In this document: in pieces, positions 1-64,000 of the stretch | How positions within the stretch are numbered: position 1 is the first letter of the stretch | How the letters are laid out: every line of letters begins with the position of its first letter | NCBI RefSeq assembly: GCF_002082015.1 | Contig: NZ_CP015109.1 | Location: 870,001-934,000, forward strand | DNA from: Sporosarcina ureae | GTDB taxonomy: Bacteria > Bacillota > Bacilli > Bacillales_A > Planococcaceae | Direction: 5' to 3' | Length of the DNA stretch: 64,000 nucleotides | Translations under genes and position numbers: made by a program | Notes under the pieces: model-generated | What the model saw: the letters and a program-made list of their open reading frames with translations, nothing else | Database searches by the model: none | Told to the model about the DNA's origin: nothing

Positions 1-587
1 TTGCTACCTTTAGTTGTCTATTAACAATTATCTCAATTGAAGCAGCTTATTTAGTACCTTCCCGTAACGATATCAATATCACCATGGACCCTTTGCGGCT
101 ATCCGCTCAAATCGTCAGTGGTGTTGGTTTCCTTGGTGCGGGCGCAATATTACGTAGAGATAATGATAATATCACAGGCCTGACTACCGCCGCTATGATT
201 TGGGGCGCAGCAGGAATCGGCATTGCAGTAGGGGCAGGTTTTTATATCGAGGCATTCTTCACTGTAATTAGTGTAATGATCGTTATTGAGCTAATAGCGC
301 CTTTACTAGGTAGATTCGGGCCTAAACGGCTGCGTACTAAAGAAGCGAATTGTACGATCGTCATTACTCAAAAGTCCAAAATTGATGATCTCATTAGATA
401 TTTGAATGAAGAACGTATGGAAATTGACCATTTGCATATCAGACAATTCCAGACACCTGAACATCAGTATCATCACGAATTACAATTCAAACTTATGGCA
501 CATCCAAAAAAATCTACCTCTACACTCTATATAGAACTCACTACACTTTCCTATGTAGAATCGGTAGAACTCGTTATTTATCCATAA
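1..587 (+). CDS. MgtC/SapB-family membrane protein, 5' truncated by window edge
   Basis: The reading frame is already open at base 3, so the true start lies upstream. About 194 residues are visible. The SGVGFLGAGAILR segment is the MgtC/SapB family signature, followed by Gly/Ala-rich membrane helices to about residue 100 and a soluble C-terminal half of about 85 residues that resembles the small ACT-like tail of longer MgtC proteins. Family members are inner-membrane proteins linked to Mg2+ homeostasis and survival at low Mg2+, but their exact activity is unsettled. The gene ends with tandem TAA stops and a strong hairpin terminator. No Mg2+-sensing leader can be judged because the upstream region is outside the window. 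Confidence 0.85.
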   Translation, partial: ATFSCLLTIISIEAAYLVPSRNDINITMDPLRLSAQIVSGVGFLGAGAILRRDNDNITGLTTAAMIWGAAGIGIAVGAGFYIEAFFTVISVMIVIELIAPLLGRFGPKRLRTKEANCTIVITQKSKIDDLIRYLNEERMEIDHLHIRQFQTPEHQYHHELQFKLMAHPKKSTSTLYIELTTLSYVESVELVIYP

Positions 588-621
588 TAAAAACGCCAAG
601 TCGACGCGACCTGACGTGATC

Positions 622-667
622 GACTGAAAGCAAACTCACTCGCAAGCTTTGCTTTCAGTCTTTTTAT
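622..667. terminator. Bidirectional terminator
   Basis: A perfect 13-bp stem (GACTGAAAGCAAA with TTTGCTTTCAGTC) is followed by a T-run on the + strand. It separates the mgtC-like gene from the convergent alcohol dehydrogenase gene. Confidence 0.85.
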
Positions 668-691
668 TCAATTGACATTTTACTACAGTAA

Positions 692-1855
692 TTACAAACT
701 AGCTTTCAATATAGTTAGAACTTCTTCCTTAGATAATTTAGCAAATCCACCAACCGGACCATTCCCAGCAGCTTTTTCTGCTATCAACTCTAATTTAGAG
801 TCATCAATATTATAATCCGCTAGTGTGACAGGTGCGCCAATTCCCTTCCAATACGCGCTTAAACGGTCGATTCCTTCTGTTGCAACCTCTTCATCCGTCT
901 TATCAGCTGGATCTACTCCGAACACATTCACAGCCAACTGTACAAAACGCTGTGGATTTTTTGGGAGTGTCTGCTTCATCCAGTGCGGGAATAAAATCGC
1001 TAAGCCACCAGCGTGAGGAATATCGTAGACAGCGGATATGGCGTGTTCGATATTATGCGTACCCCAGTCCCCTCTTGTACCCATCGATAGGAAGCCGTTC
1101 AATCCCCAAACGCCCGCGAACATCATGGATTCCCGAAGCTCGGTATTCTCAGGATCTTTCACCAGTTGCTCTCCAGTCTTCATAACGGAACGTAATGCTG
1201 CTTCGCAAATTTCATCTTGGAACGACGCATTGTCTGCAGTGTGGAAATATTGCTCGAAAATGTGCGACATTGTATCGACTATACCGTTGACTGTTTGATC
1301 AAGTGGTACTGTCAATGTGTATTTCGGATCCAAGATAGAAAACTTCGGATAATTTAACGGTCCACCCCAACCATATTTCTCCTGTGTCTCTTCGTTTGTA
1401 ATAACAGATCCTGCATTCATTTCTGAACTAGTTGCAGTGATCGTCAGCACCGTACCGAACGGCAGTGCTTCTTTAGGTGTTGCTTTACCTGTTACGAAAT
1501 CCCATGGATCACCGTCGTATTTTGCCGCGGAAGCAATCAACTTTGTACAGTCGATTACAGATCCTCCACCAGCTGCGATAATTACATCAATATTATGCTC
1601 TTTACAAAGGTCCGCGCCTCTTTTAGCAGTCGACAGCCGAGGATTCGGTTCAACGCCTGGCATGTCTACTACTTCAAAATCATGATCAGTCAACAATTTC
1701 ATTATTTCATCATATAAGCCATTGCGCTTAATGCTGCCACCACCATATACTAATAATGCCTTTTTACCGTATTTTTCAAGTTCTTTAGGTAAATGTTGCA
1801 GTTGATCTTGACCGAAAATTAGCTTAGTCGGGTTATTGAAAATAAAATTATCCAA
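692..1855 (-). CDS. yugJ: Iron-containing alcohol dehydrogenase (butanol dehydrogenase, YugJ-like)
   Basis: A group III (iron-dependent) alcohol dehydrogenase of 387 aa, predicted to reduce aldehydes to alcohols with NAD(P)H in the cytosol. The N-terminal domain carries the GGGS and GGGSVIDC nucleotide-binding loops. The C-terminal domain has the metal-binding pattern DTMSHIFEQ followed by [17 protein letters not shown], which supplies the Asp and three His ligands. Length is normal for the family. The start is a TTG at 1855 behind a GGAGG; no ATG gives a better fit. It stands alone, convergent with the mgtC-like gene. The name follows B. subtilis YugJ/YugK, which have similar neighbours; the physiological substrate is unknown. 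Confidence 0.88.
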
Positions 1856-1961
1856 AATTGTACGCCTCCTTCTTCTTACTCTCTATTATGAAAAAGATGT
1901 ATTTACGTTGCAAGTATAGTGTTCTAAAAACAGGATATACTTTTTGATAGGAGGAGATAAT

Positions 1962-2219
1962 ATGGAAACACTGCAAAAAGTTACGTTAGCCATTGCGTTA
2001 ATCGGTGCATTAAACTGGGGTGTTGTCGGGATTTTCCGTTTTGATGTCATCGCCCAATTAACGGAAGGCGCCTATCAGCCACTAGCACGCTTCCTTTATA
2101 TTGTGATCGGATTATCTGGTCTCATGGCGCTACAAGTTCTCTTTACGTACTGGCGAAGGGAAGAAGAACCGAAATCACCAGAAGAAATTCGTTCCGCCTC
2201 ATCTATCGAACAAACCTAA
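1962..2219 (+). CDS. yuzA: DUF378 small membrane protein (YuzA-like)
   Basis: A protein of 85 aa with two hydrophobic helices. The first contains ALNWGVVGIFRFDVI, the hallmark of DUF378 (LNWGLVG...D), and a charged tail follows. Function is unknown across the family. The ATG at 1962 was chosen over an in-frame TTG at 1944 because AGGAGGAG at 1950-1957 sits at correct spacing only for the ATG. It is a monocistronic gene divergent from the alcohol dehydrogenase and closed by a strong terminator. Confidence 0.8.
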   Translation: METLQKVTLAIALIGALNWGVVGIFRFDVIAQLTEGAYQPLARFLYIVIGLSGLMALQVLFTYWRREEEPKSPEEIRSASSIEQT

Positions 2220-2255
2220 AAGGCATCTCCTCACACTTGAGGAGATGCCTTTTTG
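2218..2255. terminator. Rho-independent terminator (bidirectional)
   Basis: AAAGGCATCTCCTC pairs with GAGGAGATGCCTTT across a short loop, and a T-run follows. It overlaps the end of the DUF378 gene and serves the convergent glutamate dehydrogenase as well. Confidence 0.9.
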
Positions 2256-2260
2256 TATTC

Positions 2261-3505
2261 TTATACCCATCCACGGAAACGACTTGCTTCCGCTGTTTTG
2301 CGTGCACCAATCATATATGCCGCTAAACGCATATCGATATTACGTGTAGTTGCAATGTTATACACATTTTCAAATGCCAGAACCATCTTTTCTGTCATTT
2401 TTTCACGTACTTCATCTTCAGACCAGTAATATCCCATATTATTTTGAACCCATTCGAAATACGATACCGTTACCCCACCAGCACTAGCCAATACGTCTGG
2501 TACTAATAGGACTCCGCGATCTGTTAGGATTTTTGTTGCTTCTGAAGTAGTTGGACCGTTAGCTGCTTCCACTACGATGTCTGCTTTAATATTATGGGCA
2601 TTCTTTTCTGTGATTTGGTTTTCGATTGCAGCTGGAACTAGAATATCACATTCCATTTCAAGCAATTCCGCATTGGTAAGCGTATTGTCGAATAATGTAG
2701 TAACTGTTCCGAAACTGTCACGACGATCGAGTAGATAGTCGATATCTAAACCATCCGGGTCATACAATGCACCGTATGCATCGGAAATACCGATTACTTT
2801 CGCGCCTGAATCGTGTAAAAACTTGGATAGGAAACTACCTGCGTTACCGAATCCTTGAATGATCACACGCGCACCCTTCATATCGATATTACGACGTTTT
2901 GCCGCTTCGTTAATAATAATTGTTACACCTTCAGCTGTTGCGCGCTCGCGGCCATGTGAACCGCCAAGTACGACTGGCTTTCCTGTAATGAAACCAGGTG
3001 AGTTAAATTCATCAATTTTACTGTATTCATCCATCATCCATGCCATGATTTGTGAATTCGTAAAGACGTCCGGTGCCGGAATATCCTTTGCAGGTCCCAT
3101 TACCTGACTAAGTGCACGCACATAGCCACGGCTCAAACGTTCTAATTCACCCATCGACATTTCTCGCGGATCACATATAATACCGCCTTTAGCACCGCCA
3201 TATGGCAAGTCCACAATTCCTGCTTTTAGTGTCATCCACATAGAAAGCGCCTTCACTTCATCAGCACTTACGTTAGGATGGAAACGAATTCCACCTTTTG
3301 TTGGTCCGACTGCATCATTGTGTTGTCCGCGGTATCCGGTAAATACTTTTACTTTTCCATCGTCCATACGGATAGGAATACGCACTTCTACCATAAGAAG
3401 TGGTTCTTTCAGTAGTTCGTACATTCCTTCATCATAGCCTAGCTTTTCAAGTGCTTCTTTTATAACAACTTGTGTAGACGTAAATAGATTCAGGTTTTCT
3501 GTCAT
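2261..3505 (-). CDS. rocG: NAD-type glutamate dehydrogenase (RocG/GudB family)
   Basis: A 414-aa protein that converts glutamate to 2-oxoglutarate and ammonium. The substrate region PTKGGIRFHP and KAGIVDLPYGGAKGG contains the catalytic Lys residues. The Rossmann domain begins at VIIQGFGNAGSF (about residue 212). Length matches B. subtilis RocG and GudB. It follows pruA-rocD in the same direction, which fits the last step of arginine/ornithine/proline use and is why I prefer rocG to gudB. The 135-bp gap upstream contains its own extended -10 promoter, so it is probably transcribed separately as well. Start ATG follows AGAGGCGAG. Confidence 0.9.
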   Translation of the reverse strand: MTENLNLFTSTQVVIKEALEKLGYDEGMYELLKEPLLMVEVRIPIRMDDGKVKVFTGYRGQHNDAVGPTKGGIRFHPNVSADEVKALSMWMTLKAGIVDLPYGGAKGGIICDPREMSMGELERLSRGYVRALSQVMGPAKDIPAPDVFTNSQIMAWMMDEYSKIDEFNSPGFITGKPVVLGGSHGRERATAEGVTIIINEAAKRRNIDMKGARVIIQGFGNAGSFLSKFLHDSGAKVIGISDAYGALYDPDGLDIDYLLDRRDSFGTVTTLFDNTLTNAELLEMECDILVPAAIENQITEKNAHNIKADIVVEAANGPTTSEATKILTDRGVLLVPDVLASAGGVTVSYFEWVQNNMGYYWSEDEVREKMTEKMVLAFENVYNIATTRNIDMRLAAYMIGARKTAEASRFRGWV

Positions 3506-3548
3506 TGTATGGCTCGCCTCTTTGTTTGTTATTGTCTTTCACGGACAC

Positions 3549-3557
3549 ATTATAACA
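3549..3557 (-). promoter_or_regulatory. Extended -10 promoter for glutamate dehydrogenase
   Basis: On the minus strand TGTTATAAT is a perfect extended -10 (TGnTATAAT). The -35 region, read as TGGATG at 17 bp, is poor, as is common for extended -10 promoters. It would give a leader of about 37 nt. No -12/-24 sigma54 element was seen here, although B. subtilis rocG is sigma54-dependent. Confidence 0.55.
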
Positions 3558-3640
3558 CGAGCATATTCAAACATCCACATATCGATTCCAAATCGCCTTT
3601 GATTTTTTCAAGCGATCAAAACTCGGCGATAAAGTGCTGC

Positions 3641-4834
3641 TTACTTGCTAAATACTGTGCGGATTTTTTCCAATGCCCAATCTAACTCCTCTTTAGTAAT
3701 GGTCAATGGCGGAGCAAAACGGATTACGGTATCATGTGTTTCTTTACATAATAAACCAAGTTCTTTTAGTTCTTCGCAATACGGACGTGCTTCTTCCGTT
3801 AATTCCATTCCAATAAATAATCCACGTCCACGTACTTCTTTGATTGCAGGATGAGAAAGTTTTTTTAGTTCATCCATAAAGTAGTTCCCCAATTCTTTAG
3901 ATCGCTCCGCAAGCTTTTCGTCTTCCAACACTTCAATTGCGGCTAAGGATACTGCGCATGCCATTGGGTTCCCACCGAATGTAGAACCGTGAGATCCTGG
4001 ATTAAATACACCTAAGATGTCCTCATTCGCGAGTACACAGGAAATCGGGAATACGCCTCCACCCAGTGCCTTCCCGAGGATGTACATATCCGGTGTGACA
4101 CCATCATAGTCACAAGCAAACATTTCACCTGTACGACAGAGTCCTGCTTGAATTTCATCTGCAATAAGGAGTATGTTTTCTTTTTTACACAGTTCAGATG
4201 CTTCTTTCATGAATCCTTCAGGAGGAATCATGATGCCCGCCTCTCCTTGGATCGGCTCAATTAGGAACGCAGCAGTATTGGAAGTAATAGCCGCTTTCAA
4301 CGCCTCGATATCCCCGTACTCTACTAATTTGATACCAGGTAGCAACGGACCGAATCCTTTTTTATATTCGGGTTCCGATGACAATGAAACTGCGCCAAGT
4401 GTTCGGCCGTGGAAGTTCCCTACACATGCGATAATTTCTGCATGATTGCCCGCTACACCTTTCACATCATATGCCCATCGTCTGGCGGCTTTTAAAGCAG
4501 TCTCTACTGCTTCAGCGCCAGTGTTCATAGGTAACACCATATTTTTACCTGACAGTTCTGCCATCTTTTCATACCACGGGCCCAATTGATCGTTATGGAA
4601 GGCACGTGAAGTTAGCGTGACACGATCTGCTTGGTCTTTTAGCGCTTGAATGATTTTCGGATGGCGATGCCCTTGATTGAGTGCAGAGTAGGCAGCCAGC
4701 ATATCCAGATATTTATTACCTTCAGGATCTTTTACCCAGACACCTTCCGCTTCAGAAATTACGATCGGTAGCGGATTATAGTTATTCGCACCATACTTTT
4801 TCGTTTTTTCAATAACATTTGTCGTTTTCGTCAT
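3641..4834 (-). CDS. rocD: Ornithine aminotransferase
   Basis: A class III PLP aminotransferase of 397 aa. It moves the delta-amino group of ornithine to 2-oxoglutarate, giving glutamate-5-semialdehyde. Visible motifs are the N-terminal [13 protein letters not shown] and [13 protein letters not shown], the cofactor pocket [16 protein letters not shown], the [11 protein letters not shown] block with the PLP-binding Asp, and the Schiff-base Lys in ILGKALGGG. It lies 33 nt downstream of pruA on the same strand, so the two are almost certainly one operon: OAT makes the semialdehyde that PruA oxidises. Start ATG follows AAAGGAG. Confidence 0.94.
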
Positions 4835-4867
4835 ATCCGTTCACTCCTTTGAATTCAGTTTAACGAG

Positions 4868-6412
4868 TTATAGCATCTCTGACGTAGTTTTTCCTTGCAT
4901 ATGCAACTGCAAGTAATCAGGCCCGCCAGCTTTTGAATCCGTACCGGACATATTGAAACCGCCAAATGGTTGGTATCCAACGATAGCGCCTGTACAGCCT
5001 CTATTGAAATATAGATTACCTACATGGAAGTCTTCACGAGCTTGCTCAATATGGTGGCGATTTTTCGTGATGACCGCACCTGTTAGACCGTAGTCTGTGT
5101 CGTTTGCAAATTCAATCGCTTCTGTAAACGACGAAGCCTTTGAAAGTGCCACAACCGGACCGAAGATTTCTTCTTGAGAAATACGTGCATTTGGATCCAC
5201 GTCTGCGAAGACAGTTGGCGCTATGAAATAGCCCTTTGAATCATCGCCAGTTCCGCCAGCGATGAGACGTCCTTCTTGTTTACCGATTTCAATATAATCC
5301 ATGATTTTATCAAATGCCGCTTGATCAATAACTGGACCCGCTGTGTTATTTCCATCGACTGGATCACCCCATTTGTATGCCTTCGTGAGCTCTTCTACGC
5401 GCTTTACCACTTCATCATAGACATCTTCATGAATGATAGCACGAGAACATGCCGAACATTTTTGGCCACTGAATCCAAATGATGAGGAAACGATAGAACG
5501 CGCAGCCAATTCCAAGTCCGCTTCATTATCAACGACTATCGTATCTTTACCGCCCATTTCTGCAATTACACGTTTCAGCCAGATTTGACCGTCATGTACT
5601 TTTGCCGCACGTTCGAAAATGCGTGTACCTACTTCACGTGAACCTGTGAACGAAACGAAACGAGTATCTTTGTGATCGACCAAGTAGTCACCAATCTCAG
5701 AACCCGATCCTGGGATGAAGTTGACGACACCCGCTGGCATGCCCGCTTCTTCCAACACTTCGATAAACTTATACGCAACGACTGTTGCTGTAGAAGCCGG
5801 TTTCAACAGGACTGTGTTTCCTGTGACAAGCGCACCTACTGTAGTCCCTGCCATGATTGCAAATGCGAAATTCCACGGTGAAATGACAACACCTACACCA
5901 AGCGGTACATAATCGAATCGGTTATATTCACCTGGTCTGCTCTCCACGTGCATACCTTCTTTTAGCGTAAGCATTTGACGAGCATAATATTCCATGAAAT
6001 CGATACCTTCCGCTACATCTGCATCCGCTTCATTCCACGGCTTACCTGCCTCTTTTGTCAGTAACGCGGAAAATTCAAACTTGCGGCGTCTGACGATGGC
6101 AGCTGCTTTAAATAATACATCAGCACGGAATTCTGGCTTGATCTTCCTCCACGTCTTGAATGTTTCTTTTGCGGTAGTCATCGCTTGCTCTGCTAAATCG
6201 CGACTAGCTTGCGAGACATTACCAATCACTTCTTTTTTATCAGAAGGGTTAGTGGATGCTAGTTTCTTATCTGTCATTATGCGTTCACCGCCGATAATTA
6301 GCGGATAATCTTGCCCAATATAACTTTCTACAACTTTCAAGCCTTCTTCATACGCTTCGCGGTTTTCTTTAACTGTAAAATCTGTGAATGGTTCGTGTTT
6401 GTATGGAATCAT
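4868..6412 (-). CDS. pruA: 1-pyrroline-5-carboxylate / glutamate semialdehyde dehydrogenase
   Basis: A 514-aa aldehyde dehydrogenase that oxidises glutamate-5-semialdehyde to glutamate with NAD+, the meeting point of proline and arginine breakdown. It has the NAD-binding [11 protein letters not shown] segment, the general-base Glu in VIAEMGGKD, the catalytic Cys in [14 protein letters not shown], and the C-terminal [15 protein letters not shown] typical of the RocA/PutC subgroup. Length matches that subgroup (about 515). It is the first gene of the pruA-rocD operon, with AAGGAGG about 12 nt before the ATG. The leader holds a near-perfect cre and two long inverted repeats, between this gene and the divergent regulator. 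Confidence 0.94.
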
Positions 6413-6441
6413 TTGGAATCAAATCCTCCTTTATAGTTAGG

Positions 6442-6462
6442 AACGCAAAATTAATTTGCGTT
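6442..6462. promoter_or_regulatory. Inverted repeat in pruA leader (candidate regulator site)
   Basis: AACGCAAA and TTTGCGTT are perfect 8-bp arms separated by 5 bp. The repeat lies about 30 bp upstream of the pruA start, downstream of the predicted transcription start. The arm design (GCAAA/TTTGC) would suit a dimeric helix-turn-helix protein such as the divergent Fis-type regulator. The assignment to that protein is inference. Confidence 0.5.
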
Positions 6463-6476
6463 TGGTAACGTTTACA
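6463..6476. promoter_or_regulatory. cre site (CcpA operator) at pruA promoter
   Basis: TGGTAACGTTTACA fits the cre consensus TGWNANCGNTNWCA at every fixed position except one W (G instead of A/T). It overlaps the region just after the TATAAA -10 (6477-6482, minus strand), where CcpA would block initiation or early elongation. Catabolite repression of the pruA-rocD operon is the natural reading. Confidence 0.65.
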
Positions 6477-6488
6477 TTTATAATGATG

Positions 6489-6522
6489 CAAGAAAACGTT
6501 GCACATTGCAAGTGTTTTCTTG
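6489..6522. promoter_or_regulatory. Long inverted repeat upstream of pruA -10
   Basis: CAAGAAAAC and GTTTTCTTG are perfect 9-bp arms, 16 bp apart, with an inner TTGCACATTGCAA palindrome. The element covers the -35 region of the putative pruA promoter and lies 71 bp upstream of the regulator start codon. It is a plausible activator or autoregulatory site for the divergent regulator. Confidence 0.45.
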
Positions 6523-6592
6523 TAATTATTTTTAAATTCTATTAATTTATTAACCGAAATCCGATACGCACTAGGTTAGGAAGGTGTTTCAA

Positions 6593-7894
6593 ATGAGAAA
6601 AGATGAAAATATATTGAATACATGCAATCAGTTTGCTGTAGATCATGCAAATATCGGTATACATGCTGTAGATCATTCAGGACGAACGATTGTCTATAAT
6701 CGCAAAATGAAAGAAATCGAAGGATTGAATCTTGAAGATATACAAGACCACTCTATTTTGGAGTTATTTAACTTTGATAAGACCGAAAGCACGTTATTGA
6801 AAGTATTGCAAAGTGGAGAGCCACAATTGCGTGTTAAGCAGAAGTACTGGAATACAAATAAAGTAGAAATCACGACGATGAATGACACCTACCCTATTTA
6901 TGAACAACAGGAATTGATTGGTGCAATTGAGTTCGCTCAAGATATTACGGCATTGGAAAAATTCGTTTTACAACCATTGCGTAAAAATCGTGGCCCAATT
7001 ACATTCAATCAAATCACCGCTCAATCATTGGCCATGAAATCGGTTATTTCCACTGCCGAACAAGCAGCAGCGGCTGACTTGCCAGTTTTATTGATTGGAG
7101 AAACAGGTGTGGGGAAGGATAATCTTGCCGAAGCGATTCACTATGGTTTTGCAGACAACGAGCGGATTTTCCACACATTTCATTGTCTACATGCTGATAC
7201 AGATATCATCCAGCAACTCGAAGAAACTTTGCAACAACAACCGCCTATGACGTTATTCTGCGAACGAATGGATACTTTATCGATTTCATTACAACAGGCA
7301 TTGCTCTTCGTTTTGCAGAAAACACCCGCCCATCAATTCATCGCGAGTATCGGGGATGACCCAGTCGAGCTGATCGCGTCAGGCACATTGCTAAAGGAGC
7401 TCTATTATTTTTTCGCGTCTTTCGCCATCAGGATCCCTCCACTACGGAAGCGCCCAGAAGATATCATTCCTTGCGCTGAAGCGTATTTAAAGATCAGAGT
7501 GGAATCATTAGGAACAGGACTGACGAAAATCGATGACAAAGTGAACGAGTTACTTCTTGCATACGATTGGCCAGGAAATTTGCGAGAGCTCGAGCTACTC
7601 CTGGACGAAGTTTCTTCCATGCATACAACAGAAGATACGCTGACTCAGGATATGTTGCCTTTGCAATTTAAAATGAAGGTCGAGGCAATAGCTAATGACG
7701 CATCACAACCAAGTGACTTTATCGTGCAAAGTGACTCTAAACTGTTGCCGTTTGATCAATATTTACGAGGAGCCGAGAAGTATTACCTTCAAAAAGCAAT
7801 GGAGTTGCATGATCATAACATTACGAAAACTGCCAACTCCCTCGGTATGAGTAGACAGAATTTGCAGTATCGGTTGAGGAAATTGAAAGAGTAA
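6593..7894 (+). CDS. PAS-AAA+-Fis regulator lacking the GAFTGA loop (RocR-like architecture)
   Basis: A 433-aa protein with an N-terminal PAS-like domain (about 10-120), an AAA+ domain (about 140-375) and a C-terminal Fis-type helix-turn-helix (about 395-433; NITKTANSLGMSRQNLQYRLRKLKE in outline). The plan is that of sigma54 activators such as RocR. However, after Walker A (GETGVGKD) the usual ELFG...GAFTGA region is absent, the Walker B position reads TLFCERM instead of a FLDE-type motif, and the sensor/arginine-finger stretch reads KELYYFF rather than EDLYYRL. It is therefore probably unable to hydrolyse ATP or contact sigma54, and may act as an ordinary dimeric regulator with sigmaA polymerase. 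Divergent position points to pruA-rocD as target. ATG 6593 follows AGGAAGGTG; a GTG at 6584 is too close. Confidence 0.8.
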   Translation: MRKDENILNTCNQFAVDHANIGIHAVDHSGRTIVYNRKMKEIEGLNLEDIQDHSILELFNFDKTESTLLKVLQSGEPQLRVKQKYWNTNKVEITTMNDTYPIYEQQELIGAIEFAQDITALEKFVLQPLRKNRGPITFNQITAQSLAMKSVISTAEQAAAADLPVLLIGETGVGKDNLAEAIHYGFADNERIFHTFHCLHADTDIIQQLEETLQQQPPMTLFCERMDTLSISLQQALLFVLQKTPAHQFIASIGDDPVELIASGTLLKELYYFFASFAIRIPPLRKRPEDIIPCAEAYLKIRVESLGTGLTKIDDKVNELLLAYDWPGNLRELELLLDEVSSMHTTEDTLTQDMLPLQFKMKVEAIANDASQPSDFIVQSDSKLLPFDQYLRGAEKYYLQKAMELHDHNITKTANSLGMSRQNLQYRLRKLKE

Positions 7895-7978
7895 GTAATA
7901 ATGCACGGTTCTACTAGTAATGATGAAACTCACTACAAATTCCAAGGAGCCATTTAACGTCGAAACGATTCCGAAAAC

Positions 7979-8027
7979 AAAAAGGACTGTCGCAAAAGTT
8001 ATAAAAACTTTTGCGACAGTCCTTTTA
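7979..8027. terminator. Bidirectional terminator
   Basis: A stem of about 20 bp (AAAGGACTGTCGCAAAAGTT and its complement) has A/T runs on both sides. It closes the regulator gene and the convergent yugI gene. Confidence 0.92.
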
Positions 8028-8402
8028 TCAACGTCCGGATTGCTCAATCCAATCCTGCAGTTTATCTTTCAGTGAATTAAAACCATCAGCGTCTTGCTGA
8101 TCCACACGTTCTTGCAATGATTGACGAGAACGAGAGTGATTCAAGTAAGAACTTGGTGGCTCCTGTAATGCACGAATCGACAAGCTGATTTTACTAGCTC
8201 CTTCGTCCACATCTAATACTTTGACGTGAACTTCTTGCCCAACTTCCAAAAAGTCATGAATATCTTTAACAAATCCATACGTGATTTCAGAGATGTGCAC
8301 TAAACCTTGCGTTGAAGCATCCAGCGCTACAAACGCACCGTATGGCTGGATTCCGGTAACTTTTCCGGTCAGCTCATCTCCTACTGCAAATTTGTGAGAC
8401 AT
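8028..8402 (-). CDS. yugI: S1-domain RNA-binding protein YugI (general stress protein 13)
   Basis: A 124-aa protein. Residues about 5-77 form a complete S1 RNA-binding domain, with the sequence running GDELTGKVTGIQPYGAFVAL, then QGLVHISEI and ISLSIRAL. A basic, Gln-rich tail follows. Its close relative in B. subtilis (YugI/GSP13) is a stress-induced, ribosome-associated protein. A monocistronic layout is likely, since the next upstream gene is over 100 bp away. Start ATG follows GGGAG. Confidence 0.88.
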   Translation of the reverse strand: MSHKFAVGDELTGKVTGIQPYGAFVALDASTQGLVHISEITYGFVKDIHDFLEVGQEVHVKVLDVDEGASKISLSIRALQEPPSSYLNHSRSRQSLQERVDQQDADGFNSLKDKLQDWIEQSGR

Positions 8403-8519
8403 GCAAAACAGCTCCCAATCTAAAGTAGTATCTAGTCTGCCACTATGGCCGCTTCAAAGTATACCATATTTCGAAGTTTTGAACAAAAAAGAGCCATCTG
8501 AATAGAAGGCTCTGAGTAT

Positions 8520-8786
8520 TTAATACTGCACAATTGAATGGGCTTCATATTTAACAGCAATTAGTTTATAGGATATGTCCATACAGTTCTCTAAAGGTAT
8601 CCATATTTCATGGGTATGCTCATAGACATCACGAATATATTTGGCTAAGTCTGCTGGATGATCTACACGATGAAGCTCCGTCACTATTTCAGCAATTTCT
8701 GCACCATACGCATACTCCCCTTCTTCAAATGGATCCCATTGTTTAAGAAGTGAGACTGCTTTTTTATTCATTTCCGTGGTTTGCAT
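8520..8786 (-). CDS. DUF1871 family protein (YugE-like)
   Basis: An 88-aa acidic soluble protein. The pattern LLKQWDPFEEGEYAYGAEIAEIV plus a C-terminal half with conserved Trp/Pro (HEIWIPLENC) resembles YugE/DUF1871, a family with a solved fold but no known function. Its position beside yugI fits the B. subtilis yug neighbourhood. Start ATG follows AGGTGA. Recognition rests on memory of the family pattern. Confidence 0.65.
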   Translation of the reverse strand: MQTTEMNKKAVSLLKQWDPFEEGEYAYGAEIAEIVTELHRVDHPADLAKYIRDVYEHTHEIWIPLENCMDISYKLIAVKYEAHSIVQY

Positions 8787-8882
8787 GATTCGTCACCTGA
8801 TTTGTTTTTCTTTTAATCATAGCACAACAGGTAGCAAGAAAACAGTTAGAGATATTTTGGCAGTTTACGAGACCGATGAATA

Positions 8883-8920
8883 AAAAAGAACATCCCGATC
8901 AATCGATGGGATGTCCTGTA
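8883..8920 (-). terminator. Terminator for the small membrane protein gene
   Basis: On the minus strand GGACATCCC pairs with GGGATGTTC, followed by TTTTTTA. The stop codon of the upstream gene (8899) lies inside the loop. Confidence 0.75.
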
Positions 8921-9120
8921 TTTTTATGTTGTTGTCGTTCTTTTAGAATACGTTGTTCCAGCTCTTTCGTTTCTTCTTCCTGCTGTTTGGATTTCTTAAT
9001 AATCCAACGAAATACGAACAGCATAAGCGTCATAAAGATGACGAAAGAAATTGCTGCTGGGATGTATTCTGATTTATCTTCAGGAAAATAAAGAAACGGC
9101 ATCAATAGAACGAAGTCCAT
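8899..9120 (-). CDS. Small single-pass membrane protein of unknown function
   Basis: A 73-aa protein with a central hydrophobic helix (about residues 18-40: AISFVIFMTLMLFVFRWII) followed by a Lys/Glu/Gln-rich segment predicted to be a cytosolic coiled coil. I do not recognise a family. Support for a real gene: AGGGGGAA before the ATG at good spacing, a terminator fitted to its end, and lack of competing frames. It lies 29 bp downstream of the cyclophilin gene on the same strand, so co-transcription is likely. Confidence 0.6.
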   Translation of the reverse strand: MDFVLLMPFLYFPEDKSEYIPAAISFVIFMTLMLFVFRWIIKKSKQQEEETKELEQRILKERQQHKNTGHPID

Positions 9121-9149
9121 GCTAGTTTCCCCCTACGAATCAAATCCGC

Positions 9150-9740
9150 TTACTTTTGGATGATTTCAATTGATTCAATTTTAATTTCTTCATTTGGCTT
9201 ATTGTCGCGGTTCGTTTTCACGTTAGCAATTTTGTCCACAACGTCCATTCCTTCTACTACTTGACCAAATACAGAGTGTTTCTGATCCAAGTGAGGTGTT
9301 CCACCGTTTGCTTCATATGCATCCGCAATTTCTTCAGGCCATCCGCCATTTTTCAATTGTGCCGCTGAAGCGCCTGCAAGTGAAGATGCTTGTACGATGA
9401 AGAATTGGCTACCATTTGTGTTGGGTCCAGCGTTTGCCATAGATAGCGCGCCACGCAAGTTGAATAAATTCATTGTAAACTCATCTTGGAATGTATTGCC
9501 ATAGATACTTTCTCCGCCCATTCCTGTTCCAGTTGGGTCTCCACCTTGAATCATGAATTCAGGAATCACGCGATGGAAAATAATACCGTCGTAATAACCA
9601 TTTTCTGCATGAGTCAAGAAGTTTTCAACTGTTTTTGGAACTTGCTCTTTAAAAAGCTTTATTTTGATAGGCCCCATTGTGGTGTTCATCGTAACTAGTG
9701 CTTCGTTTTCTGCTACTTCAGTCGATAGTTGTGGATACAT
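9150..9740 (-). CDS. Cyclophilin-type peptidyl-prolyl cis-trans isomerase
   Basis: A 196-aa cytosolic protein without a signal peptide. Cyclophilin motifs are clear: [22 protein letters not shown], the active-site [22 protein letters not shown] and [13 protein letters not shown]. It is longer than B. subtilis PpiB (143 aa). Much of the difference is an insert of about 30 residues between NGSQFFIV and the [10 protein letters not shown] strand. It catalyses proline isomerisation during protein folding. The ATG at 9740 follows GGAGGAA; a longer frame start at 9773 has no ribosome site. Confidence 0.92.
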
Positions 9741-9931
9741 GATATTCCTCCTCAAATTTACGTGCTTGTTCAATTTGCTGCATGTTTTGTGTATGAAAAC
9801 AGTCTATCATATATGCTAGCAAAATTCGATAATTGTAACTGTGACAGTTAGTTGACAAAGTTTAATTTACTGAGAAAAAGCGCAATCTGAGGACAGCGCA
9901 ACGTTGATCTATCTATAGGGATATGCGAGTT

Positions 9932-10290
9932 CGCTCATTCATTTTTGTAGGTGCTCATTGCTCTGTAGCACTCGTGGTCCATTGCTGGGGCGCTCATAAA
10001 TTCGTGTAGGCGCTCATTGTTTTTGCGTAATCGCTCTATTGCGTGAGATATCCGCTCTATCGTGGGACGTATCCGCTCATACTTGCGGGTTATGCGATCT
10101 ATCAGGCCGCTTAAGCGCTCATTGTCTTGCAGCACTCGTGGGCAGTCGCTGGGACGCTCATAAATTCGTGTAGGCGCTCATAATTCATGCGTAACCGCTC
10201 TATTGTTAGAGATATCCGCTCTATCGTGGGCCGTACCCGCTCATACTTACCGGTTATGCGATCAATCAGGCCGCTTAAACGCTCATAGCC
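9932..10290 (-). repeat. 21-bp periodic GAGCG repeat field A
   Basis: The core CGCTC (GAGCG on the minus strand) recurs at 20-21-bp spacing, for example at 10011, 10032, 10053, 10074, with a CGATC variant at 10095, then 10116. A higher-order unit repeats after 164 bp: CGCTCATAAATTCGTGTAGG occurs at 9991 and 10155. The field fills the gap between the divergent cyclophilin and yuxJ genes. On the minus strand one frame stays open and reads as heptads of the type xERLxxx, but no ribosome site supports a gene. The same core builds fields at 49.6 kb and 61.7 kb. Confidence 0.85.
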
Positions 10291-10458
10291 CTCTGCGTTT
10301 CGACTGCTCTTGAATTCGAAAAGCCAATATACGTCCCTCAGCCGGATCGAAAATTGCAATTCACTCTCCTTTTACGTGTAAGCACTATGTTTCCTTCGAC
10401 TGTCGAATTGTTTTATACTGATACTATCGAAACATTACAGGAGGAAGGCGGTTCAACG

Positions 10459-11700
10459 TTGAGTCGACATAAGAAAAACTTCATTATCATCTGGATCACG
10501 AACTTTCTTGTAGCAGGTACGATGACGATGATTATGCCATTCCTGTCGTTATATATTGAAACGTTTGGGGATTATTCTGATGCATATGTCCAGAAGTGGG
10601 CAGGATTAATATTTGGTGCTACGTTTATTACCGCGCTGGTCATGTCACCTATTTGGGGACGTTTTGCGGATCGTTTCGGTTTTAAACCTATATTGCTTAT
10701 TAATGGTTTCGGGATTACGGTTTCAGTCTTTTTGATGGGCTTTGTCAATTCCGTAGAAATCTTTTTCGTATTGAGATTTCTGATGGGCCTAGTGACAGGT
10801 TTCTTACCGACTTCATTAGCTTTCATTTCATCTCAGACTCCTCGGGAGAAAGCGGGTAAGATGCTCGGGACGCTGCAAATGGGTGGTGTCGCGGGAATGT
10901 TATTCGGCCCCGTTCTTGGTGGTCTTATGGCTGATACGTTCGGTTTTGAGTATACGTTCATTATCACGTCTATTTCCGTAGTGATCGCGACGCTGCTTGT
11001 ACTATTTGGAATTAAAGAGGAAGCACGGGTGAAAGCGAAGAAAGTAGCGAAGTATTCGCGAAAAATTATTTTAGGTGGCTTGTTTAAACACCGTCTGATG
11101 ATCAACGTCATGCTGGTCACGACGTTGATCCAAGTCGGGAATTTCAGTATTCAGCCGTTGCTGTCACTCTACGTGGCGGATTTGACCCATGCTGCAACCA
11201 ATGTTGCGTTCCTTGCTGGACTGACGTTCAGTGCAACGGGCCTCGGCAATTTACTATTCGCTAGGTATTGGGGGAAAGTTGGCGACGATGTTGGATACGA
11301 AAAAATTCTTGGGCTACTGCTCATCATGTCGTTCGTTTTCATTATTCCACAGGCATTCGTTACGTCACTTTGGCAACTGGTTTTGTTGCGGTTCTTATTT
11401 GGGATCTCGACAGGCGGTATGATTCCACTTACGACAGCGCTTGTTCGTCGTGAAGCGCCACTGGAAGTACAAGGTGAGGTTATGGGATATAACACGAGCT
11501 TCCGTTTCCTTGGTAATATTATCGGACCTATGTTTGGTGGGATTGTCAGTGGGTATATTGGGATTCCTGCAGTTTTCATCGTGACAGGTGTATTGTTCAT
11601 AGTCGGTTATTTGTTCTTATCTATGGCAGTGCGACGACCTACACAGGATTTCGAGCACTTCTTAGAAGACCGGCAAGGTGAAGCGAATGAACACGCGTAA
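10459..11700 (+). CDS. yuxJ: MFS multidrug-type exporter (YuxJ-like)
   Basis: A major facilitator protein of about 413 aa with 12 hydrophobic segments. The first loop has the MFS motif A (GRFADRFGFKP) and the second half has the weaker repeat YWGKVGDDVGYEK. The pattern resembles MdtG-type drug/H+ antiporters. The chosen start is TTG 10459, which follows AGGAGGAAGG and makes the protein begin just before the first helix; the frame is open 35 codons further upstream without ribosome site. It is followed by pbpD as in B. subtilis (yuxJ-pbpD), which supports the name; substrate unknown. Confidence 0.82.
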   Translation: MSRHKKNFIIIWITNFLVAGTMTMIMPFLSLYIETFGDYSDAYVQKWAGLIFGATFITALVMSPIWGRFADRFGFKPILLINGFGITVSVFLMGFVNSVEIFFVLRFLMGLVTGFLPTSLAFISSQTPREKAGKMLGTLQMGGVAGMLFGPVLGGLMADTFGFEYTFIITSISVVIATLLVLFGIKEEARVKAKKVAKYSRKIILGGLFKHRLMINVMLVTTLIQVGNFSIQPLLSLYVADLTHAATNVAFLAGLTFSATGLGNLLFARYWGKVGDDVGYEKILGLLLIMSFVFIIPQAFVTSLWQLVLLRFLFGISTGGMIPLTTALVRREAPLEVQGEVMGYNTSFRFLGNIIGPMFGGIVSGYIGIPAVFIVTGVLFIVGYLFLSMAVRRPTQDFEHFLEDRQGEANEHA

Positions 11701-11703
11701 ATA

Positions 11704-11741
11704 TAGCTACGTAACCTTTTTATAGGTTGCGTGGCTTTTTT
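11704..11741 (+). terminator. Terminator after yuxJ
   Basis: GCTACGTAACCT pairs with AGGTTGCGTGGC (one G-T pair and one mismatch), followed by six T. Confidence 0.85.
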
Positions 11742-11822
11742 ATTTCCTTTTGATTCAGGCGACAGTTGTCAAGATATGTTATATTTTTCTATAGCTACGT
11801 GACAGTACAGGAGGCTAGTCAG

Positions 11823-13676
11823 TTGAAACAAACGGTTGCATTAGTGATTACGCTTGCATGCGTTCCGCTATTATTATTTATTCAAAATCAAATCCACGAA
11901 GAAACCGTACAGACGAAAACATTGCATACGGCGATTCGTGACACAGTGAAGTTGGAAGTACCTACTATGACCTCCCCTATTCAAATGAAAGACCGTAACG
12001 GGACTTTATTTGCGGAAGAATATACCGAATGGAGACAGCCCATTCATTTGCAGGATATGACTTTTTTCACGCGGCAGTTATTTTTGAAAAGTGAAGATCG
12101 AACGTTTTATGAGCATCGCGGCTATGATATCGCGGCAATCATTCGAGCTTTCACGATTAACGCGGCAGCAGATGCTAAACAACAAGGAGCTTCGACCATT
12201 ACACAGCAAGTTGTCCGGATGCGCTATTTATCGACAGAGAAAACGTATGAACGGAAGTTTAAAGAGCTCTTCTTTGCAGCAGAATTAGAGAAGCAATCGA
12301 CAAAAGATGAAATTCTGGAAATGTATTTGAATGAAATGTATTTCGGCAATCAAGTATACGGCATTGGTGGCGCTGCAACCTACTACTTCAGTCGTCCTAT
12401 CGAGAAATTGCATGAGGCGGAAATTGCGTTTTTAGCGGCCATTCCAAATAATCCATCACTTTATAACCCAATCAAGCATTTTGACCAAACGAAAGAGCGT
12501 CAAATACGACTGCTTCAGGTTATGCTCGATCAACAAGTCATTACACAAGAGCAATTTGAGGCGTACAGGACGTTTCCGATTCAATTGAACGTCAAGAAAA
12601 AAGAACAGTTTCACCCAATGTACAGCACGTACGTATTGGAAGAGTTGAAAAAACTGATTGCGCAGACGGAAGGGCTTGACACGTCGATGAGTAAAGCGAA
12701 GACGCCAGAAGAACGGCAACGCTGGCAAAATGAAATCAATCGTCGTACGCGAGAAGTGATCGGCAAAGGCGTGACAATCGATACGGCACTGGATCAACAC
12801 AAGCAACAACATGATGAAAATCGCCTGAATGCGCTCATTGGAACGGGCGGTGTGCAAGCAGGGGCTGCTGTCATTGACAATGACACGCGGGAGATCATCA
12901 GTCTATATGCCGGTGCACGTTATAAAAAAACTGACTTCCATCGTGCGTATCAAGCAGTGCGACAACCAGGGTCCGCAATCAAGCCATTGCTTGTCTATGC
13001 ACCGTTTTTTGAAAGTGGTCCGTATCATGCGGATACCCCTGTCAACAGTAGTGATATTTGTATTGGGGGGTATTGTCCGAAAAACTTCGGCAACTATCAG
13101 TTTGGAACGACTACGGTACGGGAAGCATTCCGAAATAGTTATAACTCGACGGCTGTACGTTTATTGCAACGTGTAGGAATCGACGAAGCATTCTCGCATT
13201 TAGCACCTTTCCACTTCCAGCATATTGTTGAGGCTGACCGTTCTTATCCGGCAGCGCTTGGTGGCTTTTCTAAAGGCGTCACGCCATTAGAACTTGCTGG
13301 AGCAACTACGAGCTTTATCGACGGGATGTACTTGCCGCCTCGTGCGATTCGTTCGGTAAAAGATCATAAAGGGGAAGTCTTGTATAAATGGAAGGACATG
13401 TCAAAGGCGGTCTGGTCCCCTTCCACCGTCCATAGCATCCGCTCGTTGATGAGAGAAGTTGTCGTCAACGGTACTGGCGAAGGAATTGCGTATACAACAA
13501 GCTACACCGGAGCGAAAACAGGAACGACTGATGCGTTTAAAGATTTGTGGGCTATCGGTATGAATGATCGCTATACGTCAGCTGTGTGGATCGGTTACGA
13601 CAGACCGACACCAATTCCACGTCTGCGCGACCAAAAAGTTCACTTACGGGCATTTTCCTCGACGATGCGACCATAA
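11823..13676 (+). CDS. pbpD: Class A penicillin-binding protein (PBP4-type)
   Basis: A bifunctional peptidoglycan synthase of 617 aa, anchored by one N-terminal helix (about 3-20). The glycosyltransferase 51 domain (about 70-240) shows the catalytic EDRTFYEHRG and the GASTITQQ motif. The transpeptidase domain (about 330-600) shows SAIK (SxxK serine), SYN (SxN) and KTGT. Length agrees with B. subtilis PbpD (about 624). TTG 11823 was chosen because CAGGAGG lies just upstream; a longer start at 11766 has no ribosome site. Its last codons overlap no other gene and a bidirectional terminator follows. Confidence 0.9.
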   Translation: MKQTVALVITLACVPLLLFIQNQIHEETVQTKTLHTAIRDTVKLEVPTMTSPIQMKDRNGTLFAEEYTEWRQPIHLQDMTFFTRQLFLKSEDRTFYEHRGYDIAAIIRAFTINAAADAKQQGASTITQQVVRMRYLSTEKTYERKFKELFFAAELEKQSTKDEILEMYLNEMYFGNQVYGIGGAATYYFSRPIEKLHEAEIAFLAAIPNNPSLYNPIKHFDQTKERQIRLLQVMLDQQVITQEQFEAYRTFPIQLNVKKKEQFHPMYSTYVLEELKKLIAQTEGLDTSMSKAKTPEERQRWQNEINRRTREVIGKGVTIDTALDQHKQQHDENRLNALIGTGGVQAGAAVIDNDTREIISLYAGARYKKTDFHRAYQAVRQPGSAIKPLLVYAPFFESGPYHADTPVNSSDICIGGYCPKNFGNYQFGTTTVREAFRNSYNSTAVRLLQRVGIDEAFSHLAPFHFQHIVEADRSYPAALGGFSKGVTPLELAGATTSFIDGMYLPPRAIRSVKDHKGEVLYKWKDMSKAVWSPSTVHSIRSLMREVVVNGTGEGIAYTTSYTGAKTGTTDAFKDLWAIGMNDRYTSAVWIGYDRPTPIPRLRDQKVHLRAFSSTMRP

Positions 13677-13717
13677 AAGCCTTGCCAAGTCCGTTAGTTC
13701 GGATCCGCAAGGCTTTT
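13675..13717. terminator. Bidirectional terminator pbpD / yufK
   Basis: AAAAGCCTTGC pairs with GCAAGGCTTTT, with A/T runs on both sides, between convergent genes. The stop codon of pbpD touches the stem. Confidence 0.85.
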
Positions 13718-13721
13718 CCAT

Positions 13722-14294
13722 TTATTTGACTGGATTGGTTAACGGAATACTGGCGAGTAGCCCGTTGTATAGACGGATAATGATATACACAAGCCCCGCC
13801 ACGAGAACACTCCAGATGATAATCTGGAAGAAAATCAAACCCACGGTATGCGTCAGTGGCATAAATGGACTTAATTTGTACACGACATAAACAAAATACA
13901 CGAATGAAGTAATGAGGAAGATCAAGACGAGGGCCTTCCATGATTGGATACCTATTGCTGAAGCAAGTGCACCGACAAAGTAAATGACTACACCGGATTT
14001 GGACGCGCTATAGGATGCATCCGCTTCTTCTTTCAAGAAAAATAATAAGGCCGTTTCATGTATAGTGACAGCAATTAGTTTTAGCGCTGCAAATAGCATG
14101 AAGAATACTAATGAATACATCGTCAATAAAAAGATACGTAACTGAAAATCTGATAAAAACTCTCTCATACCTTGATAGAGACCGATTTCCTTAAAAAGAA
14201 TTAATGTCTCTCCAACACTATAGACACCAAAGGTCAAACTGAATAGCAAGACCGTAACAAATGGTAAATAGCTGAACAAATATGGATTTTTCAT
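13722..14294 (-). CDS. yufK: DUF5366 multi-pass membrane protein (YufK-like)
   Basis: A 190-aa, strongly hydrophobic protein with five or six predicted helices and a single charged loop (KEEADASYSASKSG) in the middle. The sequence plan and the position between pbpD and the mrp operon match B. subtilis YufK. Function is unknown. It is transcribed towards pbpD and divergently from mrpA, with about 180 bp between the starts. Confidence 0.72.
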   Translation of the reverse strand: MKNPYLFSYLPFVTVLLFSLTFGVYSVGETLILFKEIGLYQGMREFLSDFQLRIFLLTMYSLVFFMLFAALKLIAVTIHETALLFFLKEEADASYSASKSGVVIYFVGALASAIGIQSWKALVLIFLITSFVYFVYVVYKLSPFMPLTHTVGLIFFQIIIWSVLVAGLVYIIIRLYNGLLASIPLTNPVK

Positions 14295-14475
14295 AATACC
14301 CCCAAAAAATATTTTTTCATCATCCTAATAATATAAGAAGGAAGTCGAATAAAGCAATAATTGGTCAACTGTCGTCTATGCAATTTGAAATGTTTTACGC
14401 TATACTAACAAATACGCCCACGCTTATGCCTTGGGAATTGAATATGTGAAGAACATGGTTGGAAGGAGGATTCTC

Positions 14476-16884
14476 TTGGAATTCGTGTTATTGATTTTTT
14501 TACCTGTAGTCTTCGCAATACTTGTTCCTTTTGCTTATAGAAAAGTTAAAGGAATACATACAGGTTGGTTTGTTTTATTAGTCCCTCTAGTGTTATTTAG
14601 CTATTACCTGAGCTTTTTACCGCTAGTCATGGATGGTGGTCATGCTATTTCTGAAATGAAATGGATTCCGTCACTTGGAATTGCGTTTACTTCATACATA
14701 GATGGTCTTAGTTTATTATTTACGCTATTGATCACCGGAATCGGTTCGTTAGTCGTCTTGTACTCTGTGTTTTACATGGATAGGGAGAAAGAGGATCTCG
14801 GTAGCTTTTACGTCTACTTACTCATCTTTATGACCGCTATGCTCGGAGTCGTGCAATCTGACAACACGATGACACTTTACTTGTTCTGGGAGTTAACGTC
14901 CATTTCGTCCTTCTTATTGATTGGTTTCTGGTACACGAAGGACAAGTCACGTTTTGGCGCATTGAAATCGATGATGATTACGGTGTTTGGTGGATTAATG
15001 ATGCTCGGGGCATTCATTTTACTCAGTATCATGGGGGAAACATTCTCCGTTCGGGAATTAATTGCCCAAGCTCCTGATCTACTGAATCAACCGTACTTCA
15101 CTCTGGCATTAGTATTACTCTTGCTTGGTGCCTTTACGAAGTCAGCACAATTTCCATTCTATATCTGGTTACCAGATGCAATGGAAGCGCCCACACCAGT
15201 CAGTGCGTATTTACACTCTGCCACGATGGTGAAGGCGGGCATTTATCTGGTCGCGCGATTTACACCGATTTTCGGCTCAGCGTCCACTTGGATCTGGCTC
15301 GTTACAGGAATTGGATTGTTGACGCTGTTCTGGGGTTCATTATTCGCAGTAAAACAAACTGATTTGAAAGCGATTTTAGCATTTTCAACAGTCAGTCAAC
15401 TTGGTTTAATCATGTCGTTACTTGGCGCTGGCGCTATTTCATACCATACGACCGCAGCCATGTTCAGCTTCGCGACGTATGCAGCAATCTTCCACTTGAT
15501 TAACCACGCAGCATTTAAAGGTGGGCTCTTCATGATCGCAGGTATTATTGATCATGAAACCGGTACCAGGGATATTCGTAAGCTAGGTGGGTTAATGAGC
15601 GTCATGCCAATCAGCTTTACTGTGGCTGCGATTGGTTCATTGTCTATGGCTGGCTTGCCTCCATTCAATGGATTCTTGAGTAAAGAGATGTTCTTGGAAT
15701 CTATGGTAGCACTTCGACATTTTGAGTTATTCAACTTCGATACGTGGGGTATTATGTTCCCAATCGTCGCTTGGGTGGCTAGTGTGTTTACGTTTACGTA
15801 CAGTATGTATTTTGTATTGAAAACATTTATTGGACAGAAGAAGTTTGAACAATTGCCGAAGCAACCGCATGAAGCACCGATTGGGATGCTACTTGCACCG
15901 ATGATTTTGGCCACAATCGTCATTGTCGTGTTCTTCATTCCGAATGTCGTCGGGAAGTGGATTATTAAGCCGGCTGTCATGGCGGTTCAACCGACATTGT
16001 ATGCAAGTCCATCCGCTATCGACATTCATGTCAAAGCATGGCATGGATTTGGAGCTGTTGGCTTATGGCTAACCATTGGGGTAATCGTATTCGGTACGTT
16101 ACTTTACTTGACCATTCCGAAATGGCAACCACTTTATCGTATCCAACCTGATCAGCTATCGCTAAATAACGGTTATGATGCGATGATGCGCGGAAGCGAA
16201 AAAGGTATGAATCGGGTGTCTCGCCTTTATATGACAGGCAAGATTCGGACATACTTATTGTATATGTTCGCATTTATGTCCGTTACGATCATTGCGTTGT
16301 TGTTTATCAAGGATGCATTCGTTGTCGATATGAACAGTTTCGCAGCGATTACATTATATGGTTCTTTAAATGCGATCGTGTTACTTGTATCTGTTGGATT
16401 TGTCGTGTTTGCGAAGTCTCGTCTTGCTGCGATTATCGCGCTTGGCGGCGTCGGGTATTCCGTCGCGTTATTCTTCGTCATCTTCAAAGCACCTGACTTA
16501 GCACTGACACAGCTTGTCATCGAGACAGTATCCGTTGCGTTGTTCTTACTGGCATTTAAGCATTTGCCGGCACTCAGCACGCACGGGGAAACGAAAAGCA
16601 ATAAAATGGTCAATCTGATGGTTTCATTGAGTGTAGGGGTGATGGTGACTTTGGTCGCCCTATCCAGTCATTCACAAAAAATGATTCCTTCGATTTCCCA
16701 ATACTACAAAGATACGGTGGAGACGGAAGCCGCTGGCGGAAATATCGTCAACGTCATTCTCGTGGATTATCGTGGATTTGATACATTATTTGAGATCGCA
16801 GTTCTTGCTATTGCTGGGATCGCGGTACTTGGCATGATTCGCTTGCGTGTATCGAGAAAGGAGCAGACTGATGAAAACAAATGA
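14476..16884 (+). CDS. mrpA: Na+/H+ antiporter subunit A
   Basis: An 802-aa membrane protein with about 20 helices. The NuoL-like core (about 1-480) has the proton-channel segments LLFLFWE-type 'LYLFWELTSISSFLLIGFW' and 'PTPVSAYLHSATMVKAGIYL' with the conserved Glu and Lys. The C-terminal part (about 610-780) is the MrpB/DUF4040-like module. It is the largest subunit of the hetero-oligomeric Mrp antiporter that expels Na+ in exchange for H+. TTG 14476 follows GGAAGGAGGA and gives nearly the same length as B. subtilis MrpA (801). First gene of a tight seven-gene operon. Confidence 0.94.
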   Translation: MEFVLLIFLPVVFAILVPFAYRKVKGIHTGWFVLLVPLVLFSYYLSFLPLVMDGGHAISEMKWIPSLGIAFTSYIDGLSLLFTLLITGIGSLVVLYSVFYMDREKEDLGSFYVYLLIFMTAMLGVVQSDNTMTLYLFWELTSISSFLLIGFWYTKDKSRFGALKSMMITVFGGLMMLGAFILLSIMGETFSVRELIAQAPDLLNQPYFTLALVLLLLGAFTKSAQFPFYIWLPDAMEAPTPVSAYLHSATMVKAGIYLVARFTPIFGSASTWIWLVTGIGLLTLFWGSLFAVKQTDLKAILAFSTVSQLGLIMSLLGAGAISYHTTAAMFSFATYAAIFHLINHAAFKGGLFMIAGIIDHETGTRDIRKLGGLMSVMPISFTVAAIGSLSMAGLPPFNGFLSKEMFLESMVALRHFELFNFDTWGIMFPIVAWVASVFTFTYSMYFVLKTFIGQKKFEQLPKQPHEAPIGMLLAPMILATIVIVVFFIPNVVGKWIIKPAVMAVQPTLYASPSAIDIHVKAWHGFGAVGLWLTIGVIVFGTLLYLTIPKWQPLYRIQPDQLSLNNGYDAMMRGSEKGMNRVSRLYMTGKIRTYLLYMFAFMSVTIIALLFIKDAFVVDMNSFAAITLYGSLNAIVLLVSVGFVVFAKSRLAAIIALGGVGYSVALFFVIFKAPDLALTQLVIETVSVALFLLAFKHLPALSTHGETKSNKMVNLMVSLSVGVMVTLVALSSHSQKMIPSISQYYKDTVETEAAGGNIVNVILVDYRGFDTLFEIAVLAIAGIAVLGMIRLRVSRKEQTDENK

Positions 16885-17293
16885 TGTTATTTTACAAACC
16901 GCAGCTAAAGTAGTGTTTTTCATCATCTTCCTGTTCTCCATACACATCTTTTTTGCAGGTCATTATGCACCGGGCGGAGGTTTTGTCGGCGGCTTGTTGA
17001 CGACAGGTGCGATTTTGCTGCTGTTGTTGGCATTCGATATACGGACAATCCAACAAATTCTTCCGTTCAACTTTACGGTAATGACTGCCATTGGGTTATT
17101 GCTTGCGTTAGGTACAGCGGCGGGTTCCATTTTCTTTAACGTGCCATTCTTTACACATGCATTCGGTGATTTTGACTTGCCGCTGTTCGGGCATACATCT
17201 CTGCATACAGCGATGTTGTTTGATAGTGGAGTGTACTTAGTTGTCGTTGGTTCCGCCATCACGATTATTCAATCGATTGGAGGCGATGACTGA
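16871..17293 (+). CDS. mrpB: Na+/H+ antiporter subunit B
   Basis: A 140-aa protein with four helices and the MnhB-domain signature HYAPGGGFVGGL. The ATG at 16871 follows AAGGAG inside the end of mrpA (14-nt overlap), so translation is coupled. A longer in-frame start at 16847 has no ribosome site. Confidence 0.93.
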   Translation: MKTNDVILQTAAKVVFFIIFLFSIHIFFAGHYAPGGGFVGGLLTTGAILLLLLAFDIRTIQQILPFNFTVMTAIGLLLALGTAAGSIFFNVPFFTHAFGDFDLPLFGHTSLHTAMLFDSGVYLVVVGSAITIIQSIGGDD

Positions 17294-17634
17294 TGGAATT
17301 TATCCTATCCATTCTCATCGGGGTATTATTTACGGCAGCCGTCTATTTGATTTTATCCAGAAGTTTATTAAAAGTGATTTTAGGTACTGGTTTGCTTAGT
17401 CATGGAGCCCACTTGCTCATCCTCACAATGGGTGGACTTAAAGGTTCGGCGCCACCTGTCGTACTAGATGGTGTGACGGATTTTGCAGATCCCCTGCCTC
17501 AAGCATTGATCTTAACTGCGATCGTCATCAGTTTTGGTGTGACGGCGGTCATGCTAGTTATGGCATATCGTATGTATGATGTGCACAGAACAGATAATAT
17601 GAATGAATTGAGAGGGAATGATGAACATGATTAA
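17293..17634 (+). CDS. mrpC: Na+/H+ antiporter subunit C
   Basis: A 113-aa NuoK-like subunit with three helices. GTGLLSHGAHLLILTMGG and DPLPQALILTAIVI are typical of MnhC/MrpC. The start overlaps the mrpB stop (TGATG), and the end overlaps the start region of mrpD. Confidence 0.93.
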   Translation: MEFILSILIGVLFTAAVYLILSRSLLKVILGTGLLSHGAHLLILTMGGLKGSAPPVVLDGVTDFADPLPQALILTAIVISFGVTAVMLVMAYRMYDVHRTDNMNELRGNDEHD

Positions 17635-19111
17635 TCTTCTTTTATTTCCGATCATTATTCCTTTCTTTTTCGCGATGATCTTAATGTTTTTTAAAGAGCA
17701 AGTGGTCGTCCAGAGAGTGTTGACACTGATCGGATTAGCTTTCAGCCTTGTTGCTTCTTTCTGGCTTATCGCGACAGTGAAGACAGAAGGAATCCAAACC
17801 GTGACACTTGGGAGCTGGCCTGCGCCATTCGGTATTACGATGGTGTCAGACATGTTCTCCGCCTTGCTCGTCACGACGACGATTATCATTACCATCTTTG
17901 TCGTCATCTATAGCTTTTCATCCATTGGTGTAGAAAGAGAAAGATTTTTCTACTACCCTGCCATTTTGTTTATGATTACAGGAATCAATGGTGCCTTTAC
18001 AACAGGCGATATTTTCAATATGTTCGTATTTTTCGAGGTGCTACTGATCGCGTCGTATTTGCTTATTGTACTTGGCGGCGAGAAGCGGCAGCTTCGTGAA
18101 TCTATAAAATACATATTGGTGAACGTCATTTCATCTGCTATCTTTGTAGTTGCAGTAGCGTACTTGTACTCTATTATTGGCACTTTAAATATGGCGGATA
18201 TTTCGGTGAAAATTGCTGAGATCAATCAACCGGGGATTATTTCTGTTATCGCGATTTTGTTTTTAATCGTCTTCGGAATAAAAGGGGCTATCTTCCCTTT
18301 GTATTTCTGGTTACCGAATTCGTACGCTGCACCTCCAATACCTATTCTTGCATTGTTCGGTGCCCTACTCACTAAAGTAGGCGTTTATGCCATCACGCGT
18401 ACGTATACGTTGTTTTTCGTACACGACATTGGGTTTACGCACCAGTTTTTGATGGTTCTATCGTTACTCACTATCATTGCAGGTTGTATCGGGGCTCTCG
18501 CGTATTTCGATCTGAAGCAAATCATCATTTACAACATCATCATCGCAGTAGGTGTCATCTTGTTCGGCGTAGCGCAAATGAATACGTCTGGACTAGAAGG
18601 CGCGGTTTACTATTTACTTCATGATATGTTGATCAAAGCTGCATTGTTTGTTTTGATTGGTATTGTGATTTATGCAACTGGCACTTCGAATTTGCGGGAA
18701 ATGGGCGGCCTAATTAAAACCCATGCAACACTTGGTTGGACGTATTTAATCGCTGCATTCGGTCTCGCTGGTATTCCTCCGTTAAGTGGATTTCTTGGGA
18801 AAGTGCTCATCACAAAAGGTGCGTTTGAAGCGGATCATGTGATCGGTAGTATCATAATTTTAGTTTCTAGCTTAGTTGTGCTACTGTCTGTCATTCGGAT
18901 TTTCATTTATGCATTTTGGGGGCCTCAGAAGAACGAGTTGCCTATTCGCGATCAACGTACGTACCGTCAAATGATGTTCCCGGCTATTATGCTAGTACTC
19001 ATTACGGTAGCATATGGCGTCGGTGCTGAATGGCTTATGCCATATATGACGGATGCAGCGGATGTACTGGCTGATCCATCCATCTATATAAATGCGGTGT
19101 TAAAGGAGTAG
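17627..19111 (+). CDS. mrpD: Na+/H+ antiporter subunit D
   Basis: A proton-translocating subunit of about 494 aa, NuoM/N-like, with 14 helices. Conserved segments include NMFVFFEVLLIASYLLIV (helix with the key Glu), FWLPNSYAAPPIPILALFGALLTKVG (with the key Lys) and AAFGLAGIPPLSGFLGK. Three in-frame ATG codons lie within ten bases (17618, 17621, 17627). I chose 17627 because GAGAGGG is 10 nt upstream and the protein then begins at the first helix as in relatives, but 17621 is also possible. Confidence 0.93.
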   Translation: MINLLLFPIIIPFFFAMILMFFKEQVVVQRVLTLIGLAFSLVASFWLIATVKTEGIQTVTLGSWPAPFGITMVSDMFSALLVTTTIIITIFVVIYSFSSIGVERERFFYYPAILFMITGINGAFTTGDIFNMFVFFEVLLIASYLLIVLGGEKRQLRESIKYILVNVISSAIFVVAVAYLYSIIGTLNMADISVKIAEINQPGIISVIAILFLIVFGIKGAIFPLYFWLPNSYAAPPIPILALFGALLTKVGVYAITRTYTLFFVHDIGFTHQFLMVLSLLTIIAGCIGALAYFDLKQIIIYNIIIAVGVILFGVAQMNTSGLEGAVYYLLHDMLIKAALFVLIGIVIYATGTSNLREMGGLIKTHATLGWTYLIAAFGLAGIPPLSGFLGKVLITKGAFEADHVIGSIIILVSSLVVLLSVIRIFIYAFWGPQKNELPIRDQRTYRQMMFPAIMLVLITVAYGVGAEWLMPYMTDAADVLADPSIYINAVLKE

Positions 19112-19117
19112 AGGTCA

Positions 19118-19600
19118 ATGGCTTTTCAGATACTATTAAATTTCTTCATTGCAGTCGTTTGGATGTTCATGAATAGTTCATTGACACCTTCTACGTTCAT
19201 CATAGGATATCTTATCGGGCTGTTGATGATCATCATGACGCGCCGTTATTTCAGTGGACGCTTGTACATTTGGCGCATCTGGTCTGCGGTAAAATTAACA
19301 GCGATTTTCCTAAAAGAACTCATCTTGTCGAATATTTCCGTGTTGCTTTTAGTTATTAAACCGGATTTGTCGACTATGCAGCCGATGTTCTTTGCAATGC
19401 CAACTGAGCTTGAAAAAGATTGGGAAATCACGTTGTTATCTAGTTTAATTACGTTAACACCTGGTACGGTCGTCGTTCATGTTTCAGACGATCAACGTAC
19501 TCTGTATATCCACGCAATCGACGTAGACGATGTGGATGAAGCAATCGACTCTATTAAAAACACATTCGAGAAAGCCATTATGGAGGTGAGCCGAGGATGA
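19118..19600 (+). CDS. mrpE: Na+/H+ antiporter subunit E
   Basis: A 160-aa MnhE-domain protein with two or three N-terminal helices and a soluble C-terminal half containing SLITLTPGTVVVHVSDD, which is the family signature. It starts 6 nt after mrpD with AAAGGAG, and ends in an ATGA overlap with mrpF. Confidence 0.93.
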   Translation: MAFQILLNFFIAVVWMFMNSSLTPSTFIIGYLIGLLMIIMTRRYFSGRLYIWRIWSAVKLTAIFLKELILSNISVLLLVIKPDLSTMQPMFFAMPTELEKDWEITLLSSLITLTPGTVVVHVSDDQRTLYIHAIDVDDVDEAIDSIKNTFEKAIMEVSRG

Positions 19601-19878
19601 ACGTTTTTTATTCTGTCTGTCTCGTGCTAGTCATCCTGTCTATGCTCGGATTACTATATCGCGTATGGAAAGGTCCTTCCGTGCCAGATCGGCTAGTAGC
19701 TCTGGATGCGATTGGCGTCATGCTCATATCCGCCATCGCGCTGCTTTCCATCTTGTTCGATACGCCGTTCTTCATCGATGCGATTTTATTGATCGCTATC
19801 ATGTCGTTTATCGGCACAGTGTCCTTCTCAAAATTCATTGAGAGAGGAGAGATCATTGAACGTGGACCTAATAGCTGA
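19597..19878 (+). CDS. mrpF: Na+/H+ antiporter subunit F
   Basis: A 93-aa protein with three helices and the MnhF motif RVWKGPSVPDRLVALDAIG. ATGA overlap with mrpE upstream and overlap with mrpG downstream show translational coupling. Confidence 0.93.
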   Translation: MNVFYSVCLVLVILSMLGLLYRVWKGPSVPDRLVALDAIGVMLISAIALLSILFDTPFFIDAILLIAIMSFIGTVSFSKFIERGEIIERGPNS

Positions 19879-20245
19879 CATGATTATTGTGTTGCTCGTG
19901 ACGGTGGGGATCATTTTCACGATCGTCACAGTCATTGGAATTTTACGACTTCCCGATGTCTATACACGCGCACATGCCGCTTCAAAGAGCGCTACACTAG
20001 GAGTAATGAGTTTACTGCTCGGTATATTCCTTCACTTTTGGTGGAATGAAGGCCATTTCAGTGTGGCACTGTTGCTCGGTATCGTCTTTTTGTTTATCAC
20101 TTCTCCGATTGGCGGTCACTTAATGACACGTGCCGCTTATATGTCGGGTGTAGAACCTACCGACTTGACGGTTGGAGATGATTTAAAAGATGCAGTAATA
20201 GAACAACGTATTGAATCAGAAAAAAACACGCCGGATGACAAATAG
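19856..20245 (+). CDS. mrpG: Na+/H+ antiporter subunit G
   Basis: A 129-aa protein with three helices and the MnhG signature RLPDVYTRAHAASKSATLGV. TTG 19856 follows GAGAGGAGAG and overlaps mrpF by 23 nt; an in-frame ATG at 19838 lies before the ribosome site, and the next ATG (19880) would cut the first helix. Last gene of the mrp operon; its stop codon lies inside the terminator hairpin. Confidence 0.92.
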   Translation: MNVDLIADMIIVLLVTVGIIFTIVTVIGILRLPDVYTRAHAASKSATLGVMSLLLGIFLHFWWNEGHFSVALLLGIVFLFITSPIGGHLMTRAAYMSGVEPTDLTVGDDLKDAVIEQRIESEKNTPDDK

Positions 20246-20266
20246 TCATCACGGCGTGTTTTTTCA
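20222..20266 (+). terminator. Terminator of the mrp operon
   Basis: AAAACACGCCG pairs with CGGCGTGTTTT, extended by an inner GATGA/TCATC stem, and a T-run follows. The mrpG stop codon is in the loop. Confidence 0.88.
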
Positions 20267-20509
20267 ATAATATGGATAGTAAGGGTAATACGGTTGTGTA
20301 TAATATGGATAGCTGTTGTAGTAAGGTGGATAGTAACCTCCACCATAGCCACCTCCGTAACCGTAACCTGGAAATATAGCATTACCTAAAAATCCGCCAA
20401 CTAAGCCGCCTAGGAAAGGACCCCCGAAACCACCAAATCCACCTCCATAACCGCCGCCATAATGACCGCGACCGCCACCGTATCCACCTCTATGACTATG
20501 TCTTGTCAT
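20264..20509 (-). CDS. Gly/Tyr-rich small protein of unknown function
   Basis: An 81-aa protein with a basic N-terminus (MTRHSHRGGYGGGRGHYGGG), a hydrophobic centre with the pattern FLGGLVGGFLGNAIFPG, and a C-terminus made almost only of Tyr, Pro and Gly. No signal peptide is obvious. Composition resembles spore-coat or surface-associated low-complexity proteins of Bacilli, but no named family can be claimed. A strong GGGGGAA ribosome site at the right distance supports expression. It converges on the mrp operon and shares its terminator region. Confidence 0.7.
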   Translation of the reverse strand: MTRHSHRGGYGGGRGHYGGGYGGGFGGFGGPFLGGLVGGFLGNAIFPGYGYGGGYGGGYYPPYYNSYPYYTQPYYPYYPYY

Positions 20510-20579
20510 CTAACTTCCCCCTTTCCATGTATCCTATGTCTAGCCGGAAAGAAGGTGTGGGGAAAGCGCCTATATAGAA

Positions 20580-22094
20580 CTATTCTTGTTGTTCTGCTTC
20601 AGCAGCCAAACGCTCTACAAAGGTTGCCAATGTACGTACCATAACACCTGTAGCGCCTTTTGGGCCGAGCACATGTGGACTCGCTGCATCAGATGTACCC
20701 GCAATGTCTAAATGAATCCACGGTGTATTCCCTACAAATTCTCCAACGAAACCACCTCCGAAGATCATATGACCATCCCGTCCTGGTGAGTTATTTACAT
20801 CTGCGACATCACTTTTGCGAATCCGCTTCCGATCATTTTCAGTTAACGGTAGTTGCCAAATGAATTCTCCTGTTTCATCTGCCGCTTCTTGGAATTTCTT
20901 ATAAAATGCTTTATCGTTTGTTAAAGTGCCCGTTTTATCATGACCGAGCGCTACAATGACACCACCTGTTAGCGTGGCTACATCAATTAAGTACTCAGCG
21001 CCGGCTTGTTTTGCATATGTCACCGCATCAGCCAATACTAATCGGCCTTCTGCGTCTGTATTTAATACTTCAATTGTCTTGCCGCTTAAAGACGTGATGA
21101 CATCGTCCGGCTTGAACGCTTCACCAGAAATCATATTGTCAGAAGACGCAATGACGGCAATGACGTTTTTCTTCGGTCGTGACTCCCCTATGATCGCCAT
21201 AGCGCCGAGTACAGCTGCCGCGCCTCCCATATCGCCTTTCATGCCCACCATGCCGTCTTTAGGCTTCAACGAATAGCCACCAGTGTCGTACGTAATTCCT
21301 TTACCGACTAAGCCGATGACATCTTCCCATTGTTCTGTCGCTTGGTACTTCAGCACAATGAGTTTGGGCTCTTCTACTGAACCTTGATTGACCGCAAGAA
21401 TTGCTCCCATACCGAGCTCTTCCATTTCCGCTTTACCGAGAATATCGATTTCCAAGTCATAGCTCTCCGCTAATTCTCGTGCATACTCCGCCATCTTAGT
21501 TGGCGTTAATAGATTAGGCGGGACATTGACTAGCGTCCGGGCTTCGTTCACTGCATGTGCGGAAATCATGCCCACTTCTCCAGCAGCAGTGACACGTTCT
21601 TCATCTTCCGTCGTGAAGAATGTCACAGTAGTTAGTCGGACATCCACTTCATTGGAAGATGTCTTGAATCCCTCATATGCGTAGGAGCCCATTCCGATAC
21701 CCTCAGAGGCCAGGAACGCCACGTCCTCACTATCAATCTCTTCATTGCAGAACGGGGCTGTCCAGACGCCTACAGTGCGTACACGGTCGTTGTGTAGTTG
21801 TTTACCTACCTCGGCGAATAATTCGCGCAATGTTTGCTCTGTCAGTCGTTTCTGATTGCCAACGCCTACAAAGTATACGCGGTCGTAACTTTGCTTCGAT
21901 AACGCAGGCATTTTAGTAATCGCCTTAAACTTCTGTTGCACGTCATGTGATTTGATCCAGTCTGATAATGAAGGATGGAAAGAGTCAACGAACGTATCGA
22001 AGCCTTCTACATTTTCTGGATGATCGGGTATACCTACAATCAGTACTTCTACTTCCTTTTGATCCATTGCGGATGCTGTTTCTACGTGTATCAT
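20580..22094 (-). CDS. pepA: Leucyl aminopeptidase (M17, PepA/YuiE)
   Basis: A 504-aa cytosolic metallo-aminopeptidase that removes N-terminal residues from peptides. The C-terminal catalytic domain (about 180-500) contains VGKGITYDTGGYSLKP with metal and catalytic Lys residues, NTDAEGRLVLADAV (the M17 signature) and GYTGTL-type 'LGHDKTGTLTND'. The N-terminal domain is the usual alpha/beta regulatory half. B. subtilis YuiE is the positional equivalent: yuiD lies divergent next to it. Start ATG follows GGGGAGGAAC. Confidence 0.93.
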   Translation of the reverse strand: MIHVETASAMDQKEVEVLIVGIPDHPENVEGFDTFVDSFHPSLSDWIKSHDVQQKFKAITKMPALSKQSYDRVYFVGVGNQKRLTEQTLRELFAEVGKQLHNDRVRTVGVWTAPFCNEEIDSEDVAFLASEGIGMGSYAYEGFKTSSNEVDVRLTTVTFFTTEDEERVTAAGEVGMISAHAVNEARTLVNVPPNLLTPTKMAEYARELAESYDLEIDILGKAEMEELGMGAILAVNQGSVEEPKLIVLKYQATEQWEDVIGLVGKGITYDTGGYSLKPKDGMVGMKGDMGGAAAVLGAMAIIGESRPKKNVIAVIASSDNMISGEAFKPDDVITSLSGKTIEVLNTDAEGRLVLADAVTYAKQAGAEYLIDVATLTGGVIVALGHDKTGTLTNDKAFYKKFQEAADETGEFIWQLPLTENDRKRIRKSDVADVNNSPGRDGHMIFGGGFVGEFVGNTPWIHLDIAGTSDAASPHVLGPKGATGVMVRTLATFVERLAAEAEQQE

Positions 22095-22250
22095 GTGTGT
22101 TCCTCCCCTTTTCTTTACGCCTTCCCCATACTAGTATAGACTAGTCAGATTAGCACTTCCAACTACAAATAATTGTTCGTTGGATAACGAGTAGATCCAA
22201 ATTATGTTATACTGATTGCTAAACTACTGACAGTAAAGGAGTGGAATCTC

Positions 22251-22727
22251 TTGGCTATATTTGAAAACATACCGCTCCTCGCAGCGCTATTCGCCATCTT
22301 ATTTGCCCAATTTGTAAAAATTCCTATTCATTTTTTATTAACACGTAAACTCAATTTCGGACTTATGACATCCACAGGTGGCATGCCCAGCTCTCACTCA
22401 GCAGCAGTTACTGCACTCACAACCGCCATCGCATTCGAAGCTGGCTTGGACTCGCCATTATTCGCCATATCCGCTATCTTCGCGGTCATCGTCATGTTCG
22501 ACGCAACGGGGATCCGCTACCAAGCAGGACAACAGGCTTTGATCATCAACCAAATGCGCTCAGATTTCCAAATATTCGTCAGCGATTTGAAAGACTGGCC
22601 TAAAAAAGACAACGACGCAAAAATCCAAGAACTCAAAACCCTACTTGGCCACAAACCCAACGAAGTATTCTTCGGAGCCCTAACAGGTATCCTCATTTCG
22701 ATCATTACGTATACGGTTATATTGTAA
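22251..22727 (+). CDS. yuiD: Divergent PAP2-family membrane protein (YuiD, DUF212)
   Basis: A 158-aa membrane protein. The motifs KLNFGLMTSTGGMPSSHSAAV and FDATGIRYQAGQQALIIN are diagnostic for DUF212 (divergent PAP2, acid-phosphatase fold). The enzymatic role is not established. TTG 22251 follows AAGGAG. An extended -10 (TGTTATACT, about 22204-22212) lies upstream. Divergent from pepA/yuiE as in B. subtilis. Confidence 0.88.
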   Translation: MAIFENIPLLAALFAILFAQFVKIPIHFLLTRKLNFGLMTSTGGMPSSHSAAVTALTTAIAFEAGLDSPLFAISAIFAVIVMFDATGIRYQAGQQALIINQMRSDFQIFVSDLKDWPKKDNDAKIQELKTLLGHKPNEVFFGALTGILISIITYTVIL

Positions 22728-22885
22728 CGTCTTCAACTCCACTACGTCGCTTACGGGTCTCTCTCGCAATGAGACTACCGCTATTATCGCATTCGTTTGA
22801 TTATTATGAGGGAATTTTTACACGTCACACAAGATAGTAGAATGAAAGGTGCCTTTCTCTTACCAATCTTTCATTTTCTTTTAAA

Positions 22886-22950
22886 AAGCAAAAACGGAAC
22901 TGTCACAAGATGTCGTAACATACGACTTCCTGTCCAGCTCCGTTTTTTCA
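22886..22950 (+). terminator. Terminator-like hairpin, yuiD / yuiB intergenic
   Basis: AAAAACGGAACTG pairs imperfectly with CAGCTCCGTTTTTT across a loop that itself holds an AAGATGTCGTA / TACGACTTC stem. T-run at the end on the + strand and A-run on the other side, so it may serve both convergent genes. The rest of the 245-bp gap shows nothing. Confidence 0.7.
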
Positions 22951-22972
22951 TATCCACACCTAGCAAAGAGTA

Positions 22973-23299
22973 TCAGAACATCTGATACCCCATCTTGCGT
23001 AAAACCTTCATTACAAAACCTGCGATAATCGCTCCAACCATACCACTCGCCAAAATCACGATATCCACTGCATGTAGCGACATCAAATTCGCCCCCAGCT
23101 CACTAAAAGCAAAACTAGGTTTCGTAATGTATTCATACATCGGCACATCATCAATAATAAATATCACGATAATTGGGTAAATAATAGCCATAAGCCACGT
23201 CATGCGTAACAGCATATTCAATAAAAAGCCAATACCGAAAAACATAACGATAAATATCAAGATCGATAGCATCACTTGTGCTATGGATATAGTTTGCAT
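22973..23299 (-). CDS. yuiB: YuiB-like small membrane protein
   Basis: A 108-aa protein with three helices: an N-terminal pair around ILIFIVMFFGIGFLLNMLLRMTW and a C-terminal one near VIILASGMVGAIIAGFVM. The pattern agrees with B. subtilis YuiB, and it sits between yuiD and yumB as expected. Function unknown. ATG 23299 follows TGGAGG; a longer start at 23323 has no ribosome site. yuiA and yuiC, which flank yuiB in B. subtilis, were not found. Confidence 0.7.
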   Translation of the reverse strand: MQTISIAQVMLSILIFIVMFFGIGFLLNMLLRMTWLMAIIYPIIVIFIIDDVPMYEYITKPSFAFSELGANLMSLHAVDIVILASGMVGAIIAGFVMKVLRKMGYQMF

Positions 23300-23480
23300 G
23301 CTTGCTAACCTCCAGTTCATCACCTCAACATTTTACAGGATGAGGAGACGGCTTTCAATAGAATGAGACAGAGTACACAGAACGTTCTTCTCAGATGTCA
23401 TGAATTTTTAAAATTTGACAGACGAATTTCCTTGCTTTGACTACTTCCACGGTTGACTTGTTGCCTATTTTGTTGCACAC

Positions 23481-23510
23481 AAAAAGCACTCGCTTCTGCG
23501 AGTGCTTTCC
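23481..23510 (-). terminator. Terminator after yumB
   Basis: On the minus strand AAAGCACTCGC and GCGAGTGCTTT form a perfect stem with a 4-nt loop, followed by TTTTTGTG. Confidence 0.88.
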
Positions 23511-23518
23511 TGTATCCA

Positions 23519-24733
23519 TTATAACACGTTGAATTTACCTTTTTTAATCGTTAACCCGAGACCACCGATCATGAATAGTGCACGGTTGTCGATCATTTTC
23601 TTCATGAATGATGCTTTTGTTCCCGTCACTTTTTTATCGAATACTACACCAATCGCATCGGAATCACCTAAAGAACAAACGCTACCTTTTAAATCCGGCA
23701 CGAATTCTTTTGTTGGGTTTCCTTTCATCAATGCGATGATGTTGTTAGCAATCATATCACCTTGTTGCATAGCGATTTGTGCAGTTGGTGGGTATGGACG
23801 GTTGATGGCTTCATTAATCATCAACGCGCAGTCACCTACTATAAATACATCGTCGAATCCTGGTGCACGCATGTCTTTCTCAACTTTTACACGAGCACGC
23901 ATGTTTTCTATGCCAGATTCTTCAATCAGATGGTTACCACGGACACCAGCAGCCCATACAACCGTACCTGCTTTGATGAATTCAAACTCATCTTCGCCTT
24001 TTTTAATCTTCACGCCTTCAGGAGTTGCTTCTACAACCGGTGTACCGATAGAAAACTCTACACCTTTTGAGCCCAATTGACGCATTGCATACTCCACAAG
24101 TTCCGGATCGAAACCAGGCAATACCATTGGAGCTGCTTCTACACATAAAATGCGAACCTTTTTGGCTGGCACATCATATTCCTTACATAATTCAGGTACA
24201 CGGTTTCCTAGCTCACCTAGATACTCGATGCCTGTGAAACCTGCTCCACCTACGACGATAGTTAGACGGCTATCGTCTTTTACTTCTTCAGTAGACCAAG
24301 TTGCGAATTGATATTCCATGTGATCACGAATGTGACGAGCTGCATTTACATTGGCAATAGACAATGCGTATTTGTCCAAACCTGGAATTCCGAAAGTTTC
24401 TCCTTCGAAGCCAAGACCGATTACTAGGTAATCATATGTGTGAGAACCAAGGTTTGTTTTTACGCTTTTTGTCGCGACATCGATGCCAGTAACTTCTGCT
24501 TCGATGAACTTTACTTTATTACTATTGATTACACTAGAAATATCATAGCGAACTTGTTCTGGAGATAATGTTCCAGCTGCCGCTTCGTGCAACCATGTAG
24601 ATTCGTAGTGATAGTCATTTTTGTTGATCAGAACAATATCTGCTTCATCTGCACCTAATGACTTTTGCAAATTCACAACAGTCATCAAGCCACCATAACC
24701 TGCACCCAATACTAAGATTGTTGGTCTTTTCAC
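23519..24733 (-). CDS. yumB: Type II NADH dehydrogenase-like flavoprotein (YumB)
   Basis: A 404-aa FAD/NAD(P) oxidoreductase of the NDH-2 family. The FAD site is [10 protein letters not shown] at the N-terminus, the NAD(H) site is [16 protein letters not shown] near residue 165, and the second FAD block is [10 protein letters not shown] near residue 300. Such enzymes pass electrons from NADH to menaquinone without pumping. Start is GTG 24733 with AGGTGG. A second, more distant paralogue (yutJ) lies 3.4 kb away. The 236 bp between this start and yutM hold nothing I could assign. Confidence 0.88.
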
Positions 24734-24969
24734 GTAAATCGAACCACCTTTTAATTTCTTAAACGCCGAGAACGTGTAAAATCAATCTTACTTGGTTTTG
24801 CAGTGCCGGCATTTAGTTTGATATGAATAGAATCTTACTTTCATTACTAATAGTAGACCTTTTGAGCGCGTATTTCAACAGAATTATTATTATGCAAATA
24901 ATCAATTTAGACTAGTGATTTGTCACGTCTATAATTTCACCACATCTTGCTCGGCTAAGATGGGTAGAT

Positions 24970-25335
24970 TTATTCGCAATCAGCAGGTGCGCCAGCTTTT
25001 TTAGCTGTTCTAAATGAAGTTCCGCAACCGCAATTGGCAATCGCATTCGGATTGTCGATGGTGAAGCCGCCACCCATAAGAGATTCTTTATAATCCACTT
25101 TTGTACCTACGAGAACAGCTGCATCTTCTTCTTTTACTACTACCGGAACTCCGTGAGCAATATACGAGATGTCATCGTCTTCTTTTTCTTGGGTAAAACC
25201 AAGAGCGTATGTTAACCCTGTGCAACCTCCGCCTTTGACGGAAACGCGCAAGAAAGATCCTTCTTCTTCGTTATGAGTCATCATTTTCTTCACGTGAAAT
25301 GCTGCCGCTTCTGTAATCTCTACTGTGTTTGTCAT
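24970..25335 (-). CDS. yutM: HesB/IscA-family Fe-S carrier (YutM)
   Basis: A 121-aa A-type Fe-S carrier. The three conserved Cys are present: one in VKGGGCTGLTY and two in the C-terminal NCGCGTSF. It would accept clusters from the SUF machinery encoded at 42.9-48.1 kb and deliver them to apoproteins. The ATG at 25335 was preferred to 25344 on spacing; the ribosome site (AAAGTGAG) is modest. Confidence 0.9.
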   Translation of the reverse strand: MTNTVEITEAAAFHVKKMMTHNEEEGSFLRVSVKGGGCTGLTYALGFTQEKEDDDISYIAHGVPVVVKEEDAAVLVGTKVDYKESLMGGGFTIDNPNAIANCGCGTSFRTAKKAGAPADCE

Positions 25336-25464
25336 CAATACCACTCACTTTCCACGTTTTCTTTTTATCATATCAATCTTTTTCATCACAATGCAAACAA
25401 ATAGTCCCCCTACTAGGCCTATTTTAATGTATAATAAGACTTAGGACAGAAAGGAATGATACTA

Positions 25465-26160
25465 GTGGAAATCAGCCCGTTTTACGAGAGAAAGATGCAA
25501 TGCTTACTGTGTAAAGAGCATTTTCCTACTACTAAAATTCGTTCTCGCCAAGTAAGGGTAGTTGATCATGATAGCGATTTTAGACCTATTTATATAGATA
25601 AGGAAATTAATCCTATTTTTTATAATGTAGCTGTTTGTCCATCTTGCGGTTTTGCATTCACTGATGATTTCGCTCCGTACTTCGCGCCAGGCACAAAAGA
25701 GATGATCGCTAAAAATATCACAGCCAAATGGCGCAGTCGCTCATTTGGAGGCGAACGGACGCAAGAGCAGGCAGTGGAAGCCTATAAATTAGCTTATTTA
25801 AGTGCCAACTTTAAAAAAGAAAAGCATTTAACGATGGCAGGAATGATGTTGCGTATAGCTTGGATTTATCGTCAGGATGAAAATCGCCAAAAAGAAATGC
25901 GTTATCTAGAAGTATCTCGTGACCTGTACATCCGTGCATTTTCTGAAGGGGATTATATGGGAACTCAAATGTCTGAAACTCGTGTGCAATACATTATTGC
26001 AGAATTATCTTGGCGCATTCATGATCGTGCAGAAGCAATTCGAAACTTTTCACGTGTCATTGAAACGCAAAATAGATCGACTGAACCTACAGTCATCCAA
26101 ATGGCCAAAGATCGATGGCAGGAAATTCGTGACGCAGAAACCATCCATAAAACTAGCTGA
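25465..26160 (+). CDS. DUF2225 protein with two CxxC pairs
   Basis: A 231-aa protein. The N-terminal part has two Cys pairs (CLLC near residue 12 and CPSCGFAF near 60), probably a zinc site. The rest is helical with TPR-like spacing (AVEAYKLAYLSANF, GMMLRIAWIYRQ, RAEAIRNFSRVI). This is the DUF2225 plan; function is unknown. GTG 25465 sits 9 nt after AAAGGA; an ATG at 25456 abuts the ribosome site and is less likely. Closed by a strong terminator. Confidence 0.82.
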   Translation: MEISPFYERKMQCLLCKEHFPTTKIRSRQVRVVDHDSDFRPIYIDKEINPIFYNVAVCPSCGFAFTDDFAPYFAPGTKEMIAKNITAKWRSRSFGGERTQEQAVEAYKLAYLSANFKKEKHLTMAGMMLRIAWIYRQDENRQKEMRYLEVSRDLYIRAFSEGDYMGTQMSETRVQYIIAELSWRIHDRAEAIRNFSRVIETQNRSTEPTVIQMAKDRWQEIRDAETIHKTS

Positions 26161-26165
26161 ATAAT

Positions 26166-26212
26166 GAAAGCCGTGCAAAGAAGATCATACTTCATTTGCA
26201 CGGCTTTTTTAT
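26166..26212. terminator. Bidirectional terminator
   Basis: AAAGCCGTGCAAA pairs with TTTGCACGGCTTT; T-run follows on the + strand. It separates the DUF2225 gene from convergent yutI. Confidence 0.88.
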
Positions 26213-26221
26213 TTAATGAAA

Positions 26222-26461
26222 TTAAAAAACCTGTTCTACTTCTACTACGCCTGGTACTTCTTCAAGTAGTGCACGTTCAATACCTGCTTTTAATGTAATC
26301 GTCGAACTCGGGCAAGTTCCGCATGCTCCTAAAAGTCGCAGCTTTACAATTCCTTCGTCAATGTCCACTAATTCACAGTCTCCTCCGTCACGCAAGAGGA
26401 ATGGGCGCAATTTATCTAGCACTTCTTTTACCGGCTCATATAATTTAGTATCTGTTGTCAT
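26222..26461 (-). CDS. yutI: NifU-domain Fe-S protein (YutI)
   Basis: A 79-aa stand-alone NifU C-terminal domain. The conserved [20 protein letters not shown] holds the CxxC that binds a cluster. Such Nfu-type proteins carry or store Fe-S clusters. ATG 26461 is favoured over a GTG at 26470 that lies only 3 nt after AAGGAG. Divergent from yuzD, as in B. subtilis. Confidence 0.88.
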
Positions 26462-26544
26462 TGTAATCACACTCTCCTTTCCTTATACTTATTATAAACT
26501 GCCAAGCAGAAAAAATCCAATAATGAATCGGAGGTTTGATTAAT

Positions 26545-26871
26545 ATGTCGCAAACACCAGTTACAATTGAAGTATATGGAGCAGAAATCATCTGTGCCAG
26601 TTGCGTAAATGCACCTTCTTCCAAAGATACGTATGAATGGCTCCAGGCGGCCATATCAAGAAAGTACCCTGAACAACCATTTACTATTACGTATATTGAT
26701 ATTGATCAAGAAGTAGAAGAATCACGTCAGCAAGAAATTGTCGAGAAAATTCGTGAAGACGAGTATTTTTACCCGCTCGTCATGATTAATAACGAAATGA
26801 TCGGTGAAGGTCATATTCAACTGAAGCCAGTCTTTAACGCCTTAGAAAATCATGGTTACCAAGCAGGATAA
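26545..26871 (+). CDS. yuzD: DUF1462 thioredoxin-like protein (YuzD)
   Basis: A 108-aa protein with a thioredoxin-like start (ITIEVYGAEIICASC in outline) carrying one CASC motif, then TYEWLQAAISRKYP. This matches DUF1462/YuzD, which often sits next to Nfu genes; a role in redox or Fe-S chemistry is inference. ATG 26545 lies 10 nt after GGAGG. Confidence 0.82.
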   Translation: MSQTPVTIEVYGAEIICASCVNAPSSKDTYEWLQAAISRKYPEQPFTITYIDIDQEVEESRQQEIVEKIREDEYFYPLVMINNEMIGEGHIQLKPVFNALENHGYQAG

Positions 26872-26912
26872 ATTGATAATTTGATGGATTAATTGAGAAC
26901 AATCCATTCATT

Positions 26913-26950
26913 AAAGCGGTCATTCTACGTCGAATTGACCGCTTTTTTGT
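26913..26950 (+). terminator. Terminator after yuzD
   Basis: AAAGCGGTCA pairs with TGACCGCTTT, then T-run. Confidence 0.85.
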
Positions 26951-26984
26951 ATCCAATTACCGCATTATACATATATAACTAAAG

Positions 26985-27012
26985 AAAAAGCCACTTCATA
27001 GAAGTGACTTAT
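26985..27012 (-). terminator. Terminator after yutJ
   Basis: On the minus strand AAGTCACTTC pairs with GAAGTGGCTT, followed by TTTTC. Confidence 0.8.
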
Positions 27013-27024
27013 AGATATGGATAA

Positions 27025-28092
27025 TTAACCATTATGCCATTTGTACATCCATAGCAACCCGGATTTCATTAGACGGGCGATTCTTCCTGTCACGGTACGA
27101 TCTGCCAAGTACGCAAATCCTTGTTTCTTTCCTAACGACCCCATGAAACCTTTTAGTTTTAGCTCCGGCATTTCAAGCATTAATGGCTCACCTTTCCAAG
27201 TCGAGCGTAGTACTTGAACGATTTGCTCCCCTTGCACTTCTGCCAATTGAGCGCTTGGTGCGTGTGGAAGCGCAGCAATGTCTCCGACTACGTAAACGTT
27301 TCGGTTACTTGGGACTTGGTGATATTGGTTGAGTACGATACGGCCTGAACGGTCTTTCTGAATGACTAAATCGTCCACGACCTTGCCTGGCTTAATACCA
27401 GCCGTCCAAACTACTGCATCTACATCAATGGTCTCTTCATGGTTATACAGAATATGTTCGCCTACTTGAGTAATGTTGGAATTCGCCACGACTTCTACTT
27501 CGTTTTGATCAAACCAACCTTTTACGAAATTACTCAATCGTTCAGGGAAGTCACGTAAAATACGCGGGCTGCGGTCGAATAATTTAATTTTCAAGTCTGG
27601 ACGACTTTCGCGTAATTCACTTGCTAATTCGATTCCGCTCAGTCCCGCACCAACGATTCCTACTGTCGCCCCATCACCTAGTCCTAGTAACGTCTGATAC
27701 GTCCTGCGAGATTTGCCGATTGTTTGTATACTCAGTGTATGTTCAGCAGCTCCAGGCACGTTGTGGTAATTATCTTCACTGCCTAGTCCGATGACTAATT
27801 CGTCATATGCTAGTGCTTGACCATCTGCTAACAACACTTCTTTTTCTTCGAGCTTAATTTCTTGAATCTCGCCTTCGACTACTTTCAATTGGTCATGAAC
27901 AGGGATCGCAACGCGTACATCGGAATCAGAAACGGTTCCTGCTGCAAGCGCATAAAATTCTGTTTTCAAACTATGAAATAAGGTTCTATCGACAAGTGTA
28001 ATTTCAATATCGCTTGGTAATTCTTTATTTAGCAAACGCAATAAAATTCTCATGTTACCATAGCCGGCACCTAGTAATAGTAATTTTCTCAT
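27025..28092 (-). CDS. yutJ: NADH dehydrogenase-like flavoprotein (YutJ)
   Basis: A 355-aa NDH-2 family protein. FAD site LLLGAGYGNMRIL at the N-terminus, nucleotide site TVGIVGAGLSGIELASEL near 145, and VYVVGDIAALPHAPSAQLAEVQGEQ near 270. It is shorter than yumB. The YutJ subgroup has no proven substrate. Start ATG follows AGAAGGAGAAC. Divergent from yuzB. Confidence 0.85.
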   Translation of the reverse strand: MRKLLLLGAGYGNMRILLRLLNKELPSDIEITLVDRTLFHSLKTEFYALAAGTVSDSDVRVAIPVHDQLKVVEGEIQEIKLEEKEVLLADGQALAYDELVIGLGSEDNYHNVPGAAEHTLSIQTIGKSRRTYQTLLGLGDGATVGIVGAGLSGIELASELRESRPDLKIKLFDRSPRILRDFPERLSNFVKGWFDQNEVEVVANSNITQVGEHILYNHEETIDVDAVVWTAGIKPGKVVDDLVIQKDRSGRIVLNQYHQVPSNRNVYVVGDIAALPHAPSAQLAEVQGEQIVQVLRSTWKGEPLMLEMPELKLKGFMGSLGKKQGFAYLADRTVTGRIARLMKSGLLWMYKWHNG

Positions 28093-28230
28093 AATGTTCT
28101 CCTTCTATGTCTATTTTCTTATGCATCTCATTTGCCATTATAGCAGTTTGTGATAACTTTCACAATATGTCATGTTGATTGACGCTTTTGTAAAAAAAGA
28201 GTACCATTTCTAGTAGGCGAGGTGAGAAAG

Positions 28231-28467
28231 ATGAATCCCATCGTGGAGTTTTGTATGAGTAATTTGGCAAATGGTGCCTACCCCGTATTCGAAACGTTGG
28301 AGCGTGATCCAAACATCGACGTACTAGAATACGGCTGCTTGAGCTATTGTACGAAATGTAGTGATACGTTGTACGCTATTGTAAATGGTGAACTTGTTGA
28401 AGCGGATACTGCGGATGAATTGACAAAGGAAATTTATCAGTTCATTGAAGATAATCCCCTTTTCTAA
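28231..28467 (+). CDS. yuzB: DUF1450 protein (YuzB)
   Basis: A 78-aa protein with an N-terminal Cys (EFCMSNLANG) and a C-x2-3-C-x2-C cluster (GCLSYCTKCSDTLYA), a probable thioredoxin-like Fe-S or zinc-binding fold. The length equals B. subtilis YuzB. ATG 28231 sits after AGGTGAG. Its 3' end is followed by a GC-containing hairpin. Confidence 0.85.
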   Translation: MNPIVEFCMSNLANGAYPVFETLERDPNIDVLEYGCLSYCTKCSDTLYAIVNGELVEADTADELTKEIYQFIEDNPLF

Positions 28468-28481
28468 TAAAAATAAACCTA

Positions 28482-28531
28482 TGCGGTGTCCTAGAAGCTG
28501 GTATGCTTGTAGGGCATCCTTTTTTGTATAG
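28482..28531 (+). terminator. Probable terminator after yuzB
   Basis: GGTGTCCTA pairs with TAGGGCATCC, allowing wobble, and TTTTTT follows. Nothing else was found in the gap up to 28670. Confidence 0.6.
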
Positions 28532-28669
28532 GATTCAGTCAAGGTCTGTGGACGGTTGCAAATATAAGGTAATGGATGAGTGCGATAAGATGTAAGATCC
28601 AGCTAGCAGACGCTTTGCCGTGTCCTCATGCCTAGCCCAACAGCCTATTCTTTTACGGCTTTCCAATAC

Positions 28670-28722
28670 AACAAAAAAGCTATCTCAAGAAGCCGTAACA
28701 TTACGGCTTCTTAGATAGCTCC
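28670..28722 (-). terminator. Terminator after yutF
   Basis: A long perfect stem: AGCTATCT plus AAGAAGCCGTAA with their complements. On the minus strand TTTTTTGTTG follows. Confidence 0.9.
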
Positions 28723-29493
28723 TCATGACTTCAGCCAATCCGCAAGCGAGTTCAGCAAATAAGTAGGTTGCTGCGCCTTCTTCAGCACATCTTCCATAGG
28801 TGTGACGCCCGTTGCGACATACGCTGTATCAATACCATAGCGAATTCCCGCCATAATATCCGTATCATAATTATCGCCAATCAAAATCATGTCTTCTTTT
28901 TCGTACATCCCTTGCTGTCGGATAAACTCCAGCATATGCGGCTCTGGCTTCCCTACGATGAGTGGCTGTCTATCAGTCGCCACTTCCATCAACTTAAGGA
29001 AAGAACCATTAGCGGGTACCAATCCTTTTTCAGTCGGGAATTTGATGTCTTGATTGGTACCTAAGAAATGAGCACCGTTACGTATCGCCAAACAAGCATC
29101 CGCGAGTTTAGTGTAAGTAACTTGGCGATCAAGCCCCATTAACACGACATCAGGATTCGTCGTGGTGATTTGGATATTTTCGAGTTCTAGCGCTTCACGC
29201 AATCCTTCTTCACCAATCATCATGACACGCGCGCCTTCAAAGTGTTGCTTGCAATAGCGAGCCAATGTCGTGGCAGAATTCATGATGAAATCGACTTCTG
29301 TATGCACACCGAAACCCGCTAATTTCTTCTGTTGAGCAGTACGTGTCAATGCCGCGTTATTCGTAATGAAATACGTCCCTTTACCTTGAGCTTGGCACGC
29401 TGCCACGAAATCTACAGCTTCTTGAATGGGTTCACTCCCGCGATACATTGTGCCATCCAAGTCAAAGCAATACGCTTTATAATGTCTCATCAT
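28723..29493 (-). CDS. yutF: HAD-superfamily phosphatase, NagD type (YutF)
   Basis: A 256-aa HAD-IIA phosphatase. Motif I FDLDGTMYRG, motif II TNNAA, the cap region GLDRQVTYTKL and motif IV IGDNYDTDIMAG are all intact. Relatives dephosphorylate small sugar or nucleotide phosphates. The ATG overlaps the stop of yutE (ATGA), so translation is coupled; a second ATG follows at once. Confidence 0.9.
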   Translation of the reverse strand: MMRHYKAYCFDLDGTMYRGSEPIQEAVDFVAACQAQGKGTYFITNNAALTRTAQQKKLAGFGVHTEVDFIMNSATTLARYCKQHFEGARVMMIGEEGLREALELENIQITTTNPDVVLMGLDRQVTYTKLADACLAIRNGAHFLGTNQDIKFPTEKGLVPANGSFLKLMEVATDRQPLIVGKPEPHMLEFIRQQGMYEKEDMILIGDNYDTDIMAGIRYGIDTAYVATGVTPMEDVLKKAQQPTYLLNSLADWLKS

Positions 29494-29936
29494 TCAGTCG
29501 GAAGAAACGCTGAGACTGGGCCTAATTCATTCATTAAGTAATCTCGAACTTGTCCCGGAAATTGTTGTAGTTCGTTACGTGTATCGCGAATAGATTGTAC
29601 TACTTTATCTGAATCCACTTCTACGAATTGACGAACAATCATTGGTCGTAATGAAATGAATGCTTTTAAAGGGAGAGCTTGCTCAGTTTGAATGACTTTT
29701 TCATCTTCAAGGATATCAATAATATCGTCATAACTTCCAGGGTCACGCATGATGAATCCGTCGATCATGGAATTTCCTACATCAATGATTCCTTCAATCA
29801 AGCCATGCGCAATTCGCTCTACAGCTAGCTTATTTACATCGCTTTGTAGCCAGTTCGTTTCCTTCTCAAAAATGTCGAGTAACTGCTCCATATACGCTAA
29901 TGTTTTATTGATCTGATTTTGATCTACAAAATACAT
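29490..29936 (-). CDS. yutE: DUF86 / HepT-like protein (YutE)
   Basis: A 148-aa all-helical protein of the HepT-like DUF86 family. The RNase-like motif normally reads Rx4-6H; here RIAHGLIEGIIDVGNSMIDG fits the family helix. HepT proteins of toxin-antitoxin pairs are RNases partnered with MNT nucleotidyltransferases, but no MNT gene is adjacent, and in Bacilli yutE is a housekeeping member of the yutF-E-D set. ATG 29936 follows GGAGGAGGAAG. Confidence 0.82.
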   Translation of the reverse strand: MYFVDQNQINKTLAYMEQLLDIFEKETNWLQSDVNKLAVERIAHGLIEGIIDVGNSMIDGFIMRDPGSYDDIIDILEDEKVIQTEQALPLKAFISLRPMIVRQFVEVDSDKVVQSIRDTRNELQQFPGQVRDYLMNELGPVSAFLPTE

Positions 29937-29995
29937 ACTGTTCTTCCTCCTCCTATACTTCATACTTCTATCTTACCATATTTATTGCAAAACAA

Positions 29996-30033
29996 ATGAA
30001 AGCTCCAAGCAATTTTGCTCGAAGCTTTCATTT
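29996..30033 (-). terminator. Probable terminator after yutD
   Basis: On the minus strand GAAAGCTTCGAGCAA pairs with TTGCTTGGAGCTTTC, but the following T-run is interrupted (ATTTGTTTTG). It may be partial, allowing readthrough into yutE. Confidence 0.6.
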
Positions 30034-30405
30034 TTAATGTTCATTTGTTGGAGTAGATGTTACTTCAGACTGTACTTCCTCTACAACTTCTACTTCTGTT
30101 TGCTCTAATTTTACTTTTCCAATCTTTTTCAAGATGAAATACGCACAACCGAAATTACAGTATTCATAAATATAATCTTGGACGGTACTAATTTTGGTTT
30201 CATATGTAGATTTGGAATTACGATCTTCGAAAAAGCCTTTTAATCGTAATTGACCATATCCCCAGTCACCCAAAATATAGTCATACTTTAACAGCACTTC
30301 GCTAAAGCGTTCATTCAAGGCTTCCTCATCGAACCCATCGCGAAACTCTTCTGTAATTTCATACTGCATACTCTCTAAAATAATCATTTTCTCGTTCACT
30401 TCCAT
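30034..30405 (-). CDS. yutD: DUF1027 protein (YutD)
   Basis: A 123-aa protein. The segment DYILGDWGYGQLRLKGFF followed by the cluster YIYEYCNFGCAYFILKK is typical of DUF1027. Function is unknown. Its ATG directly follows the lipA stop (TAAATG); a second ATG at 30387 would shorten it by six residues and is a reasonable alternative. The C-terminal 25 residues are Glu/Val-rich and probably disordered. Confidence 0.82.
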   Translation of the reverse strand: MEVNEKMIILESMQYEITEEFRDGFDEEALNERFSEVLLKYDYILGDWGYGQLRLKGFFEDRNSKSTYETKISTVQDYIYEYCNFGCAYFILKKIGKVKLEQTEVEVVEEVQSEVTSTPTNEH

Positions 30406-31356
30406 TTAACTGCTCGCTTGTCCTTCAAGTTTCAGCAGTTCGTCACCTTGGCGCTGTCTCTCTTTAGCCGAAGCATTAACTTGCTCGTCTGCATGGTAGC
30501 TTGAACGCACAAGCGGCCCCGCCTCACAATGAGAGAATCCTTTAGTCATTGCGATTTTACGCAATTCACCAAACTCATCGGGCGAATAATATTTCACTAC
30601 TTTAGCGTGTTTTTTTGTCGGTTGCAAGTATTGACCAATTGTCATGATATCTACGTCGTGTGCACGAAGATCATCCATTGTCTCAATAATTTCTTCCACT
30701 GTTTCGCCGAGTCCGACCATCAATGAAGACTTCGTCGGGATCTCCGGATACATTTCTTTTGCTCGTTGAAGTAATTCAAGTGAACGATCATATGTTGCAC
30801 GTGCACGAATTCTTGGAGTTAGACGGCGTACGGTTTCAATATTATGGTTTAAAATATCTGGCTTTGCATCCATCAAACGTTGCAAGTTTTCTTTATCTCC
30901 ACCCATATCCGAAGGGAGTACTTCAATAGTAGTAAATGGATTTTTTCTGCGTATCGCACGAATAGTTTCCGCGAAAATAGCAGATCCTCCGTCTTTTAAA
31001 TCATCGCGTGCTACGGCAGTGACCACAGCATGTTTCAAATTCATTAATTCAACTGACTCCGCTACGCGTTCCGGCTCAGCAGTGTCAAGTTCATTAGGTA
31101 AACCAGTCTTCACAGCACAGAAACGACATGCACGTGTACATACGGCCCCTAGGATCATAAATGTAGCTGTGCGTCGTTCTCCCCAACACTCATGAATATT
31201 CGGGCAACGCGCTTCTTCACATACAGTATTCAAGTTTTTCTCGCGCATTAATTTCTTTAAACCTGTATAGTTCTCGTTGGTGTTAAGCTTAATTTTCAGC
31301 CAATCTGGCTTTCTAATATGCTCAGATTTTCTTCCCGTCTCAGGTTTGCATGACAA
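30406..31356 (-). CDS. lipA: Lipoyl synthase
   Basis: A radical-SAM enzyme of about 316 aa that inserts two sulfurs into protein-bound octanoyl groups. It has both 4Fe-4S motifs: the auxiliary [12 protein letters not shown] and the radical-[11 protein letters not shown]. The N-terminal [16 protein letters not shown] is family-typical. I chose TTG 31356 because GGAG lies 9 nt upstream; the ATG at 31371 lacks a ribosome site. Its product modifies GcvH and 2-oxoacid dehydrogenases; gcvH lies at 54.2 kb. The intergenic region 31373-31632 shows nothing assignable. Confidence 0.93.
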
Positions 31357-31632
31357 CGCTACCGACTCCATTCTGTTGATAGATTCTACTCATGTCAATG
31401 TAACATAAATTCAGATAACCTTCAATTATAGATAGCAATTGATTTGAGCTAAGCCGACAGGAGTGATATAAATCGATGACCTAGTGACTCGCTCGAGATT
31501 TCATCGTAGTAACTGCGTGATTTTGTTACGCTACTTTACTTGATGTAAGTTTCAGGTCAAAAACACTACTACATATCTCTTCAACTTACGAACTTCAACG
31601 TACTATGCCAATTGATCGTAATCGAAAGGCGA

Positions 31633-31673
31633 CAAAAAACACTTGCAACCAACTATCTGGCCGCAAGTGTATA
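31633..31673 (-). terminator. Terminator of the metP-metS pair
   Basis: On the minus strand ACACTTGC and GCAAGTGT pair, with a weaker inner stem, and TTTTTTG follows. Confidence 0.82.
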
Positions 31674-31680
31674 TCGTGTA

Positions 31681-31815
31681 CTATTCGATTTTGAATTTCT
31701 TTTTGAACTTACTGAGGATTGTAGCATAAAAGATGCTGATAAATAGACCGCCCCAGATGATCATTACTCCGACTAGCATCATGAGGATTGCAGAACCGCT
31801 CATTCCTGTATCCAT
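31681..31815 (-). CDS. metS: MetS-like small subunit of NSS transporter
   Basis: A 44-aa protein reading MDTGMSGSAILMMLVGVMII, then WGGLFISIFYATILSKFKKK and a short tail. It has one transmembrane helix followed by a basic end. This is the pattern of the MetS small subunits that accompany MetP-type sodium:neurotransmitter-symporter proteins (methionine/alanine uptake in Corynebacterium). The ATG directly follows the stop of the transporter (TAAATG), so the two are translationally coupled. It is followed by a terminator. The exact substrate is unknown. Confidence 0.82.
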   Translation of the reverse strand: MDTGMSGSAILMMLVGVMIIWGGLFISIFYATILSKFKKKFKIE

Positions 31816-33336
31816 TTATAGCCCCCCTTTATTTTCATCATAATCTGATGTGATTCTTGTGTTGTCTTTCCACTTCAATGATGTGAAGACGATCGACATG
31901 ACAAATGCCCCTATCGCTACTGGCCAACCAATCGTCCACAAGAAGGATGTTGGATAGCCTTCATAGTTTTCTGCGATATTATCTTTAATTAAGAAGAATA
32001 GCATAGTACCTAATACTAATGGTGTGATGAATGATAGCGATACTTTCCACCACCAGCCTAGACGAATATCTGATACTGCATTGGCATGTTGCTCGAACAA
32101 TCCAAGTTTTCTGAAAACCCAAGCTAGTAAGATGACTTCAACTAGACCAATCACAGCAATACCAAATTGGTTAATAAAGTAATCTGCTACGTCTAAGAAG
32201 TATAAACCACCGTTTGTTGCATATAGCATGGAAATGGTTGCCGACAGCCCGATACCGATCGTAACCGAACGACGTCTGGATATGTTGAATTTGTCTGACA
32301 TACCTGCAATATACGTTTCACAAATCGATATGAGTGATGTAATTCCAGCAAGCGTTAGTGACAAGAAGAAGAATGCGCCGAACAGACCGTTTAATCCTGG
32401 CATTTGATTAATAATTTCAGGGAATACGACGAATGCTAGCCCTACACCTGCAGTAGCTACGTCTGCTACATCTACTCCTTGACTAGTTGCCATGAATCCT
32501 AGCACCGCGAAAACTCCGATACCTGCCAGTAACTCAACTGAAGAGTTAGCGAAGCCTGTAATAAAGGCGTTATTGGTAATATCTGATTTCTTCGGTAAAT
32601 AACTAGAATACGTGATCATGATAGCAAATGCGATCGATAAACTGAAGAAGATATGTCCGTACGCTGCAACCCATACACGCGGGTTGAGTAACTTATCGAC
32701 ATCCGGTTTGAAGAATGCATCCAGCCCTACCATAGCTCCGTCTAGTGTGATTGCACGGATGACGACGAATAAGAAAAGTAAGAATAGTACAGGTATAAAT
32801 ATCCGATTCGCCAACTCAATCCCTTTCTTGACTCCACCAAGTAGGATAATGTAACAAATGACCCAGACGAGCAACAATGGCAATGCCACGCCTCCAACGA
32901 GTCCTCCGACGTCCCCAGGATTATCCGCTAAGTTCAGGACGTCCCCGAAGAAGAATGCTTCTGGATCTTTCCCCCATGATAAGCCAAATGAATAGACCGT
33001 ATACTTCATGGCCCATGCGATGATGACAGCATAGTAAGTAGATATGACGAAAGATACAAAGATCCCCCACCAGCCTAGAAACTCCGTCTTTTTCCCATTC
33101 AAACGGAAAAATGAAAGTGGAGCAGATCCACGATATTTATGACCAATTGTAAATTCCATGATCAAAATCGGGATACCAGCTGTTAAAAGGGCAAATAAGT
33201 ACGGGATAAAAAATGCGCCGCCTCCATTTTCATACGCAACATAAGGGAAGCGCCAAATGTTTCCGAGTCCTATAGCTGAACCAACCGCGGCCAATATAAA
33301 ACCTGCTCTCGTTCCCCACTGTGAACGATTTTCCAT
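31816..33336 (-). CDS. metP: Na+-dependent amino-acid transporter, NSS family (MetP-like)
   Basis: A 506-aa protein with 11-12 helices. The N-terminal GFILAAVGSAIGLGNIWRFPYV is the Na+/substrate-binding TM1 of LeuT-fold NSS proteins, and YAVIIAWAMKY is TM3. The adjacent small subunit gene indicates the MetP branch, which imports methionine and alanine with Na+. ATG 33336 follows AGAGGTGAG. A near-consensus sigmaA promoter lies 80-107 bp upstream. Na+ export by the Mrp system would supply the driving gradient. Confidence 0.88.
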   Translation of the reverse strand: MENRSQWGTRAGFILAAVGSAIGLGNIWRFPYVAYENGGGAFFIPYLFALLTAGIPILIMEFTIGHKYRGSAPLSFFRLNGKKTEFLGWWGIFVSFVISTYYAVIIAWAMKYTVYSFGLSWGKDPEAFFFGDVLNLADNPGDVGGLVGGVALPLLLVWVICYIILLGGVKKGIELANRIFIPVLFLLFLFVVIRAITLDGAMVGLDAFFKPDVDKLLNPRVWVAAYGHIFFSLSIAFAIMITYSSYLPKKSDITNNAFITGFANSSVELLAGIGVFAVLGFMATSQGVDVADVATAGVGLAFVVFPEIINQMPGLNGLFGAFFFLSLTLAGITSLISICETYIAGMSDKFNISRRRSVTIGIGLSATISMLYATNGGLYFLDVADYFINQFGIAVIGLVEVILLAWVFRKLGLFEQHANAVSDIRLGWWWKVSLSFITPLVLGTMLFFLIKDNIAENYEGYPTSFLWTIGWPVAIGAFVMSIVFTSLKWKDNTRITSDYDENKGGL

Positions 33337-33414
33337 ACAACTCACCTCTTTTTTGTTATTTTACAAAACTTATTACATTTCGATTTATTCTGATAACTCT
33401 AGTTCTGTACATTT

Positions 33415-33443
33415 AGTATAAACAGCCTAATTAGAGATGTCAA
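33415..33443 (-). promoter_or_regulatory. sigmaA promoter of metP-metS
   Basis: TTGACA (33438-33443) and TATACT (33415-33420) on the minus strand with an exact 17-bp spacer. It gives a leader of about 70 nt with no obvious riboswitch. Confidence 0.75.
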
Positions 33444-33450
33444 AACAAAT

Positions 33451-33493
33451 TTAGACTAAGAATGAAGTAATTATCACTCTTAGTCTAAAAGGT
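33451..33493 (-). terminator. Terminator after the NhaC-type gene
   Basis: TTTAGACTAAGA pairs with TCTTAGTCTAAA, with A/T tails. It overlaps the region just upstream of the metP -35 box. Confidence 0.75.
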
Positions 33494-33496
33494 AAA

Positions 33497-35065
33497 CTAT
33501 GCTATTTGCTCTACGCGTTTCTTTCCTTTGACACTCAAATACGTAAATAAAACTATTAAGGTAATAATAACAGCTACTAAACCGATCCAGACAGACCCAG
33601 TTAGACCCAGAACGACATACCCAATCACTGCTACACTCGCTGCGACAAGCGCATAGGGCAACTGTGTGGAGACGTGATCCATGTGGTTACAACCCGCTCC
33701 GGTAGAAGATAGGATTGTCGTATCGGAAATCGGTGAACAGTGATCTCCGAATACCGCTCCTGCGAGTACTGCCGCTAATGCTGGCAACAATAATTCAGGT
33801 GCCGCATTGACCATAATCGTACCTGCAATCGGCATTAAAATACCGAAAGATCCCCATGAGGTACCTGTCGAGAACGCCATTAATCCTGCTAATACGAAGA
33901 TCAATACCGGAAGGAAGCTGACAGGAATATTCATTCGTTCTACCATCGTAGAAAGGAATAGACCCGTATCTAGCGAAGCTATTAAGTCAGTCAATCCCCA
34001 AGCGAAGATTAAAATAAGAATCGCAGGCATCATGGCCTTTATCCCGCTAATGAACGCGCGCCCCATCCAGGACACACTGGCTGTTTCGTTTTTCTTCATT
34101 TGTAAAATATATAACAACATGGCTAGCAATGTAGCCGTTACACCACCTATTACTAACGAGAATGGTACATCGGTATTTTCAAAAATAGCCCAAATATCGA
34201 AAATACCCGCTTCTTTATAGCCTGTATAAATCATCATACCGAGCGTTACCGCAATCAACGTGACGATCGGTGCAACCAAGTCGCGAACTTTCCCATACAT
34301 ATGCTCTGGGAATTCTTCTTTCAACTGGCCAGGGATTTCTTTATCTTGGTCATATAGCTCGCCTTCATTCATTGCGCGATCTTCATGTTTCTTCATTTCA
34401 AAGAAGTCATTATTCGTCCAAGCGAAGAAGAAGACCATCGACAATGTGGCAATGACATAGAAGTTCATCGGTGCCATCAAGACGAAGGCAGTTAATGGTG
34501 AATAGCTGACTGCTGCTGTCGTACCTAAAATAAGTGCAAGTTGTCCAATCAAGAACGCACCCCAACTAGAGATGGGGGATACGACACAAATGGGTGCCGA
34601 CGTAGAGTCAATGAAATACGCCAACTTTGCACGAGAGATCTTGTGCTGGTCCGTGATCGGTCTTGCAATCTGTCCAACTGCTAATGAATTGAAATAGTCA
34701 TCCACGAAAATGGCAATTCCAAGCCCCATCGTCAACAGCTTTGCTCCACGTTTCGTACGGATGCGAGTGACTGACCAACATGCAAATGCGGCACTTCCTC
34801 CAGATAGACTGACAAATGCAGTAATGACACCTAATAATAATAGAAATAACATAATGAATATATTGTATGTATTGAGCCCGCCATCATAAAAAGAAACTGT
34901 CATGGCCCTCCATACACCTTTTACTGTCTCAAGCGGAGCAAAGTTCGCTATAAGTAAAGCGGCTGTAACAATTCCTGCTCCTAATGATAATAATACTCTC
35001 CTCGTCGCTAACACCATCACGATGGCGATAATAGGAGGCAAAATAGAGACCCACGATCCGATCAT
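33497..35065 (-). CDS. NhaC-superfamily transporter, probable lysine permease
   Basis: A 522-aa membrane protein with about 12 helices. The segment GDHCSPISDTTILSSTGAGC and the FSTGTSWGSFGILMPI stretch are typical of the NhaC ion-transporter superfamily. By sequence alone it would be called a Na+/H+ antiporter. The 5' leader, however, is a lysine riboswitch with a terminator, which in other Firmicutes marks NhaC-family lysine importers (called LysW or YvsH-type in regulon studies). I therefore infer lysine uptake. ATG 35065 follows GAGGAGG. Confidence 0.85.
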   Translation of the reverse strand: MIGSWVSILPPIIAIVMVLATRRVLLSLGAGIVTAALLIANFAPLETVKGVWRAMTVSFYDGGLNTYNIFIMLFLLLLGVITAFVSLSGGSAAFACWSVTRIRTKRGAKLLTMGLGIAIFVDDYFNSLAVGQIARPITDQHKISRAKLAYFIDSTSAPICVVSPISSWGAFLIGQLALILGTTAAVSYSPLTAFVLMAPMNFYVIATLSMVFFFAWTNNDFFEMKKHEDRAMNEGELYDQDKEIPGQLKEEFPEHMYGKVRDLVAPIVTLIAVTLGMMIYTGYKEAGIFDIWAIFENTDVPFSLVIGGVTATLLAMLLYILQMKKNETASVSWMGRAFISGIKAMMPAILILIFAWGLTDLIASLDTGLFLSTMVERMNIPVSFLPVLIFVLAGLMAFSTGTSWGSFGILMPIAGTIMVNAAPELLLPALAAVLAGAVFGDHCSPISDTTILSSTGAGCNHMDHVSTQLPYALVAASVAVIGYVVLGLTGSVWIGLVAVIITLIVLFTYLSVKGKKRVEQIA

Positions 35066-35158
35066 TGTAATTCCTCCTCTTTCTAGTTGCTAGATGATAT
35101 CGAAATGCAGAAGATCTTTCGAAGAGTGGAAAGCCTATAGTATCCTGTAATTTCCCGA

Positions 35159-35208
35159 TAAAAAAAGCCGCCCCCACAGGCAATACCATACGTGTAGGGG
35201 TCGGCCAA
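35159..35208 (-). terminator. Riboswitch-controlled terminator
   Basis: On the minus strand GCCGACCCCTACAC pairs with GTGGGGGCGGC (one bulge), followed by TTTTTTT. It sits about 75 nt downstream of the lysine aptamer and about 95 nt upstream of the start codon. Confidence 0.82.
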
Positions 35209-35279
35209 CCAATTCATCAAGCAACACATGAATAAATCGCAGTACAATTGGCTACTGTAGCTCTCCATACATTGATCAG

Positions 35280-35435
35280 TGTATGACAGTGTCATTCCTC
35301 TTCGAAATGACCCCAACTTGAGAAGCAGACTCTTCTCAAACTTCGGCATTGCCTCCTTTCGCTAGCGGTCATAGATGTCACTCTCTCGCTAGGTACTTAT
35401 AAACAATGCAGCCTCTACGTAAGTCTCGATATTCT
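35280..35435 (-). promoter_or_regulatory. Lysine riboswitch (L-box)
   Basis: Read on the minus strand, the conserved L-box blocks occur in order: AGAGGCTGC (35408-35416), AAGTA, GAAAGGAGGC, ATGCCGAAG (GCCGAAG at 35341-35347), GTTGGGGTCATT, and GGAATGACACTGTCA (CTGTCA at 35284-35289). The P2-P4 helices can be drawn: CTAGCG/CGCTAG and TTGAGAAG/CTTCTCAA. A terminator follows, so lysine binding should stop transcription of the NhaC-type gene. Confidence 0.85.
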
Positions 35436-35479
35436 TCTGTTCTCAGTGTAGCAATAATCGACAACGTTCACAATACCTT

Positions 35480-36247
35480 TTACTCCTTCTTTTCAAGCGG
35501 AACTTCGATTTGCGCTGGCGTTTGCTCTCCTTTCGAATAAATTTGCGGTACCTTCCCTCTAATCAAGCCAATTGCAATCGGTATTTTCTGTTCTACTACG
35601 CTCCTGCTTGTAGCTAGCGGAACGATAATCTGCACATTGACTTGTAACATTAGATACACTTCTACATACGCGTTATTGATACCAAATTCACGAATATCCG
35701 TTTCTACTGTTGCATGTACATCTCCAACGACGTGGAAGCGGATCGGGATTTTTGGCCCCAAGTTACCGAGCAACGGAATATTCGCCGCTTGCCCAATCGG
35801 AACGAAAAAGACAATCCCTTGTTCTTTTTCCATCTGGTCGGGATTATACTCGAGATCTCCGAGTGGCGGTAACATATCTAAATCTCCGCCCTCTGCACGT
35901 TCTAGATGATTTTCTACAAGCTGATGAATTTCTGACATGACCTGGCTAATGATTTCCGAGTTAAACTTGGTCGTCACCGTATCTGTCGTATCATCGGGGA
36001 CGTTTTCGATAATTTCATTGACATCGTAAACGCTGGTGGACCGGTTGTTAATAGCTTGACTGATGACGTGGCTGGCTATTTTTTGCGTTTGTACTTCAGC
36101 ATATTGTGTGTAGATTGGCGTTAGCTGTTTATTAACCATATAGAAAAACATCGCCACTCCCACCAAAATGCCCGGGATGACAAAGCGCAGTATGATTTTG
36201 CCATAATTATTTCTCTTTGGCCGTTTTTGATTTGTATAAAACCGCAT
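35480..36247 (-). CDS. yunB: Sporulation protein YunB
   Basis: A 255-aa protein with one N-terminal transmembrane helix (about 22-40) and an extracytoplasmic domain. Segments QYAEVQTQKIASHVISQAIN, LGNLGPKIPIRFHVVGDV and the final LATSRSVVEQKIPIAIGLI match YunB, a sigmaE-dependent sporulation membrane protein in B. subtilis. Its ribosome site TAGGAGG lies in the 3' arm of a 10-bp hairpin (see 36252-36288). It supports an endospore-forming host. Confidence 0.9.
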   Translation of the reverse strand: MRFYTNQKRPKRNNYGKIILRFVIPGILVGVAMFFYMVNKQLTPIYTQYAEVQTQKIASHVISQAINNRSTSVYDVNEIIENVPDDTTDTVTTKFNSEIISQVMSEIHQLVENHLERAEGGDLDMLPPLGDLEYNPDQMEKEQGIVFFVPIGQAANIPLLGNLGPKIPIRFHVVGDVHATVETDIREFGINNAYVEVYLMLQVNVQIIVPLATSRSVVEQKIPIAIGLIRGKVPQIYSKGEQTPAQIEVPLEKKE

Positions 36248-36251
36248 ACAA

Positions 36252-36288
36252 ACGCCTCCTACTTCACATTATGCGAAATAGGAGGCGT
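36252..36288 (-). promoter_or_regulatory. Hairpin sequestering the yunB ribosome site, with possible sigmaE -10 in the loop
   Basis: ACGCCTCCTA and TAGGAGGCGT are perfect 10-bp arms around a 17-nt loop; on the minus strand the 3' arm is the yunB Shine-Dalgarno. The loop contains CATAATGT (36266-36273, minus strand), which fits the sigmaE -10 pattern CATAnnnT. A transcript started there would lack the 5' arm. Confidence 0.55.
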
Positions 36289-36294
36289 ACATAA

Positions 36295-37674
36295 CTAGCG
36301 TTCATTGAAATATTTTCTTCCATACCAACCGAGAATATCGCGAAGCATTTCTGGCATAATATATTCCTTCTTCGCTTCTTTTAGTACTGGATAGAAAAAG
36401 CCAAACGTGAACATATCCAGTGTTGCCAATGTATACATCTCACCTGGCTCCACTAAACGGTTTCCCGCGAATAATTGTCCGTCGGTGTTACGGTATAAGT
36501 GCTCATGTATCATGCTGCCCATCAGTGTGCCACGAAAACCAAGACCTTTTATCGGAAGTTCCGTCCACTTTGGATCAAGTGACTGCTCGTAAACCGTCAA
36601 CAAATCAGTACCATCCAAATGAATCAGGCACGGATTGATCGGATGAGGCAATAATGAATGCAAATCCCCTTTCGTCACCCAACCTTTATCTAAGCTACCA
36701 AGGAATATCCCTGCGTTGAATAGTGCACAGTCGGCATCCAGATACGTTAGTAACGCACGGCCGAACAGCGAGGATAATGGGCTGTCGCCTGTTAGACGCT
36801 GTGATAAAGGTGAAGGGTTATAAAATACTGGAACTTGCAAAGTTGCTTCTCCTTTAGCAAATAAGGAATTCACTTCTTCTATATCCTCTTCTGTCATTTC
36901 CATTAGTTGTGTCGAAAAAACTTCTGCTTGCATATGAACGACTTGACCTGTTATTCGGTCTATATCGACTTGAACATGACCGACATAATGACCGAACTTT
37001 TCTGCTGCCGCAAGTAATGTGTCGTCAATCCACTCGCCATTCGGCAATAAGTGATGGGTGTGTGCGCCTAAAATAACATCGATCTCTGGGCACTGCGCAG
37101 CCAATAGACGATCTTGATTGATTCCTAAATGAGAGAGACAAACAATGACATCGCATTGAGGACGCAAGTTGCGTGCCACTTCCATCAATGCTGCGTGCGG
37201 TTCGGCTACGCTCCAGCCAAGTTGATCATAAAAAGCATAGTATGGCGCTGTGGCCCCTATGACACCGATACGCACACCTTCTGCGGTCTCCAATACTTTA
37301 GATGTCTTCGCCCAATAGGGTAGCTTACCATCTACTTCCATCAGGTTGCAAAGCACTACATCAAATTTCGCATCTTCATATACTCTATTCAGCGCTTCCT
37401 TAGACATAGTGATTCCTTCATTGTTTCCAATGGTCACTGCGTCATATCCTGCTTTATTTAATAATTCAATATTTCCTTTACCTTCTGTTCCCTCGGTAAA
37501 TGGATGAGATCGATCAATATGGTCTCCAATATCAAATAAAAAGTAACTCTCTCCATCGGCTTCAGCTTGTTGCTTGCGCTGCTGAAGGAAGTGATGGATT
37601 TGCGGCCAGTTTTCGAAATGACTATGGATGTCATTCGTATGGTAAATGTGAATCGTCGCTACCGTTTCTTTCAT
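36295..37674 (-). CDS. yunD: Metallophosphatase / 5'-nucleotidase family protein (YunD)
   Basis: A 459-aa protein. The N-terminal metallophosphatase domain (about 5-240) has YHTNDIHSHF, FDIGDHID, IGNNEG, CLSHLG and GAHTHHLLP, the full set of metal ligands. The C-terminal half is the 5'-nucleotidase domain. Unlike secreted UshA-type enzymes it has no signal peptide, so it is predicted to be cytosolic. ATG 37674 starts just after the yunE stop; TTG 37683 is an alternative. Last gene of yunF-yunE-yunD. Confidence 0.88.
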   Translation of the reverse strand: MKETVATIHIYHTNDIHSHFENWPQIHHFLQQRKQQAEADGESYFLFDIGDHIDRSHPFTEGTEGKGNIELLNKAGYDAVTIGNNEGITMSKEALNRVYEDAKFDVVLCNLMEVDGKLPYWAKTSKVLETAEGVRIGVIGATAPYYAFYDQLGWSVAEPHAALMEVARNLRPQCDVIVCLSHLGINQDRLLAAQCPEIDVILGAHTHHLLPNGEWIDDTLLAAAEKFGHYVGHVQVDIDRITGQVVHMQAEVFSTQLMEMTEEDIEEVNSLFAKGEATLQVPVFYNPSPLSQRLTGDSPLSSLFGRALLTYLDADCALFNAGIFLGSLDKGWVTKGDLHSLLPHPINPCLIHLDGTDLLTVYEQSLDPKWTELPIKGLGFRGTLMGSMIHEHLYRNTDGQLFAGNRLVEPGEMYTLATLDMFTFGFFYPVLKEAKKEYIMPEMLRDILGWYGRKYFNER

Positions 37675-37679
37675 ATGTG

Positions 37680-38504
37680 TCAACCCCAAATCCCCTCATA
37701 AATGGAACGTAGTCCAAAGACGAGTAAAATGATGCGTATGACTAAAACTAAAGTATCTGATTTCATTTTGCTATTTAAGTAGGCACCAAGCATTCCACCG
37801 AAATAGGCGCCCGGCACGACAGGAATGGTATAGAGCCACGGCACATGACCGAGTGAAATATGCGAAATCGAGTTGACGATTGCTGATAAGAACACCATTA
37901 GCATCGATGTCGCGACCGCTACATGCGGTGGGAACAAGAATAATAAAATCATAGCCGGTACGACCATCGTCCCGCCACCGATTCCGAATAATCCAGACGT
38001 AAACCCAATGAATAATGCCAATAGGATGGCGAACCAAATCGGGTATCCGTAAATATGCGTTTGTCCTTGGGGGTCTGTGAACTTGATTTTCTTCCCATTG
38101 TCTACGAACCATTTAATCGGCTTCAAATATTTTCTCGTTAGTAACAGTGTAGATAAAACAATGAGCAATATACCAAAATATAAATTAAAAGATTGCAAAC
38201 TTACGTTTTTATTGACCAACGCGCCGAGTACGATACCTGGTATACTAGCAGTAAAAAATAGAAATGCACTGCGATAATCAATCGTCTTCACTTTCATATA
38301 GGACAGTGTCGATCCAAGTCCATTCGCAATCATCATGATCACCGACAGACCTACTACGCTCTGCGGAGTGATATCCGGAATCATGCCTAGATTTAAACCG
38401 ATAAACAAAGTGACAGGAACCAAAATCGTTCCGCCCCCGAGACCGGCAATCGAACCGATAATGCCGGACGCCAGACCAATCAAGGCGAGTACTACAAATT
38501 CCAT
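37680..38504 (-). CDS. yunE: TauE/SafE-family membrane exporter (YunE)
   Basis: A 274-aa protein with about eight helices. Two Gly-rich repeats (GSIAGLGGGTILVP and GLFGIGGGTMVVPAMI) are the hallmark of the TauE/SafE family of sulfite/organosulfur anion exporters. Start overlaps the yunF stop (TAATG), after GAGGGGGA. The transported anion is unknown. Confidence 0.88.
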   Translation of the reverse strand: MEFVVLALIGLASGIIGSIAGLGGGTILVPVTLFIGLNLGMIPDITPQSVVGLSVIMMIANGLGSTLSYMKVKTIDYRSAFLFFTASIPGIVLGALVNKNVSLQSFNLYFGILLIVLSTLLLTRKYLKPIKWFVDNGKKIKFTDPQGQTHIYGYPIWFAILLALFIGFTSGLFGIGGGTMVVPAMILLFLFPPHVAVATSMLMVFLSAIVNSISHISLGHVPWLYTIPVVPGAYFGGMLGAYLNSKMKSDTLVLVIRIILLVFGLRSIYEGIWG

Positions 38505-39364
38505 TACTGATCCCCCTCAAATAAATCCATCTGCTTGGTGAGAGGCTGACCGTATTCTATGCCGAGTAATCCTGCAAATTGTTTAGCGTTCTTTGCTGCA
38601 TGCTGACCAGAGTTATTATTAAAGATGACAAACACTTCTTCTGTCTGCTTCTCAAGATGGGTGACGATTTCACTCATACTCTTTAATTCTTTTTCATTGT
38701 AATCATACAGATAGCGGACTTTACGCCATGCTTTACTATCGCCCATCGTATTGACCCAACCTTGATCATTGCGCCCGTGGAGACGTAACAAAACTCTCGG
38801 ATCGGTCGCAACCGGCACAAGCGGTACACTGCCGTCCCCTACTTGCGGCTCATCACAGACCACATGAATGATGTTCAAGCTTTTCAGGAAATCGAGTGTT
38901 TTCTCTCGGTAAGCTTGCGAATACCATGTTTGATTGCGAAACTCTACAGCAATTGGCAACGGTTGTAATTGCTCATGCACATAGCGAATGCGATCCACAT
39001 TTTCCTTCTTACAATTAAACCACGGTGGAAACTGTACAAGGACCATCGCCAGCTTCCCAGCTTCAACAAACGACGTCATCGATAGTTTGAACAGCGAGAA
39101 CATCTCCTCTTCGGAATCATACGGGAGCTTCCCACGCTGATGACCTGTGATGCCCTGATAAGCTTTTACGACGAATTGGAAATGAGCAGGCGTTTCCTCT
39201 GTCCACTTATCCATTACCTTTTTCGATTGTATTGCATAAAACGTCGAATCCAGCTCAACGATTGGAAAATGCTTACTATAATCTATCAGTTTTTTATTCG
39301 CGACTGTATTTTCATTATATAGGCTTGGATGGTCTCCCCACCCTGTCAGGCCTACATGTATCAT
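38504..39364 (-). CDS. yunF: DUF72 protein (YunF)
   Basis: A 286-aa TIM-barrel-type DUF72 protein. It opens with HVGLTGWGDHPSLY, then VELDSTFYAI, QFPPWF, VEFRNQTWY, LRLHGRN and VFNNNSGQHAAKNA, all family landmarks. The biochemical role is unknown, although relatives have been linked to nucleic-acid processing. First gene of yunF-E-D, with AAGGGGGGC before the ATG. Confidence 0.88.
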   Translation of the reverse strand: MIHVGLTGWGDHPSLYNENTVANKKLIDYSKHFPIVELDSTFYAIQSKKVMDKWTEETPAHFQFVVKAYQGITGHQRGKLPYDSEEEMFSLFKLSMTSFVEAGKLAMVLVQFPPWFNCKKENVDRIRYVHEQLQPLPIAVEFRNQTWYSQAYREKTLDFLKSLNIIHVVCDEPQVGDGSVPLVPVATDPRVLLRLHGRNDQGWVNTMGDSKAWRKVRYLYDYNEKELKSMSEIVTHLEKQTEEVFVIFNNNSGQHAAKNAKQFAGLLGIEYGQPLTKQMDLFEGDQ

Positions 39365-39494
39365 GGAAAGCCCCCCTCTTTTTATCTTTAGCTTAGTGTA
39401 TCATATCTGATGTACTTTCGGAAAAGTCGTACTTTCCAACTCGATTTTACTAGTTTCGATAGTGTGCTTAATCGGATTCATTTCACTTCTACAT

Positions 39495-39530
39495 AAAAAA
39501 GCGTCTCGGGAAACGATTCCCGAAACGCTA
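39495..39530 (-). terminator. Terminator of the thiol operon
   Basis: On the minus strand AGCGTTTCGGGAA pairs with TTCCCGAGACGCT, followed by TTTTTTA. Confidence 0.88.
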
Positions 39531-39539
39531 CCTTTCTAT

Positions 39540-39893
39540 TTAACCTCGCCAAGCGCTCATTCCACCGCGTACATTCGTTACATTCACAAATCCTGCTTTT
39601 TTGAGTTGCCCTGCAGCATTCGAACTGCGCATACCGCTTTGACAGATGACGATGACTTCTTGATCTTTCTTCAATGTTCCCATTTTATTTGAAAGTACAT
39701 TCAATGGGATATTCTTAAATTCCTTTATATGGCGTGCTGCATATTCAGCCGGTGAACGGACATCGATCAATTGGATATTCCGATCTTTCACTCTGTCTTT
39801 TAATTGTTCAGTCGTGATTGAATGCACACCTTTTGCCGACTTCATTCGCCAAACTACTAGTCCGACGAGGAGTGCTATAATCATCCATCCCAT
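39540..39893 (-). CDS. Membrane-anchored rhodanese-domain protein
   Basis: A 117-aa protein with one N-terminal helix (about 1-17) and a single rhodanese domain. The core LIDVRSPAEYAARHI, active-site loop VICQSGMRSS with the catalytic Cys, and GGMSAWRG are intact. It probably moves sulfane sulfur between persulfides at the membrane. It resembles YqhL/YtwF-type proteins. Third gene of an operon with a glutaredoxin and a 50-aa membrane protein; TAGGAGG precedes the ATG. Confidence 0.9.
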   Translation of the reverse strand: MGWMIIALLVGLVVWRMKSAKGVHSITTEQLKDRVKDRNIQLIDVRSPAEYAARHIKEFKNIPLNVLSNKMGTLKKDQEVIVICQSGMRSSNAAGQLKKAGFVNVTNVRGGMSAWRG

Positions 39894-39908
39894 ATGTGGT
39901 GCCTCCTA

Positions 39909-40061
39909 TTAGTGAGTCCATTCCATGATGACGAGAATGACACCCATCACCGCAAATGCTATGTTACCGATACAAAAGCGCGGAAATAATTTCTTTTCCA
40001 TATCTTCTGCTGACCGGATTGTGCAGCTTCGATTGAATAAAATTTGTTTGAATGTATTCAT
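39909..40061 (-). CDS. 50-aa small membrane protein in thiol operon, unknown
   Basis: The frame starts MNTFKQILFNRSCTIRSAED and ends with a hydrophobic helix (IGNIAFAVMGVILVIMEW). The ATG overlaps the stop of the glutaredoxin gene (ATGA), and the rhodanese gene starts 15 nt after its stop. This tight packing argues for a translated gene. Two Cys residues (positions 13 and 34) are notable in a thiol operon. I recognise no family. Confidence 0.65.
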   Translation of the reverse strand: MNTFKQILFNRSCTIRSAEDMEKKLFPRFCIGNIAFAVMGVILVIMEWTH

Positions 40062-40294
40062 GCGTCCAGTGCAGCGTGAATACTTGCTGGATCAAAGCCG
40101 ATAATCCATTTACCATTCAACTGTGTTTGTGGAACGCCCATCTGTCCCGTTATTTTCATCAGTCGCTCTCCTTCTTCCGGATGTGTAGAAACATTGATCG
40201 TCTCATAAGGCACATGGATTTCATCTAGATAATTCGTCATCATCGTGCAGTAAGGACAAGTAGAAGATACATATACAGTTGCTTTTTCAGTCAC
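40058..40294 (-). CDS. Glutaredoxin-family protein
   Basis: A 78-aa glutaredoxin/NrdH-like fold with active site TCPYCTMM at residues 12-19, the cis-Pro segment GVPQTQL and a C-terminal helix. It would reduce disulfides or mixed thiols, in Bacilli probably with bacillithiol or thioredoxin reductase. GTG start at 40294 after AAAGGAG. First gene of the operon; the promoter carries a CsoR/CstR-like operator. Confidence 0.88.
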   Translation of the reverse strand: MTEKATVYVSSTCPYCTMMTNYLDEIHVPYETINVSTHPEEGERLMKITGQMGVPQTQLNGKWIIGFDPASIHAALDA

Positions 40295-40327
40295 GTGAAA
40301 AACTCCTTTTCATTTGGTTGTACCTTT

Positions 40328-40356
40328 ATTATATACCCCAGCAGGTATAAAATCAA
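40328..40356 (-). promoter_or_regulatory. Promoter of the thiol operon with CsoR/CstR-like operator in the spacer
   Basis: On the minus strand -35 TTGATT (40351-40356), 17-bp spacer and -10 TATAAT (40328-40333). The spacer is largely filled by ATACCCCAGCAGGTAT (40333-40348, + strand), with perfect ATACC/GGTAT arms, close to the ATACCC...GGGTAT sites used by CsoR-family repressors. CstR-type members respond to sulfide/persulfide and control rhodanese genes, which fits the operon content. Confidence 0.65.
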
Positions 40357-40471
40357 CGAATTGATTTCGTGTTAGGATGGCATTTATCTTTCTTGTAATA
40401 CATGCTATTATCTTTAGCTAAAAATGAACTGTATTGAAACATACCCCATTCCCCAACACTACATAGGCAAA

Positions 40472-40513
40472 TAAAAAACAAGCGTGTCTCGATGGACATA
40501 CTTGTTTTTTATC
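40472..40513 (-). terminator. Terminator after nitronate monooxygenase
   Basis: AAAAACAAGCGTGTC pairs with GACATACTTGTTTTT with one mismatch; A/T runs on both sides. Confidence 0.82.
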
Positions 40514-40539
40514 ATAAGTCGACTCATTTCTGCTTACAT

Positions 40540-41520
40540 TTATCTGCTTCCTGTGTTCACTCGATCTCCTGCCAACTTATCTTTTGCCTCATTATACTGC
40601 TGGGCTAATTGTGCGACATAATCTTTTGTTGGTTGTACTTTATCGATGATACCGATTCCTTGACCGCAGCCCCAAATATCTTTCCAAGCTTTTTGCCCCG
40701 TGTCTCCCCCGAAATTCATTTTACTAGGATCACTTTCCGGCAAATTATCCGGGTCCAAACCTGAAGCTCGGATCGACGTAGCTAAATAATTCCCGTGTAT
40801 CCCTGTGAAATAATTACTGTACACAATATCATCTGAAGTGGCGTCTAAAATGGCCTGCTTATAATCATCAACTGCTCTCGCTTCTTCCGTAGCAATGAAT
40901 GGTGATCCGATGTACGCAAAGTCTGCACCCATTGCTTCCGCTGCCAATACGCTTCCGCCTGTTGCTATAGAACCTCCAAGAGCAAGTGGTCCATCAAACC
41001 ATTCCCGAATTTCTTGAATGAGCGCAAACGGACTCTTCGGACCCGCGTGCCCACCTGCCCCGGCCGCTATCGCAATTAACCCATCTGCCCCTTTCTCAAT
41101 TGCTTTTTTCGCGAATGAATTATTGATGACGTCATGCAAAACGATTCCACCGTAACTATGGGCAGCCTCATAGACGTCTTCTCTCGCGCCTAGTGAGGTA
41201 ATAATGATGGGAACTTTATACTTCACACAAAGCGCCATATCTTCTTGCAATCTTTCATTGGATCGGTGAACAATTTGATTAATCGCAAAGGGAGCCGCCG
41301 GTTTAGTAGGATTTTTTGCATTATAATCTGCTAGCGCTTCTGTAATCTCGATTAACCACTCTTCCAGTTGTGCAATTGGCCTTGCGTTTAAAGATGGCAT
41401 AGAACCGATGACTCCTGCTTTACACTGCTCAATCACCGTCTTAGGATTACTAATAATGAACATGGGGGAGGCTATCACCGGAAGACTCATACTCTTTTTC
41501 AATTCTGCTACGTTCATCAT
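40540..41520 (-). CDS. Nitronate monooxygenase (2-nitropropane dioxygenase family)
   Basis: A 326-aa FMN-dependent TIM-barrel enzyme. Landmarks are VIASPMFIISNPKTV at the N-terminus, the active-site GAGGHAGPKSPFAL with the base His, and the FMN-phosphate loops GGSIATGGSVLAAEAMGADFAYIGSPFI. Class I members oxidise propionate-3-nitronate to detoxify it. ATG 41520 follows GAGGAGA. A perfect cre lies in the leader and a MarR-type palindrome sits at the promoter, so both carbon and ligand control are likely. True substrate not determined by sequence. Confidence 0.88.
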   Translation of the reverse strand: MMNVAELKKSMSLPVIASPMFIISNPKTVIEQCKAGVIGSMPSLNARPIAQLEEWLIEITEALADYNAKNPTKPAAPFAINQIVHRSNERLQEDMALCVKYKVPIIITSLGAREDVYEAAHSYGGIVLHDVINNSFAKKAIEKGADGLIAIAAGAGGHAGPKSPFALIQEIREWFDGPLALGGSIATGGSVLAAEAMGADFAYIGSPFIATEEARAVDDYKQAILDATSDDIVYSNYFTGIHGNYLATSIRASGLDPDNLPESDPSKMNFGGDTGQKAWKDIWGCGQGIGIIDKVQPTKDYVAQLAQQYNEAKDKLAGDRVNTGSR

Positions 41521-41536
41521 ACACACTCTCCTCTTT

Positions 41537-41550
41537 TGTAATCGCTTTCA
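41537..41550. promoter_or_regulatory. cre site in the nitronate monooxygenase leader
   Basis: TGTAATCGCTTTCA fits TGWNANCGNTNWCA with no mismatch. It lies 17 bp upstream of the start codon, downstream of the predicted promoter, where CcpA acts as a roadblock. Confidence 0.65.
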
Positions 41551-41629
41551 AATTTACATTATGCTTTTCTGTAAAAAAACGCACACCCTCTACTTTTGAA
41601 AACTACAAGATCTAACAAGTCCATCTTTT

Positions 41630-41675
41630 ATACATGTATATACATGTATTTTACTTGATTTATTTGAGTTGTCAA
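41630..41675 (-). promoter_or_regulatory. Nitronate monooxygenase promoter with MarR-type operator
   Basis: Minus strand: -35 TTGACA (41670-41675), 16-bp spacer, -10 TAAAAT (41648-41653). The 20-bp perfect palindrome ATACATGTATATACATGTAT (41630-41649) overlaps the end of the -10 and the start site. The same 18-bp core occurs once more, at the thioesterase promoter. Confidence 0.75.
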
Positions 41676-41682
41676 TCAATTT

Positions 41683-41698
41683 ATGAATCTAGATTCAT
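41683..41698. repeat. 16-bp perfect palindrome
   Basis: ATGAATCTAGATTCAT lies between the marR stop and the nitronate monooxygenase -35. It could be an extra protein site or a weak 3' hairpin for marR. Confidence 0.4.
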
Positions 41699-41700
41699 TT

Positions 41701-42174
41701 TTATGTGGATGAACTTTTGAATTCGTCTATCACTTTCTGTAATGCACCCAACTTCTCCAGCAAATCCATATACTCTGCCTTCCCTATAGCCCCTTCAATT
41801 TGTTCCTGTACTTGTACCCAAATAGGCGTGGCATCATTTAATTTCTCGTAGCCTAATTTGGTGATCGTGACCACTTTTGTTCTCGAGTCCTGTTCTGCTC
41901 TCTTGATCTGTACATATCCTGCTTCGTTTAATATATTCAAATTACGCGTGACGGTCGTTTGATCCAGCAACATCATCTCGCCTAATCTACTAATTGAAAT
42001 ATCAGGCGATGTATAAATATTGCCAAGCATATAATATTGGGTGATCTTCAATCCAGTAGGTTTCAACAGATGATTGTATAACTGCGTAAGTGAACCCGAT
42101 ACCGTACGAAGATTGGCACTGGCACATACGTCAATTATATACTTCGCTTGCTCCTGATCTAGATTTTTATTCAT
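41701..42174 (-). CDS. MarR-family transcriptional regulator
   Basis: A 157-aa winged helix-turn-helix regulator. The recognition helix region ISRLGEMMLLDQTTVTRNLNILNEAGYVQIKR and the wing DSRTKVVTITKLGYEKL are typical; flanking helices would form the dimer interface. ATG 42174 follows AAGGGGTGGAG; a longer frame start at 42231 is unsupported. It lies between the two genes that carry identical palindromic operators (nitronate monooxygenase downstream, thioesterase divergent), so it is the natural candidate for their repressor. Confidence 0.88.
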   Translation of the reverse strand: MNKNLDQEQAKYIIDVCASANLRTVSGSLTQLYNHLLKPTGLKITQYYMLGNIYTSPDISISRLGEMMLLDQTTVTRNLNILNEAGYVQIKRAEQDSRTKVVTITKLGYEKLNDATPIWVQVQEQIEGAIGKAEYMDLLEKLGALQKVIDEFKSSST

Positions 42175-42288
42175 ACTCTCCACCCCTTTCCTTAAAATAA
42201 AGATAACAAACTTTTCAGTCATCCTTGACAATGTATACTATTCTATACTAGTGTACATCTACGCGCATCATTTTTAAAGTCGTATTTC

Positions 42289-42334
42289 TCGACATACGTA
42301 CTCGTATACCTTTACTACATGTATATACATGTAG
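42289..42334 (+). promoter_or_regulatory. Thioesterase promoter with MarR-type operator
   Basis: -35 TCGACA (42289-42294), 16-bp spacer, -10 TTTACT (42311-42316). The 20-bp perfect palindrome CTACATGTATATACATGTAG (42315-42334) begins at the end of the -10, the same geometry as at the nitronate monooxygenase promoter. Confidence 0.68.
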
Positions 42335-42370
42335 TTGAAGTCTATCATCGAAATGGAGGTAGTAAAGATT

Positions 42371-42781
42371 ATGAAAGAACTAAATTTATTGGACAGTATT
42401 GACTTAGAGCAAACACTAATTGGTGCCTTGGGCATTACCTTTAAAGAACTGGATCCTGACAAAGTCGTATGTGAAATGCCAGTCGGGCCGAAAACTGTTC
42501 AACCTATGGGATTGCTGCATGGCGGGGCTTCCGTAGCGCTTGCTGAAACAGCTGCCAGCATTGCGGCGGCTCTAAACCTCAATCCCGAGACACATTATCC
42601 AGTGGGACTAGAAATCAATGCGAATCATATACGAGGTAAAAAAGATGGCGTCGTTACTGCTACCGCTATCCCTTTCCATAGAGGACGTACATCGATGGTG
42701 TGGGACATTCAAATCACCGATGAAGCTGACAAATTAATCAGTGTGTCTCGATGCACGATTGCTGTTGTGGAGAAAAGATAA
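42371..42781 (+). CDS. PaaI-type hotdog thioesterase
   Basis: A 136-aa acyl-CoA thioesterase. The catalytic region GLLHGGASVALAETAAS (HGG motif with the following acidic helix) and the VGLEINANHIRG strand are characteristic. It would hydrolyse small or aromatic acyl-CoA esters. ATG 42371 follows GGAGG; the frame is open to 42335 but that lies inside the operator region. Divergent from marR. Confidence 0.87.
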   Translation: MKELNLLDSIDLEQTLIGALGITFKELDPDKVVCEMPVGPKTVQPMGLLHGGASVALAETAASIAAALNLNPETHYPVGLEINANHIRGKKDGVVTATAIPFHRGRTSMVWDIQITDEADKLISVSRCTIAVVEKR

Positions 42782-42814
42782 GGTGCACCTCATAAAACTA
42801 TTTCTACACAAGAA

Positions 42815-42853
42815 AAAACCCTGTCGCATCTTGTAGATGCGAACAGGGTTTTG
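42815..42853. terminator. Bidirectional terminator thioesterase / suf operon
   Basis: AAAACCCTGT and ACAGGGTTTT pair, extended by GCATC/GATGC around a small loop. Runs of A and T on both sides. Confidence 0.88.
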
Positions 42854-42858
42854 CTGTT

Positions 42859-44256
42859 TTAACCGATTGAACCTTCCATCTCGAACTTGATCAAACGGTT
42901 CATCTCTACCGCATATTCCATCGGTAGTTCTTTTGTAAATGGCTCGATGAAGCCCATAACGATCATTTCTGTAGCTTCCAACTCAGGAATACCGCGGCTC
43001 ATCAAATAGAAGAGCTGCTCCTCAGAAACTTTTGATACTTTTGCTTCGTGTTCCAATGAAATATTGTTATTCAAGATCTCATTGTACGGAATCGTATCAG
43101 AAGTAGATAGCTTATCCATGATCAACGTATCACACTCAATGTTGGCACGAGCTCCGTCCGCATTACGTCCGAAGTGGACCACTCCGCGATACGTTACTTT
43201 CCCGCCGTGTTGAGAGATTGATTTTGAAACAATAGTAGAAGACGTGTTAGGTGCCAAGTGCATCATTTTCGCGCCGGCATCCTGGTGCTGTCCTTTACCT
43301 GCTAATGCGATCGATAGAGTCAGACCACGTGAGCCTTCTCCTTTTAGGAGGACTGCCGGGTACTTCATCGTCAATTTAGAACCAATGTTGCCATCAATCC
43401 ATTCCATTGTCGCATTTGCTTCACATACTGCACGCTTCGTTACCAAGTTGTAGACGTTGTTCGCCCAGTTTTGGATTGTCGTGTAACGGCAATATGCATC
43501 TTTTTTAATGATAATTTCAACAACCGCACTGTGTAGTGAGTTGGTTGTGTAAACCGGTGCTGTACAACCTTCAACGTAGTGAACGCTTGCGCCTTCGTCT
43601 ACGATGATTAACGTACGCTCGAACTGTCCCATATTTTCTGAGTTAATACGGAAATATGCTTGTAGCGGTGTTTCTACAGTTACGCCAGGTGGTACATAGA
43701 TAAATGATCCACCAGACCATACAGCAGAGTTTAGTGCTGAGAACTTATTATCTGAGTTCGGAATGACTGTACCCCAATATTGTTTGAACAATTCTTCGTT
43801 TTCACGAAGTGCAGAATCCGTGTCTTTAAAGACGATGCCTAGATCTGTTAGTTCTTCTTTCATATTGTGGTAAACGACTTCAGATTCATACTGTGCAGAT
43901 ACACCCGCCAAGTATTTTTGTTCTGCTTCAGGAATACCGAGTTTATCAAACGTACGCTTGATTTCTTCTGGTACTTCATCCCATGAAGTTTCCGTTGCTT
44001 CTGAAGGTTTAACGTAGTACGTGATTTCATCAAAGTTCAATGAATTCAAGTCGCCACCCCACTGCGGCATAGGCTTACTGTAGAAAATCTCCAAAGATTT
44101 CAAACGGTAATCCAACATCCACTGTGGTTCTTCCTTCATACTAGAAATTTCTTCAACAATTTCACGTGTCAATCCACGTTCTGAACGGAACACCGAAACG
44201 TCTTTATCATGGAAACCATATTTGTAATCGCCGATTTCCGGCATTTGTTTTGCCAT
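42859..44256 (-). CDS. sufB: Fe-S cluster assembly protein SufB
   Basis: A 465-aa scaffold component of the SufBCD complex. It starts with [14 protein letters not shown], has the conserved [23 protein letters not shown] and the C-terminal [17 protein letters not shown], all typical of the beta-helix SufB. Last gene of sufCDSUB, after GGAGGAA. Clusters assembled on SufB would be passed to carriers such as YutM and YutI and to LipA. Confidence 0.96.
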
Positions 44257-44298
44257 TATTATTCCTCCGTTCCATAATTGCTCGTACTATGGCCAAGG

Positions 44299-47262
<2,964 letters not shown>

Positions 47263-47280
47263 TTTGAGTCGTCCCCTTTC

Positions 47281-48060
47281 TTATGCTTCTTGTCCAACAG
47301 TTTCGTCTTCAATACCTAGTTCTTCTTTAATCCAGTCATATCCTTGAACTTCAAGTTTCTTAGCTAGTTCAGAACCGCCTGTTTTAACGATCTTACCTTG
47401 CATGATAACATGCACTTTATCTGGCTCGATGTAATCCAACAAACGCTGGTAGTGAGTAATAATTAAGCAACCGAAGCCTTCGCCGCGCATTTGGTTGATT
47501 CCGTTAGAAACAATTTTCAATGCGTCGATATCTAGACCTGAGTCAATCTCGTCAAGTACTGCGAATTTCGGCTTCAACATCATTAGCTGGAGAATTTCAT
47601 TACGCTTCTTCTCTCCACCTGAGAAACCTTCGTTCAAATAACGAGTTGCCATATCTTCTTCCATTTCAAGAACTTCCATCTTGCTATCCATTTCACGAAT
47701 GAATTTCATCAAAGAAATTTCATCGCCTTCTTCGCGACGAGCGTTCACTCCAGAACGTAGGAAATCTGCGTTCGTTACGCCAGTGATTTCACTTGGATAT
47801 TGCATTGCTAGGAACAGACCAGCTCTCGCACGCTCATCTACTTCCATTGCTAATACGTCTTCTCCATCTAGTGTGATCGATCCAGAAGTAACTTCATATT
47901 TCGGGTGACCCATGATTGCAGATGCAAGCGTAGATTTCCCCGTACCATTGGGACCCATAATTGCATGGATCTCATTTGTATTTATTGTTAAGGTAACACC
48001 CTTTAAGATTTCTTTGTCCTCGATTTGGACATGAAGATCTTTGATTTCCAAAATTGCCAT
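47281..48060 (-). CDS. sufC: Fe-S assembly ATPase SufC
   Basis: A 259-aa ABC-type ATPase. Walker [10 protein letters not shown], signature [15 protein letters not shown], Walker [13 protein letters not shown] and the switch His in [10 protein letters not shown]. It powers conformational change in SufBCD. ATG 48060 follows TGGAGG; the longer open frame to 48168 has no ribosome site. First gene of the operon. Confidence 0.96.
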
Positions 48061-48124
48061 TCCAATACCTCCAGTATAGTCGCGTTGAATGGTTATGATC
48101 CATTCTCTATTTAGTATCATTCTA

Positions 48125-48153
48125 ATCTTAACCCATATTCGAGTTGGTTGCAA
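48125..48153 (-). promoter_or_regulatory. Candidate promoter of the suf operon
   Basis: Minus strand: TTGCAA (48148-48153), 17-bp spacer, TAAGAT (48125-48130). Leader of about 60 nt. Matches are moderate. Confidence 0.45.
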
Positions 48154-48290
48154 ATCTTTAAGAATCATTACACATAATGGCTAATTTCATTGCTACTACA
48201 CGGCTCAGTATATTTTTCCAGATAATTATTTTTCATTTGACTACTAGTGAATGAGAATCAACTAAACCTTAGTACATAAGAATTAGACAG

Positions 48291-48319
48291 AAAAAAAGCC
48301 GGTCAAGTAACCGACTTTA
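48291..48319 (-). terminator. Terminator after the DAACS symporter gene
   Basis: On the minus strand AAGTCGGT pairs with ACCGGCTT, followed by TTTTTTT. Confidence 0.82.
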
Positions 48320-48327
48320 CTACTACT

Positions 48328-49509
48328 CTATACTTTTTTTGTGAAACGATCGACGATCATGGCAAGCGCACCATCGCCCGTTACGTTCGTGGCTGTTCCG
48401 AAACTATCTTGTGCTAAATACAGCGCAATCATCAATGCTACCATGCCGTCAGTGAATCCTAGCATAGTCGTAAGAAGTCCAGTTGCCGCGACAACTGCCC
48501 CACCTGGCACACCCGGAGCCGCGATCATCGTGACACCTAGCATGAAGATGAATTGCAAGTATGCAGCAAAACTAACATCTACGCCATTCATCAGCATAAC
48601 TCCGATAGAACAAGAGACGATCGTAATCGTACTACCCGACAAGTGGATCGTTGCAAATAACGGCACCGCAAAATTCGTTACACGTTCGGAAGCACCCGTC
48701 TTTTTCGCCTGACGCAGCGTAACTGGAATCGTCGCAGCTGAAGACTGCGTTCCGATTGCTGTCAAATACGCAGGTAGCATCGTTTTCATTAGCATAAACG
48801 GATTCCGTTTGTTCAATGTACCAGCCACCGTATACTGGAATGTCAACATGAGTAAGTGAAGAATAATAATCATGATGAAAACAAATATAAATACAGAAAG
48901 CACATTCGCCACTTCACCTGTATAGGTCATATTCAGAAAGATTCCGAAAATATGAAAGGGTAATAACGGAATGATGACGACAGAAATGACCTTATCGATA
49001 ATTAAATTAAATTCATCGAAGAACGACAACATCGTCTTCCCCTTAATCGCTGCCATACCAATTCCAAGTAGAAACGCCATAAGCAACGCGGTCATGATCC
49101 CCATCATCGGATCCATTTCCATTTCGAAAAACGCCACTCCCGCTTCACGCGCACCTTCTGCAATGTCCGTCTTCGTGGTTGGATGAATGAAGTTCGGTAA
49201 AATATTCGTTGCCGCAAAATACGCAAGCAATCCCGCAATAACCGTAGAGCCGTATGCAAACGCAGCAGACATTCCAAGTAATTTCCCTGAACCTGCCCCA
49301 AGCTTGGCAATACTCGGTGCGATAAACGCAATGATGATCAGCGGAACAACAAAGTTCAAAAATCCACCGAACAACATATTAAAAGTGGCCCCTAAACGAA
49401 CGAACCAGTGCGCGAACCCTTCGTGGATCATCGGCAATAGCAAGCCAAGTCCGATCGCTAACCCAATGGCGATCAAAATTCGCCAAATGAGCCCTAATTT
49501 AAACTTCAC
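48328..49509 (-). CDS. Dicarboxylate/amino acid:cation symporter (DAACS)
   Basis: A 393-aa membrane protein of the GltPh/SstT fold with eight helices and two re-entrant loops. HP1 is the serine-rich IGTQSSAATIPVTL, HP2 is MIAAPGVPGGAVVAATG, and the final VTGDGALAMIVDR holds the substrate-contacting Asp region. Such proteins import glutamate, aspartate, C4-dicarboxylates, serine or cystine with Na+ or H+; the exact substrate is not clear. The gene is monocistronic. An unusual repeat field lies upstream. Confidence 0.87.
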   Translation of the reverse strand: MKFKLGLIWRILIAIGLAIGLGLLLPMIHEGFAHWFVRLGATFNMLFGGFLNFVVPLIIIAFIAPSIAKLGAGSGKLLGMSAAFAYGSTVIAGLLAYFAATNILPNFIHPTTKTDIAEGAREAGVAFFEMEMDPMMGIMTALLMAFLLGIGMAAIKGKTMLSFFDEFNLIIDKVISVVIIPLLPFHIFGIFLNMTYTGEVANVLSVFIFVFIMIIILHLLMLTFQYTVAGTLNKRNPFMLMKTMLPAYLTAIGTQSSAATIPVTLRQAKKTGASERVTNFAVPLFATIHLSGSTITIVSCSIGVMLMNGVDVSFAAYLQFIFMLGVTMIAAPGVPGGAVVAATGLLTTMLGFTDGMVALMIALYLAQDSFGTATNVTGDGALAMIVDRFTKKV

Positions 49510-49644
49510 AATACGTCCTCCTCAAATACACATATGTACTACTCAAACAAAATTAACTTTATCACAAGTCGAAAGAATAAAGAAGATTTTGTTTGGATTT
49601 TATTGATATTTTTCTTGTGTGTTGTGGTGGGTTGGGTGGGGGTT

Positions 49645-50290
49645 GAGCGGTTGGCGGGGTGGATTGAGCGGATAGCCAGGTTCATTGAGCGGTTATCCTA
49701 ACATATTGAGCGAGATGTGCCACTTCATAAGGGCGGACATCCCAACGCGCTCCATACGCTGTAATGAGCGCATAGCCTAGCGTGTTGAGCGGTTACCATG
49801 TGGTATTGAGCGGATAGCTCGGTATATTGAGCGGTTCACACAACGCATAGAGCGGATGAACAACAACATTGAGCGGATAGCCTAGCTTATTGAGCGAGTT
49901 GCACAACTGCATAAGGGTGGACACCTCAACGCGCTCCACACGCTGTAATGAGCGCATAGCCTAGCGTGTTGAGCGGTTATCATGTGGTATTGAGCGGTTA
50001 GCCCGGCATATTGAGCGGTTCACACAACACATAGAGCAGATAAACAACAACATTGAGCGGGTAGCCTAGCTTATTGAGCGAGCTGTGCCACTTCATAAGG
50101 GCGGACACCCCAACGCGCTCCACATGCTGTAATGAGCGCATAGCTTAGCGTGTTGAGCGGTTGTCGTATAGTATTGAGCGGATAGCCCGGCACATTGAGC
50201 GGCTCACGTACCTGATAGAGCGCATAGCGCAATACATTGAGCACTCCACGCGCCACATAGAGCGCATAACCCACAACATAGAGCTTTCCA
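49645..50290 (+). repeat. 21-bp periodic GAGCG repeat field B (184-bp higher-order unit)
   Basis: GAGC(G) recurs every 21 bp over long stretches (49645, 49666, 49687, 49708; and at the end 50239, 50260, 50281). A larger unit of 184 bp is present nearly three times: the GGGYGG marker of each unit starts at 49731, 49915 and 50099. Within each unit the phase is broken once by CATAAGGG..CGCTCC. In-frame stops (TAG, TGA) occur in the + strand frames. The field fills the gap between metQ and the DAACS gene. Confidence 0.88.
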
Positions 50291-50308
50291 CCCACCATTC
50301 AACCAAAT

Positions 50309-50342
50309 AAAAAAAGCCGGCAGCTACAATCGCTACCGACTC
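50309..50342 (-). terminator. Terminator after metQ
   Basis: On the minus strand GTCGGTAGC pairs with GCTGCCGGC, then TTTTTTT. Confidence 0.85.
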
Positions 50343-50350
50343 TCAATTTA

Positions 50351-51208
50351 TTATTGTACAGGAACAACGGATCCAGACCATTCATTCAAGATGAATTCTT
50401 GAATTTGCTCTGAAGTCAAAACTTCTACCAATGCTTGGATTGCATCGCTGTCTTCGTTACCGCTCTTCACCGCAATTACGTTAACATATGGAGACTCTTT
50501 ATCTTCCAATGCGATCGAATCTTCCATTGGATTCAAGCCTGCATCGATTGCGTAGTTAGAGTTGATCAACAATGCGTCGCCTTCATCGTTGTTATACAAC
50601 TGAGGCATTAATGCAGCTTCGTAGTTTGCGTCAAATTCTAAGTTCTTTGGATTTTCTACGATGTCGTCTACTTCAGCTTTCACTTTTTCTACGTCGTCAG
50701 CTAACTTGATCAATCCTTTTTCTTCAAGCATAGCAAGTACGCGGCCATGATCGGCAACCGAGTTACTGATTAAGATCGTTGCACCGTCTGGTAGATCTTC
50801 CAATGAATCATATTTCTTAGAGTACACACCGATTGGCTCGATGTGAATAGCGCCTGCATTGACGAAGTCATAACCGAAATCAGCTATTTGGCTCTCTAAA
50901 TACGGAATGTGTTGGAAATAGTTCGCCTCAATTGTCCCTTCGTCCAAATCTTTGTTTGGCAATACGTAGTCTGTGTAACTCTCTATTGTTAAATCATAGC
51001 CTTTTGCTGCTAATAATGGCTTAGCCTCTTCCAAAATTACTGCATGCGGTGTGTTAGACGCGCCGACTATCAGTGACGTTTTCTCGCCTTTTTCTGCATC
51101 ATCTACATCGGGTGCCCCATTATCCTTACTACCTTCGTCTTTTGTTCCGCAGGCTGCCAGTGCAAGCACTAATACAGCAGCGAATAGACCGAATAAAAAC
51201 TTCTTCAT
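50351..51208 (-). CDS. metQ: Methionine-binding lipoprotein MetQ
   Basis: A 285-aa extracellular substrate-binding lipoprotein. The signal peptide ends in a lipobox (LALAAC, Cys about residue 20). The mature NlpA/MetQ domain has TPHAVILEEAKPLLAAKGYDL, ANYFQHIPYLE and the end NEWSGSVVPVQ. It captures methionine for MetNI. ATG 51208 follows AGAGGGAGAAA. Last gene of metNIQ. Confidence 0.94.
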   Translation of the reverse strand: MKKFLFGLFAAVLVLALAACGTKDEGSKDNGAPDVDDAEKGEKTSLIVGASNTPHAVILEEAKPLLAAKGYDLTIESYTDYVLPNKDLDEGTIEANYFQHIPYLESQIADFGYDFVNAGAIHIEPIGVYSKKYDSLEDLPDGATILISNSVADHGRVLAMLEEKGLIKLADDVEKVKAEVDDIVENPKNLEFDANYEAALMPQLYNNDEGDALLINSNYAIDAGLNPMEDSIALEDKESPYVNVIAVKSGNEDSDAIQALVEVLTSEQIQEFILNEWSGSVVPVQ

Positions 51209-51272
51209 ATCCACATTTCTCCCTCTCCATGATGGAATGTTTTATGGTTAACAGGTTCCCCTGAAAATCCTA

Positions 51273-51941
51273 TTATCGCTTGTCCAAACGTTTTACAATG
51301 AAATCACCTATAAACTGAATGATAAACACGATGACTAATACTAATATTGTCGCCATCATCGTGACATCTCCACGGTTACGCTGAAACCCTTCGAGATAGG
51401 CAAGCGTACCGAGTCCTCCAGCACCGATGACCCCGGCCATCGCTGTGTAGCCGACGAGTGCAATCGACGTCACGGTAATACCAGACACGAGGGCAGGCAT
51501 GGATTCTGGTAACAATACTTTGAAAATGATCGTAGACGTTTTGGCACCCATTGAACGCGCCGCTTCGATCACTCCTTTATCGATTTCCTGCAATGCAATG
51601 AGTACCATGCGACCGTAAAACGGAGCGGCACCAATGATTAATGCTGGCAACGCGGCATTCGGCCCACGCATGCTTCCTATCAATAAATTCGTCAAAGGTA
51701 ACAATAAAATAATTAAAATAATAAAGGGAATTGATCGGAATATATTTACGAATGCGCCTGTAAAGATATTCGTGATTTTATTCGCCCATAACTGACCAGG
51801 ATTTGTTAAAAACAATAACAGACCGAGTGCAATACCAAAGATAAACGTGAAGACCGTTGAGTAGGCAGACATATACAGCGTCTCGCCCGTTGCTTGCCAC
51901 ATTTTATCCCAATTAACGTTCGGGAACCATTGCTCAATCAT
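51273..51941 (-). CDS. metI: Methionine ABC transporter permease MetI
   Basis: A 222-aa permease with five helices. The EAA loop is EAARSMGAKTSTIIFKVLLPESMPALVSG in outline, the docking site for MetN. The start overlaps the metN end by 8 nt after GGAGGTG. Confidence 0.94.
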   Translation of the reverse strand: MIEQWFPNVNWDKMWQATGETLYMSAYSTVFTFIFGIALGLLLFLTNPGQLWANKITNIFTGAFVNIFRSIPFIILIILLLPLTNLLIGSMRGPNAALPALIIGAAPFYGRMVLIALQEIDKGVIEAARSMGAKTSTIIFKVLLPESMPALVSGITVTSIALVGYTAMAGVIGAGGLGTLAYLEGFQRNRGDVTMMATILVLVIVFIIQFIGDFIVKRLDKR

Positions 51942-52959
51942 GGATCAGCACCTCCGTCTTCACTTCATTGGCATCTAGGAAAGCAATGGCTTCCTCTATA
52001 ACTGCCACGTCACCTACTAGTTGCAAGACAAGTGTGCCGTATGCGCCATCACGCGTCGTTGAAATATTCCCTTGTACGATGTTGACATCGATTGGAAATG
52101 TACGAATCAATTCAGCAAGCACCGGCTGCTCTGTACGTTCACCAATGAAAGCTAGCTTGATCAACTTGCCATGCGGTGACTCTTCCTGTAAATGCGCCAT
52201 CGCAGCGTCGGTATCGCCTGTATCGGTCACCTGCGAAATGAAACGCTTCGTAATATCCGCTTGAGGGGATTGGAAGACATCCAGTACATTGCCCGCTTCC
52301 ACAACTTGCCCTGCTTCCATGACCGCCACGCGATGACAGATCTTGCGAATGACGTGCATTTCATGCGTAATCAACACGATCGTTAGACCAAGACGTTCAT
52401 TAATGTCCGTCAATAAATCCAAAATCGCATTCGTCGTCTCAGGATCAAGCGCGGACGTTGCTTCATCACAAAGCAATACTTCCGGATCATTTGCAAGCGC
52501 GCGAGCAATGCCGACACGTTGCTTTTGGCCACCTGATAACTGCGATGGGTACGCCTGTTCACGGCCTGTCAATCCAACGAGGTCGATTAACTCTTTCACT
52601 TTTTGCTTCCGTGCCGATTTCTTCACGCCAGCAATTTCAAGAGGAAACATAATATTTTCTTCTACTGTTCTTGACCATAGTAAGTTAAAATGCTGGAAGA
52701 TCATACTGATTTTCTGACGCGCATTGCGAAGGCCAGCACCTTTTAGCGTTGTCATTTCTTGACCGTGAATCATAATACTGCCGGATGTAGGTGTTTCAAG
52801 TCCATTTAATAGTCGAATCAATGTACTTTTTCCTGCTCCACTGTACCCGATGACGCCGAAAATTTCTCCTTCTTCGATGGTCAATGTCACGTCATCTACC
52901 GCGACAATTTCTGAACGGTTCAATTGGAATCTTTTTTGAACGTTTGTTAGTTGAATCAT
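51934..52959 (-). CDS. metN: Methionine ABC transporter ATPase MetN
   Basis: A 341-aa ABC ATPase. Walker A GYSGAGKST, Q-loop FQHFNLL, signature LSGGQKQR, Walker B VLLCDEATSALD and His switch LITHEMHV. The C-terminal 90 residues form the NIL domain that binds methionine and inhibits transport. ATG 52959 follows AAAGGTGG; upstream codons to 53022 lie in the repeat-containing leader. The operon is under a SAM riboswitch. Confidence 0.95.
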   Translation of the reverse strand: MIQLTNVQKRFQLNRSEIVAVDDVTLTIEEGEIFGVIGYSGAGKSTLIRLLNGLETPTSGSIMIHGQEMTTLKGAGLRNARQKISMIFQHFNLLWSRTVEENIMFPLEIAGVKKSARKQKVKELIDLVGLTGREQAYPSQLSGGQKQRVGIARALANDPEVLLCDEATSALDPETTNAILDLLTDINERLGLTIVLITHEMHVIRKICHRVAVMEAGQVVEAGNVLDVFQSPQADITKRFISQVTDTGDTDAAMAHLQEESPHGKLIKLAFIGERTEQPVLAELIRTFPIDVNIVQGNISTTRDGAYGTLVLQLVGDVAVIEEAIAFLDANEVKTEVLIHD

Positions 52960-53000
52960 TTTCCGCACCACCTTTAGTAAGTTTTTTGGAAAGCAACACA

Positions 53001-53257
53001 GCGCTTTCCGCTTTTGTTTCATCTAGCTGCAGATGCCAGCTCCTCGGGTCGTTTCAGACTTGCCAAAAAGGCAAAGTACGCCTTTGTGACAAGTCTTCCA
53101 ACGCCTGTCGGAGCTAAACGGCATCTTCCGCTTTTGTTTCATCCAGCTACAAGCGCCAGGCTCTCGGGTCGTTTCAGACTTGCCAAAAAGGCAAAGTGCG
53201 CCTTTGTGGTAAGTCTTCCAACGCCTGTCGAGCCTACACGGCGCTTTCCGCTTTTGT
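53001..53257. repeat. Two tandem 120-bp repeats in the metN leader
   Basis: The unit starting GCGCTTTCCGCTTTTGTTTC at 53001 recurs at 53121, and its first 17 bases at 53241, an exact period of 120. Each unit contains a hairpin (AGACTTGCCAAAAAGGC with GCCTTTGTGGYAAGTCT) and the phrase CTCGGGTCGTTTCAG. It resembles a GC-rich intergenic repeat common in Bacillales genomes. Both copies lie between the riboswitch terminator and the metN ribosome site. Confidence 0.85.
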
Positions 53258-53261
53258 TAAT

Positions 53262-53295
53262 AAAAAAAGCCTTCCTGCAGACAAGCAGAAAGGCC
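53262..53295 (-). terminator. SAM-riboswitch terminator
   Basis: On the minus strand GCCTTTCTGCTTGTCTGCAGGAAGGC forms the stem, followed by TTTTTTTA. It is the expression platform of the upstream S-box. Confidence 0.88.
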
Positions 53296-53325
53296 GAACG
53301 TATGTAGTTATGTACGTTACCATTT

Positions 53326-53432
53326 CTCTCATCTATCAAAGCATTGCGCTTTGAGTGAATTGGCACCATTTCACAAATGTGACGGTTGCCGGGCTTCATA
53401 GGGCACTTCCCTCCACCGCTCTTTATAAGAGT
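53326..53432 (-). promoter_or_regulatory. SAM-I riboswitch (S-box) of metNIQ
   Basis: Minus strand reads CTCTTATAAAGAGCGGTGGA at the 5' end, then GGGAAGTGCC, GAAGCCCGGCAACC, AATGGTGCCAATTC and closes with ATGAGAG, which pairs with the first bases (P1). All S-box core blocks are present. High SAM should favour the terminator and shut off methionine uptake. Confidence 0.92.
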
Positions 53433-53480
53433 TACGTATTCAATTGATTAACTACTTATACCATACTTTGATTTCTATTG

Positions 53481-53780
53481 TCAACTGAGTTTCTCTAGTA
53501 GGTACGGGACGGATTGAAAGGCGTAAATCTTTTCTAAAGGCTGTCCTTTGCGCTGGATGAGTAAACAAGGGACGCTTTCCACCTCATATTCTATTGCGAT
53601 TTCCTGCACGTAATTTAAGTCCGCCTTACCAATTGGTAATTGCGGACACATCGTCTCGATCACCGTGAGCATTTTTGAAGCGACTGCACACGTCCCGCAC
53701 ATGGGTGTATATAAATAAAAAGCGGCTACTTGCTCTGCCGCCTGTGCGCGTTGCCAGTCTTCGATTGTCCAATTATTCAT
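53481..53780 (-). CDS. yusE: Thioredoxin-like protein (YusE)
   Basis: A 99-aa thioredoxin fold with the active site MCGTCAVASK near residue 30 and the cis-Pro segment SVPCLLI. It is thinner than classical thioredoxin (WCGPC). Its start overlaps the yusF stop region. Placement yusE-yusF-gcvH-yusI matches B. subtilis. Electron donor and target unknown. Confidence 0.85.
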   Translation of the reverse strand: MNNWTIEDWQRAQAAEQVAAFYLYTPMCGTCAVASKMLTVIETMCPQLPIGKADLNYVQEIAIEYEVESVPCLLIQRKGQPLEKIYAFQSVPYLLEKLS

Positions 53781-54126
53781 GTGGTCCACCTGCCAAGTAT
53801 TTGGAATGTACTTTAAAATTGGCAGCAGCTAAGATGCTAGCCAATAGTTTAACAGGAGTCGTTTCTACTTCGCGGTAGAGACGATCTGTATATAAATGTC
53901 GCGCTTCTGGATACAGTTGTTTGAACAGCTTACGAATAGACTCACCTGACGCGTCCGCATCCATAAAGACGAATAAGTCTTGCTGCTCGTACGGTTCAAG
54001 CAGTTCTTCAATATGATACGCACTGATGGTGCCATTCGTACAAAGAATCTCTACAGGCTCAGCCAGGATCGGCACTAGCCGTTTACGATCCTGTCCGCCT
54101 TCTACAATGAGAACTTTCGGGTCCAT
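53773..54126 (-). CDS. yusF: Toprim-domain protein (YusF)
   Basis: A 117-aa single Toprim domain. The catalytic Glu is in VLIVEGGQDRKRL and the acidic pair in FVFMDADASGE. This resembles small RNase M5-like or OLD-like Toprim proteins; in B. subtilis the protein is YusF with unknown role. Start ATG follows TAGGAGG, after the gcvH terminator, so it may have its own promoter. Confidence 0.85.
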   Translation of the reverse strand: MDPKVLIVEGGQDRKRLVPILAEPVEILCTNGTISAYHIEELLEPYEQQDLFVFMDADASGESIRKLFKQLYPEARHLYTDRLYREVETTPVKLLASILAAANFKVHSKYLAGGPHE

Positions 54127-54146
54127 CCTGTTTCCTCCTAGCGTGT

Positions 54147-54179
54147 AAAAAAAGCGCTTGGACGTTCCAGCGCTTTTTC
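54147..54179 (-). terminator. Terminator after gcvH
   Basis: On the minus strand AAAGCGCTGGAACG pairs with CGTCCAAGCGCTTT, followed by a T-run. Confidence 0.9.
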
Positions 54180-54189
54180 TTTTAGTCTA

Positions 54190-54570
54190 TTATTCAGCTG
54201 TCATTTTTTCGTACTGCTCAGCTGTCATTAACTCATCTAGTTCAGCTTTATTATCGATTTCAACTACTACCATCCATGCACCTTCGTATGGAGATTCGTT
54301 AACCAATTCGGGGCTATCTTCAAGGTTTTCGTTCACTTCTACAACTTTACCAGTAAGTGGAGCGTACAATTCAGATACCGTTTTCACTGATTCAACGCTT
54401 CCAAAAGGCTCGTCTGATTTCAATAGGTCGCCCACTTGTGGGAGTTCAACGAATACGATATCCCCTAGTTCAGACTGTGCGAAATGTGTGATTCCGATGC
54501 GGTATTTACCGTCTTCTTCTTTTACCCATTCGTGCTCTTCTGAATAACGTAAATCTTTTGGTGTGCTCAT
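54190..54570 (-). CDS. gcvH: Glycine cleavage system H protein
   Basis: A 126-aa lipoyl-carrier. The lipoylation Lys is in [18 protein letters not shown], and [10 protein letters not shown] and GAWMVVVEI are conserved. It shuttles the aminomethyl group in glycine cleavage and serves as a lipoate relay to other complexes in Bacilli. GGAGG before the ATG. LipA for its maturation is at 30.4 kb. Confidence 0.95.
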
Positions 54571-54646
54571 GTCGTTACCTCCAAAAATATAATAGTTTGT
54601 CTACCTTTAGTTTGCCATAGTTCCCCTGTAAAGACAAGAATCTAAA

Positions 54647-55006
54647 TCACTTCTTCCACGTTTCCATGAATGTTGTTTCATTGAATCCTACAGTCACTTT
54701 TTGGTTGTCAGAGAAGATTGGGCGTTTGATGAGCATTCCGTCTGAAGCGAGGAGTGCGATCTTTTCATCGTCAGTCATGGTGGGTAGTTGGTCTTTTAAG
54801 TTGAGCTCACGATATTTCTTGCCACTAGTGTTGAAGAACTTTTTCATTTCGAGTCCGGAGTTCGCGATCATGTTGCGGAGTTCGTCTTCGCTTGGAGGTT
54901 GTTCAGCGATGTTCTTTTCTTCGAATGAAATCCCTTCGTCCGTAAGCCATTTTTTTGCTTTGCGGCACGTGGTGCATTTGGGATAGCCGTAGTATGTCAT
55001 AGTCAT
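54647..55006 (-). CDS. yusI: ArsC/Spx-family protein (YusI)
   Basis: A 119-aa thioredoxin-fold protein. YPKCTTCRKAKKWL gives the CxxC near residue 11, and the segment FFNTSGKKYRELNLKD plus LIKRPIF is typical of the ArsC/Spx superfamily, YffB/YusI branch. No evidence of real arsenate reduction. ATG 55006 lies 12 nt after GGAG; a second ATG is two codons later. Confidence 0.87.
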   Translation of the reverse strand: MTMTYYGYPKCTTCRKAKKWLTDEGISFEEKNIAEQPPSEDELRNMIANSGLEMKKFFNTSGKKYRELNLKDQLPTMTDDEKIALLASDGMLIKRPIFSDNQKVTVGFNETTFMETWKK

Positions 55007-55122
55007 AATAGTCCATCTCTCCTTTTTTTCAGTATAGCAAATAGTGGGGTGTTGATGCGAACTTGGCGGTGTTTCATTACGGATAGGTTCTTACGGTGGG
55101 AGGCTGGCAAGCTGTTGGGGTT

Positions 55123-55252
55123 GGGATTGGTGCTTCGGAGGGGACGCATTTCCTGAGGGCTCGCGGTGAGCCAACCAGTTCGCGTTGCTCTCTTTGGTTG
55201 TCTCACCTGTCGAGCTGATCCTCTAGGAGTCGCCCCTCCTACGCACAATCCC
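55123..55252 (-). repeat. MITE-like repeat, copy R
   Basis: 130 bp bounded by GGGATTGGTGC and GCACAATCCC (near-perfect terminal inverted repeat). Read on the minus strand it contains GGGGCGACTCCTAGAGGATC and CCCTCAGGAAATGCGTCCCC, the same blocks as copy F but in opposite orientation on the chromosome. Confidence 0.7.
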
Positions 55253-55403
55253 TAGCAAGCTGAGGGGGTGACAGTTTCTGGTGTGCATTGTATGTGGGAT
55301 TGTGATCAGCTTTATAAAGAGGCTTGAACTAACCAAGTTTAATGGATAAACCACTTAGACTTTATCCACAATAGTGGATCTAGGTACCTTCACTTTAAAC
55401 GTA

Positions 55404-55565
55404 GGATTGGAGCGGAAGCTGGGGCGACTCCTGGAGGATCAGCGAGAGCCGTAGCGAAGGACGGCTTTTACTCGCAAAAGCGCAGCGTTAGGAGCATGTG
55501 CTTTCATAGATTGCCTTGAGTAAGCCACCCCCTCAGGAAAGCGTCCCCAGCTGGATCTCCAATCC
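55404..55565 (+). repeat. MITE-like repeat, copy F
   Basis: 162 bp bounded by GGATTGGAG and CTCCAATCC (perfect 9-bp terminal inverted repeat). Contains GGGGCGACTCCTGGAGGATC near the start and CCCTCAGGAAAGCGTCCCC near the end. The type resembles intergenic repeats widespread in Bacillales. With copy R it occupies much of the 670-bp gap between yusI and fadE; the rest of the gap shows no gene. Confidence 0.7.
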
Positions 55566-55636
55566 CCTTGCACACTCTATCTATTTAATCACTTCAACGC
55601 ACTTATCCTTGAACTTCCTATCCAATTCTCTCCTAC

Positions 55637-55666
55637 AAAAAAACGCCCCACATAAGAGGCGTTTTG
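55637..55666 (-). terminator. Terminator of the fad operon
   Basis: On the minus strand AAAACGCCTCTTATGTGGGGCGTTTT forms the stem-loop, followed by TTT. Confidence 0.85.
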
Positions 55667-55678
55667 TCTAAGCTATGA

Positions 55679-57478
55679 TCAAACGATGTACTTTTCCGCT
55701 TCGATTAGTTTCTCAGCTGCTTCACGCTTCTTCGCAATAATGTTGTACGGGTTATTGCGAGTCAATTTACGCAACGCGGAAATCATCATACGCTGGTTGT
55801 CGCCGTCGACTGCTGCGAGCAATGTTTCTTTTGCTGCTGCTTCGATACGTCCGAATGCTTCTTGACAGAAGATTTGTGTATAGAGAAGCTTCTGGCTCTC
55901 TTTTTCTTCACCATTCTTGTTGATGGCCTTTTCCGTACGTAGCAATGCAGATTCCATACCGAATAGATCATTGGCAATATCTGCGATGTTCACAAGAATT
56001 TCTTGCTCTTGATCCAGCTTCGTGCCGTAACGCTGTGCAGCAAGTCCTGCCACCAAGATGCCGATCTTCTTTGCGTTCTTCACCAGCATCTTCTCTTGAG
56101 CCAATGCTTCGTCGCCCACTTCTTCTGGCATCAGCATTAACAACTCTTCTTGTAATGCTTGCGCTTGTTGAAGCAATGGCAATTCGCCTTTCATTGCTTT
56201 CTTCAAGAACGTGCCTGGAACGATCATGCGGTTGATTTCATTCGTTCCTTCGAAGATCCGGTTAATACGGGAGTCACGATAAATGCGCTCTACTTCGTAT
56301 TCTGCCATGAAGCCATAACCGCCATGAATTTGAACGGCTTCGTCCGCAATGTAATCCAACATTTCCGAACCTACTACTTTATTGATAGAACATTCAATTG
56401 CGTATTCAGCAATGGAAGCCGCCACTTTTGCACCGTCTTTTTGCTCTTCAGGGCTCATCGCCGCGTTACGCTCTTCAAAGTACCCTACTGTACGATAGAT
56501 CAAGCTTTCAGTTGCGTACAACTTAGATGCCATCGTACCGAACTTTTCTTTCGTCAAGTTGAATGAAGAAATGGGTGTGTCGAACTGTTTACGCTGATTC
56601 GCATATTTGATAGCCAATTCAAGTGCACGCTTCGATCCGCCAATCGCACCTACTCCAAGCTTGTAACGGCCGATATTTAAAATGTTGAACGCGATCACAT
56701 GCCCACGGCCAATTTCACCTAATAAGTTTTCAACTGGTACTTCTGCATCTTCTAGAATCAACGTACGTGTAGAAGATGATTTAATACCCATTTTCTTCTC
56801 TTCTGGTCCTACTGAAACGCCAGGATATTCTTTTTCTACGATAAATGCCGTGAATTTATCACCATCTACTTTTGCGTAGACGACGAATACATCAGCAAAT
56901 GCAGAGTTCGTGATCCACTGTTTTTCACCGTTTAGTACATAGTGTGTACCTGCAGCATTTAATTTAGCAGTAGTCTTCGCGCCTAATGCATCTGACCCTG
57001 AGCTCGGCTCTGTCAATGCATAAGCGGAGATTTTTGCTCCACTTGCAGAGTTTGGCAAATACTTCATTTTTTGCTCATGGTTACCGAATAAAACGATTGG
57101 CAATGTACCGATCCCTACGTGCGCACCGTGCGTGATCGAGAAACCGCCTGCTACCGATAACTTCTCAGCAATCAATGCGGAAGAAACTTTATCCAATCCA
57201 AGACCTTCATACTCTTCAGGGATATCTGCTGCTAGAAGACCTAGATCCCCTGCTTTTTTCAGCAATGTGACGGAGTTTTCAAATTCATGGTTCTCGAGTT
57301 TTTCAATCAACGGTGTTACATCATTTTTCACGTACTCCTCCGTTGTCTTAGCGATCATCTTTTGCTCTTCTGTGAAATCTTCCGGTGTGAAAACGCGACT
57401 AGCATCCATGTCCTCAGTTAAAAATGCCCCACCTTTTACGAATTCTGTCATAGTTGTTCCCTCCATAGCTTTAGTCAT
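55679..57478 (-). CDS. fadE: Acyl-CoA dehydrogenase (FadE/YusJ)
   Basis: A 599-aa flavoenzyme that introduces the first double bond in fatty-acyl-CoA. The N-terminal KGGAFLTEDMDASRVFTPEDF, FAD loops YALTEPSSGSDA and WITNSAFADVF, and the catalytic Glu region INRIFEGTNEINRMIVPG are clear. The extra C-terminal 170-residue domain is typical of the YusJ subgroup. ATG 57478 (after AGGGGGAA) and ATG 57451 (after GGAGGG) both have good sites. Third gene of fadN-fadA-fadE. Confidence 0.93.
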   Translation of the reverse strand: MTKAMEGTTMTEFVKGGAFLTEDMDASRVFTPEDFTEEQKMIAKTTEEYVKNDVTPLIEKLENHEFENSVTLLKKAGDLGLLAADIPEEYEGLGLDKVSSALIAEKLSVAGGFSITHGAHVGIGTLPIVLFGNHEQKMKYLPNSASGAKISAYALTEPSSGSDALGAKTTAKLNAAGTHYVLNGEKQWITNSAFADVFVVYAKVDGDKFTAFIVEKEYPGVSVGPEEKKMGIKSSSTRTLILEDAEVPVENLLGEIGRGHVIAFNILNIGRYKLGVGAIGGSKRALELAIKYANQRKQFDTPISSFNLTKEKFGTMASKLYATESLIYRTVGYFEERNAAMSPEEQKDGAKVAASIAEYAIECSINKVVGSEMLDYIADEAVQIHGGYGFMAEYEVERIYRDSRINRIFEGTNEINRMIVPGTFLKKAMKGELPLLQQAQALQEELLMLMPEEVGDEALAQEKMLVKNAKKIGILVAGLAAQRYGTKLDQEQEILVNIADIANDLFGMESALLRTEKAINKNGEEKESQKLLYTQIFCQEAFGRIEAAAKETLLAAVDGDNQRMMISALRKLTRNNPYNIIAKKREAAEKLIEAEKYIV

Positions 57479-57512
57479 ATTATTTCCCCCTATTTGTATG
57501 TGTAATTTTATT

Positions 57513-58688
57513 TTATAGAACTTCGAACACTCCAGCTGCTCCCATTCCGCCACCGATACACATCGTGACGACACCGTACTTCTTGCCTTGACGTTTCAAT
57601 TCATTAATTAATTTCAGCGTCAAAATAGTTCCTGTTGCACCTAATGGATGACCTGATGAAATCGCTCCCCCGTTGACGTTCACTTTATCTGTATCCAATC
57701 CTAGTTCGCGAATTACTGCGAGTGACTGGGATGCAAATGCTTCATTGAGCTCGAAGAGGTCAATGTCTTCAATAGATAGGCCTGCTAGTTTCAACGCCTT
57801 AGGCACAGCGACAATCGGTCCAATCCCCATTACTTCCGGTGGCACGCCGCCTACTGCGAATGAAAGGAATTTTGCCATGGGCTGTAATCCACGCTGTTCA
57901 GCTACTTCTCGATCCATTAATAAGACCATTCCTGCACCGTCAGATGTTTGTGACGCGTTACCTGCTGTGACGGAACCTTGCGCTGCGAACGCTGGACGTA
58001 ATTTCCCAAGAATTTCAGTCGTCGTACCTGGACGTACGCCTTCATCCATTTCGAATAAAACCGTTTTTTCTTGGTATTTGCCGTCCCCATCGACAAAACG
58101 CTTTGTTACTTCCACCGGCACAATCTCATCGACAAATTTATTTTCTTTAATTGCTGCTTCGGTACGTTTATGTGATTCCACTGCGAATGCATCTTGATCT
58201 TCACGGGAGATGCCATACTTCTGCGCCACTTGCTCCGCTGTATGTCCCATCCCCATATAGTATTGAGGCGATTCTTCAGCGAGTTTAACGTTCGGACGAA
58301 TCGTATTTCCCATCATCGGAACCATACTCATCGATTCAACGCCACCTGCTAAGATTGCTTCTGAATGACCGAGCATGATCCGCTCTGCCGCATAAGCAAT
58401 CGACTGCAAACCGGATGAACAAAAGCGGTTGACCGTTACGGCAGGTGTTGTATCCGGTAATCCCGCCAACGCCCCGATGTTACGCGCGACGTTCATTCCT
58501 TGTTCCGCTTCAGGCATGGCACAACCGATGATCAAGTCATCGATCGGCCCATCATAATCCCCTGCACGTTTTAATGTTTCCTTTATAGTCAACGCCCCAA
58601 GATCATCTGGACGGACAGTTGCCAAAGAACCTTTTCCTGCTTTTCCAATCGGTGTTCGAGCACCGGCTACAATTACTGCTTCGCGCAT
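57513..58688 (-). CDS. fadA: Acetyl-CoA acyltransferase (thiolase, FadA/YusK)
   Basis: A 391-aa thiolase. The acyl-enzyme Cys is in VNRFCSSGLQS, the His in GGAISSGHPLGATG and the second Cys in TMCIGGGMGAAG. It cleaves 3-ketoacyl-CoA to acetyl-CoA and shortened acyl-CoA. AAGGAGG before the ATG, 27 nt downstream of fadN. Confidence 0.95.
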   Translation of the reverse strand: MREAVIVAGARTPIGKAGKGSLATVRPDDLGALTIKETLKRAGDYDGPIDDLIIGCAMPEAEQGMNVARNIGALAGLPDTTPAVTVNRFCSSGLQSIAYAAERIMLGHSEAILAGGVESMSMVPMMGNTIRPNVKLAEESPQYYMGMGHTAEQVAQKYGISREDQDAFAVESHKRTEAAIKENKFVDEIVPVEVTKRFVDGDGKYQEKTVLFEMDEGVRPGTTTEILGKLRPAFAAQGSVTAGNASQTSDGAGMVLLMDREVAEQRGLQPMAKFLSFAVGGVPPEVMGIGPIVAVPKALKLAGLSIEDIDLFELNEAFASQSLAVIRELGLDTDKVNVNGGAISSGHPLGATGTILTLKLINELKRQGKKYGVVTMCIGGGMGAAGVFEVL

Positions 58689-58715
58689 TCTGTTTCCTCC
58701 TTTAGCTATCTCTCA

Positions 58716-61100
58716 TCAGTTACGTAACGGTTTCCCCTTGACCAACATATGTTGCATCCGTTGCTGTGATTTCGGTTCTGCTACTAAGCTTAAAAATGCT
58801 TCGCGTTCTAGATCCAGTAAGTACTGCTCATCAACACGTGTACCATATGGGATCTTCCCACCAGACAGTACGTATGCGAGTTTCTTCGCAATTTTCAAAT
58901 CATGTTCGCTAATGAAACCTGAACTGAACATTCCTTCAGCTGCAAGTAATAACGTCGCATAACCTGAGTCGCCAGTTACAGGCACTTTCGCTCTCTTCGG
59001 TGCTACATAGCCCGCTTCAAATAATGACAAGGCAGCTTGCTTCGCATCGTAGATCAGATGATCTGGATTGACACTAATGCCATCTGCAAAGTCGAGGAAA
59101 TTGTTCTCTCTAGCTTCTTCAGCAGATGTCGATGTTTTCGCCATCGCGATCGATTCGAATACTTTATTCGCAATATGTTGATAATCAATAGGTACACCGT
59201 TTGGTAAACCTTTCAGGTGCTTCTGATACAAGTTGACGTTACCGCCACCCCCTGGTATCAAGCCTACCCCTACTTCAACGAGTCCCATATACGTTTCCAT
59301 AGACGCCTGAATATGTGCAGCTGGTAGACAAACTTCTGCTCCGCCACCTAGCGTCATCTGGAATGGTGCCGCAACGACTGGCTTACCGCTATATTTAATC
59401 TTCAACATCGCGTTCTGGAATGAACGGATGACAAAGTCGAGTTCAAAGATATTATCATCTTGTGCTTCCATTAAAATCATGCCAAGGTTTGCACCGACAC
59501 AGAAGTTTTTCCCTTGATTCCCGATGACAAGCCCTTTGAAGTTCTGTTCCACTTCGTCTATTGCAAAGTTAATCATTTGAATGATGTCCAACCCAATTGC
59601 ATTCGACTGTGAATGAAATTCCAGTAAAGCTATGCCATCTCCAAGGTCAATTAAGCTTGCGCCAGAGTTCTTCTTGATCACGCCATGCTTCTTCTTGTAC
59701 TGCTTTAAGTTGATCGCTTTTTCATTCACTTGCACAGCCTGATAGTCCGAGCCGTCGAAATAGTACGTATCGCCATTCTCTTCTTTATAGAAAGTTTCAT
59801 AGCCTTTATCAAGCAGGGACTGAACAAGTTCAGGAATTTCCTTGCCTTCTTCTTTCAGCATGTCCACAGACTTCTTCACGCCAATTGCGTCCCAAATTTC
59901 AAACGGTCCTTGCGTCCAGCCGAAGCCCCATTTCATAGCGTTGTCGATCGAGACGATATCATCTGCAATCTCACCGTGAAGTTCTGCAGCGTATAGCATT
60001 GTCGGTGTTAACGTATTCCACAAAATCTCGCCTGCACGATCTTTTGCATACAATAACGTCTTCAATTTGTTAGCTAGTCCTTTTTGCTGCTTTGCCATTT
60101 CAATTGAAGGCGCTTTCATTTTCTGTGTAGGAACATATTCAAACGTCTTCATATCCAATTCCATAATGTCTCGGCCTTTTTTCACATAGAAGCCTTGCTT
60201 TGCTTTCGCGCCGATCCAGCCATTGTCGATCATTTTAGTGACGACATCAGGCAGTTCAAATATTTTCTGTTCTTCTCCTGTAGTCTGATCGTAGACGTTT
60301 TTCGCTACGTGCATGTACGTATCCAGTCCCACAACATCTAATGTACGGAATGTCGCAGACGTCGGACGGCCGATTAATGTACCGGTAATCGAGTCGATTT
60401 CTCCAATTGTATAACCGCGTTCAAGCATTTCATGCAATGTCACTTGTAAACCATACGTACCGATTCGGTTACCGATAAAGTTTGGCGTGTCCTTCGCAAT
60501 CACGACTCCCTTACCTAAACGATCCTCACCAAACACTGTCATGAACTCTACCACTTCAGGTAATGTCGTTTCTGTAGGTATAATCTCAAGCAGTTTCAAG
60601 TATCTTGGAGGATTGAAGAAATGCGTTCCAAGGAAGTGCTTCTGGAAATCTTCTGAACGTCCTTCTGTCATCGCTTCAATACTGATTCCTGATGTATTGG
60701 ATGAGATGATGGTACCTGGCTTTCGCACCGTTTCAATCTTTTCATATAGACTCTTTTTAATTTCAAGGTTTTCTACGACGACTTCAATGATCCAATCTAC
60801 GTCTTTCAATTGATCCAAATGGTCCTCAAAGTTTCCTGGTGTAAGTAATGATAAGCTTTTCTTCGTTGTTAGAGGAGCTGGTTTTTGTTTTTGCAATTTC
60901 TCCAATGCTGTAGCCGCAAACTTATTACGGAACTTTGGATCTTCGTATGTTAATCCTTTTGCTTCATCATCTGCACCTAATTTCGGTGGTACGATATCTA
61001 GTAAAAGTACAGGAATGCCAATATTCGCTAAATGTGCCGCGATACCAGAACCCATAACTCCAGATCCTAAAACTGCCGCTTTTCTAATTTGGTAAGTCAC
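58716..61100 (-). CDS. fadN: 3-hydroxyacyl-CoA dehydrogenase / enoyl-CoA hydratase (FadN/YusL)
   Basis: A 794-aa bifunctional beta-oxidation enzyme. The N-terminal hydroxyacyl-CoA dehydrogenase half begins AAVLGSGVMGSGIAAHLANIG and has GTHFFNPPRYLKLLEIIP. The C-terminal crotonase half has NQGKNFCVGANLG and GGGAEVCLPAAHI, i.e. the reverse domain order of E. coli FadB, as in B. subtilis YusL (789 aa). GTG 61100 follows AGGGAGG. First gene of the operon; a FadR box is 24 bp upstream of the start. Confidence 0.94.
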   Translation of the reverse strand: MTYQIRKAAVLGSGVMGSGIAAHLANIGIPVLLLDIVPPKLGADDEAKGLTYEDPKFRNKFAATALEKLQKQKPAPLTTKKSLSLLTPGNFEDHLDQLKDVDWIIEVVVENLEIKKSLYEKIETVRKPGTIISSNTSGISIEAMTEGRSEDFQKHFLGTHFFNPPRYLKLLEIIPTETTLPEVVEFMTVFGEDRLGKGVVIAKDTPNFIGNRIGTYGLQVTLHEMLERGYTIGEIDSITGTLIGRPTSATFRTLDVVGLDTYMHVAKNVYDQTTGEEQKIFELPDVVTKMIDNGWIGAKAKQGFYVKKGRDIMELDMKTFEYVPTQKMKAPSIEMAKQQKGLANKLKTLLYAKDRAGEILWNTLTPTMLYAAELHGEIADDIVSIDNAMKWGFGWTQGPFEIWDAIGVKKSVDMLKEEGKEIPELVQSLLDKGYETFYKEENGDTYYFDGSDYQAVQVNEKAINLKQYKKKHGVIKKNSGASLIDLGDGIALLEFHSQSNAIGLDIIQMINFAIDEVEQNFKGLVIGNQGKNFCVGANLGMILMEAQDDNIFELDFVIRSFQNAMLKIKYSGKPVVAAPFQMTLGGGAEVCLPAAHIQASMETYMGLVEVGVGLIPGGGGNVNLYQKHLKGLPNGVPIDYQHIANKVFESIAMAKTSTSAEEARENNFLDFADGISVNPDHLIYDAKQAALSLFEAGYVAPKRAKVPVTGDSGYATLLLAAEGMFSSGFISEHDLKIAKKLAYVLSGGKIPYGTRVDEQYLLDLEREAFLSLVAEPKSQQRMQHMLVKGKPLRN

Positions 61101-61123
61101 GTGCAATCCTCCCTTATGTTCTT

Positions 61124-61141
61124 TGAATGAATACTCATTCA
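61124..61141. promoter_or_regulatory. FadR operator
   Basis: TGAATGAATACTCATTCA fits the Bacillus FadR (YsiA) consensus TGAATGAnTAnTCATTCA at every fixed base. It lies between the fadN promoter and its ribosome site. FadR leaves the DNA when long-chain acyl-CoA is bound. No fadR gene is in this window. Confidence 0.88.
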
Positions 61142-61180
61142 TTTATAGCGTAAAAAAAATACGCATTGCCTATAATTGCT

Positions 61181-61209
61181 AGTATAAATCATTTGAAACT
61201 ATTTCGCAA
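61181..61209 (-). promoter_or_regulatory. Candidate fadN promoter
   Basis: Minus strand: TTGCGA (61204-61209), 17-bp spacer, TATACT (61181-61186). The FadR box would lie about 40 bp downstream of the start site. A second possible -10 (TATAAA) nearer the box cannot be excluded. Confidence 0.5.
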
Positions 61210-61307
61210 TATTTGTTTCATATTTAATCAGACTTTTTAAAATAAGCAATTTAATACCAAACATTCATGATTCATTGTACACTACTTACTGAATGGAGGC
61301 GATAGAA

Positions 61308-61628
61308 ATGAAAGAAATTAAAACAGCAACTGAGTTTGAAGAAATCATTGCGAGCGACCAACCAGTACTTGTGAAATTTGAAGCAGGCTGGTGCCCCGAC
61401 TGTAAGCGTATGGATATGTTTATCGATCCAATCGTTGAAAAATACGATACATACACATGGTATGAAGCGGATCGCGACGTTATTCCTGAAATTGCCGAGA
61501 AATATGAAGTGATGGGCATTCCAAGTCTGTTGGTCTTCCAAAACGGTGAGAAACATGCACACCTGCATAGCGCGTTTGCGAAATCACCTGAGCAAGTTAT
61601 GGAGTTTTTAGACGAAGTAAAGATCTAA
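61308..61628 (+). CDS. Thioredoxin-family protein
   Basis: A 106-aa thioredoxin fold with active site AGWCPDCKRMD near residue 30 and cis-Pro in MGIPSLLVFQNG. WCPDC is unlike the WCGPC of general thioredoxins, so a dedicated role is likely. ATG 61308 follows GGAGGCG; a longer ATG at 61293 overlaps the ribosome site. Divergent from fadN. Confidence 0.88.
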   Translation: MKEIKTATEFEEIIASDQPVLVKFEAGWCPDCKRMDMFIDPIVEKYDTYTWYEADRDVIPEIAEKYEVMGIPSLLVFQNGEKHAHLHSAFAKSPEQVMEFLDEVKI

Positions 61629-61641
61629 TGATGAAATGTGA

Positions 61642-61680
61642 AAATGCTGGGAACCTTTAGGTTCTCAGCATTTGTTTTAT
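61642..61680 (+). terminator. Terminator after the thioredoxin gene
   Basis: AATGCTGGGAACCT pairs with AGGTTCTCAGCATT, followed by TTGTTTTATT. Confidence 0.8.
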
Positions 61681-61702
61681 TAAGTGATTGTTGGGGTGGA
61701 TT

Positions 61703-61945
61703 GAGCGGTTATGTGGAGTGTATGAGCGGTTATGTTGCAAGTATGAGCGCTTAGCCCGCTAGATAGAGCTCTCAGCCACACACATTGAGCGGATAGCGGA
61801 GTTCATTGAGCGGTTACCCGGAAACTATGAGCGCTTAGCCACCTTTATTGAGCGCATCACCCGCTAGATAGAGCACTCAGCCACACACATTGAGCGGATA
61901 GCAAGTTTCATTGAGCAGTAACGCAGAAACTATGAGCGCCACACA
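61703..61945 (+). repeat. 21-bp periodic GAGCG repeat field C
   Basis: Twelve GAGC cores at exact 21-bp steps: 61703, 61724, 61745 and so on to 61934, without one slip. Cores read GAGCG in most units and GAGCT/GAGCA in three. A higher-order unit of 105 bp (five units) is visible: CCCGCTAGATAGAGC begins at 61755 and 61860. The field lies between the thioredoxin terminator and the C39-like gene. Confidence 0.9.
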
Positions 61946-61996
61946 CACCACACCCCCTACCAAACAACAACATGTCCCATAAAGGAGGAGTTCTTC

Positions 61997-62512
61997 ATGT
62001 CCAAATACATAGAAATACCAGGTAAATCGCAGTACGATTACGACATTGAACCACGCTACCGTCCGTCGGCTTGTGGGCCTGTTACAGCGTATGTGTTATT
62101 GCGCCATTTCTTCCCTGCCGAACAAACTCCTTCTATTAATGAGCTGTATCGAACATTAGGCAGTTCGAAGATTGGTTTGCCTACTTGGCGCTTTGTTCGT
62201 CGGTTGAACCAAATGCTCGGCTCGCAGTGGAATGTGGAAATTTGTACCCTGCAACAGGCTATGGAGCAGATTGATGATGACCGGCCGGTTGCTCTGAAAT
62301 TTGATAAGTGGTTCAAGTGCCAGTGGCGTAGTCGTTTTTCATTTGATTATCATTGGGTCGTGATGGTTGGGTATGAATATGTAGACAATCAACTGCATCT
62401 ACTCGTTCATGATCACGGTGGCAGAAATAGGGCGAGCCGTGTGCGTTCCATCCCTTATGAGCCAAATAAAAGGATTTTGACGTTTGTTAAGGTCGAACCG
62501 TTAAAATGGTGA
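61997..62512 (+). CDS. C39-like papain-fold protein
   Basis: A 171-aa cytosolic-looking protein with the layout of peptidase C39-like proteins: Cys in SACGPVTAYVLL (about residue 26), His in FDYHWVVMVGYE (about 118) and an Asp in LVHDHGG (about 139). A function in peptide cleavage is possible but unproved. Strong ribosome site AAAGGAGGAG. It converges with ypcP and overlaps its 3' end by 12 nt. Confidence 0.75.
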   Translation: MSKYIEIPGKSQYDYDIEPRYRPSACGPVTAYVLLRHFFPAEQTPSINELYRTLGSSKIGLPTWRFVRRLNQMLGSQWNVEICTLQQAMEQIDDDRPVALKFDKWFKCQWRSRFSFDYHWVVMVGYEYVDNQLHLLVHDHGGRNRASRVRSIPYEPNKRILTFVKVEPLKW

Positions 62513-63388
62513 AACCGGCAGTCCATGTTTAGCGATCATCGAATAGCCCTGTTCTTCCATTACTTTGGCGGTTTCTTCAGTAAACTCGGGAATAAGCAAT
62601 TCTTCTAGTGGGTCATCAAGTTTGATTTCACAATGAATCGTTGCGAGATCTCGTGAAATCATTAGCATTTCTTCTTCCGCACTCAGCTTCTTCTGCACAC
62701 CTGCTGTTAATTTTTCTCTCGCTGCCAGCACGCCATCGACCGAACCATACTCCTGTATGAGCTTCAGTGCCGTCTTCGGTCCAATCCCCTTCACTCCAGG
62801 GTAGCCGTCACTCGCATCGCCAGTGAATGCTTTCATATCAATGAATTGCTTAGGTGTAATTCCATACTCTTCTATAAAACGCGCTTCCGTGTATTCATCA
62901 TATTGTGTGAAGCCTTTTTTCGTCAACGCAATCGACACATCGGGTTTCAATAACTGCAGTAAATCTTTATCTCCCGACACGACGGTCAACTTTGCCTCGT
63001 CTTTCCACGTTTCAATTAACGAACCAATTAGATCATCCGCTTCCATGTTCTTAATTCCATAACTCTTCCATCCTAGTGCTTCCGATACTTCCCGAGCCAT
63101 ATCGAATTGCGGTATTAATTCCGGTGCAGGTGCTGGGCGATGCGCTTTATAATCTGCAAATAATTCATTACGGAATGTTTTTGATCCCATATCCCAGCAC
63201 ACCGCTAAATGTGTCGGTTGAAAAATCGAGATCGCACTCATCGTATGTCGTGCAAATCCTTGTACGCCATTTGTCGGCACACCCAATGCATTACGGAAAA
63301 ACTGCCCGCTATGTGCTGTCGCAAAAAATGAGCGGAACAACAATGCCATGCCGTCCACTACTAAAATATGAGGGGTATTTTCATTCAT
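62501..63388 (-). CDS. ypcP: 5'-3' exonuclease (YpcP)
   Basis: A 295-aa stand-alone version of the Pol I N-terminal 5'-nuclease domain. The metal-binding blocks ILVVDGMALLFRSFFAT, ADDLIGSL, VVSGDKDLLQLL and the helix-hairpin-helix GDASDGYPGVKGIGPKTALKLI are complete. Length equals B. subtilis YpcP, which removes RNA primers or flaps. ATG 63388 follows AGGAAGTGG; the longer frame start at 63421 is unsupported. Confidence 0.92.
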   Translation of the reverse strand: MNENTPHILVVDGMALLFRSFFATAHSGQFFRNALGVPTNGVQGFARHTMSAISIFQPTHLAVCWDMGSKTFRNELFADYKAHRPAPAPELIPQFDMAREVSEALGWKSYGIKNMEADDLIGSLIETWKDEAKLTVVSGDKDLLQLLKPDVSIALTKKGFTQYDEYTEARFIEEYGITPKQFIDMKAFTGDASDGYPGVKGIGPKTALKLIQEYGSVDGVLAAREKLTAGVQKKLSAEEEMLMISRDLATIHCEIKLDDPLEELLIPEFTEETAKVMEEQGYSMIAKHGLPVSPF

Positions 63389-63504
63389 TATATTCCACTT
63401 CCTTTCTCTATAGTTTAACACAGCTGTCGCCTAAAGAGACAATAAGGTCAAATAACCAACAGACTGCATATGATAAAACGAACAGAAAAAGGAGGCGTAA
63501 TAAG

Positions 63505-64000
63505 TTGAATCCACAAGATGAATTTATGTGGTATCCACAAGATACAGATTCCTATTGGCAAGGGGCTGATCTACAAGGGTTCTCGACTGCACAATCGTTT
63601 TCCCCTTGGCGACCTTGGTTTCCAGGCATGCAAGAATCTCAAGGGTTCCCAGGTATGCCATGGTTTCCAAGTATGCCGAGCTTCCCTTCATCACCTAATT
63701 TTCCACAGCAACCTAATTTCCCTGGACAGCAACCAGGGTATCCAGGTTCACCGAATCAAGGCGGTCAGGCGGTTGCTCCTAATTCCCCTCCACCAAATAT
63801 AATCCCGAGCTATCCTGAATTCCAAACGTTCGCGGTAGACCCGGGTGCCATCGCAGGTTGTTTATATCGTTTTACGTATGTATGGACATCACGACGTAAT
63901 GGTTTTTGGTTTTATCCGACATTTGTCGGACGACAATCCGTCGCAGGGTTTCAGTGGAATCCACGCAGGTACCGCTGGGAGTATATAGGCATTGATTTAC
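63505..64000 (+). CDS. Pro/Phe/Gly-rich protein, 3' truncated by window end
   Basis: The frame opens with TTG 63505 after AAAGGAGG and stays open to the last base (165 codons seen). Residues 1-100 are low complexity with repeats of the type FPGMPWFPSMPSFP and many Gln, Asn and Gly. A more ordered segment follows with IAGCLYRFTYVWTSRRNGFW and repeated aromatic residues, suggesting a beta-rich domain. No family is recognised; a surface, coat or exported role is a guess from composition. Confidence 0.7.
   Translation, partial: MNPQDEFMWYPQDTDSYWQGADLQGFSTAQSFSPWRPWFPGMQESQGFPGMPWFPSMPSFPSSPNFPQQPNFPGQQPGYPGSPNQGGQAVAPNSPPPNIIPSYPEFQTFAVDPGAIAGCLYRFTYVWTSRRNGFWFYPTFVGRQSVAGFQWNPRRYRWEYIGIDL

Follow-up and report, generated by a model that had tools for sequence, protein, structure and literature searches.

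Phased GAGCG arrays, a dispersed intergenic repeat family of Sporosarcina ureae and its relatives

Arrays of a short GAGCG core, set in one orientation at steps of two helical turns, form a dispersed noncoding repeat family in which selection acts on the core and on its helical phase. The core is conserved and so is its spacing; the spacers between the cores are free to vary. The arrays are intergenic, often lie past a transcription terminator, and are over-represented between convergent genes. They mostly hold their place over long evolution, and both core and period differ between lineages.

Phased arrays in the window and across the genome

The window analysed here, a stretch of 64,000 nucleotides, covers positions 870001-934000 of the 3,412,428-bp, one-contig genome. 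The exonuclease encoded in the window shares 97% identity with its counterpart in Sporosarcina ureae DSM 2281, which puts the genome in the S. ureae group. A sequence-only reading of the window had described twelve GAGC cores at exactly 21 bp, and this row is confirmed at 61703-61954 (Table 1). Its cores start at 61703, 61724, 61745, 61766, 61787, 61808, 61829, 61850, 61871, 61892, 61913, and 61934; all 12 slots carry GAGC, and 9 of these carry GAGCG. Across the whole window the longest 21-bp run of GAGC reaches 12 cores on the plus strand and 4 on the minus strand; in 100 dinucleotide shuffles of the window the longest run is 1 or 2, never more. The 105-bp super-unit proposed in the same reading is real, but it is just about two copies long (81 of 105 positions match; Tandem Repeats Finder, TRF, reports 1.9 copies with 88% matches). 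Duplication of whole blocks is likewise borne out, with blocks of 105 bp in this array, 164 bp at 9995-10284, and 184 bp at 49645-50280. The typed neighbours of the 12-unit array are a thioredoxin, a C39-like peptidase, and a 5'-3' exonuclease. None of the three window arrays matches Rfam 15 at gathering score. Elsewhere in the window, a lysine riboswitch (35250-35425) and a SAM riboswitch (53326-53431) lie on the minus strand, and a 120-bp tandem duplication (53006-53258) adjoins the SAM riboswitch.

Table 1. Features of the window array, its surroundings, and the other family members in the window (window coordinates)
Feature	Position	Strand	Basis
12-unit array, 21-bp units, GAGC(G) core with variable 16-bp spacers	61703..61954	+	sequence and array scan
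105-bp super-unit (5 units), copy 1	61745..61849	+	81/105 identical to copy 2; TRF
105-bp super-unit, copy 2	61850..61954	+	81/105 identity to copy 1; TRF
G+T-rich 5' flank of window array	61674..61702	+	flank listing; mean profile of 39 arrays
A+C-rich 3' flank of window array	61955..61985	+	flank listing; mean profile of 39 arrays
Intrinsic terminator of upstream thioredoxin-like gene	61642..61673	+	14-pair stem and tail; array element starts past its T-tract
Upstream gene, thioredoxin (PF00085)	61293..61628	+	domain match
Downstream gene, Peptidase_C39_2 (PF13529)	61997..62512	+	domain match; ribosome-binding site after array flank
Second array of GAGCG family, 23 phased cores, 184-bp super-period	49645..50280	+	array scan; TRF
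Third array of GAGCG family, 10 phased cores, 164-bp super-period	9995..10284	-	array scan; TRF

A search of the complete genome and of related species, as the sequence-only reading had proposed, finds GAGCG arrays at many loci and in many relatives. The genome contains 233 TGAGCG-N15-TGAGCG pairs (79 + 154), 37 + 80 phased TGAGCG triples, and 381 phased GAGCG quadruples (177 + 204), with a count of 0 for the reversed pattern in all three cases. Individual arrays were delimited in a sample of 712 kb, mostly chosen where arrays lie and composed of a contiguous 400 kb (2.36-2.76 Mb, picked for its many matches) together with stretches around listed matches, which reach to ~2.76 Mb. This sample holds 42 arrays of 4-69 cores, leaving out one opposite-strand row at 1792565. 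Because these 42 arrays account for 310 of the 381 quadruples, the genome total is expected to be ~50 arrays; the contiguous 400 kb alone contains 182 of the 381. Four check stretches (L155-L158) contain no arrays.

The proposed 21-bp periodicity is also evident without reference to individual arrays. The commonest 5-mer at lag 21 in the contiguous 400 kb is GAGCG, with 317 same-strand pairs at this lag; distances between 6 and 130 bp other than multiples of 21 have 5.3 pairs on average. Pairs at 21k-3 bp (60, 81, 102, and 123) also stand out, with 40-67 each. Inside arrays lie 463 of the 920 GAGCG occurrences in this segment, of which arrays and their 30-bp margins make up 2.8%; outside the arrays, GAGCG occurs at Markov expectation.

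Constraint on core and spacing, and distribution among relatives

Spacing was evaluated over 41 sampled arrays with at least 5 cores, as the distances of up to 100 bp between consecutive GAGC (n=744). Exactly 21 bp separates the cores in 618 cases, and 633 distances are multiples of 21. The other 111 (15%) are off phase, most commonly at 20 bp (31 times), 18 bp (11 times), and 49 bp (9 times), followed by 22, 8, and 13 bp (6 times each). The absence of phase slips claimed for the window array thus holds there but does not carry over to the rest of the family. Spacers (positions 5-17) differ by 0.676 between adjacent units, the same value as between units of different arrays, and 584 of 692 are distinct, some being common to several units. 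Since adjacent spacers are as unrelated as those of separate arrays, the spacing is not a mere trace of recent unit duplication. Units are more alike at the even offsets 2, 4, 6, and 8 (differences of 0.567, 0.543, 0.556, and 0.497) than at odd offsets (0.63-0.68), indicating that units alternate and that expansion goes by blocks. The same GAGCG core recurs across arrays whose spacers differ.

Ten arrays could be compared with their orthologs in a relative, G002. Divergence amounts to 0.063 in the core and 0.304 in the spacers, with reference rates of 0.253 at fourfold-degenerate sites and 0.100 in array-free intergenic DNA. The core value is conditioned on the presence of GAGC in the own genome, although neutrality would still predict ~0.3 under this condition. 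By this measure the core is approximately five-fold more resistant to change than the adjacent spacers. Indels of lengths other than 21 occur at 0.035 per spacer substitution, a value inflated by the alignment of arrays of unequal copy number and only mildly lower than the 0.055 of array-free DNA. Together with the 618 of 744 distances at 21 bp, the divergence values support the earlier proposal that spacing is conserved and the bases between cores are free, with the core itself conserved as well. The sequence-only reading had counted an absence of arrays elsewhere in the genome, or random changes of spacing in relatives, against a functional 21-bp rule; neither was found.

In relatives of 76-93% identity, arrays mostly keep both place and orientation, and copy number changes. 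Between 2.36 and 2.56 Mb, same-place arrays of 3 to 45 cores are present, where covered, in G128, G140, G116, G002, G473, G094, G468, G103, G039, and G526. At locus 2450136 an array in the same orientation occurs in 10 of the 11 relatives covered; the exception, G544, has no array at any of four loci compared. The number of cores varies between 7 and 45 at locus 2426920, and between 3 and 30 at 2450136. A single orientation change is seen among the compared loci (2498734 in G116). Gaps 2446846, 2455062, and 2481006 carry an array in just one of the genomes compared, and gap 2399107 has an array in the own genome and none in G002.

In a sample of the order, GAGCG quadruples occur in 83 of 250 genomes. 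All 83 belong to a single family, where 11 of the 19 genera have them, as do 42 of the 64 same-genus genomes; the reversed-pattern control is not zero in all relatives. Outside the family, 8 of 271 genomes in a sample of the class match. One of these, G746, belongs to another family of the class and has 23 matches, including 21-bp GAGCG arrays at C2:459865-460163 and C3:192359-192510; the remaining matches look coding or low-complexity by eye. Besides the own genome, 3 of 298 genomes in a sample of the phylum match, none convincingly by eye.

Other lineages use other versions of the array. TTATGA triples occur with a 20-bp period in 21 of 65 same-genus genomes and with a 21-bp period in 23 of 65, and the own genome has 0 of either. 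GCGAG arrays with a 21-bp period are present in 6 of 8 genomes, the majority of them chosen for a high reversed control, and still other cores are found in further species. Both periods meet in some genomes, among them G490, which carries 491 period-20 TTATGA triples and 95 GAGCG quadruples; a single protein with one fixed geometry is therefore too simple. GAGCG quadruples are absent from 22 of 64 same-genus genomes, 11 of which also lack TTATGA triples (by hand count G021, G066, G076, G122, G504, G506, G507, G510, G520, G537, and G542), so the system is either dispensable or built on other cores there. A scan for 6-mers at periods of 10-110 bp over 80 loci of many species returned 20 rows, all at 20, 21, or 52 bp, where rows printed as 10 and 26 stand for 20 and 52 because doubled steps were allowed. 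These periods are close to 2 and 5 helical turns, and shuffled loci gave no rows. A looser 5-mer scan yielded one further row, at 54 bp. Noncoding arrays with a 52-bp period, ~five helical turns, are present at L066, L069, L071, and L084 (Ureibacillus / Lysinibacillus).

Genomic placement and flank composition

All 42 arrays are intergenic according to a home-made gene call; a second version of the caller placed an ORF over 4 of the 42, scoring 9-31, a level that some short real genes also have. In the window and the contiguous 400 kb, 9 of 52 convergent gaps contain an array versus 12 of 252 other gaps (Fisher p 0.004), figures that correct those from a gene call missing the C39 gene (10/53 versus 11/251, p 0.0009). 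Of 48 array sides that face a gene 3' end, 26 have an intrinsic terminator between gene and array; of 20 sides that face a gene 5' end, 2 have one. These counts omit arrays with a flank >900 bp, and the right side of the window array was wrongly taken as a 3' side in them. The T-tract ends 7-56 bp before the array in 21 of the 26 terminator cases. Four arrays (L147, L151, L152, and L153, at ~1.351, 1.970, 1.995, and 2.076 Mb of the own genome, G000) lie immediately beyond the 5S gene of an rRNA operon, each antiparallel to its operon. The skew of the sampled stretches places the origin at about 1.9 Mb and the terminus at about 0.18 Mb. In 32 of the 42 arrays GAGCG lies opposite to the leading strand (p 0.0009, with arrays taken as independent).

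Six sequences of the locus of the 12-unit array (the window and L039-L043) contain arrays whose units differ and whose phase is the same. Four relatives (L044-L047) have only 58-64 bp here, comprising the terminator and a ribosome-binding site, with no array. No sigma-70-like promoter was found between the thioredoxin terminator and the C39-like gene (window 61642-61997). The C39-like gene may therefore depend on transcripts that read through the array, and these observations disfavour strict insulation at this locus, as an insulator would cut the gene off.

The arrays are set in DNA of polar composition. Over 60 bp, G+T is 0.70-0.75 before the array, falls through the array, and is 0.32-0.39 after it (39 arrays), which means that both flanks of the 39 arrays in G000 are G+T-rich over ~60 bp when read toward the array. 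Upstream G+T exceeds downstream G+T in 38 of 39 arrays (a partly different set), alike in convergent, codirectional, and divergent gaps. Transcription of the flanking genes is an unlikely cause of this composition, because it holds in every gene context. A dependence of the polarity on array orientation was also considered and rejected, since a G+T-then-A+C order is unchanged by reverse complementation. At most a faint version is seen in 147 array-free gaps (0.52 and 0.42 in convergent ones). The polarity is weaker in other genera (G+T 0.587 upstream and 0.452 downstream; 19 of 23 arrays) and absent around six GCGAG arrays. Among arrays of other dialects at 11 loci, the pattern is kept by 18 of 21 flanks, the off-contig flank of L050 being dropped. 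Flanks pair no better with their own partner than with the flanks of other arrays (permutation p 0.69). Between the own genome and G002, the 45 bp next to arrays diverge by 0.307, like spacers, versus 0.045 in DNA >150 bp away (202 sites). Within 75 bp of arrays, 29 A/C-to-G/T changes stand against 33 G/T-to-A/C changes. These near-equal numbers indicate a composition close to equilibrium and do not by themselves separate mutation from selection.

Readings of the arrays and comparison with known systems

A core and a helical spacing that are kept as the rest drifts, at dozens of loci and in many species, would be the footprint of a trans-acting factor. Our preferred reading, which we hold tentatively, is that the arrays are rows of a short core two helical turns apart that would serve as a protein-bound boundary behind terminators. 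A candidate sequence-specific DNA-binding protein, with lineage dialects, would contact the cores on one face of the helix, as is expected if core and 20/21-bp spacing are constrained and spacers are free. It would occupy neighbouring cores side by side; binding is probably cooperative, and dimers might span the alternating units. With less certainty, the resulting nucleoprotein track might form a boundary past terminators that blocks read-through or antisense transcription, or it might anchor the chromosome. Such a boundary is suggested by where the arrays lie, namely past terminators, in convergent gaps, and at the ends of rRNA operons, though more weakly than the spacing suggests one-face contacts. 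The number of units would be free to change, allowing copies to expand and shrink by block recombination. A bolder form of the boundary reading is possible but not probable: a previously undescribed docking-track system of Planococcaceae, in which a rapidly re-specified protein reads the core every two turns, along rows of up to dozens of units, at ~50 intergenic sites, including rRNA operon ends. It would form phased filaments that keep transcription units apart or give the chromosome its organisation, the dialects drifting between species with the protein. Searches of an open-access library, which lacks most subscription papers, returned no paper that appears, from title and abstract opening, to describe such arrays. 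If the arrays prove to mark boundaries or to organise the chromosome, they would be a landmark of a kind new to bacterial chromosomes, and their lineage dialects would make it possible to trace how DNA recognition evolves.

The main rival, which we consider unlikely, holds that the arrays are minisatellite-like or selfish and functionless, with blocks amplifying wherever they are harmless and the core kept by the amplifying machinery or by ancestry. The swings in copy number at 2426920 and 2450136, the block super-periods of 105, 164, and 184 bp, the neutral-looking sites past terminators, and the patchy presence within the genus would all follow. Such an origin fits poorly, however, with a core that recurs among unrelated spacers and changes five-fold less readily than they do, and with the retention of positions and nearly all orientations in most of the relatives compared. 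Selfish arrays would still be satellite-like DNA with an unusual rule. Flank composition raises the further idea, which we consider improbable, that the arrays are bidirectional Rho-dependent terminators, a polymerase leaving the array either way meeting an A+C-rich, G-poor rut site. A rut site is about 60 bp long, the genome encodes Rho, and the own-genome flanks do supply a C-rich, G-poor exit segment. In the first set of 39 arrays, G+T makes up 70-75% of the 60 bp before the array and A+C 61-68% of the 60 bp after it; in the second set the polarity recurs in every gene context, with the one exception given above. This account leaves core and 21-bp phase unexplained. The composition on which it depends is also missing at the six GCGAG arrays, weaker in other genera, faintly present in array-free convergent gaps, and, by its reverse-complement symmetry, independent of array orientation.

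The remaining alternatives carry little weight. It is very doubtful that the arrays are recombination stations, that is, Chi-like clusters or sites of repeated breaks at which G+T-rich 3'-ending strands on both sides favour RecA. Chi of B. subtilis is AGCGG, GAGCGG is found in roughly every second unit (39-61% have G at position 5), and both flanks are G+T-rich toward the array. Yet position 5 is variable, most listed units of other dialects lack AGCGG, and AGCGG outside arrays is near Markov expectation (418 versus 388 on the leading strand, 253 versus 244 on the other); the 32 arrays opposite to the leading strand face the wrong way for Chi. Slighter still is the chance that these are iteron-like elements of the chromosome, which would bind the replication initiators of plasmids and thus exclude plasmids. 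Iterons also consist of direct repeats, each ~20-22 bp long, and their TGAG-type cores are similar; phased direct repeats at ~two turns are what the arrays contain, but no PLSDB plasmid matches the window array by blastn, a weak method for such spacers. Descent from heptad-repeat protein genes (21 bp being 7 codons) is already largely refuted and scarcely credible. The GAG-CGN frame is the most open, with a stop in 11.3% of 583 units, ORFs are predicted over 4 of 42 arrays, an array in the L070 relative lies inside a 181-codon ORF, and some matches outside the family look coiled-coil-like by eye. Shuffling the units by column, however, hardly changes how often a stop occurs (13.6%, sd 1.2). 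A helical rule is favoured over a codon rule because relatives use 20 bp, stops interrupt arrays, and many slips are not multiples of three and break the frame. The partly open frames may nonetheless produce spurious gene calls.

Viral origin and RNA structure were also tried and rejected. Three phased TGAGCG cores are found in 73 viral contigs, of which 46 have <4 phased GAGCG and 18 have them inside an ORF of at least 100 aa; among the remaining 9, six are homogeneous or low-complexity, L231 and L275 are the same sequence, and L276 has four cores only. One window array searched against phages by blastn gave no match. For 30 arrays of at most 520 bp, mean fold z is -0.53 in sense and -0.44 in antisense (single arrays, -4.8 to +3.0).

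Known repeat systems share individual traits with the GAGCG arrays. Plasmid iterons and operator arrays are direct repeats ~two turns apart with a short conserved core in one orientation, bound by initiator or partition proteins; the GAGCG arrays differ in lying at dozens of chromosomal loci, in the unrelatedness of neighbouring spacers, and in cores that change between lineages. Like minisatellites (VNTR), they are tandem and head-to-tail, vary in copy number between relatives, and show block duplications, but their neighbouring units have only the core in common, and unlinked loci carry this same core. REP/BIME elements are intergenic, lie behind terminators and between convergent genes, and have lineage-specific versions. 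The arrays resemble REP/BIME and RAYT systems in all these respects, but they lack a hairpin, as the fold values show, are direct rather than inverted, and form long phased rows. With CRISPR they share a constant part and varying spacers; here, however, the constant part is 4-5 bp (not >20 bp), the unit is 21 bp, and some spacers are shared. The TAACTGA direct repeats of Beggiatoaceae are reported to be abundant, short, and intergenic, with many sets in a bacterial genome (PMC4679880); they differ from the GAGCG arrays in core and in lineage.
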